A stretch of 32,000 nucleotides of DNA, taken from Verrucomicrobiota bacterium (GTDB lineage Bacteria; Verrucomicrobiota; Verrucomicrobiia; Limisphaerales; VHCN01). Of the stretch, positions 1 through 32,000 are shown piece after piece (position 1 is the stretch's first letter; every line of letters begins with the position of its first letter). The notes beneath the pieces are model-generated. The model ran no database searches, was not told where the DNA came from, and was given only the letters and a program-made list of their open reading frames with translations. The position numbers were made by a program, and so were the translations under genes. The stretch spans positions 1-32,000 of the forward strand of contig VHCN01000037.1 in the NCBI GenBank assembly GCA_016871675.1. Reading direction: 5' to 3'.

Positions 1-1131
<1,131 letters not shown>

Positions 1132-1173
1132 GTTGCCTCAACTCGGGAGGGTGGGAAGGAAGCTGCCGAAGGG

Positions 1174-1283
1174 CTCCCTTCGCCGGCATTACCCGTGTCA
1201 GGTTCGATGGGTCGGTCCTGTTCCAGCAAGACCCTCTCAGCCTTTGCCGCGGCCACTCGCCGCGGTCCGGTTGGCTCCCCGTG
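1174..1283 (-). promoter_or_regulatory. TPP riboswitch (THI element) controlling thiC
   Basis: Read on the minus strand, the aptamer landmarks occur in the right order and spacing: GGGGAGCC (1280-1273), a GC-rich P3-like hairpin CCGCGGC...GCCGCGG, the conserved GGCTGAGAGGGT, then GACCC, CGAACCTGACACGGGTAATG and GCCGGCGAAGGGA. CTGAGA and the ACCTGA...GGGTAATGCC...GAAGGGA block are the TPP-binding signatures. I see no strong P1 helix. The 3' strand CGAAGGG (plus 1176-1182) is followed after two bases by its perfect complement (plus 1167-1173), which could compete with the aptamer fold. thiC begins about 80 bases downstream, so this should be a cis-acting repressor of thiC. Confidence 0.93.
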
Positions 1284-1412
1284 ATGCGCGCGACCGTAGG
1301 GTGCCCGCCGGGGCACGTCAAGATTGCGGAATTGCGGCGCGCGGTGCACGCGGTGTTGCCATGAGTCCACGCCTGGCCCACACTTCAGCCGAACCATGAA
1401 AGGCCAACTCCC

Positions 1413-2165
1413 ATGCGCAACTCCATTACATTGCTCGCCGTTCTGCTGTGCCTCTCGCCGCTGAAACTCCGCGCGCAGGAAGCCGACACCGTGCAAAAGG
1501 CGCACTCCTTCGAGAAAACGCTCACGCGCAAGGTCAGCCTCGACTACCTGCTTTTCCTGCCGAAGGGTTACGACGCGAAGGCGCCGAAGCGGTGGCCGAC
1601 GATTTTGTTCCTCCACGGCGCGGGTGAGCGCGGCACGAACATCTGGAAAGTCACCGTTCACGGGCCGCCCAAGATCGTCAAGACGCGCCCCGACTTTCAG
1701 TTCATTGTCATCTCGCCGCAGTGTCCCTCCGGCCGCACGTGGGAAAGCGACTCGCTCACCGCGCTGCTGGACGAGGTGACGGCGAAGCACAACGTGGACA
1801 CCAACCGCGTGTATCTCACCGGGCTTTCGATGGGCGGCTACGGCACGTGGAATCTCGGCCTCACGCAAGCGGAGCGGTTCGCGGCGATCGCGCCGATCTG
1901 CGGCGGCGGGGACCGGATCGCGATGCTGCTGGCGAGTCCGGCGCGCCGCAGCGCCGTGCTCAAGACGCCTGTCTGGGCGTTCCACGGCGCGAAGGACGCG
2001 GTCGTTCCGCTCGAGGAATCGGAGAAGATGGTTGCCGCGTTGAAGCGCGCCGGGCACAAGAGCGTCGAGCTGACCGTGTATCCCGAAGCCCAGCACGACT
2101 CGTGGACGGAGACTTACAACAACCCGAAACTCTACGAGTGGTTCCTTGCTCACGAGCGCAAATGA
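1413..2165 (+). CDS. Secreted alpha/beta-hydrolase esterase (dienelactone hydrolase/phospholipase-like)
   Basis: A 250-residue protein with a Sec signal peptide (residues 1 to about 21, ending LKLRAQ). The mature part is an alpha/beta-hydrolase: oxyanion region LFLHGAGERG (66-75), nucleophile elbow GLSMGGYG with Ser139, probable acid Asp195 in HGAKDAVVP, and probable base His228 in AQHDSW. The pattern matches the predicted-peptidase or PHB-depolymerase-like esterases common in Planctomycetes and Verrucomicrobia, which cleave ester bonds on exported carbohydrate or polyester substrates; the exact substrate cannot be read. The ATG at 1413 has aaagg about 9 bases upstream. Its stop overlaps the start of the next frame as ATGA, so the two were once translationally coupled. 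Divergent from thiC. Confidence 0.88.
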   Translation: MRNSITLLAVLLCLSPLKLRAQEADTVQKAHSFEKTLTRKVSLDYLLFLPKGYDAKAPKRWPTILFLHGAGERGTNIWKVTVHGPPKIVKTRPDFQFIVISPQCPSGRTWESDSLTALLDEVTAKHNVDTNRVYLTGLSMGGYGTWNLGLTQAERFAAIAPICGGGDRIAMLLASPARRSAVLKTPVWAFHGAKDAVVPLEESEKMVAALKRAGHKSVELTVYPEAQHDSWTETYNNPKLYEWFLAHERK

Positions 2166-2392
2166 GCAAGCCGCGCGCACCTCTCGGATTTTGGGTGCCG
2201 CTGGTTTCATTCGTTGCCACCGGACTGGCCAATGCGTCCGGCTGGCCGCGGTTCCGCGGGCCGACGGGCGATGGCATTTCGGAGGAAACCGATGCGCCGT
2301 TTCACTCCCGTGCTCGTGGGAGACCGGCGGTCTCCGAGGGCCAGATATTTCTGCGCCCGGACCGGGCCGTGTATTGCGTCGGTTCGCGGTGA
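2162..2392 (+). pseudogene. Internally deleted PQQ-like beta-propeller protein (76 residues left)
   Basis: The frame opens with a good signal peptide (FWVPLVSFVATGLANA, residues 10-25) and the N-terminal motif of secreted PQQ-like propellers, WPRFRGPTGDGIS (28-40). After about ten residues it jumps to what looks like the C-terminal strand of the same family, PAVSEGQIFLRPDRAVYCVGSR (55-76), then stops. A normal member, such as the 427-residue protein at 7583-8866, has WPWWRGPHRNGV near its start and ends EFLYCIGVKE. The simplest reading is an in-frame deletion of roughly 330 codons between about 2290 and 2315. The ATG overlaps the esterase stop (ATGA). No folded propeller can form; whether the stub is expressed is unknown. 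Confidence 0.7.
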
Positions 2393-2405
2393 GGCGGAGC
2401 CGCGC

Positions 2406-2452
2406 GGGCAGGGCTGGCTTTATCCTCTTTTGTAAAGCCCGCCCACCTGCCC
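2406..2452. terminator. Hairpin at convergent gene ends
   Basis: Two nested perfect 7-bp arms: gggcagg (2406-2412) with cctgccc (2446-2452), and ggcttta (2416-2422) with taaagcc (2433-2439), around a 10-base loop. It spans the last codons of msrP (minus) and follows the end of the propeller remnant (plus), a typical place for a bidirectional terminator. There is no long T tract, so intrinsic termination is not assured. Confidence 0.45.
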
Positions 2453-3394
2453 GGCATAGCCGTTGTAGGGCAGGGTGCGGATGCGGTCGCCGGTGTCCAC
2501 GACCCGCTCGACGGCTTGCGACCAGCGCGGGTGCGGCACGTCGGGATTCACGTTGGAGAGGAAGGGATACTCGTTGGGCTGGAGCGCCTCCCACAAGCCC
2601 ACGGGCTGCTTCGCGGTGAACTCAATCTTCACGATGGACTTGATGCTCTTGTAGCCATACTTCCAGGGCACGACGAGGCGGATGGGCGCGCCGTTTTGCT
2701 TGGCGAGCGGCTTGCCGTAAAGCCCCGTGGCCACGAGCGCGAGCGGGTGCATCGCCTCGTCGAGCCGCAATCCCTCGTTGTAAGGCAGCGGGTAGCCCTG
2801 TTCGAGCAGGCGCGCCCAGCCGGGCATTTCCGCCGGGCGCGTGGCCGTCTCGAACCGCAGAAACTTCGCCTCAGCCTTGGGCACGGCCTTTTCGACGAGC
2901 TTGCGCAACTCAAAGCCCGTCCACGGCACCACCGCGCTCCACGCCTCGACACAACGGAAGCGATACACGCGCTCCTCGAGTCCGAACATTTCCTCGAGTT
3001 CGCGCGCGTCGAGCGTCATCGGCTTCTCGCACAGGCCGTAGATTTGCACGGGCCAGGGGTCGATCCTGAACTTGTCGGTGAGCAAATGCGGCCGGTCCTT
3101 CTGCGTCGAGAACTCGAAGTAGTTGTTGTAGGTGAGGAAGACCTTCTCGTCCGTGAACCGCCAGCCGGGGTCGAAGGCCTTGTTGCGCGCCGCGGGGAAG
3201 CCCTTGCGCGCGCCGCCTCTGGCCGCGGGCGATTTGTCCGCCGCCTCGGCACCGCCGACCCGTGGCGACGCGAAGAGCCCCGCGGCGGTCAAGCCAAGCT
3301 GCCGCAAAAACGCGCGGCGCGCGCGGTAGGAATGTTCGGGCGTGACGAAGCGGTCTTCGACGTGCCACTCGGGCCGGCGGATGATTTGAGCCAT
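2420..3394 (-). CDS. msrP: Protein-methionine-sulfoxide reductase catalytic subunit MsrP (YedY)
   Basis: A 324-residue molybdopterin oxidoreductase that reduces methionine sulfoxide in exported proteins. Tat signal YRARRAFLRQLGLTAAGLFA (residues 23-42) lies behind a hydrophilic lead, as in E. coli MsrP. Family landmarks: TYNNYFEFSTQKD (88-100), WPVQIYGLCEKP, YRFRCVEAWSAVVPW with the Mo-ligand Cys148, then LRLDEAMHPLALVATGLYG, NGAPIRLVVPWKYGYKSIKSIVKI and the end RTLPYNGYAGQVGGLYKRG. Length is normal. It follows thiD by 27 bases on the same strand, so they may share a transcript. No membrane haem partner MsrQ (YedZ) is adjacent; the quinol electron donor must be encoded elsewhere or replaced. 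Confidence 0.95.
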   Translation of the reverse strand: MAQIIRRPEWHVEDRFVTPEHSYRARRAFLRQLGLTAAGLFASPRVGGAEAADKSPAARGGARKGFPAARNKAFDPGWRFTDEKVFLTYNNYFEFSTQKDRPHLLTDKFRIDPWPVQIYGLCEKPMTLDARELEEMFGLEERVYRFRCVEAWSAVVPWTGFELRKLVEKAVPKAEAKFLRFETATRPAEMPGWARLLEQGYPLPYNEGLRLDEAMHPLALVATGLYGKPLAKQNGAPIRLVVPWKYGYKSIKSIVKIEFTAKQPVGLWEALQPNEYPFLSNVNPDVPHPRWSQAVERVVDTGDRIRTLPYNGYAGQVGGLYKRG

Positions 3395-3421
3395 GGCCGT
3401 AGGATGGACAGGCGCCGCGGG

Positions 3422-4243
3422 CTATTCAGCAAATTTCACCCGGATTCCTTCGCGGTTCCATTGGAGCAAGGCATGCCGGCCCGCGCGCGGGCTGTGCGCG
3501 ATGGCCTCGCTGATGAAGTCCTTGGCCCGGTTCACCGCGGCGGGAAGCGACTGCCCGCTCGCAAGTCCCGCGGCGATGGCGGCCGAGAACGTGCACCCCG
3601 TGCCGTGAGTCTTCACACCGCGCCATCGCGGGCGTGAGATGTCCCACGCGAACTTGTCCCAGAGGAAAAAGTCCGTCGCATCCGACTCGCGCGTCAGATG
3701 GCCACCTTTGACGAGCACCGCGCAGCCGAACCGCGCGTGGATGATTCGCGCCGCTTCTCGCACGTCGTCGAGGGCGCGGATGCGCCGGCCGGAGAGGCGC
3801 ACGGCCTCGGCGAGATTCGGGGTGACGAGCGTTGCGATGGGGAGCAGTTGATCGCGCAGCAGTTTCTCGCCATCGCGATCGAGCAATCGCCGGCCGCTGG
3901 TTGAGACGAGCACCGGGTCCACGACGACCGCGACGCGCGGCACCTTGCGACACCAACGCACGACCTCGGCCACGAGCCGCCTGTTGCCGAGCATCCCGGT
4001 CTTTGCGGCGCGAATCGGGAAATCTTCGGACACCGCCTTCAGTTGCGCGCGAAGCATCGCGGGACTGCACGGCTCGATGGCGAGGACGCGGCGCGGATTC
4101 TGCGCCGTGAGACACGTGATCGCGCAGACGCCGTGAACACCGAACGCGGCGAAGGTCTTCAAGTCCGCCTGCACGCCCGCGCCGCCGCCGGTGTCCGAGC
4201 CGGCGATCGTGATCGCGACGGGCAGTTGGATTTGTGACGGCAC
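3422..4243 (-). CDS. thiD: Hydroxymethylpyrimidine/phosphomethylpyrimidine kinase ThiD
   Basis: A ribokinase-fold enzyme that phosphorylates HMP and HMP-P to HMP-PP, the step after ThiC in thiamine synthesis. Near the start is AITIAGSDTGGGAGVQADLK, then TCLTAQNP, KTGMLGNRRLV, VDPVLVSTSGRRLL, TPNLAEAVRLSG, VLVKGGHL and the catalytic HGTGCTFSAAIAAGLASG. I chose the GTG at 4243, giving 273 residues, the usual family length. A frame extends upstream to an ATG at 4459, but those residues are low-complexity, have no ThiD similarity, and would be read through the start of the divergent esterase gene. No TPP riboswitch is visible in front of this gene, unlike thiC. msrP follows after 27 bases. Confidence 0.93.
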   Translation of the reverse strand: MPSQIQLPVAITIAGSDTGGGAGVQADLKTFAAFGVHGVCAITCLTAQNPRRVLAIEPCSPAMLRAQLKAVSEDFPIRAAKTGMLGNRRLVAEVVRWCRKVPRVAVVVDPVLVSTSGRRLLDRDGEKLLRDQLLPIATLVTPNLAEAVRLSGRRIRALDDVREAARIIHARFGCAVLVKGGHLTRESDATDFFLWDKFAWDISRPRWRGVKTHGTGCTFSAAIAAGLASGQSLPAAVNRAKDFISEAIAHSPRAGRHALLQWNREGIRVKFAE

Positions 4244-4364
4244 GGGCGGATTAGAGCGGACGGCGCGGTTTGACGCAAAGGCGCAATGGCGCGAGGACGG
4301 GCGTCGCGCGCACCGCGCTGCTTTCCCGTTTGACTCGCCTTGGGCCTTCCGGTGTATTCGCGCC

Positions 4365-5936
4365 ATGCGATTCAATCCTCTGTCCGTCCTGGCCGCGTTC
4401 TCGTTTGCCGCGCTCGTTCCGTTCGCGCGCGCGGATGTGAAGCTCCCGGCGCTGTTCACCGATCACATGGTGCTGCAGCAAGGCATGAGCGTGCCCGTGT
4501 GGGGTTGGGCCGACGAGGGCGAGCAGGTCACCGTCACCTTCACCGGGCAGAAGCACACCACGCGCGCCGTCGGCGGCAAGTGGCGCATCAACCTCACCCC
4601 GCTGAAAGCCAGCGTCGCGCCGGAGTTGCTCGTGGTCCAGGGCAAGAACCGCATCGAACTCAAGAACGTCGTCGTCGGCGAAGTCTGGATCGCCAGCGGC
4701 CAGTCGAACATGCAGTGGGGCCTCAACCAGTCGCACGAACCGCAGAAGGACATCACCAACGCGGCGAATCGAAACCTCCGGCTCTTCTACGTCCCGCGCG
4801 TGAAGGCCGACGCGCCCGCCGCCGACCTCGGCGGGCTGCATCACGGCGCGAAGCCCGTGTGGATGGTCGCCGCTTCCAACTCGGTCGTGGATTTTTCGGC
4901 CGTGGCCTACTACTTCGGGCGTGACTTGCAGAAGGCGCGGCAGGTGCCCGTCGGCATCATTCACACGAGTTGGGGCGGGTCGCCCGCCGAGGTGTGGATG
5001 AGTCACGCGGTGCTTTCGGCGAACCCCGACTACAAGCGCGACATTCTCGACGCGTATCCCAAGGCGCTCGACAGTTTCAAGTCCGCGAAAGCAGCATTCG
5101 ACGACAAGGCCGCCGCCGCGAAGAAGGACGGGGCGCAGGAGGCGCCGAAAGCCCAGAAATCCGCGCAACCGCCCCGCGCGCCCTGGAAGCCGGGCGAGCT
5201 CTACAACTCGATGATCGCGCCGCTCATCCCGTTCGCGATCAAGGGAGGCATCTGGTATCAGGGCGAGTCCAACGCCGGGCGCGCGTGGCAGTATCGCACG
5301 CTTTTCGCCGACATGATCCGCAACTGGCGCAAGGACTGGGGGCAGGGCGACTTCACGTTTCTCACGGTCGAGCTCGCGCCGTTCACGAAGATTCTCACCG
5401 AGCCCGCGGAGAGCAACTGGGCCGAGCTGCGCGAGGCGCAGATCGTCGCCAGCCGCGCCGTCGGCAACGCCGGCACCGTGACCATCACCGACGTCGGCGA
5501 AGAGAACGACATCCACCCAAAGAAGAAGGAACCCGTCGGCGCGCGGCTCGCGTTGCTCGCGCAGAAGCTGGCCTATGGCGAGAAGATCACGGCCGACGGA
5601 CCGACCTTCAAAAGCGCGAAGTTCGAGGGCAACAAGGCCACGATCACCCTGGACAACGTCGGCTCCGGACTGCTCGTCAAGGGCGGCGAGGAGGCGAAGG
5701 GCTTCGCCATCTGCGGCGAGGACCGGAAATTCGTGTGGGCCAAGGCCGAGATCAAGGGCGACACCGTGGTGCTCACGAGCGACAAGGTCGCCAAACCCGT
5801 CGCCGCGCGCTTCGGCTGGGCGAGCTACCCCGTCGTGAATCTCTGGAACAAGGACGGCCTGCCGGCTCATCCGTTCCGGACGGACTCGTTCCCGGTCACG
5901 ACCGAGCCGGCGACAAAGCAGGCGGCGAAGAAGTAA
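4365..5936 (+). CDS. Secreted sialate O-acetylesterase (SGNH-type)
   Basis: A 523-residue exported esterase. Signal peptide MRFNPLSVLAAFSFAALVPFARA (1-23), then an N-terminal beta domain beginning VKLPALFTDHMVLQQG and VPVWGWAD typical of the family. The catalytic module has IASGQSNMQWGL with Ser114, IIHTSWGGSPAEVWMS (198-213), GGIWYQGESN (294-303), and NDIHPKKKEPVG with Asp382 and His384. A Lys/Ala-rich stretch (about 241-275) separates the two halves of the SGNH domain. Family members remove O-acetyl groups from sialic acids, though many PVC homologues probably act on plant acetyl-polysaccharides. A sialidase-fold gene follows after 65 bases, supporting joint action on decorated glycans. ATG at 4365 is chosen because the signal peptide starts there. 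Confidence 0.92.
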   Translation: MRFNPLSVLAAFSFAALVPFARADVKLPALFTDHMVLQQGMSVPVWGWADEGEQVTVTFTGQKHTTRAVGGKWRINLTPLKASVAPELLVVQGKNRIELKNVVVGEVWIASGQSNMQWGLNQSHEPQKDITNAANRNLRLFYVPRVKADAPAADLGGLHHGAKPVWMVAASNSVVDFSAVAYYFGRDLQKARQVPVGIIHTSWGGSPAEVWMSHAVLSANPDYKRDILDAYPKALDSFKSAKAAFDDKAAAAKKDGAQEAPKAQKSAQPPRAPWKPGELYNSMIAPLIPFAIKGGIWYQGESNAGRAWQYRTLFADMIRNWRKDWGQGDFTFLTVELAPFTKILTEPAESNWAELREAQIVASRAVGNAGTVTITDVGEENDIHPKKKEPVGARLALLAQKLAYGEKITADGPTFKSAKFEGNKATITLDNVGSGLLVKGGEEAKGFAICGEDRKFVWAKAEIKGDTVVLTSDKVAKPVAARFGWASYPVVNLWNKDGLPAHPFRTDSFPVTTEPATKQAAKK

Positions 5937-6001
5937 CGGTCGTGGAACGGGATTTCGGCTCCACGATTCGCAGTCGGCGGTTGAACATCAATACCAAGCT
6001 C

Positions 6002-7048
6002 ATGAACCGGACGCTCGCAATTCTCGGCTGCGCTCTCAGTGTGGCGGCGACTTTCGCCGCGGAGCCCGCCGCCATCCTGAAATCCGAATTCATCTACGAA
6101 ACAGCACCGTTTCCGTCGTGCCACGCCTCGACCATCGTGGAAACGAAGGGCGGGCTCGTCACCGCGTGGTTTGGCGGCACGGCGGAGCGCAATCCCGACG
6201 TCGGCATCTGGGTTTCGCGCCACGAGGGCGGCAAGTGGTCCGCGCCCGTCGAGGTGGCCAACGGCGTGCAGTCGCCCGCGAAGCGCCACCCGTGCTGGAA
6301 TCCGATTCTCTTTCAGCCGAAGTCCGGCCCGCTGCTGCTCTTCTACAAAGTCGGCCCGAGCCCATCGACGTGGTGGGGCGAGTTGCGCACGTCCGAGGAC
6401 GCGGGAAAAACCTGGTCCGCCGCGCGCCGGCTGCCCGAGGGCATCCTCGGCCCGGTGAAGAACAAGCCCGTGGAACTCGCGGACGGCAGCCTGCTTTGTC
6501 CGACGAGCAGCGAACACGACGGCTGGCGCGTGCACTTCGAGCGCACGACCGACCTCGGCAAGACCTGGCAGGTCATCGGCCCCGTGAACGATGGCAAGGA
6601 ATTCAGCGCCATCCAGCCGAGCATCCTGTTTCATGCGGGCGGCAAGTTGCAGGCCGTCGGTCGCACGCGGCAGAAAAAGCTTTTCGAAATCTGGTCGGAG
6701 GATGGCGGCAAGACGTGGGGCAGGCTCGGTGCGACGGAACTTCCGAATCCCAGTTCGGGCACGGACGCCGTGACGCTCGCCGACGGCCGCCAACTGCTCG
6801 TTTACAATCACACGCCCAACGGCCGCTCGCCGCTGAACGTCGCCGTCTCAAAGGACGGCAAGTCGTGGCAGGCCGGCGCGGTCCTTGAGAGCAATCCCGG
6901 CGAGTATTCCTACCCCGCAGTCATCCAGACGCGCGACGGGCTGGTGCACACCACCTACACATGGAAGCGCCAGCGCGTGAAACACGTCGTGCTCGACCCG
7001 GCGAAACTCGACTCCAAGCCCATCGTGGCCGGAGTGTGGCCGAACTGA
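6002..7048 (+). CDS. Secreted sialidase-family (BNR/Asp-box) protein
   Basis: A 348-residue exported six-bladed propeller protein. Signal peptide MNRTLAILGCALSVAATFAA (1-20). Asp-box repeats S/T-x-D-x-G-x-T-W occur at 131-138 (SEDAGKTW), 182-189 (TTDLGKTW), 232-239 (SEDGGKTW), and a degenerate one at 283-289 (SKDGKSW). The N-terminal block CHASTIVETKGGLVTAWFGG and the run GPVKNKPVELADGSLLCP match the PF13088-type sialidase group. Such proteins are usually annotated exo-alpha-sialidase, but the group also contains non-sialidase propellers, so substrate is uncertain. It follows the sialate O-acetylesterase gene on the same strand with a short gap and is followed by ridA after 42 bases, consistent with one transcript. 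Confidence 0.87.
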   Translation: MNRTLAILGCALSVAATFAAEPAAILKSEFIYETAPFPSCHASTIVETKGGLVTAWFGGTAERNPDVGIWVSRHEGGKWSAPVEVANGVQSPAKRHPCWNPILFQPKSGPLLLFYKVGPSPSTWWGELRTSEDAGKTWSAARRLPEGILGPVKNKPVELADGSLLCPTSSEHDGWRVHFERTTDLGKTWQVIGPVNDGKEFSAIQPSILFHAGGKLQAVGRTRQKKLFEIWSEDGGKTWGRLGATELPNPSSGTDAVTLADGRQLLVYNHTPNGRSPLNVAVSKDGKSWQAGAVLESNPGEYSYPAVIQTRDGLVHTTYTWKRQRVKHVVLDPAKLDSKPIVAGVWPN

Positions 7049-7090
7049 CCGCCATCCATCCACCCCCACGCTGACTGGCCCTCCATCCCC

Positions 7091-7531
7091 ATGACCCCGC
7101 AACAAACCGCAGCGCGCCTCGGCATCAAGTTCGAGAAAGCCGCGCCGGGCTACCTCAACCTCTGCATCCGCAGCGGCGCGCAGCTCGTCACCTCCGGCCA
7201 CGTGAGCGACTTGAAGGGCAAGCTCGGCGCCGGGCTGTCCGTCGAGCAGGGCTACGCCGCGGCGCGGAACTGCGCGGAGAAAATCCTGCGTTCCGTCTGG
7301 AACACACACGGCACACTCGACGGCTTGCGCGTGATCAAGGTGCTCGGCTGCGTGAACTCGTCGCTCGAATTCACCGACCAGCATCTCGTCATCAACGGCG
7401 CGTCCGACCTGCTGCACTCCATCTTCGGCAAGGACGGCGACGGCTATCACGCCCGCAGCGCGCTTGGATTTGCGCAGCTTCCGACGGGCGCCGCCGTCGA
7501 GGTCGAGGCCATCTTCGAGATCAAGGGCTGA
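7091..7531 (+). CDS. RidA family protein (YjgF/YER057c/UK114)
   Basis: A 146-residue cytosolic protein of the long RidA subgroup, which starts TAARLGI rather than with the short E. coli form. RidA proteins hydrolyse reactive enamine/imine intermediates made by PLP enzymes. Visible landmarks are LVTSGHVSD, GYAAARNCAEKIL, VIKVLGCVNSSLEFTDQH, VINGASDLLHSIFG, and the C-terminal HARSALGFAQLPTGAAVEVEAIFEI. Arg122 corresponds to the Arg that binds the carboxylate in active RidA (Arg105 in E. coli). It has no signal peptide, unlike both neighbours, so its place among secreted carbohydrate genes is probably transcriptional convenience. Gaps are 42 bases before and 51 after. Confidence 0.92.
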   Translation: MTPQQTAARLGIKFEKAAPGYLNLCIRSGAQLVTSGHVSDLKGKLGAGLSVEQGYAAARNCAEKILRSVWNTHGTLDGLRVIKVLGCVNSSLEFTDQHLVINGASDLLHSIFGKDGDGYHARSALGFAQLPTGAAVEVEAIFEIKG

Positions 7532-7582
7532 CATTCCGCCACCGTCCGAACCCCGTCCGCGCCACGCAGCTCAACCCGACGC

Positions 7583-8866
7583 ATGAGAGTCCATCACGCC
7601 CCCTTCGTCGCCGCCATCGCCGCGGTCGCTGCCGTGCCCGCGATGCAGTCGCAAGGCGCCGAGCCTGTCGCGGAACCGGTCACGTTCTCCGCGACCGACT
7701 GGCCGTGGTGGCGCGGGCCGCATCGCAACGGCGTGGCCGATGCAAACCAGAAGCCGCCGCTGAAATGGAGCGACACCGGGAACATCCTCTGGAAGACGCC
7801 CGTGCCCGGGCGCGGCCACGGCTCGCCCATTGTCACGGGCCACCAAATCTTTCTCGCCGCAGCCGAGCCGGACGGTGGCATCCAGTCGTTGCTGTGCTTC
7901 GACCGGCAGACAGGACGGGAGCTTTGGAAAACGGAAATCCACCGCGGCCCGTTTCCAAAGGGCAACGACAAGAGCTCGTTCGCCTCGTCCACGGCCGCGT
8001 GCGACGGGCGGCGCGTGTTCATCAACTTCCTCCACCACGGCGCGGTTTACACCACGGCGCTGAGCCGCGAGGGCAAACAGCTTTGGCAGACGAAGATCAC
8101 CGACTACGTGCTGCATCAGGGATTCCCCACGTCACCGGCGGTGTTCGAGTCGCTCGTCATCGTGTCGGCGGACAACAAGGGCTCGGGCAGGATCGCCGCG
8201 CTCGACCGCGCGACGGGCCGGCTCGTGTGGCAGCACGAGCGGCCGAAGTTCCCGAACTACGCCTCGCCCATCATCCTTCACGTCGCCGGACGCGAGCAAT
8301 TGATCTTGAGCGGGTGCGACCTCGTCACCAGCCTCGATCCGCGCAGCGGGCGGGTGATTTGGGAAGCGCCGGGCTCGACGACCGAGTGCGTCACGTCGCC
8401 CGTGACCGACGGGCGCAGCGTGGTCGTCAGCGGCGGCTATCCGAAGAACCACGTGGCGGCGATTCGCGGCGATGGCACCGGCAGCGTCGCGTGGGAGAAC
8501 ACCAGCCGTGTTTACGTGCCTTCGATGCAGTTCGACAAGGGCCACCTGTTCGCGGTGCTCGACGCCGGCGTCGCTGCGTGCTGGAACTTCGAGACCGGGG
8601 CCGAGGTGTGGAAGGGCAGGCTTGGCGGGACGTTTAGCGCGTCGCCCGTGCTCGTCGGCGACTTGCTGTTCGCCATGAACGAGGCCGGGCGCACCTTCAT
8701 CTTCAAGGCCACGCCGGCCGCATTCGAATTGGTCGCCGAGAATCCGCTCGGCCACGAGGCGATGGCCACGCCGACCATTTGCGGCGGCCGCATCTACCAC
8801 CGCGGCGCCTCGCGCGTGGACGGTCGCCGCCAGGAATTCCTTTATTGCATCGGGGTCAAGGAGTGA
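7583..8866 (+). CDS. Secreted PQQ-like beta-propeller repeat protein
   Basis: A 427-residue exported propeller. The signal peptide covers roughly residues 1-26. The mature start WPWWRGPHRNGVADAN is the family N-terminal motif, followed by LKWSDTGNILWKTPVPGRGHGSPIV. Repeats with tryptophan-docking signatures include GRELWKTEI, GKQLWQTKI, GRLVWQHERP, GRVIWEAPG, SVAWENTSRV and GAEVWKGRL. The C terminus EFLYCIGVKE is the closing strand. These proteins resemble BamB and PQQ dehydrogenase propellers but lack dehydrogenase catalytic residues that I could recognise; a binding or scaffold role outside the cytoplasm is likely. It is the intact counterpart of the collapsed remnant at 2162-2392. Confidence 0.88.
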   Translation: MRVHHAPFVAAIAAVAAVPAMQSQGAEPVAEPVTFSATDWPWWRGPHRNGVADANQKPPLKWSDTGNILWKTPVPGRGHGSPIVTGHQIFLAAAEPDGGIQSLLCFDRQTGRELWKTEIHRGPFPKGNDKSSFASSTAACDGRRVFINFLHHGAVYTTALSREGKQLWQTKITDYVLHQGFPTSPAVFESLVIVSADNKGSGRIAALDRATGRLVWQHERPKFPNYASPIILHVAGREQLILSGCDLVTSLDPRSGRVIWEAPGSTTECVTSPVTDGRSVVVSGGYPKNHVAAIRGDGTGSVAWENTSRVYVPSMQFDKGHLFAVLDAGVAACWNFETGAEVWKGRLGGTFSASPVLVGDLLFAMNEAGRTFIFKATPAAFELVAENPLGHEAMATPTICGGRIYHRGASRVDGRRQEFLYCIGVKE

Positions 8867-9177
8867 CCGGGAACGCGGCGCGAAGCCGAACCTGCGCGCC
8901 CCGTGCCGCCAAGGGTCGTTACGCGCGTGGGTTCGGATCCCGTTTGCGACGACGGGCAAAGCGTCGCCGTCTCGAAAAAGCCGTCCGCCTCGCCGTGGAC
9001 CTTCCGCAACGCCTCGTGCACGAGCGCGGTTGGTTGCAGCGTCTGGCCGGGCGACTCGCCCGCCAACATTTGCGCGGCCAGCCAGCGCAACTCTTCGTAG
9101 ACCAAGGGCAGCAATTCCCCCGCGGCCTTCCCGTCGCCTTGCTCCGCGGCCTGCAGCAACCGGGTTACGTCACTCAC
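8842..9177 (-). pseudogene. Truncated ECF sigma factor (N-terminal region 2 only)
   Basis: From a GTG at 9177 the frame reads SDVTRLLQAAEQGDGKAAGELL, PLVYEELRWLAAQMLAGESP and GQTLQPTALVHEALRKVHG, the N terminus of the PF07638-type ECF sigma factors common in Planctomycetes, Verrucomicrobia and Acidobacteria. Similarity stops near residue 64 (about position 8980). The expected RGHFFAAAAEAMRRILV segment and all of region 4, which reads the -35 box, are absent. The remaining residues are unrelated and run antisense into the end of the PQQ gene. AAGGAG lies just upstream of the GTG, only two bases away. The stretch 8867-9325 holds nothing else that I can identify. A regulator lost by truncation is the best reading. 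Confidence 0.75.
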
Positions 9178-9325
9178 GGCTCCTTGGTGACAGCCGGAGC
9201 GGGGCTGCTCAAACCGAACCGGTGAACCCGTGTCCCCTGGGCGCGCCGGACTTCGGGGCGATCCTCCTCCGACCCAACATCACTCTTGGCATCGCGCGGC
9301 GGGCCGATACGCTGCTGCGCGACCC

Positions 9326-11167
9326 ATGAGAAACGTGGCACGTGCGCTCGCCTGCTGTGCGGCCCTGGTTGTGACGGAACTCCGCGCCGCGGCGCCGGCG
9401 ACTTCCACGCCCGCGCCGCTGCCACCGCCCGAAGCCGCGAAGACCATGCAGGTGCCGCCGGGCTTCAACGTCACGCTCTTCGCCGGCGAGCCGGACGTGG
9501 TGCAACCGGTGTCCTTTTGCATCGATCATCGCGGGCGGCTGTGGGTCGCCGAGGCCATCAACTATCCCGAGCGCACCAACGGCCCGAACGACCGCATCGT
9601 CATCTTCGAGGACATCAACGGCGACGGGCGCTTCGACAAGCGCACGCTCTTTTACAACAAGCTCAACTACGTCACCGGCATCGAGGTCGGCTTCGGCGGC
9701 GTGTGGGCGATGTCGCCGCCGCACTTTGTCTTCATCCCCGACCGTGACGGCGATGACCGGCCGGACTCCGACGCGCAGGTGCTGCTCGACGGCATCGGCA
9801 TCAAGGAAAGCCGGCACAATCTCGCGAACGGATTCACGTGGGGCCCCGACGGCTGGCTTTACGGCGGGCATGGACGCACGTCGCCCTCGAAGGCCGGCAA
9901 GCCCGGCACGCCCGCGGACAAACGCATTCACTTCGACGGCGGCGTCTATCGCTATCACCCGACGCGGCATGTCTTCGAGGCGTTCGCCGACGGCACCACG
10001 AACCCGTGGGGCGTGGACTTCGACGACTTCGGCGAGCCGTTCATCTCGAACTGCGTCAACCCGCACCTCTATCACGTCATCCAGGGCGCGCACTACGAGC
10101 CGTGGCGCAACCGGCCGTCGAGCCTCTACGCCTACGACCGCATCCGCAGCATCGCGGATCATCTGCACTGGGGCGACGGCCGCGGCGGCGACACCAAGCG
10201 CGGCGACCTGCCCGACCTGCGCACCGGCGGCGGCGGCCACGCGCACGTGGGCATGATGATCTACCTGGGCGACAACTGGCCCGACAAGTATCGCAACGGC
10301 GCGTTCATGTTCAACGTCCACGGCCGCCGCTTGAATCACGACGCGCTTGCGCGCAAAGGCTCCGGCTACGTCGCGACACACGAGCCGGATTTCCTCGTCT
10401 CGAAGGACCCGTGGTTCATGGGCATCACCGTGCGCTACGGGCCCGACGGCGGCGTGTTCATGAGCGACTGGTCGGACACCGGCGAATGCCACAGCTACGT
10501 GAACACACAGCGCGGCACCGGCCGCATCTTCAAGGTCACCCACGGCACGCCGGAGCCGCGCCCGGTGGACGTCGCGCGCCTCTCCGACACCGACCTCGTG
10601 CAACTCCACCTCCACAAAAACGACTGGTGGGTCCGCCACGCGCGCCGCGCGTTGCAGGAACGCGCCGCCGCCGGACGCGATCTCTCCGCCGCGCGCCAAT
10701 CGTTGAACGAAATGCTTGCGAAGCATCCGGACGTGACGCGCAAGCTGCGCGCGCTGTGGACACTGCACGCGACGGGCGGGCTGGAGGAGGACTTCCTCCG
10801 CGCACAACTCGCCCATGAGAGCGAACACGTGCGCGCGTGGGCCGTGCGCCTGTTGTGCGAATCAAAACCGTCCGCCGGCGCGGTGCGCCGTTTCACCGCG
10901 ATGGCCGCGCAAGACCCGTCGCCCAAAGTGCGCCTCGCGCTCGCAAGCGCGCTTCAGCGCATGCCGCACACCGACCGCTGGGGCATCCTCGCCGGCCTCG
11001 CCTCGCGCGCCGAGGACGCCGCCGACCCGAACCTTCCCCTCATGCTCTGGTATGCCTTCGAGCCGATGGTGAAGACCGACCTGCCCCGCGCGCTCAAGCT
11101 CGCCGGCGATTCGAAGATTCCTCTGCTGCGCCAGTTCGCCGCCCGCCGCGCGGCAGAATCGGAGTGA
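9326..11167 (+). CDS. PVC-type DUF7133 beta-propeller/HEAT protein lacking the haem domain
   Basis: A 613-residue exported protein. Signal peptide about residues 1-22 ([21 protein letters not shown]). The large N-terminal domain (about 38-420) is the Pirellula/Verrucomicrobium type (TIGR02604, membrane-bound dehydrogenase domain): [109 protein letters not shown] and [20 protein letters not shown] helical HEAT-like region follows (about 430-605). Most relatives continue for several hundred residues into a c-type haem domain with CxxCH; here the frame ends [13 protein letters not shown] with no CxxCH and no remnant before icd. Either a natural short form or a C-terminal loss. Substrate unknown. 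Confidence 0.85.
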
Positions 11168-11279
11168 AGAACTCAAACCGCTTGCGCCGCTTTTCCGCGT
11201 CCGTTACAAAGCGTCCTCTTTGCGCGGCCCGCCGCGCACGCAAACGCGAATTCCTTCAACCTGCAACCCTCAACTCCTC

Positions 11280-12596
11280 ATGCCCTACTCCACATGCACT
11301 GTTCCCGCCGGCGGCAAGATTTCCATCAGCCAGGGCAGGCTCAACGTCCCGAACAACCCCATCATCCCCTTCATCCGCGGGGACGGCACGGGGCCGGACA
11401 TCTGGGCGGCGTCGGTGCGCGTGATGGACGCCGCGGTGCAGAAAGCCTACGCCGGCCAGCGCAAGATCGCATGGATGGAAGTCTTCGCCGGCGAGGCCGC
11501 CTTCAACAAGTTCAACAACTGGCTGCCCGACGACACCGTCGAGGCGTTCAAGGAATTCCTCGTCGGCATCAAGGGCCCGCTGACGACGCCCGTCGGCGGC
11601 GGCATCCGCTCGCTCAACGTCGCGCTGCGCCAGATGCTCGACCTCTACGTCTGCCTCCGTCCCGTGCAGTATTTCACCGGCGTGCCCAGCCCCGTGAAAC
11701 ACCCCGAGAAGGTGGACATGGTCATCTTCCGCGAAAACACCGAGGACATCTACGCCGGCATTGACTGGCAGGCCGGCTCGCCCGAGACGAGGAAGTTCCT
11801 CGAATGGCTCGCGCAAACCTCGCCCAGGGACTTCAAGAAAGTCCGCTTCGGCACCCAGCCCGCCGCCGAGGAATTCTGGAAGCTCGTCGGCGCCGCCGGC
11901 TTCCCGTGCGACGTGCAGGTCGGCATCGGCATCAAGCCCGTGAGCTACTCCGGCAGCGTGCGCCTCATCCACAGCGCCATGACCTATGCCCTCAAGAACA
12001 AGCGCAAGTCCGTCACGCTCGTCCACAAGGGCAACATCATGAAATACACCGAGGGCGCCTTCCGCGACTGGGGCTACAAGGTCGCCAAGGAACACTTCGG
12101 CGCGGTCGAGATGGACGGCGGCCCGTGGTGCAGGATTCCCGAGGGCAAACCCGGCGCGGGCCTCGTCATCAAGGACGCCATCGCCGACATCACCCTCCAG
12201 CAGGTCCTCACGCGCCCGACCGACTTCGACGTCATCGCCACGCTCAACCTCAACGGCGACTACTTGAGCGACGCCCTCGCCGCGCAGGTCGGCGGCATCG
12301 GCATCGCGCCCGGCGGCAACATCAACTACATCACCGGCCACGCCATCTTCGAGGCCACGCACGGCACCGCGCCCAAGTATGCGGGCAAGGACGTGGTGAA
12401 CCCCGGCTCCGTGGTGCTCTCCGGCGAGATGATGCTGCGCCACCTCGGCTGGACCGAAGCCGCCGACCTCATCCTCAAGGGCCTCAACGGCGCCATCGGC
12501 TCCAAGAAAGTCACCTACGACTTCGCGCGCCTGATGGAAGGCGCGACGGAGATCAAGTGCTCCGCCTTCGGCGACAACATGATCGCGCACATGTAG
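11280..12596 (+). CDS. icd: NADP-dependent isocitrate dehydrogenase
   Basis: A 438-residue TCA-cycle enzyme converting isocitrate to 2-oxoglutarate with NADPH. Landmarks: [20 protein letters not shown] (26-45), [24 protein letters not shown] with the isocitrate-binding Ser111 and Arg117, [17 protein letters not shown] (145-161), [40 protein letters not shown] and [27 protein letters not shown] carries the Lys-Tyr pair that in E. coli marks NADP rather than NAD use. Length and order match the E. coli-type homodimer. Ser111 is the position phosphorylated by AceK in enterics, but no aceK is visible here. The start at 11280 follows an A/C-rich leader. It is a housekeeping gene among accessory ones. 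Confidence 0.96.
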
Positions 12597-12897
12597 CGCG
12601 GGTCCCTTTTGCCTACAGCATGATGCCGCCGGTGTTTGTTGTTCTCGGCGGGGTAGCCGTCCTTGTCGCCGGCGCAGATGTGGAGGCTGATGGAATCCTT
12701 GCGGTTGGCGAGGCCGATGATCCACCAGTCGCCCGAGGCGCGAGGCTTGCGGCGCTCCGTGTTGCGTCGAGCCCGAGAAATGTGTTGTCATCGCGGCGCG
12801 GCGTTCCAAATATCGCGGCCGCGCGAGGGCGGGCTGACGCCGCACCGCGCGGTTCAGCGTCCCGAATGCCGCACCGCACGACGAATTCCTGTTCATC
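12597..12897 (-). other. Gap of about 300 bases with a decayed minus-strand frame
   Basis: No intact gene is present. On the minus strand, about 12747-12620 reads SGDWWIIGLANRKDSISLHI and CAGDKDGYPAENN, which has a protein-like composition, unlike the Arg/Ala-rich text of shadow frames nearby. A shift of one base after AENN would continue as NTGGIML and a stop. I do not recognise the family. It looks like the C-terminal end of a lost gene. The remaining part, up to the sugar kinase start, shows nothing I can name. Confidence 0.35.
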
Positions 12898-13998
12898 ATG
12901 GCTTCCCTGACTGTCAAACCGGCCGGTTCCTGCGCCTACGACATGGTGGCGTTGGGCGAAATCATGCTGCGGCTCGATCCGGGCGAAGGGCGGGTGCGCG
13001 TCGCGCGCGAGTTCAAGGTGTGGGAGGGGGGCGGCGAATACAATGTCGCCCGCGGCTTGCGGCGGTGCTTCGGCATGAAGACCGCGGTGGCGACCGCGTT
13101 CGCGGACAATGACGTGGGGCGTCTGCTCGAGGATTTCATCCTGCAGGGGGGCGTGGACACGCCGTTCATCCGGTGGGCGAAGTTTGACGGCATCGGGCGC
13201 GAGACGCGCAACGGGCTGAACTTCACGGAGCGGGGCTTCGGCGTGCGCGGCGCGGTGGGCACGCCGGACCGCGGCCACACGGCGGCGAGCCAGCTCAAGC
13301 CGGGCGATTTCGACTGGGACCACATCTTTGGCAAGCTCGGCGTGCGGTGGCTGCACACGGGCGGCATTTTCGCGGCGCTCTCGGACACGACGCCGCAGCT
13401 CGTGATCGAGTGCGTGCAGAAGGCGAAGCAGCACGGGACGGTGGTGAGCTACGATTTGAACTACCGCCCGAGCCTGTGGAAATCCATCGGCGGGCAGCGG
13501 CGCGCGCAGGAGGTGAACCGCGAGATCGCGAAGCACGTGGATGTGATGATCGGCAACGAGGAGGATTTCACGGCGTGCCTCGGCTTCCAGGTCGAGGGCG
13601 CGGACGAGCACCTGCTGCACATCGACGTGAGCGCGTTCAAGCGGATGATCGAGACGGCGGTGAAGACGTTTCCGAATTTCAAGGTCACGGCCACGACGCT
13701 GCGCGCGGCGAAGACTGCGACGCGCAATGACTGGGCGGCGATCGCGTGGATGGGCGGGCGGTTCTACGAAAGCCGGAAGTATCCGGACCTGGAGATACTG
13801 GACCGCGTCGGCGGCGGCGACAGTTTTGCCAGCGGGCTCATCTACGGCCTGATGACGACGGGCGACCCGCAGCAGTCGGTGGATTACGGCGCGGCGCACG
13901 GCGCGCTGGCGATGACGACGCCGGGCGACACTTCGATGGCGGACAAGGGCGAGGTGGAGAAGTTGATGAAGGGCGGCGGCGCGCGCGTGCAGCGCTAG
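12898..13998 (+). CDS. PfkB-family sugar kinase, probably 2-keto-3-deoxygluconate kinase
   Basis: A 366-residue cytosolic ribokinase-fold enzyme. N-terminal MVALGEIMLRLDPGEGRVRV and the glycine-rich FKVWEGGGEYNVARGLRRCFG match the KdgK subgroup, where the substrate loop has GGxEYNVA. VSYDLNYRPSLWKSIGG (around 182-198) is the central PfkB motif, and DRVGGGDSFASGLIYGL (302-318) is the C-terminal signature with catalytic base Asp308. KDG kinase makes KDPG from the products of uronic-acid and pectin/alginate breakdown, fitting the secreted carbohydrate genes around it; other ketose substrates cannot be excluded. No KDPG aldolase is visible nearby. It ends 12 bases before the convergent TIM-barrel gene. 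Confidence 0.85.
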   Translation: MASLTVKPAGSCAYDMVALGEIMLRLDPGEGRVRVAREFKVWEGGGEYNVARGLRRCFGMKTAVATAFADNDVGRLLEDFILQGGVDTPFIRWAKFDGIGRETRNGLNFTERGFGVRGAVGTPDRGHTAASQLKPGDFDWDHIFGKLGVRWLHTGGIFAALSDTTPQLVIECVQKAKQHGTVVSYDLNYRPSLWKSIGGQRRAQEVNREIAKHVDVMIGNEEDFTACLGFQVEGADEHLLHIDVSAFKRMIETAVKTFPNFKVTATTLRAAKTATRNDWAAIAWMGGRFYESRKYPDLEILDRVGGGDSFASGLIYGLMTTGDPQQSVDYGAAHGALAMTTPGDTSMADKGEVEKLMKGGGARVQR

Positions 13999-14010
13999 AC
14001 GGCGCGGTGG

Positions 14011-14958
14011 CTACCTGCCTCCGGCGCGCAATCCCGCCGCGCTCATCGCGGGAGCGAGCGCGGCGTAGCTTTTCTTCGCCGCGAGGAACGGGTCGTAACC
14101 CGCCTGGTTGAAAACCTGGCTGCTCACCTCGACCATCACCGGCCCGGTCCACGCCGCTTCCTTCAGCCGGCTGAAATAATCGCGGTAATCGATCGTTCCC
14201 TCGCCGGGCAGCACGAACTTGAATTTGCCGAGTTCGCCCTCGCTGTCCTTCACGTGGATGAACACCGACTGCGGCAGCAGCGCCTTCAACGTGTCCGCGA
14301 GCGCGAGGCCGCGAAGCTGGTAGTGGCTGAAATCGTAGGCGGCCTTGATCCACGGGCTGCGGACCTGGTCGAGCAACCAGAGCGCGTGCTCGGGAAGGTG
14401 CATCGCGCCGGAGACGTGCGGCTTGATGGCGACGACCAGTTTGTGCGCCGCGGCGATTTCGGCCCAGCCGCGGAGCCGCTCGGCGAAGCCGTCGCGCAAG
14501 AGCGCCCACTGGTCGGGCCTTCCGCCGAGCACCGTCTCGAGCGGCGGCGGCGCGGCGGGTGAGATCGCGTGCGCGAGTTCGGCCGCGGCCTTGATCCGGT
14601 CGAGGTTTTGCTGGTGTGATTTCGCATCGCCTGTGAGCGGGAGGTTTTCCATCAACGCGCCGAGCCGGAGGCCGAGCGCGGCGAGGCGCCGGGCAAGGTC
14701 GCGTCGCGCGTCGGCGGTGAGCAGCTTCGGCTCGGTCGGGTAGCCGGGCATGAGCGGGAATTCGACCGCATCGTAGCCGATCGCCGCGCACGTTTGCAGC
14801 GCCTTGTCGAGCGTGAGGGGCTTCATGCCGTAAAGACTGAAGCCAAGGGTCACCCCGGCCGGCGCGGGCGCGGCGCCGAGGACGGACACGCCGAGGCTCG
14901 CGGCGAGCGCACTGCCGCGCTTGAGGAACTCGCGCCTCGATCGTGGAGTGGTCGTCAT
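14011..14958 (-). CDS. Tat-exported sugar phosphate isomerase/epimerase-like TIM-barrel protein
   Basis: A 315-residue xylose-isomerase-like (AP endonuclease family 2) protein. A Tat signal is at the N terminus: RSRREFLKRGSALAASLGVS (residues 6-25). The barrel shows LGFSLYGMKPLTLDKALQTC, IGYDAVEFPLMPGYPTEPKL, VVAIKPHVSGAMHLPEHALW, IKAAYDFSHYQLRGL, FIHVKDSEGELGKFKFVLPG, GTIDYRDYF and VMVEVSSQVFN. The acidic and histidine residues in EFP, KPH, DFSH, HVKD and VEV are in the places expected for the metal site. The Tat signal means it folds before export, common for this family in Planctomycetes and Verrucomicrobia. It starts three bases after the stop of the PfpI gene, so they form an operon. Substrate unknown. 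Confidence 0.88.
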   Translation of the reverse strand: MTTTPRSRREFLKRGSALAASLGVSVLGAAPAPAGVTLGFSLYGMKPLTLDKALQTCAAIGYDAVEFPLMPGYPTEPKLLTADARRDLARRLAALGLRLGALMENLPLTGDAKSHQQNLDRIKAAAELAHAISPAAPPPLETVLGGRPDQWALLRDGFAERLRGWAEIAAAHKLVVAIKPHVSGAMHLPEHALWLLDQVRSPWIKAAYDFSHYQLRGLALADTLKALLPQSVFIHVKDSEGELGKFKFVLPGEGTIDYRDYFSRLKEAAWTGPVMVEVSSQVFNQAGYDPFLAAKKSYAALAPAMSAAGLRAGGR

Positions 14959-14961
14959 GAG

Positions 14962-15579
14962 CTACCCGCGTCCCGTGCTGCGCTTGAGCATCGCCACGAA
15001 CTCCTTGAGCAGCCACGTGTTGTCCATCCACACGCGCGAGGTCACGAGGTTGCCGGAAATCACGACGGGTTCGTTGACGTAGGTGGCGCCGCCCTGTTGC
15101 GCGTCGAGGGCGCACTTCGCCACGGTCGTGACGGTGCGCCCGCGAATGCAGTCAGCGGCCGTGAGAATCTCCACGCCGTGGCAAAGCGCCGCAACGGGTT
15201 TGTTCGCGTCGAAGAAGTGCCGCGTGATGCGCAGCAGGTCCTTGTCGTAGCGCAGGTATTCGGGCGCGCGGCCGCCGGAGACGAACAGGCCGCAATAGTC
15301 GCGCGGGTCCACGTCGCGAAACGCCACGGTCGCGCGCACGTGATACGCGGCGCTTTCGCGGGTGATGTCCCACTTGGGCTCGCCGTCCGCCGTGGGCGGG
15401 ATCTCGTGCATCACGCCGTGGTAAAGGCGCGCCTCGGGCCCGGCCACCACCACCTCGAAGCCATCCTCCGGCAGGCGGAACATCGGATACATCGTGTCCA
15501 TGACCTCCGTGGCGTCGCCGATCGGGAGCAGAACTTTGAGTGAGGTCACGCGACGCGCGCGCGGGGAGCGTTTGTTCAT
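14962..15579 (-). CDS. DJ-1/PfpI family protein (class I glutamine-amidotransferase-like)
   Basis: A 205-residue cytosolic protein. Reading order: KVLLPIGDATEVMDTMYPMF (15-34), FEVVVAGPEARLYHGVMHEI, DPRDYCGLFVSGGRAPEYLR (91-110) and the nucleophile elbow PVAALCHGVEILTAA with Cys133-His134, then SGNLVTSRVWMDNTWLLKEF. GGRAPEYLR carries the Glu typical of the PfpI/YhbO branch. Such proteins act as deglycases, chaperones or small-molecule hydratases; the sequence does not decide. ATG at 15579 is chosen; a longer frame to 15723 adds only Arg/Ala-rich sequence. The three-base gap to the TIM-barrel gene suggests a shared substrate pathway, which is inference. Confidence 0.9.
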   Translation of the reverse strand: MNKRSPRARRVTSLKVLLPIGDATEVMDTMYPMFRLPEDGFEVVVAGPEARLYHGVMHEIPPTADGEPKWDITRESAAYHVRATVAFRDVDPRDYCGLFVSGGRAPEYLRYDKDLLRITRHFFDANKPVAALCHGVEILTAADCIRGRTVTTVAKCALDAQQGGATYVNEPVVISGNLVTSRVWMDNTWLLKEFVAMLKRSTGRG

Positions 15580-15712
15580 GCGGCGAGGACAACAAACCCC
15601 CGCAAGGGTGTCAATGGCGCGGGGAGGTTGAAGTCCGGTTTCGAATCGCGCGGCCGCGGCGGGAGCCGAGTTGGCACTCGACAGCGAAAACGGGCGGGCG
15701 CACCGTTTCGGC

Positions 15713-15928
15713 GTGAACCTCATTCCGCATCAAGCCCCGGCTTTCGGCGCTGCTGTCCGCCTGGCGCTCCTCCTGGCGTTCGCGGGCCCGCCTGCTTCCG
15801 CCGCGCAGTTCGTCTTGTTCGACGCCACCTTCAACTACACCAAGCAGGACGCGGACCATTCCAAGCCGAGCAAGTCGCACGCCTGCATCAAGGGCGCGGC
15901 GCTCAATCCCGACCGGCCGCGCGACTAG
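15713..15928 (+). pseudogene. Truncated secreted protein, N-terminal piece only
   Basis: The frame is open from a TTG at 15671; a GTG at 15713 gives 71 residues starting just before a signal peptide, LALLLAFAGPPASAAQ. The mature start, QFVLFDATFNYTKQDADHSK and PSKSHACIKGAALNPDRPRD, has real-protein character and resembles the start of larger secreted hypothetical proteins of PVC bacteria, as far as I recall, which continue well past this point. Here the frame stops directly after RPRD. I call it a truncated remnant; a genuine short secreted peptide is the alternative. Start codon is undecided and no clear ribosome site is visible. Confidence 0.5.
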
Positions 15929-15961
15929 CGCCTGTCCCGGCGGCTTGTCGTCTCCTGAGCA

Positions 15962-16714
15962 ATGCCACCCTCCAACACAAGCGGACTCGCGGGCCGGGCA
16001 TTCGTTGCCATCTGGCACGACATCGCGCCCGAGGGATTGGGGACTTTCTACGAGTGGCACAACCGCGAGCACATGCCCGAGCGGCTTGCGATTCCTGGAT
16101 TTCAACGCGGCCGCCGATACATCCGCGTCGCCGGCGAGGGGCAGGAGTTTTTCAACCTCTACGAAGTGGACTCGTTCGACGTGCTCGTCGGTCCGGACTA
16201 CCTCGCGCGGCTCAACGCGCCGACGCCGTGGACGAAACAGGCGGTCGCGCATTTTCGCGACGTCACGCGCGGTTTATGCCGCGTCGCTGGTTCGCTCGGA
16301 ACAGGGCAGGGCGGCGTGATCGCCACGCTTCGCTTCGCCGTGAGCATGGGGCGCGATGCGGCGATGCGACAGATGCTGGCAGACGAGTCGATTCCGGCGC
16401 TGCTCTCGCAACCGGGAATCGTCGGGGCACACGCGGGCTGCGCCGACACGGCTGGATCGAGCATCCCCACCGCGGAGAAACTGGCACGACAAAGCCCCAC
16501 CGACATCCCGTCGTGGGTAATGCTCGTCGAGGGGATTTCACACGAGCACCTTGGGCGAGCCCTCCCCGCCGCGCGGTGCGCCGAGCTGCTCGCATTGGGC
16601 GGCGTTCCGGATGAACCTGTCACGGGCTTTTATCGCCTCGAAGCCGAATGCCTCGGCGGGCTGCAAGCGAGCGCGCGCTCCAGCAGGGGCGAAATCGAGC
16701 CCGCACACGCTTGA
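15962..16714 (+). CDS. EthD-like dimeric alpha/beta-barrel family protein (hypothetical)
   Basis: A 250-residue protein without signal peptide or membrane segment. The N-terminal half begins AFVAIWHDIAPEGLGTFYEW and continues HNREHMPERLAIPGFQRGRRY; the pattern E/D-W-H-x-x-E-H-(x)n-R-L-x-x-P-G-F is typical of small ferredoxin-like dimeric barrels of the EthD/DUF4286-like kind. A second, weaker half (about 115-235) has SIPALLSQPGIVGAHAG and GFYRLEAEC and may be a duplicated barrel. Function unknown; relatives act in degradation or isomerisation of small organic compounds. It stands alone, 37 bases before the PSD1 gene on the same strand. Confidence 0.65.
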   Translation: MPPSNTSGLAGRAFVAIWHDIAPEGLGTFYEWHNREHMPERLAIPGFQRGRRYIRVAGEGQEFFNLYEVDSFDVLVGPDYLARLNAPTPWTKQAVAHFRDVTRGLCRVAGSLGTGQGGVIATLRFAVSMGRDAAMRQMLADESIPALLSQPGIVGAHAGCADTAGSSIPTAEKLARQSPTDIPSWVMLVEGISHEHLGRALPAARCAELLALGGVPDEPVTGFYRLEAECLGGLQASARSSRGEIEPAHA

Positions 16715-16751
16715 ATGTCGCCGTGCGACCGTGGTCAAACTCGCTGACTTT

Positions 16752-19700
16752 ATGATGGTGAGAATTTCAATCCCGTCGGTTTCGGTGTCGTTGCTGCTGA
16801 CAGGGGCACTCCAACCCTCGCGGGTTGATGCGGCCACGAAGCAGGCGGTTGACTTCAACCGCGACATCCGGCCCGTCATGTCGGACACGTGCTTCGCGTG
16901 CCACGGGCCCGACGCGCAACAGCGCAAGGCCGGCCTCCGGCTCGACGTTCGCGACGAGGCGCTCAAGCCCTCGAAGTCCGGCAAGGTCCCCATCGTGCCG
17001 GGCAAGCCGGACAAATCAGAGGTCGTCGCGCGGCTCTTCGCGAAGAAGGCTGACGACCTCATGCCGCCTGCGGAATTCCACAAGTCCATCACGCCCGCGC
17101 AGCGCGAGCTGTTGCGGCGGTGGATTGCGGCGGGTGCGCCCTATCAAAGCCACTGGTCGTTCGCGCCCGTCACTGCGCCGGCGCCGCCGGATGTTCACAG
17201 TCCGAAGTTCAAGGTTCAAAGTTCACCGGTGGCCGCGGCGAACCCGATTGACCGTTTCATCCTCGCCCGGCTCGCGAAGGAGGGGCTTCAGCCGTCTGCC
17301 GGGGCGGACAAGCCCGCGTTGCTCCGGCGCGCCACCCTCGCGCTCACGGGACTCCCGCCGACGCCGGCGGATGTGGACGCATTTCTCGCCGACACGTCGC
17401 CGCGCGCCTACGAGGCGGTCGTGGACCGGTTGCTCGCATCGCCGCACTTTGGCGAGCGCATGGCGGTGCCGTGGCTCGACCTCGCGCGTTACGCGGACAC
17501 GGCGGGTTACCACAACGACTCGCTGCGCGAGATGTGGCTGTGGCGCGACTGGGTGGTGCAGTCCTTCAATGACAACAAGCCGTTCGACCGCTTCACCGTC
17601 GAGCAGCTCGCCGGCGACCTGCTGCCAAACGCGACGCGCGCGCAGAAGCTCGCGAGCGGTTTCATGCGCAACGTGATGACCTCCGATGAGGGCGGGATCA
17701 TTGATGCCGAATACCTGAACATCTACATCGTGGACCGCGTGTCGACGCTCGGCGTGACGTGGCTCGGCATGTCAGTCGGCTGCGCGCAATGCCACGACCA
17801 CAAATACGACCCGGTCACGACGCGTGATTTCTACGGGCTCTACGCATTCTTCCACAACGTGCCCGAGCGCGGCAAGGACGGCACCCGCACGCAAAATCCC
17901 GAGCCGCGCATGCCCGTGCCCTCGGCCGAGCAGGAGGCTGAACTCGCCAGGCTCACGAACCACATCGCCGCCGCTGACGGGCGCGTGAAGGCGCTCGAGG
18001 GCAAACTTGACGCCGCGCAAACCGACTGGGAACGCAGGCTTGCGGGCGATTCGCGGCTGCGCGAAGTCAGCGGGCCGTTCGACCGCTTCCCGCTTGATGC
18101 GAATGGCAACGGCGTGACGCACGATGGCCGGCCCATCGAGGGAAAACTCGCGGGCGAGACGAGCTTCACCGACGGCGCGGAGGGCGGTTCGCTCCGCGTC
18201 GAGGGCAGGGGGCATGTCGACGTCGGCGCGCGCTACGACTTCGAGAAGTCCGACACGTTCAGCGTCGGCGTCTGGCTGCGGCTCAAGAACACGCCGTCCG
18301 GGGCGCCGCTCGGCAAGATGGAGCGCGACGGTCCGCTGCGCGGGTGGGACCTCGAGTTTCACGCGGGCAAGGCGAGCGTGCATCTCATCCACAAATGGCC
18401 CGACGACGCGATCCACGTGCAAACGGAGAAGGACCTGCCGTTCGACACGTTTCAACACGTCGCCTTCAGCTATGACGGCTCGGGCAAGGCGGCGGGCGTG
18501 AAGGTGTTCGTCAACGGACAACCCGTCGCGACCAAGGCGGTGAAGGACCGGCTCACGGGCAGCATCAAGACCGCCGCGCCGTTCGCCCTCGGCCGGCGCG
18601 GGGGCGGTGCGTCGCCATTCACGGGACGCGTGGACGACCTGCACATCTTCACGCGTGCGCTGAGCGATGCCGAAGTGGCCACGCTCGCGGGAGGTCCGAC
18701 CTTCGCGCTCGCGGCCATCGAGCCCGCCAGGCGCACGAAGGAGCAGACGGACAAGCTGCGGAAGTTTTTCCGCGAGACGCAGGCCGCGGATTACATCGCC
18801 GCGAAGCGGTCGGCCGAGGACGCGCGCAAATCGAAGGCCGACCTCGACAAGCTTGTGCCCAGCGTGATGGTCATGGCCGAGATGGAGCAACCACGCGACA
18901 CGTTCATCAAGGTGCGCGGCGCCTACGACAAGAACGGCGAAAAGGTGGGCGCTGCGTTTCCCGCGTTCCTGCCGGGGCCGGAGCGCAACCCGACGAACCG
19001 CCCGACGCGCCTCGACCTTGCGCAGTGGCTGGCATCGGGCGGCCATCCGCTCACCGCGCGCGTCACGGTGAACCGCCTGTGGGCGATGCTCTTCGGCACG
19101 GGGCTCGTGAAGACGGTGAACGACTTCGGCGCGCAGGGCGAGTGGCCGAGCCATCCCGAGCTGCTCAACTGGCTCGCGGCGGACTTCGCGCGCGACTGGG
19201 ACGTGAAGCGCGCGCTCAAGCAAGTCGTGATGAGCCACGCGTTTCGCCAGAGCGCCGCGGTCACACCCGCGCTGCTCGCGAAGGACGCCGAAAACCGCCT
19301 GCTCGCGCGCGGGCCGCGGTTCCGCATGGACGCCGAGTTCGTGCGCGACAACTCGCTCGCCATCGCCGGCCTGCTCAACCCGAAACTGGGCGGCAGGGCG
19401 GTCTTCCCGTTCCAGCCGCCGGGCATCTGGGAAGTCAACGAAATGGCCGGCGGCGGGTGGAAGCACCAGCGCGACGACGGCCAGTACCGGCGCGCGCTCT
19501 ACATTTACCTGCGCCGCAGCACGCCGTATCCCAGCCTGCTGACCTTCGACGCCCCGAACCGCGAGGTCTGCACCGCCGGCCGCGCGCGCACGAGCACGCC
19601 GCTGCAGTCGCTCGTCCTCATGAACGATCCCGTCTATGTCGAGGCCGCCCGGGCGTTCGCGGCGCGCGTGCTCAGGGACGGCGGCGCGACCGACGCGTCG

Positions 19701-19940
19701 CGGCTGGAGTTCGCGTGGAAGCTTGCGCTCGCCCGCCCGCCGACGGCGACGGAACGCGCCGTGATCGAACGGACACTCGCGACGCAGCGCGCGAGATTCA
19801 TTGCCGAGAAGCCGGCTGCTGAATCGCTGCTGAAGGTGGGCGACTTCAAGAATCCGGAGAGCGCGGCGCCGGCGGAACTCGCCGCGTGGACCGCTGTCGC
19901 GAATGTCATCCTGAACCTCAACGAGACACTCACTCCATGA
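16752..19940 (+). CDS. PSD1-type protein: PSCyt1 - DUF1549 - LamG - DUF1553
   Basis: A 1062-residue exported protein of the kind amplified in Planctomycetes and Verrucomicrobia. Signal peptide about 1-28. PSCyt1 haem-like domain with CFACH at 47-51 and MPP at 104-106, then SHWSFAPVTAPAPP. A linker at 148-158 carries a heptamer-encoded insert. DUF1549 (about 163-380) has NPIDRFILARLAKEGLQPS, LTGLPPTPADVDAFL, WLDLARYADTAGYHND and a second motif CAQCHDHKYDP (Cys344, Cys347, His348). A coiled-coil-prone stretch (393-430) precedes a LamG/concanavalin-like domain (about 440-665, FDTFQHVAFSYDGSG). DUF1553 (about 715-1010) has HPLTARVTVNRLWAMLFGTG and GRARTSTPLQSLVLMNDPVY. Both CxxCH-type sites suggest redox or metal chemistry. 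The stop overlaps the DUF1501 start (ATGA), the classic pair. Probable role: periplasmic polysaccharide or organic-matter breakdown; exact reaction unknown. Confidence 0.93.
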   Translation: MMVRISIPSVSVSLLLTGALQPSRVDAATKQAVDFNRDIRPVMSDTCFACHGPDAQQRKAGLRLDVRDEALKPSKSGKVPIVPGKPDKSEVVARLFAKKADDLMPPAEFHKSITPAQRELLRRWIAAGAPYQSHWSFAPVTAPAPPDVHSPKFKVQSSPVAAANPIDRFILARLAKEGLQPSAGADKPALLRRATLALTGLPPTPADVDAFLADTSPRAYEAVVDRLLASPHFGERMAVPWLDLARYADTAGYHNDSLREMWLWRDWVVQSFNDNKPFDRFTVEQLAGDLLPNATRAQKLASGFMRNVMTSDEGGIIDAEYLNIYIVDRVSTLGVTWLGMSVGCAQCHDHKYDPVTTRDFYGLYAFFHNVPERGKDGTRTQNPEPRMPVPSAEQEAELARLTNHIAAADGRVKALEGKLDAAQTDWERRLAGDSRLREVSGPFDRFPLDANGNGVTHDGRPIEGKLAGETSFTDGAEGGSLRVEGRGHVDVGARYDFEKSDTFSVGVWLRLKNTPSGAPLGKMERDGPLRGWDLEFHAGKASVHLIHKWPDDAIHVQTEKDLPFDTFQHVAFSYDGSGKAAGVKVFVNGQPVATKAVKDRLTGSIKTAAPFALGRRGGGASPFTGRVDDLHIFTRALSDAEVATLAGGPTFALAAIEPARRTKEQTDKLRKFFRETQAADYIAAKRSAEDARKSKADLDKLVPSVMVMAEMEQPRDTFIKVRGAYDKNGEKVGAAFPAFLPGPERNPTNRPTRLDLAQWLASGGHPLTARVTVNRLWAMLFGTGLVKTVNDFGAQGEWPSHPELLNWLAADFARDWDVKRALKQVVMSHAFRQSAAVTPALLAKDAENRLLARGPRFRMDAEFVRDNSLAIAGLLNPKLGGRAVFPFQPPGIWEVNEMAGGGWKHQRDDGQYRRALYIYLRRSTPYPSLLTFDAPNREVCTAGRARTSTPLQSLVLMNDPVYVEAARAFAARVLRDGGATDASRLEFAWKLALARPPTATERAVIERTLATQRARFIAEKPAAESLLKVGDFKNPESAAPAELAAWTAVANVILNLNETLTP
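17206..17226 (+). repeat. Three 7-bp repeats in frame inside the PSD1 gene
   Basis: Plus-strand units agttcaa, ggttcaa, agttcac follow each other, with less perfect units before (from about 17193). Three heptamers make 21 bases, so the reading frame is kept, giving the basic-polar peptide PKFKVQSSP in the linker between the cytochrome-like and DUF1549 domains. The 11-base core ggttcaaagtt is the same as in the thiC leader (1118-1128). Confidence 0.5.
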
Positions 19941-21376
19941 ACCCCGAATCCGCGAGACATCTCACGCGCCGCGCGTTCCTCCAGCGCAATTCCACCGGGC
20001 TCGGCGCGCTCGCGCTCGCGTCGTTGCTCCGACCCGAAGCGTTCGGCTCGCCGCCGTCCAACGCGGCCGGGCGAGGCGTGCTGGGCCGGCTTCACCACGC
20101 GCCGCGCGCAACGCGCGTCATCTACCTCTTCATGTCCGGCGCCCCGTCGCACCTCGACCTTTACGATCCCAAGCCGAAGCTCGTCGAGATGACCGGCAAG
20201 GACTTGCCCGACTCCGTGCGGCAGGGCCAGCGCATCACCGGCATGACGAGCGGGCAGAAGAACCTGTTCTGCGTGGGCTCGCCGTTCGCGTTTGCGAAGC
20301 ACGGGCAGTGCGGGATGGACTTCAGCACGCTGCTGCCGAACATCGCGAAGCTCGCCGACGACGCGACGTGGATCCGCTCCATGTTCACCGAGGCGATCAA
20401 TCACGACCCGGCGGTGACGTTCTTCAACACCGGACACCAGCAGCCCGGCCGGCCGACGATGGGCGCGTGGTGCGGCTACGGCCTCGGCAGCGAGAACGCC
20501 GACCTGCCGGCCTACATCTGCCTCAACTCCGGCGGCGGGGGCCAGCCGTTGCAGTCGCGCTACTGGGGCAGCGGCTTCCTGCCCGCGCAGCACGGCGGCG
20601 TCACGTTTCGCAGCGCGGGCGACGCGGTGCTCTACCTCTCGAATCCACCGGGCATCAGCACCGAGACGCGGCGCTCGACGATTGACGCGATGAACGAGCT
20701 GAACCGCCTTCAACTCGGCGCGCTCGGCGACCCGGCCATCGCCGCGCAGATCGAGAACTACGAGCTGGCGTTCCGCATGCAGGCGAGCGTGCCGGAGTTG
20801 ATGGACTTGTCGCGCGAGCCGGACTCCATCTTCGAGCACTACGGCGCGAAGAAAGGGCAGGCGAGCTTCGCGGCCAACTGCATCATCGCCCGGCGGCTCG
20901 TCGAGCGCGGGGCGCGGTTCATCCAGTTGAACCACCGCGACTGGGATCATCACGGCGGGTTGCCCGGCGCGCTGCCGGGCAAGGCGAAGGAGGTGGACCA
21001 GTCCGCCTCCGCGCTCGTGACGGACCTGAAGCAGCGCGGATTGCTCGACGACACGGTCGTGATCTGGGGCGGCGAATTCGGGCGCACGAGCTACAGCCAG
21101 GGCGAGATCAAGCCGACCAGCTTCGGGCGCGACCATCATCCGCGCTGCTTCACGGTGTGGGTGGCGGGCGGCGGCTTCCGGCGCGGGTGCGTGTTCGGCG
21201 GGACGGATGATTTCGGCTACAACATCACGCGCGACCCCGTGAGCGTGCATGACTTCCACGCGACGTTGCTGCACCAGCTCGGTGTGAACCACAAGCTGCT
21301 CACGTTCCGCCATGAGGGGCGCGATTACCGGCTCACCGACATTCACGGTGAACTGGTTTCGGGGATCGTGGGCTGA
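19937..21376 (+). CDS. DUF1501 family protein (Tat-exported sulfatase-like)
   Basis: A 479-residue protein that partners PSD1 proteins. Tat signal LTRRAFLQRNSTGLGALALA (residues 9-28). The body has the alkaline-phosphatase/sulfatase-like fold of DUF1501: THVIYLFMSGAPSHLDLYDPKP-type start (here RVIYLFMSGAPSHLDLYDPK), MDFSTLLPNIAKLADDATWI, RSMFTEAINHDPAVTFFNTG, QQPGRPTMGAWCGYGLGSEN, RRLVERGARFIQLNHRDWDH, DTVVIWGGEFGRTSYSQG, GRDHHPRCFTVWVAGGG and a C terminus with HDFHATLLHQLGVNH and YRLTDIHGELVSGIVG. The acidic/His residues are in the places expected for a metal site. ATG at 19937 overlaps the PSD1 stop by four bases, so translation is coupled. A short coding-like tail follows the stop in the same frame. 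Confidence 0.93.
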   Translation: MNPESARHLTRRAFLQRNSTGLGALALASLLRPEAFGSPPSNAAGRGVLGRLHHAPRATRVIYLFMSGAPSHLDLYDPKPKLVEMTGKDLPDSVRQGQRITGMTSGQKNLFCVGSPFAFAKHGQCGMDFSTLLPNIAKLADDATWIRSMFTEAINHDPAVTFFNTGHQQPGRPTMGAWCGYGLGSENADLPAYICLNSGGGGQPLQSRYWGSGFLPAQHGGVTFRSAGDAVLYLSNPPGISTETRRSTIDAMNELNRLQLGALGDPAIAAQIENYELAFRMQASVPELMDLSREPDSIFEHYGAKKGQASFAANCIIARRLVERGARFIQLNHRDWDHHGGLPGALPGKAKEVDQSASALVTDLKQRGLLDDTVVIWGGEFGRTSYSQGEIKPTSFGRDHHPRCFTVWVAGGGFRRGCVFGGTDDFGYNITRDPVSVHDFHATLLHQLGVNHKLLTFRHEGRDYRLTDIHGELVSGIVG

Positions 21377-21457
21377 CCGCGGGCGCATCAAGACCTCACG
21401 CTCAAGCATGGCGTGGACGTCACCCTCGGCGGCGCGGCGAAGAAGGACGACAAGTAA
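21377..21457 (+). other. Coding-like tail in frame after the DUF1501 stop
   Basis: Directly after the DUF1501 TGA (21374-21376) the same frame stays open for 26 codons and reads PRAHQDLTLKHGVDVTLGGA then AKKDDK and TAA. The Lys/Asp-rich end looks like a natural protein C terminus and not like shadow sequence. DUF1501 proteins normally end at GELVSGIVG-type sequence, so this is more likely the last piece of a deleted downstream gene than an extension. Family not recognised. The rest of 21458-21497 is plain intergenic sequence between convergent genes. Confidence 0.35.
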
Positions 21458-21497
21458 GCCCCGTGCCGGCGCCTCGCATTTGCCCTGCGTTTGAATT

Positions 21498-23453
21498 TCA
21501 CCGCCGTTCCGGCGCGGACGCTTGCTCCAGATCCACCCGGGCCACCGCGTAGACAAGCACCCGCGGAACGGTGAAACTCGCGTAGCCGGCGGACTGCTTC
21601 ACCGGCAACTTCTCGGGAACAGCCATGGAGTCGGGAGAGAGCAGGCGGACTGACTTCACCCGTTCCCCGGCGCCGAGCGCGAGCCGCACCGGCACTTGCT
21701 CGCACGCCATCGGATTCTCCTCTTGCGGCCCCCGGCCCATCCTCGCGTTCGCGGGCGGCTCGGTGCGGTTGTAATTCACGAGGTGGACGAGCACCCGCCG
21801 GGGTTCCGGCTGGCGCATCAGCGATATCACGGCCGTCGGGTGTCCCTCGCGGCGGGTGACGCCGGCGAGTTCATTGGCGCCCCATGTCGCGGCGACGGCG
21901 GGCAGATTCGTGGAGAGCACGGGCAGCCGCACACCGCGGAAGCCGGCGATCACCGATCGCGCGTTGTCATCCATGGCCGACTCGTCGCACCACGCAAGGG
22001 CGCGGCGGCCAAGCACATCGCGGGTGTTCACGATGTCATCGGGCACCACGTCAAACGCGAAGCCGTCGCGAACAAGCTGGCGGCCGAGTCGCTTGAACTG
22101 CTCGACGGGAGTGACGGTTCCGGCATGCACCGCGCGCCGCGGATAAAGCACGAGCAATTCGGCCGCGGGTTGCGCGCCGAGATACAGGTCGCGATGCCGC
22201 CGGGCGAAGTCGAAGTAACTCACGAGCGCGGAGCGGCCCGCGGGATTCTTGAAGTTCGCGTAGAAACCCATTCCTGCGCCGCCGTTGGCGATGCCCTCGG
22301 CGATGGCCGCGCGCAGGCGGGTTTGCTCGTATTTGCCGAGCACGAACGGCTTCGGCCCGAACGCGCCGCGGATGTAGCGCAGTTGCAGCGTCCCGTCGCC
22401 GAGGTCGCCGTTCGCGAGGTCGGTCTGCGAGGCGGCATTGCCGGTGGAATACCACAGATAGTCCTCGCCGCGCCCCCAAAGCCCGCCGGGCAGGGCGCTG
22501 CGTTCGTCGCCGTTGATCTGGCTGAACGCGCCGAGATGATTCCATTGCGCGACCATCAGCCCGGGCTTGAGTGAGCGGCCGTAATGGATGAACACGTCGT
22601 CGAAGTCGTGCTTGAGCGCTTCCTGGGTCCATCGCAACGCGGCCATCTTGTAGGGGGTGGTTTGGTTCGGGTCGTGCCACGACGGGATGTCGGCGAAGCG
22701 ATGCGTCCTCAAGTCGGCGATGCCGAGCTTTGCGGTCAAGTCCGCGGCGGTGTAGTTCGTCTGAAGCCACGCGCGGAAGCCGCCGACGCAGTGCGCGCAC
22801 ATGCAGTCCCGGCGGTAGAAGTAATTCGCGATGAGCCCGTCCACGCCGCGCGTGACCGCCTGCTTGACCATCGCCTTGAGGCAGGCGCGCCACTGCGGGT
22901 TGTTGAGGCACCCGTGATACTCGGGCCAGCCGCCCACCCGGTAGCTGAGCGTCGAGATGACCTTGCCGGTCGCGTCCACTTGCAGCATCGAGACCGGATC
23001 CGCGGCGGGCTTGGGGCCGAGCTGCGGTTCATCCCATTTCGCATACCACTCGAAAAAACCGGCGCGGTTCGTGTGTTCGCCGAAGATGAACGTGGTGTTG
23101 AAGTGCCCGACGGCGCGCAGCCCTAGCGAGTGAATCTCGCGGTTGAGGTCCTCGAAGAACCTCCCGCACTCGTCCGTGCCCCGCACCGGCAGATGCGCGG
23201 GATAGCCCTTGTGGTGCGGCGTGTGCGCCAGGCTGAAAAACGTGACGCCGTAGAATCCGACCTGCGCGACTTCGGGCCGGGCCTCGGCCAGAAAGTCCAC
23301 GTAGTCCCGCGTGCCGTAGTCGGTCCAATGGGCCACCATCGTGTTGAACCAGCGCGAGTCGGGGGTGGAGCCGGGTTGGTTGGGCGCTGCAGGGGCGGCG
23401 ATGGACAGCGAAACGGCGAACAGCGACGCACCAACGGCCTTCATGGAATTCAC
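21498..23453 (-). CDS. Secreted glycoside-hydrolase-like TIM-barrel protein
   Basis: A 651-residue exported protein. Signal peptide about 1-23 (MKAVGASLFAVSLSIAAPAA). Barrel-like landmarks: WFNTMVAHWTDYGTRDYVDF, VAQVGFYGVTFFSLAHTPHH, LNREIHSLGLRAVGHFNTTF, CLNNPQWRACLKAMVKQAVT, VDGLIANYFYRRDCMCAHCV with GGFRAWLQTNY, LMVAQWNHLGAF and AIAEGIANGGAGMGFYANF. The CMCAHC-x-x-x-FRAWL element resembles the zinc-binding CxxC region of GH42-like beta-galactosidases. The C-terminal part (from about 440) has a trimerisation-like domain (ELLVLYPRRAV...DGFAFDVVPDDIV) and a beta domain (VLVHLVNYNRTE). I infer a retaining glycosidase-like enzyme but cannot place catalytic Glu residues with certainty. Convergent with DUF1501. 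Confidence 0.7.
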   Translation of the reverse strand: MNSMKAVGASLFAVSLSIAAPAAPNQPGSTPDSRWFNTMVAHWTDYGTRDYVDFLAEARPEVAQVGFYGVTFFSLAHTPHHKGYPAHLPVRGTDECGRFFEDLNREIHSLGLRAVGHFNTTFIFGEHTNRAGFFEWYAKWDEPQLGPKPAADPVSMLQVDATGKVISTLSYRVGGWPEYHGCLNNPQWRACLKAMVKQAVTRGVDGLIANYFYRRDCMCAHCVGGFRAWLQTNYTAADLTAKLGIADLRTHRFADIPSWHDPNQTTPYKMAALRWTQEALKHDFDDVFIHYGRSLKPGLMVAQWNHLGAFSQINGDERSALPGGLWGRGEDYLWYSTGNAASQTDLANGDLGDGTLQLRYIRGAFGPKPFVLGKYEQTRLRAAIAEGIANGGAGMGFYANFKNPAGRSALVSYFDFARRHRDLYLGAQPAAELLVLYPRRAVHAGTVTPVEQFKRLGRQLVRDGFAFDVVPDDIVNTRDVLGRRALAWCDESAMDDNARSVIAGFRGVRLPVLSTNLPAVAATWGANELAGVTRREGHPTAVISLMRQPEPRRVLVHLVNYNRTEPPANARMGRGPQEENPMACEQVPVRLALGAGERVKSVRLLSPDSMAVPEKLPVKQSAGYASFTVPRVLVYAVARVDLEQASAPERR

Positions 23454-23505
23454 CGGCGCATCTTCTGCAACTCGCTGCGCGCGTCAACCGCATCCTTCGG
23501 TTTCG

Positions 23506-25443
23506 TCACCGGATTCCGGCGGGTGGCACCGGGCAGTCCAGCGAATTGCTGATGGCGCGAAGCAGTTCGGCCTCTTCAACGCGCACCGAGCCGTCCGCGG
23601 AAATCACGGCGACGCATGCGGTGAGGATCCGCTTCTTCATCGGAAACGCCGCGGCACCGAGCGCGTCGAGGGCGGAGCCGAGCGCGTCGAGTTTGCATTC
23701 GTCCTGCGGTAACGGCTCGTCGGACGGGTTCGACAGCAGCAATTCACGCCACCCGGCGCGATACGCGGCGGCGGCCATTGTCGGGTCGCCTCTGTGGCCC
23801 TGCCGGGCGAGGCAGGAGAGCAGCACCATGCATTCGCGCCGGAAGGTGAGCAACTTGCCGCGGGCGGCTTGCGGAGTGATGACGCCGAAGAAGATGCCCA
23901 GATGGCGGGCGAGCACTCTTTTGAGCGTGAACTCAAACAAGTCCAGCCACCCGTCGCTCGCGATGAGTTCGTCGAGGATTGAGTTGAAACGCTCGAACTG
24001 CGAGCGGTTCATCCGCCGCAGGCCGGTGAGCGCAAGGTCGAGCAGCGCCAGCTTTCGAGCCCGGTCGCGCAGTTCGGGAAGCGGTTCAAGCCGGGCGAGG
24101 TCGTCGCAAACGGGCGCGTCCGACTGCTCCCGCAGCCGGGCGATCTGCCCGGCGCGCACCGCGGGTTCCTCGCTGAGCAGCAGCGCGAACACGAGCGCGC
24201 GCGACCCGTGCGGATCGCGGGCAGCGACCGTAATCGCGTCCGGAAGCGCGCGGACGAAGTCAGCCGCGTGTTTGAGGTCTGTGGACCGGGCGTCGCCGAC
24301 GGCGAGCGGAAAGTTCGCGATGGCGCGTCGGTCCATCTTGAACGCCGCCGGGCCGGACGCCAATCCAGCGACCGGCCTGGCGGAATCTTCCGACGAAACG
24401 GGGCGTGGCTCGGCGGCGAGTTTTGCCATCTCGGCATTGAACGCGGGGTCGAGCCATTGGATGCGCTCGTTGATCGGCGGGTGCGACGCCATCAGGGCGT
24501 CGAGCCACGAGGGTCTCGCGGCGTTCGAAAAGAACAAGTGCCGGAGCAACGACGCTTGTGGCGTGGACAACACGGAGCCGTGGCGAAAGCCGGCGATTTT
24601 CTTGAGCGCACCCGCGAGCCCGAGCGGGTTGCGGGTGAACTGCACCGCGGACGAGTCGGCGAGGAACTCCCGCTGGCGCGAGACCGCCGCCTGGATGAGC
24701 CGGCCAAAGAACACGCCGAGGTAGCCGATGACCAGCAGCGCGAGTCCCAAGAGAAACAAGACGACGAGAATCCCGCTGGCACCCTTGTCGCGCCGACTGC
24801 TCAAACGGTGGCCACGGGAATCGCTGATCAACTGCACGAGCACTTTGCCCACCACCGCGAGGCCCATGATGCCGCCGAGCCAGCCCGCGAGCCGGATGTT
24901 CAACCGCATGTCCCCATTCAGGATGTGGCTGAACTCGTGGCCGACCACGCCCTGCAACTCGTCGCGTGTGAGATTCTGCAGCGCGCCGCGGGTCACGGCC
25001 ACCGCGGCGTCGCTCGTGGTTTTCCCGGCCGCGAAGGCGTTGATGCCGTCCTCATCCTCCAGCACGAACACCGCCGGCGCGGGCACGCCGGAGGCGATGG
25101 ACATTTCCTCGACCACGTTCAGCAAGCGGCGCTCCAGCGGGTCGAGGCTGGCCGGGTCCACCTGCCGGCCGCCGCAGGATTGCGCCACCGCTGAGCCGCC
25201 GCCGGCCAGGCCCGCCCAGGTGATGCCCGCGCCGCACAGCACGATGAGCAAAGTTGCCGCGATGTTGATCGCGATCAAGACCGGGTCGTCGATTCGGCTC
25301 TGTCGCGACTCCAATACGAACGGCACCAACGCGCTGACGACCAAATGGACCGCCGTGACGATGAGGGCCAGGGCGATGAAGAACAGGACGAGCAACCGGC
25401 CGGTGTTGCGGCGCGCGGATTCCTGTTTGGCGAAGAAGTCCAT
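23506..25443 (-). CDS. M48 family membrane zinc metalloprotease with C-terminal TerB-like region
   Basis: A 645-residue HtpX-like protease. Two N-terminal membrane segments (about 16-44 and 54-79), then LLNVVEEMSIASGVPAPAVF, INAFAAGKTTSDAAVAVTRG and the zinc site GVVGHEFSHILNGD with His169, Glu170, His173. Further membrane segments are at about 186-206 and 223-249, followed by SRQREFLADSSAVQFT, where Glu259 should be the third zinc ligand. SHPPINERIQWL is a conserved M48 element. After about 375 the protein continues some 270 residues beyond ordinary HtpX; the end LTACVAVISADGSVRVEEAELLRAI looks like a TerB-type helical module. lemA lies 16 bases upstream, a recurring LemA-M48 pair in envelope quality control. 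Confidence 0.92.
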   Translation of the reverse strand: MDFFAKQESARRNTGRLLVLFFIALALIVTAVHLVVSALVPFVLESRQSRIDDPVLIAINIAATLLIVLCGAGITWAGLAGGGSAVAQSCGGRQVDPASLDPLERRLLNVVEEMSIASGVPAPAVFVLEDEDGINAFAAGKTTSDAAVAVTRGALQNLTRDELQGVVGHEFSHILNGDMRLNIRLAGWLGGIMGLAVVGKVLVQLISDSRGHRLSSRRDKGASGILVVLFLLGLALLVIGYLGVFFGRLIQAAVSRQREFLADSSAVQFTRNPLGLAGALKKIAGFRHGSVLSTPQASLLRHLFFSNAARPSWLDALMASHPPINERIQWLDPAFNAEMAKLAAEPRPVSSEDSARPVAGLASGPAAFKMDRRAIANFPLAVGDARSTDLKHAADFVRALPDAITVAARDPHGSRALVFALLLSEEPAVRAGQIARLREQSDAPVCDDLARLEPLPELRDRARKLALLDLALTGLRRMNRSQFERFNSILDELIASDGWLDLFEFTLKRVLARHLGIFFGVITPQAARGKLLTFRRECMVLLSCLARQGHRGDPTMAAAAYRAGWRELLLSNPSDEPLPQDECKLDALGSALDALGAAAFPMKKRILTACVAVISADGSVRVEEAELLRAISNSLDCPVPPAGIR

Positions 25444-25459
25444 GCAGGGTTGGGGCCGT

Positions 25460-26056
25460 TCAGTTGAATGCCACCTTCACATTCTCCCGCTCGGCGTCGT
25501 TGTCGATCGTCCACAGCGGGGCCTCGGCAAAATGGAATGCGCGCGCGAGCAGGTTCGCGGGGAACGACTGCACCTGCGTGTTGTAGACCATCACCGCGTC
25601 GTTGAAGGCCTGCCGCGCGAATCCGATGCGGTTCTCCGTGGCGCTGAGTTCCTCCATCACGAGCGCCATGCTTTGGTCGGCTTTGAGATCGGGATACGCC
25701 TCGGCGATGGCCAGCAAGCGGCCGAGCCCGGCGACGAGCGCGCCCTCGGCCCGGAGCAACTCCCGCATTGCCCCGCTGTCCGCGGGATTCGCGGCGGCGC
25801 GCGAGGCGGCGGAGACCGCGGCAGCGCGGGCTGTGGTGACCTCCTCGAGCGTGGCGCGCTCGTGCTTCAGGTAGCCCCTCGCCGTCTCGACAAGGTTCGG
25901 GATGAGGTCGTGGCGCCGCTTGAGTTGCACATCGATCTGCGCGAAGGCTCGCTTGAACTGGTTGCGCAGGGCGACGAGCCCGTTATAGACGGCGAGTGCA
26001 TACCCGATGAGCAGCACGGCGAGCGCGACCGGAACGAGGATCAGCATGGAGGGCAT
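25460..26056 (-). CDS. lemA: LemA family protein
   Basis: A 198-residue membrane-anchored helical protein. The N-terminal hydrophobic segment MLILVPVALAVLLIGYALAV (4-23) anchors it, followed by the family core YNGLVALRNQFKRAFAQIDV, QLKRRHDLIPNLVETARGYL, KHERATLEEVTTARAAA, LGRLLAIAEAYPDLKADQSM, ELSATENRIGFARQAFNDAV, MVYNTQVQSFPANLLARAF and AEAPLWTIDNDAERENVKVAF, which is complete. LemA has no known catalytic activity; it is often next to TPM-domain or M48 proteases. Here the M48 gene follows after 16 bases, so the two form an operon, and LemA may act as the protease's partner (inference). Confidence 0.95.
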   Translation of the reverse strand: MPSMLILVPVALAVLLIGYALAVYNGLVALRNQFKRAFAQIDVQLKRRHDLIPNLVETARGYLKHERATLEEVTTARAAAVSAASRAAANPADSGAMRELLRAEGALVAGLGRLLAIAEAYPDLKADQSMALVMEELSATENRIGFARQAFNDAVMVYNTQVQSFPANLLARAFHFAEAPLWTIDNDAERENVKVAFN

Positions 26057-26064
26057 GAAGGGGT

Positions 26065-26253
26065 GTGGTTGAATTCGGGCTCGGCGAGAGAGTGTTCGAG
26101 CCGGGAAGGCCGCTCAATTACAATTCTCCCGCCGAATCGCAGCCGGGCTGGATGGCGCTGCTGTTTCTGGTTCCCGTCGTGAATCTCGCCGTGCTGCCGA
26201 TTGTGGCTTTCACCGGCGGCGGCTCCGGGTCGGCACCCGAGCAAACAGCCTGA
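26065..26253 (+). CDS. Possible small membrane protein or fragment (62 residues)
   Basis: A GTG-started frame with one strong hydrophobic segment, GWMALLFLVPVVNLAVLPIV (about 28-47), then a short polar tail. The segment has the W-x-x-LLFLVPVVN pattern seen in small membrane proteins of the DUF5684/YIP1-like sort, but the N-terminal 27 residues look random and no ribosome site is evident. It lies divergent to lemA in the 236-base space between lemA and the lipoprotein gene. It could be a decayed remnant; little more can be said. Confidence 0.3.
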   Translation: MVEFGLGERVFEPGRPLNYNSPAESQPGWMALLFLVPVVNLAVLPIVAFTGGGSGSAPEQTA

Positions 26254-26292
26254 CTTGGTCGCTCCCGAGAGCTTTCCGGCCGGGGCGCGGGG

Positions 26293-26730
26293 CTACTGCG
26301 CGTCTACGAGCACGACTTGTAGTCGCCTGCGATCGATGGCGTAGCGTTTTCCTTGCGGCGCCTGCGGCATTTCCTTCACGTATTTGTCGCGGACAAGGGT
26401 CTGGAAGTCTGCCGGCATCTTCCGATGGTCCATGAGGTAGAGGTGGACGGCTTCCGTGAGTTGGACGTGGACAGGATTCCGGAGCGCGGCGTCCGCGGGG
26501 GCTGTGGGGAGCCGGTCCTGAACTGGTTCAGGCGTCACCGCCGGTCCGGACGAGGGCGCGGTTGCCGTGGGTGGGATGTTCGCAGGAGTTTGGGGCAGTG
26601 GCGTCGGCGGCTTTTTAGGAACCGGACTGACCGGAGGTGCGACCGGGGCAGACGGCTCCGGTTTACAACCCGTGAAGCAACCCGAAGGCAGTCCGAGCGC
26701 GAGAACGACTACGAATCGATTCCATTTCAT
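26293..26730 (-). CDS. Proline-rich putative lipoprotein next to the pseudopilin
   Basis: A 145-residue exported protein. The N terminus MKWNRFVVVLALGLPSGCFT has a hydrophobic core and two candidate lipobox cysteines (Cys18 in PSGC, Cys22 in FTGC). Residues 24-75 are a Pro/Ala/Thr-rich linker (PKKPPTPLPQTPAN). The compact C-terminal part (85-145) reads PVHVQLTEAVHLYLMDHRKM, PADFQTLVRDKYVKEMPQAP and GKRYAIDRRRLQVVLVDAQ; a helix followed by the D-x-x-x-LV-x-x-x-Y-V-x-x-x-P-x-x-P-x-G-K pattern is like the end of small pseudopilin-associated proteins. It follows the H-X9-DG pseudopilin by 29 bases on the same strand, so the two are probably co-transcribed. Precise function unknown. Confidence 0.65.
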   Translation of the reverse strand: MKWNRFVVVLALGLPSGCFTGCKPEPSAPVAPPVSPVPKKPPTPLPQTPANIPPTATAPSSGPAVTPEPVQDRLPTAPADAALRNPVHVQLTEAVHLYLMDHRKMPADFQTLVRDKYVKEMPQAPQGKRYAIDRRRLQVVLVDAQ

Positions 26731-26759
26731 CTGGTGGTCGCCCCGATGCGCCGCATGCG

Positions 26760-27572
26760 CTAAAACGTGCCCAAGTAGGGAGCACCGAACGGGGTGGACA
26801 CAGTGTCTGCAGTCGAGCCCGTCAGTTCGTTTGCCAAGCCAAAGTCACCACTCGTCAGCATCGTGTGATGACGATACTCCACATGGCCATCCATGAAGAT
26901 GAGGTTGCCGCCGCCCATGTGCGTGGTGGAATAAAACTCCCAGCCGTTCGGATACATCGGCACGTAGGTGTTCGGGTTGCGGGTCAGGTGCCAGTTCGTG
27001 TAGGTGCGCGGTCCGGCGGCCGCCGGAGGGCCGAGGTTCACGCGTGATGGACGCAGCCATCCGACATGAGTCCGCGCGGAACTCTCCTGAAGGCCGATGA
27101 GCCGGCTCGGGCTCGGCACCAGTGCGAATCGCCGCGTAAAATTCGCGGCTGAGACGATGAGGGCATTCGCAATGTAGATGGTGTCGTTTGTCTCGTTGGC
27201 GACATTGCCCGCCGCCTGCCATTCTGTCCGGGCGCCCGGGCAGGTGAACGCCTTGCTGTTGGTGGTGAGATTCTGCTGGAGCAACCCGAGGAAGTTGACG
27301 GTTGTCGTCGTCGCGAAGTTGGCCTGTCCCTGCGAATCCTGATACGGCGTGCGGTCGTCCTGCTCGCCGCCATACATTACGAGCGCGAGTGAAACCTGCT
27401 TCTGATTCGAGAGACACGCCGAGCGTTTGGCCTTCTCCTTCGCCTTCGTCAGCGCGGGAAGCAGCATGCCGGCGAGTATCGCGATGATGGCGATGACGAC
27501 GAGCAATTCGATCAAGGTGAAACCGGCGTGCCGCGCGCGCCGGCAGGTCTGAAGGAAGGTGAGGGAGGTCAT
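26760..27572 (-). CDS. Type IV pilin-like protein with H-X9-DG motif
   Basis: A 270-residue prepilin-type protein. A basic leader is followed by the prepilin peptidase site G17|F18 with Glu22 and the hydrophobic helix [19 protein letters not shown], then [20 protein letters not shown]. The C-terminal part has the H-X9-DG signature, [12 protein letters not shown] (His218 to Gly229), which marks a large family in Planctomycetes, Verrucomicrobia and Lentisphaerae whose members are associated with type II secretion-like pseudopili. ATG at 27572 is chosen because it puts the leader at normal length, with aaaagg just upstream; the frame is also open from a TTG at 27623. No secretion machinery genes are nearby, so this is one of many dispersed copies expected. 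Confidence 0.9.
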
Positions 27573-27678
27573 GGCCTTTTCAGTGATCGTCGTCACCGTG
27601 CCGCTCTGCGCGGGGATTGGCAAGCCCTCTTCGAAGAGTCTCTGCAGCGCTCAAACCGGACCTTGCTGGTTCGTGTTC

Positions 27679-29376
27679 TCAATACCCAACGGCCTGCCCG
27701 TCCTTCCGCGATTCGGTGGCGCCGATGTAAACCTTGTTTGTCGCGTCCCAGCGGATGGCTTGATACCCGCCGAAGGCTCCTGTCGAGGTGCGGCCGAGCT
27801 TGTGCCCCATCTTGCGCAGCGCCTCGAGCGACGCGAGCGGGAAGCCCTCCTCCACGTTCACCGTGCCGCCGTCGGTCATGCGTGCCGGGCTGTTCGGCTC
27901 CGTCGAGCCCACGTGGTAGATGCGCGGCGCGTCGCCCGCCTCCTGCAGGTTCATCCCGAAGTCAATCAGGTTCAGCAGAATCTGCACGTGCCCCTGCGGT
28001 TGCATGTCGCCGCCCATCACGCCGAAGCTCATCCACGGCTTGCCGTCCCGGGTCACGAACGCCGGGATGATCGTGTGAAAAGGCCGCTTGTGCGGCGCGT
28101 AGAAGTTCGGGTGCTTCTCGTCCGTGATGTTGAAGCCCTCGCCGCGGTCCTGCAGGCAGAAGCCCAGCCCGTCGGGCGTCATGCCGCTGCCCATGCCGCG
28201 GTAATTGCTCTGGATGAAGCTCACCATGTTGCCCTTCGCGTCCGCGACGGTGAGATAGATCGTGTCGCCGTGCAGCTCGGGCCGGCCCGGCTCGTAGGCC
28301 GGCGCCGCCTTGTCCATCGCGAGCAGCTTGCGCCGCTCGGCCCCGTAGCGTTTCGAGATGAGCTGCTTCACGGGAATCCTGCTGAACTCCGGGTCGCCGT
28401 AGTGCCGCGCGCGATCCTCGAACGCGAGTTTCTTCGCCTCGATGAACAGGTGCATGTGCTCCGGGCTGCCGAAGCCGAATGTCTTCAGGTCGTATCCCTC
28501 GAGCACGTTGAGCATCTGCAACGCCGCGATGCCCTGTCCGTTCGGCGGCAGCTCCCACACGTCGTAGCCGCGGTAGCTCGTCGAGACCGGCTCGACCCAC
28601 GTCGAGCGATGATCCGCCAGGTCGCGCTCCGTGATGAACCCGCCGTGCCGCAGCATGTAGGCCGAAACCGTGCGCGCAAGGTCTCCCTTGTAAAACGCGT
28701 TGCGCCCGCCGCGCGCGATGCGCTCCAGCGTGCGCGCAAGGTCCGGGTTGCGGAACACCTCGCCCTTGCGCGGCCGCACGCCGCCGGGATTGTAGGTTTC
28801 GAGGAAGTTCGGATACTTCGCCTGCGGGCTCCGCGCCGACGGCCACCCGCCCGCGATCACCTCCGGCACCGGAAACCCTTCGCGCCCATACTGGATTGTT
28901 GCGGCGAGGATCGTCTTCATCGGCAGCTTGCCGAACTTCTTGTGCAGCTCGAACCACCCGTCCACGCAACCCGGCACCGTGACCGGCAACGGCCCGTAAC
29001 TCGGCACCTTGCTCAGCCCGTTCGTGCGGAAATGCTCGATGGTCAGAATGTAGGGCGAACGCCCGCTTGCGTTCAGCCCGTGAAGCCGCTGCGACTTCGC
29101 ATCCCACACAATGGCGAACAAATCCCCGCCGATGCCGCAGCTCATCGGCTCCATGAGACCGAGCGCGGCGTCCGCGGCGATCGCGGCGTCCACGGCCGAG
29201 CCGCCCTGCTTGAGGATGTCGAGCCCGATCTGTGATGCGAGCGCGTGGCTCGTGCAAACCATCCCGTGTGGCGCGATGGTCTCCGAGCGCGTGGCGAATT
29301 TCGTTCCCGGCCGCGCAGCGGCCGAGGCAAGCAGGGGCAGGGCAAGCGAAGACATGATGAGAACCGTGGCGTTCAT
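27679..29376 (-). CDS. ggt: Gamma-glutamyltransferase
   Basis: An exported N-terminal nucleophile hydrolase that cleaves gamma-glutamyl bonds, such as in glutathione, and processes itself. Using the ATG at 29376 gives 565 residues beginning with a signal peptide, MNATVLIMSSLALPLLASAA; an ATG at 29409 would add 11 residues. Landmarks: MVCTSHALASQIGLDILKQG, SAVDAAIAADAALGLMEPMS, CGIGGDLFAIV, VTVPGCVDGWFELHKKFG, LPPNGQGIAALQMLNVLEGY, FIEAKKLAFEDRARHYGDP. The autoprocessing site is HGDTIYLTVADAKGNMVSFI; its Thr (383 counting from 29409) aligns with the E. coli nucleophile, but the next residue is Ile instead of Thr, as in the common HGDT subgroup. SNYRGMGSGM follows. Both subunits are present. 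It lies 48 bases downstream of potD on the same strand. Confidence 0.93.
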   Translation of the reverse strand: MNATVLIMSSLALPLLASAAARPGTKFATRSETIAPHGMVCTSHALASQIGLDILKQGGSAVDAAIAADAALGLMEPMSCGIGGDLFAIVWDAKSQRLHGLNASGRSPYILTIEHFRTNGLSKVPSYGPLPVTVPGCVDGWFELHKKFGKLPMKTILAATIQYGREGFPVPEVIAGGWPSARSPQAKYPNFLETYNPGGVRPRKGEVFRNPDLARTLERIARGGRNAFYKGDLARTVSAYMLRHGGFITERDLADHRSTWVEPVSTSYRGYDVWELPPNGQGIAALQMLNVLEGYDLKTFGFGSPEHMHLFIEAKKLAFEDRARHYGDPEFSRIPVKQLISKRYGAERRKLLAMDKAAPAYEPGRPELHGDTIYLTVADAKGNMVSFIQSNYRGMGSGMTPDGLGFCLQDRGEGFNITDEKHPNFYAPHKRPFHTIIPAFVTRDGKPWMSFGVMGGDMQPQGHVQILLNLIDFGMNLQEAGDAPRIYHVGSTEPNSPARMTDGGTVNVEEGFPLASLEALRKMGHKLGRTSTGAFGGYQAIRWDATNKVYIGATESRKDGQAVGY

Positions 29377-29424
29377 GGATGCGCGCGGAGTAAAGCAGAG
29401 ACGATGCATCGCGCAAGTGCCGCG

Positions 29425-30471
29425 TCACTTCGCCTTCACCGCCGTCCACACCTCGTCGTAGAGGCGCGTTCCGGCCCCGAGATCTTCGAGGAACTCCAAC
29501 CGCTGCATCACTTCGGGCGGAGGATAGATGGCGGGGTTCGCAAGATCCTCCTTCTTGATGAACGGCCGCGCGGCCTTGTTCGGCGTCGCATACTGGATGA
29601 AGTCGGAGAGCTGCGCGCCCACGCGCGCGTCGAGCACGTGGTTGATGAACTTCTCCGCCAAGTCTCGGTGCGGCGCCTTCGCGGGCACGGCGAGGCTGTC
29701 CACCCAGAGGATGCTGCCCTCGCGCGGGATGAGGTAGCGCGTGTCCTTGTCGTCGGCCATGCCGCGCGCGGCGTCGCCGCTGTAAGCCATCGCGGCGGCG
29801 GCGGCTTTGCCGAGGACCTTGTTGCGCCCGCCCACGCCGCCCTCGAATCCCGAGGAGCGCCGCTTGGCCTCGATGAGGAGGTCGCGCGCTTCGCGCAGGT
29901 GCGCCGGGTCGGTGGAGTTGAAGCTGTGCCCCTTGAACTTGAGCGCCGCGCCGATGGTGTCGCGCGCGGTGTCGAGCATCACGAACTTGCCGGGCTGCAG
30001 CTTCGCGTCGAACAGCAGGCCCCACGTCTCGGGCAGCGGCCGTCCACGGGCCGCGCGCACGAACAGGCCCACGGTGCCCCATTGATACGCGGCGGTGAAC
30101 TTGTTGCCGCGATCCCATGGCGGGCTGGCGAAGCGCTCGTCGAGGTTCTTGAGGTTCGGGATGTTCTCGTGCCGCAGCGGCGCGAGCAGGCCGAGCTTGA
30201 GCATCGTCGGCACCGAACTGTCCGGCGGCACCACGATGTCGTAGAGCGACACGCCGCCGCCCTGGATTTTGGCGAGCATGGCCTCGGCGTCTTCATACAA
30301 ATCCACGGTGACCTTGCACGCGTGGAGCTTCTCGAACCCGGCGACGACCTTGGGGTCGAGGTATTCGCTCCAGATGAAGATGTTGAGCTTCGACTGTCCG
30401 GAGGCGGGCACGGCGATCAGCAGCAGCACAAACCACCGGGCGAGGCGGAGGATGGCGTGGATGGGCGTCAT
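29425..30471 (-). CDS. potD: Spermidine/putrescine-type ABC transporter substrate-binding protein
   Basis: A 348-residue periplasmic binding protein of the PotD/PotF family. Signal peptide about 1-25 (WFVLLLIAVPASGQS). The mature start KLNIFIWSEYLDPKVVAGFE and CKVTVDLYEDAEAMLAKIQG are typical, as are YDIVVPPDSSVPTMLKLGLL, PPWDRGNKFTAAYQWGTVGL, LDTARDTIGAALKFKGHSFN, AMAYSGDAARGM, IPREGSILWVDSLAVPAKAP, EKFINHVLDARVGAQLSDFI and QYATPNKAA. The ligand cannot be read precisely; polyamine is the default. Its ATG overlaps the stop of the permease gene (ATGA), so they are coupled. Adjacent genes for the ATPase (PotA) and the first permease (PotB) are missing from the window. Confidence 0.92.
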   Translation of the reverse strand: MTPIHAILRLARWFVLLLIAVPASGQSKLNIFIWSEYLDPKVVAGFEKLHACKVTVDLYEDAEAMLAKIQGGGVSLYDIVVPPDSSVPTMLKLGLLAPLRHENIPNLKNLDERFASPPWDRGNKFTAAYQWGTVGLFVRAARGRPLPETWGLLFDAKLQPGKFVMLDTARDTIGAALKFKGHSFNSTDPAHLREARDLLIEAKRRSSGFEGGVGGRNKVLGKAAAAAMAYSGDAARGMADDKDTRYLIPREGSILWVDSLAVPAKAPHRDLAEKFINHVLDARVGAQLSDFIQYATPNKAARPFIKKEDLANPAIYPPPEVMQRLEFLEDLGAGTRLYDEVWTAVKAK

Positions 30472-31253
30472 GGCACTTTTCTGCGCAACCAGGTCACGAG
30501 CACGGTCCCGGCGGCGGCGGCGAGCACGAGGAGCGCGGAGAGCGCGTTGATGTCCGGTGTGATTCCACGTTTCACGGACGAGTAAATCAGGATGGGCAGC
30601 GTGGTCGAGCCCGGACCGCTCGTGAAGAAGCTCACGACGAAATCATCGAGGCTCAGCGTGAACGCCAGCAACGCCGCCGCCAGCACGCCCGGCACCAACA
30701 GCGGCAGCGTCACGTGCCGGAACACCTGCGCCGGCGTCGCCCCGAGGTCGCGCGCGGCTTCTTCGAGCGACGGGTCCATTCCCGACATCCGGGCGCGCAC
30801 CACGATGGCCACGAACGGAATTTGAAACGTCACGTGCGCGAGCACCATCGTCATCAGCCCCAGTTCAAACCAGCCGGTCCAACGGCGGAGCAGCCCGAGG
30901 AACAACAGCAGCGACGCCGCCAGCACCACGTCCGGAATGAACACGGGCAGATACAGCGCGCGCTGCACCAGCCCCGCGCCCCGGAATCGCCGCGCCAGCC
31001 CGACACCCAGCATCGTGCCGAGCACCGTCGAAATGCCCGTGCTTGCCGCCGCCAGCAGCAGCGTGTTCTTTGCGGCGTCGAGCGCGAGGTTGTTCTCCCA
31101 CAGCGCGCGATACCACTGGAGCGTGAAGCCGTGCCAGCCCGTGCCGAAGCGCGACGCGTTGAATGAAAAGAGGACCACGACCAGCAGCGGCGCGTAGAGG
31201 AACGCGAACAGCAGCGCGGTCGCGATGCCCGTGGGCCAGCGGAACGACTTCAT
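30468..31253 (-). CDS. potC: ABC transporter permease, PotC type
   Basis: A 261-residue inner-membrane permease with about six membrane segments. It starts MKSFRWPTGIATALLFAFLY and continues APLLVVVLFSFNASRFGTGW, HGFTLQWYRALWENNLALDA, LGTMLGVGLARRF, VFIPDVVLAASLLLFLGLL and VTFQIPFVAIVVRARM. The EAA loop for docking the ATPase is MDPSLEEAARDLGATPAQVF RHVTLPLLVPG. The end is FTLSLDDFVVSFFTSGPGST, LPILIYSSVKRGITPDINAL. This is the PotC/YdcV type. ATG at 31253 fits the first membrane segment; a frame reaching 31370 lies over remains of a broken upstream gene. It lacks a PotB or PotA neighbour on the upstream side. Confidence 0.92.
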   Translation of the reverse strand: MKSFRWPTGIATALLFAFLYAPLLVVVLFSFNASRFGTGWHGFTLQWYRALWENNLALDAAKNTLLLAAASTGISTVLGTMLGVGLARRFRGAGLVQRALYLPVFIPDVVLAASLLLFLGLLRRWTGWFELGLMTMVLAHVTFQIPFVAIVVRARMSGMDPSLEEAARDLGATPAQVFRHVTLPLLVPGVLAAALLAFTLSLDDFVVSFFTSGPGSTTLPILIYSSVKRGITPDINALSALLVLAAAAGTVLVTWLRRKVP

Positions 31254-31261
31254 GGGCGTCG

Positions 31262-31682
31262 AAAAAGGGGCCACCGCAGCCAGGGCTCGCGCACGGGTCA
31301 CAAGCTGGCCGTCACGCCGCGCCACGCCCACGTGATGGGCGTTGCACGACGCGTTCCATCGGCAGCGCATCGAGGAACGCCAGCGGGTCGTAGCCGTGAT
31401 TCACCGAGTTGACGTGCAGGTTCGTCACGTCGAGCAACAGCCCGCAGTCCGTGCGTTCGAGGACCTCGCCGATGAACTCCGCTTCGGGCATCTCTGCGCC
31501 GGGCAGGGTGACGCTGAAGGTGATGTTCTCGAGGATGAGCCGCGGGCCAATGCGCCCGCGGGCGACGGCGACATTCCGGCAGAGCGCCTCCACCGCCTCG
31601 CGCATGAAGGGCAGCGGAGTCAAATGCCCGATTTGGATGCCGCCCGCGCGCGTGAAGGCGATGTGCTCGCTCCACCACGGCG
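31262..31682 (-). pseudogene. Broken MNIO (DUF692) family gene
   Basis: From about 31682 the minus strand reads PPWWSEHIAFTRAGGIQIGH, LTPLPFMREAVEALCRNVAV, RLILENITFSVTLPGAEMPE, AEFIGEVLERTDCGLLLDVT, NLHVNSVNHGYDPLAFLDAL and PMERVVQ, a good match to the middle of DUF692/MNIO iron-dependent oxidases, which modify peptides for metallophores and related products. The N-terminal third is absent. After ERVVQ this frame becomes RPSRGRG and stops, while a neighbouring frame continues HHVGVARRDGQLVTRARAL, the expected next segment, to about 31262. So there is a frameshift near 31345-31352 and no complete C terminus. It ends just upstream of potC. Confidence 0.7.
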
Positions 31683-31961
31683 GCCTCGATGGCTGGACGG
31701 ATGGATTCCAGCAGCAGCAGGGTCACTTCACGGAACACGAGCATCACGTTCACGTTGCTGCTGCGCTCGGCGGTTTCGCCGCGCGCCAGTCCGCCATAGA
31801 GCACAACGGACACGAGCTTGTCAGGAGTGGCCATGCGGAGCTTGTCGCAGCAGTGCAGGAGCCCCTCGCGCACCGGCGCGGGGGAGCAGCGTGCCGAGTT
31901 TGATCAACTGCTGCTCGATGGCATCCGGTGAAGGCAGGTTTGGAGTTCGGTCCTTGTTCAT
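31683..31961 (-). pseudogene. Broken nucleotidyltransferase-domain gene
   Basis: An ATG at 31961 with GAGG six bases upstream starts MNKDRTPNLPSPDAIEQQLI KLGTLLP, then loses frame in a run of five G (plus 31880-31884). Dropping one base continues APVREGLLHCCDKLRMATPD, KLVSVVLYGGLARGETAERS, SNVNVMLVFREVTLLLLESI RPAI, a nucleotidyltransferase-like fold. The usual GS...SDxD metal motif is here GG...SNVN, so it lacks the canonical Ser and the first Asp. The similarity ends at about 31683 where the DUF692 remnant begins, so a deletion has joined two genes. Sequencing or assembly error in the G run is possible for the frameshift, but not for the missing residues. Confidence 0.6.
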
Positions 31962-32000
31962 GTCATCCTCATTGGTTTTGGGGTTTCTCGGTTGCAAACT

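Follow-up and report, generated by a model that had tools for sequence, protein, structure and literature searches.

The analysed stretch (the window) is the whole of contig C37 (G000:C37, 32,000 bp) from a source genome of 3.6 Mb that is rated 96.87% complete. A broken locus occupies the final 740 bp of C37. On the minus strand, a nucleotidyltransferase-like (NT) gene, of which the first ~283 bp are left, continues out of frame into the central part of an MNIO/DUF692 gene that has itself lost both ends. The features of the locus and its surroundings are listed from the contig end inward.

31874-32000, no strand: terminal 127 bp of C37, the same as the first 127 bp of C24, an identity between two contigs of one genome
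31679-31961, minus strand: 5′ part of the NT-like gene, with ATG at 31961 and the conserved part at 31679-31882; the C-terminal two thirds are absent
31880-31884, no strand: GGGGG run near the NT frame change, inside the 127 bp common to C37 and C24
31679-31689, minus strand: out-of-frame junction of the NT and MNIO homologies, given by the ends of tblastx and tblastn matches
31342-31683, minus strand: central piece of the MNIO/DUF692 gene, 114 codons with no internal stop (PF05114, E 3.1e-40)
31299-31337, minus strand: probable MNIO continuation in another frame (HHVGVARRDGQLV), in the register expected; MNIO is lost beyond it
31254-31298, no strand: 45 bp between the MNIO remnant and potC, with no MNIO C terminus and no partner gene
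30468-31253, minus strand: intact potC-like ABC permease gene outside the broken locus (PF00528, E 7.3e-20), named as in the original prediction

The NT fragment was identified with an HMM of the NT proteins of 14 relatives. The HMM matches the minus frame 31301-31903 (E 1.1e-16) over residues 8-75, which correspond to 31679-31882, and no second match was found at E ≤ 10 among 470 frames of the window. In tblastn the fragment is 43-46% identical to NT of two relatives, G177 and G036, and it has no Pfam or NCBIfam match of its own. The ATG at 31961 has GAGG five bases upstream. Because the frame holding this ATG (31821-32000) differs from the frame of the conserved NT part, a frame change is placed near the GGGGG run at 31880-31884. 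Without a frame change, GTG 31873 in the conserved frame would be a possible start; it is disfavoured by the lack of a recognisable ribosome site and by the earlier starts of most relatives.

The MNIO fragment lies in the minus frame 31312-31722, which matches PF05114 at E 3.1e-40. Its 138.6 bits against a cut-off of 25 make it a member of the family, and since only profile positions 80-196 of 263 are found in one frame, it is a fragment and not a complete TIM barrel. The frame is intact up to ...MERVVQ at 31342. It is followed by 13 residues read in the potC frame, HHVGVARRDGQLV, whose register is the one expected of MNIO and whose score is equalled or exceeded by 8 of 400 random segments of the window. 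A frame change in MNIO before these residues is likely. The original prediction had separate frameshifts in the two genes, and the five-G run lies at the position that it gave; the NT frameshift is upheld, and the MNIO one is likely rather than certain.

The MNIO piece is 74% identical in amino acids to its counterpart in G177 and 72-73% identical to those in G036 and G080, when G036 and G177 are 69% identical to each other over the same columns. Third codon positions account for 0.62 of the differences from G177, a clear excess, but for 0.49 of those from G036 and 0.47 of those from G080, where the excess is not clear. GC3 is 0.89 in the piece and 0.88 in potC. Judged from the 74% identity to G177 and a GC3 like that of potC, the piece retains a coding signature. 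Because it is conserved as well as intact copies are, the loss was taken as recent.

The closest NCBIfam models of the piece are those of the Bufferin MNIO (BufB, E 1.8e-32) and HvfB (E 2.3e-29). It stays far below both cut-offs, with 112.7 of 310 bits and 102.8 of 360 bits, which a fragment could hardly reach. Close relatives also differ from the BufB and HvfB systems in having a TIGR04222 membrane protein as the precursor.

The NT and MNIO homologies abut within about 10 bases in different frames, and their E values (1.1e-16 and 3.1e-40) rule out chance similarity for either piece. The HMM and PF05114 matches agree with the earlier claim that an NT fragment is joined within a few bases to the middle of a DUF692 gene whose N terminus is gone. 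According to tblastn, NT is cut after about residue 80 of 247 and MNIO begins only at about residue 86 of 277. In G177, G036 and G080 the two genes stand apart, and compared with these about 1.8-2.1 kb is absent at the junction. The NT-to-MNIO interval that has gone from the window measures 2.05 kb in G036, 2.08 kb in G080 and, as reckoned from tblastn residue numbers, about 1.8 kb in G177.

The tight abutment would also fit a true NT-MNIO gene of two domains whose damage is due entirely to sequencing errors. This is very improbable, as both proteins are cut at the join (NT at ~80 of 247, MNIO at ~86 of 277) and NT and MNIO are separate at all 17 of the NT-MNIO loci described below. An intact fusion, which the original prediction had named as the case against itself, was seen at none of these 17. 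It is likewise hardly credible that the shortened open frame continues to be translated into a product with some residual function. Its 114 codons without a stop and its coding-like composition would suit such a product, but the MNIO barrel is without both ends, and at the MNIO piece no start codon preceded by a ribosome site was recognised.

Intact counterparts were sought in the order to which the source organism belongs, using separate single-sequence searches for NT and for MNIO. An NT homologue occurs in 26 of 320 genomes, the window's own included, and MNIO in 55 of 320. The order has 27 NT places outside the window's genome, 16 of which have MNIO in the same retrieved stretch. A seventeenth NT-MNIO locus, L119, comes from a Myxococcales MAG. 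A partner-like match is present at 17 of 17 loci, 5 of which supplied sequences to the partner model. Although the models applied to these loci were partly built from them, the NT-MNIO neighbourhoods within the order derive from the single-sequence searches. A protein with a Cys/Gly-rich tail was recognized by motif at 13 of the 17, and that of G285 was matched by tblastn over residues 1-138 of 154. TIGR04222 membership was confirmed for the tail proteins of G036 and G177, and the shorter one of G254 falls outside that family.

The usual gene order is NT, tail protein, MNIO and partner, with MNIO and partner preceding NT in G199, G192 and G191. By synteny, NT and MNIO probably belong to one operon for peptide or protein modification, together with the tail protein and a PME-like partner. 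The earlier suggestion that the locus is the debris of a peptide-modification locus gains support from this synteny, and the proposed comparison of intact gene order in relatives returned NT, a TIGR04222 or Cys/Gly-tail protein, MNIO and a PME-like partner.

L119 (JAGQJP010000729.1, 730-4029) carries a complete NT, Cys/Gly-tail protein, MNIO and partner operon in a Myxococcales record, which suggests horizontal transfer or mis-binning. Two other wrecks of this kind of operon are present in the order. L106 (G285, 3131-4891) has an NT gene without its N terminus and with a stop, and a cut MNIO gene that runs into the partner. L107 (G089, 4047-4571) has an MNIO gene with a frame change that is then cut.

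NT also occurs with a Cys/Gly-tail protein when no MNIO is nearby, in G012, G118, G152 and G154. L112 (G154, 3979-6750) holds NT, a TIGR04222/Cys-Gly-tail protein and then a radical SAM/SPASM gene, and L201 (G152, 4273-5916) holds NT followed by a TIGR04222/Cys-Gly-tail protein. The G154 and G152 loci raise the possibility that NT serves the precursor irrespective of which enzyme modifies it. At seven of the 27 NT places the retrieved stretch lacks both MNIO and a Cys/Gly-tail protein (G113, G265, G162, G034, G080:C485 and two of G268), and some of these stretches end at contig ends.

Whether the remaining parts of the operon lie elsewhere in the source genome (97% complete) was examined. There is one PF05114 match in total, hence no second MNIO. 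A full-length NT query matches the window fragment only, and an N-terminal query matches this fragment and the C24 overlap. No TIGR04222 match was found with a model that would miss short Cys/Gly-tail proteins, as it did the one tested (G254), and no PME-like partner was matched by the partner model in a search run without a positive control. In the window itself, the MNIO piece is followed by potC with no partner, and neither a tail protein nor a TIGR04222 precursor stands beside it. A second copy elsewhere in the source genome was considered and rejected, the MNIO, NT and TIGR04222 searches having found none.

The last 127 bp of C37 and the first 127 bp of C24 are identical, and no third copy of this 127-mer was found in the source genome, the best other match being 24 bp on C13. 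We read this overlap as that of two contigs which share a vertex of a k=127 graph, and it points to C24 as the sequence next to this end of C37 on the chromosome. Another path through this site probably exists in the sample. With this apparent fork in the assembly graph, strain or assembly effects at the contig end are possible.

If so, the main population could carry an intact operon, with the contig end being a collapsed or chimeric minor path. We regard this as unlikely. It would account for the exact overlap with C24, which resembles a k=127 fork at the NT start, and for an MNIO piece that has barely decayed. However, no other contig of the 97%-complete genome yielded an MNIO piece, TIGR04222 or the remaining NT, no third copy of the 127-mer was found, and the adjacency of C37 and C24 itself fits a real chromosome order. 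Moreover, the lesions are several and separate, namely the NT frame change, the out-of-frame junction, and the MNIO change and truncation, so one chimeric join hardly explains the locus.

The reading that we prefer, with a probability of roughly 0.82, is that an internal deletion recently turned a four-gene operon of NT, a TIGR04222/Cys-Gly-tail protein, MNIO (an iron oxidase) and a PME-like partner into the pseudogene relic at this locus. Compared with relatives, about 2 kb is absent between the NT 5′ part and the middle of MNIO, the two are joined in different frames, and up to potC neither the 3′ end of MNIO nor the partner gene is left. Against a relic, the MNIO piece is little decayed for a gene with several lesions. 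The listed genomes are no closer than the order level, too distant to date the deletion or to show it to be fixed. In intact relatives, MNIO guided by the PME-like partner would oxidatively modify Cys residues of the tail protein, which presumably lie in the Cys/Gly/Ser-rich tail of a membrane protein. The NT-like protein resembles AadA but has a degenerate metal site, and it may act as a binding or regulatory protein for the precursor and probably not as a standard nucleotidyltransferase. In the source organism the operon would no longer be functional.

DxD is the metal-site motif of an active nucleotidyltransferase (NTP_transf_2). The window has GG...SNVN at this site and no DxD. Among 28 aligned rows including that of the window, 19 have DxN, seven have lost both acids (the window among them), one keeps the second only, and one, a distant member, has DxD. 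The first Asp is gone in 7 of the other 27 rows, and GG is found in the intact NT of G036, G080, G177, G152 and G154. The degenerate metal site, originally read as damage, turns out to be a family trait with DxN as its commonest form. With GG in intact relatives and the first Asp lost repeatedly, the state of this site does not speak for decay.

Four intact NT proteins match NTP_transf_2 with E of 6e-5 to 0.0045, two of the four above the Pfam cut-off, and none of them has an NCBIfam model above cut-off. A low-confidence structure model of NT (pLDDT 61.4 from a 2-row alignment) has AadA and AAD(9) as its best PDB matches. The ten best reach TM ≤ 0.33 and give a hint only, with HEPN toxins further down. 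NT shares with AadA-type and MNT-HEPN proteins the weak NTP_transf_2 match and the predicted helices behind it. Unlike them, the NT family has DxD in 1 of 28 rows, scores far below all NCBIfam resistance cut-offs and stands beside MNIO operons. Its members are probably non-standard or dead nucleotidyltransferases, and nothing seen suggests drug resistance.

MNIO loci beyond the order were surveyed in a scan of named genomes, in which records of the window's genome may be absent. At least 586 MNIO places were confirmed and the best 80 were kept. Within these best 80 of at least 586, a partner match is present at 16, and a Cys/Gly-tail protein is found by motif on the MNIO strand at 9, which include Cylindrospermum, Armatimonadetes, Planctomycetota and Pyrinomonadaceae. 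NT is present at 2, L119 (Myxococcales) and L120 (a Verrucomicrobiales MAG). From these counts, precursor, MNIO and partner are widely joined, and NT is an addition. The 2 of 80, together with the 7 of 27 NT places without MNIO or tail protein, stand against a general NT role.

Clusters of TIGR04222, MNIO and PME-type 2 are described in the accessible part of Antoine et al. 2025 (PMC12452194). As presented there, MNIO stands beside a DUF2063-like (PME) partner and a TIGR04222 membrane protein that has no signal peptide and whose C-terminal region is rich in Ser and Gly and bears Cys, all as in the relatives here. The same part of that source gives adjamnio-I as 122-293 residues with 8 to 21 Cys, and the short Cys/Gly-tail proteins may correspond to it. 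Two differences from the clusters in that part are that an NT-like gene opens most NT-MNIO operons in the order, as well as the Myxococcales one, and that the window copy is broken. A link of NT to MNIO operons was not found in the open-access literature searched, supplements excluded. Among the papers listed, the word nucleotidyltransferase appears in PMC11118758 alone, in a passage about LanC in Kordia.

The NT-like gene is a possible, so far undescribed component of operons of this kind. The relic is an ordinary pseudogene, and its value is as a pointer to an NT-like protein that recurs with MNIOs and TIGR04222/Cys-Gly-tail precursors in the order and in a Myxococcales MAG and is a candidate new helper of this protein modification. 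It is about an even bet that this NT look-alike, its metal site dead or altered, belongs to Cys/Gly-tail precursor operons as a dedicated fourth member that serves the precursor, be the modifying enzyme an MNIO or, as in G154, a radical SAM/SPASM enzyme. If true, the window, G285 and G089 hold at least three separate wrecks of such operons, which show that the system is dispensable.

Next to the broken locus, the potC-like permease gene and a potD-like binding-protein gene lie together at 29425-31253. A PotB-like permease, judged from its translation, and the best PotA-like ATPase (just under the cut-off) are on other contigs, at G000:C3:27661-28242 and G000:C18:32432-33337, and the polyamine transporter genes of the source genome look scattered. 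The pot gene order was also considered as a clue to rearrangement and gave no answer, the PotA- and PotB-like genes being on other contigs. Further into the window, at 23506-26056, an M48-family peptidase frame lies beside a LemA-family gene.
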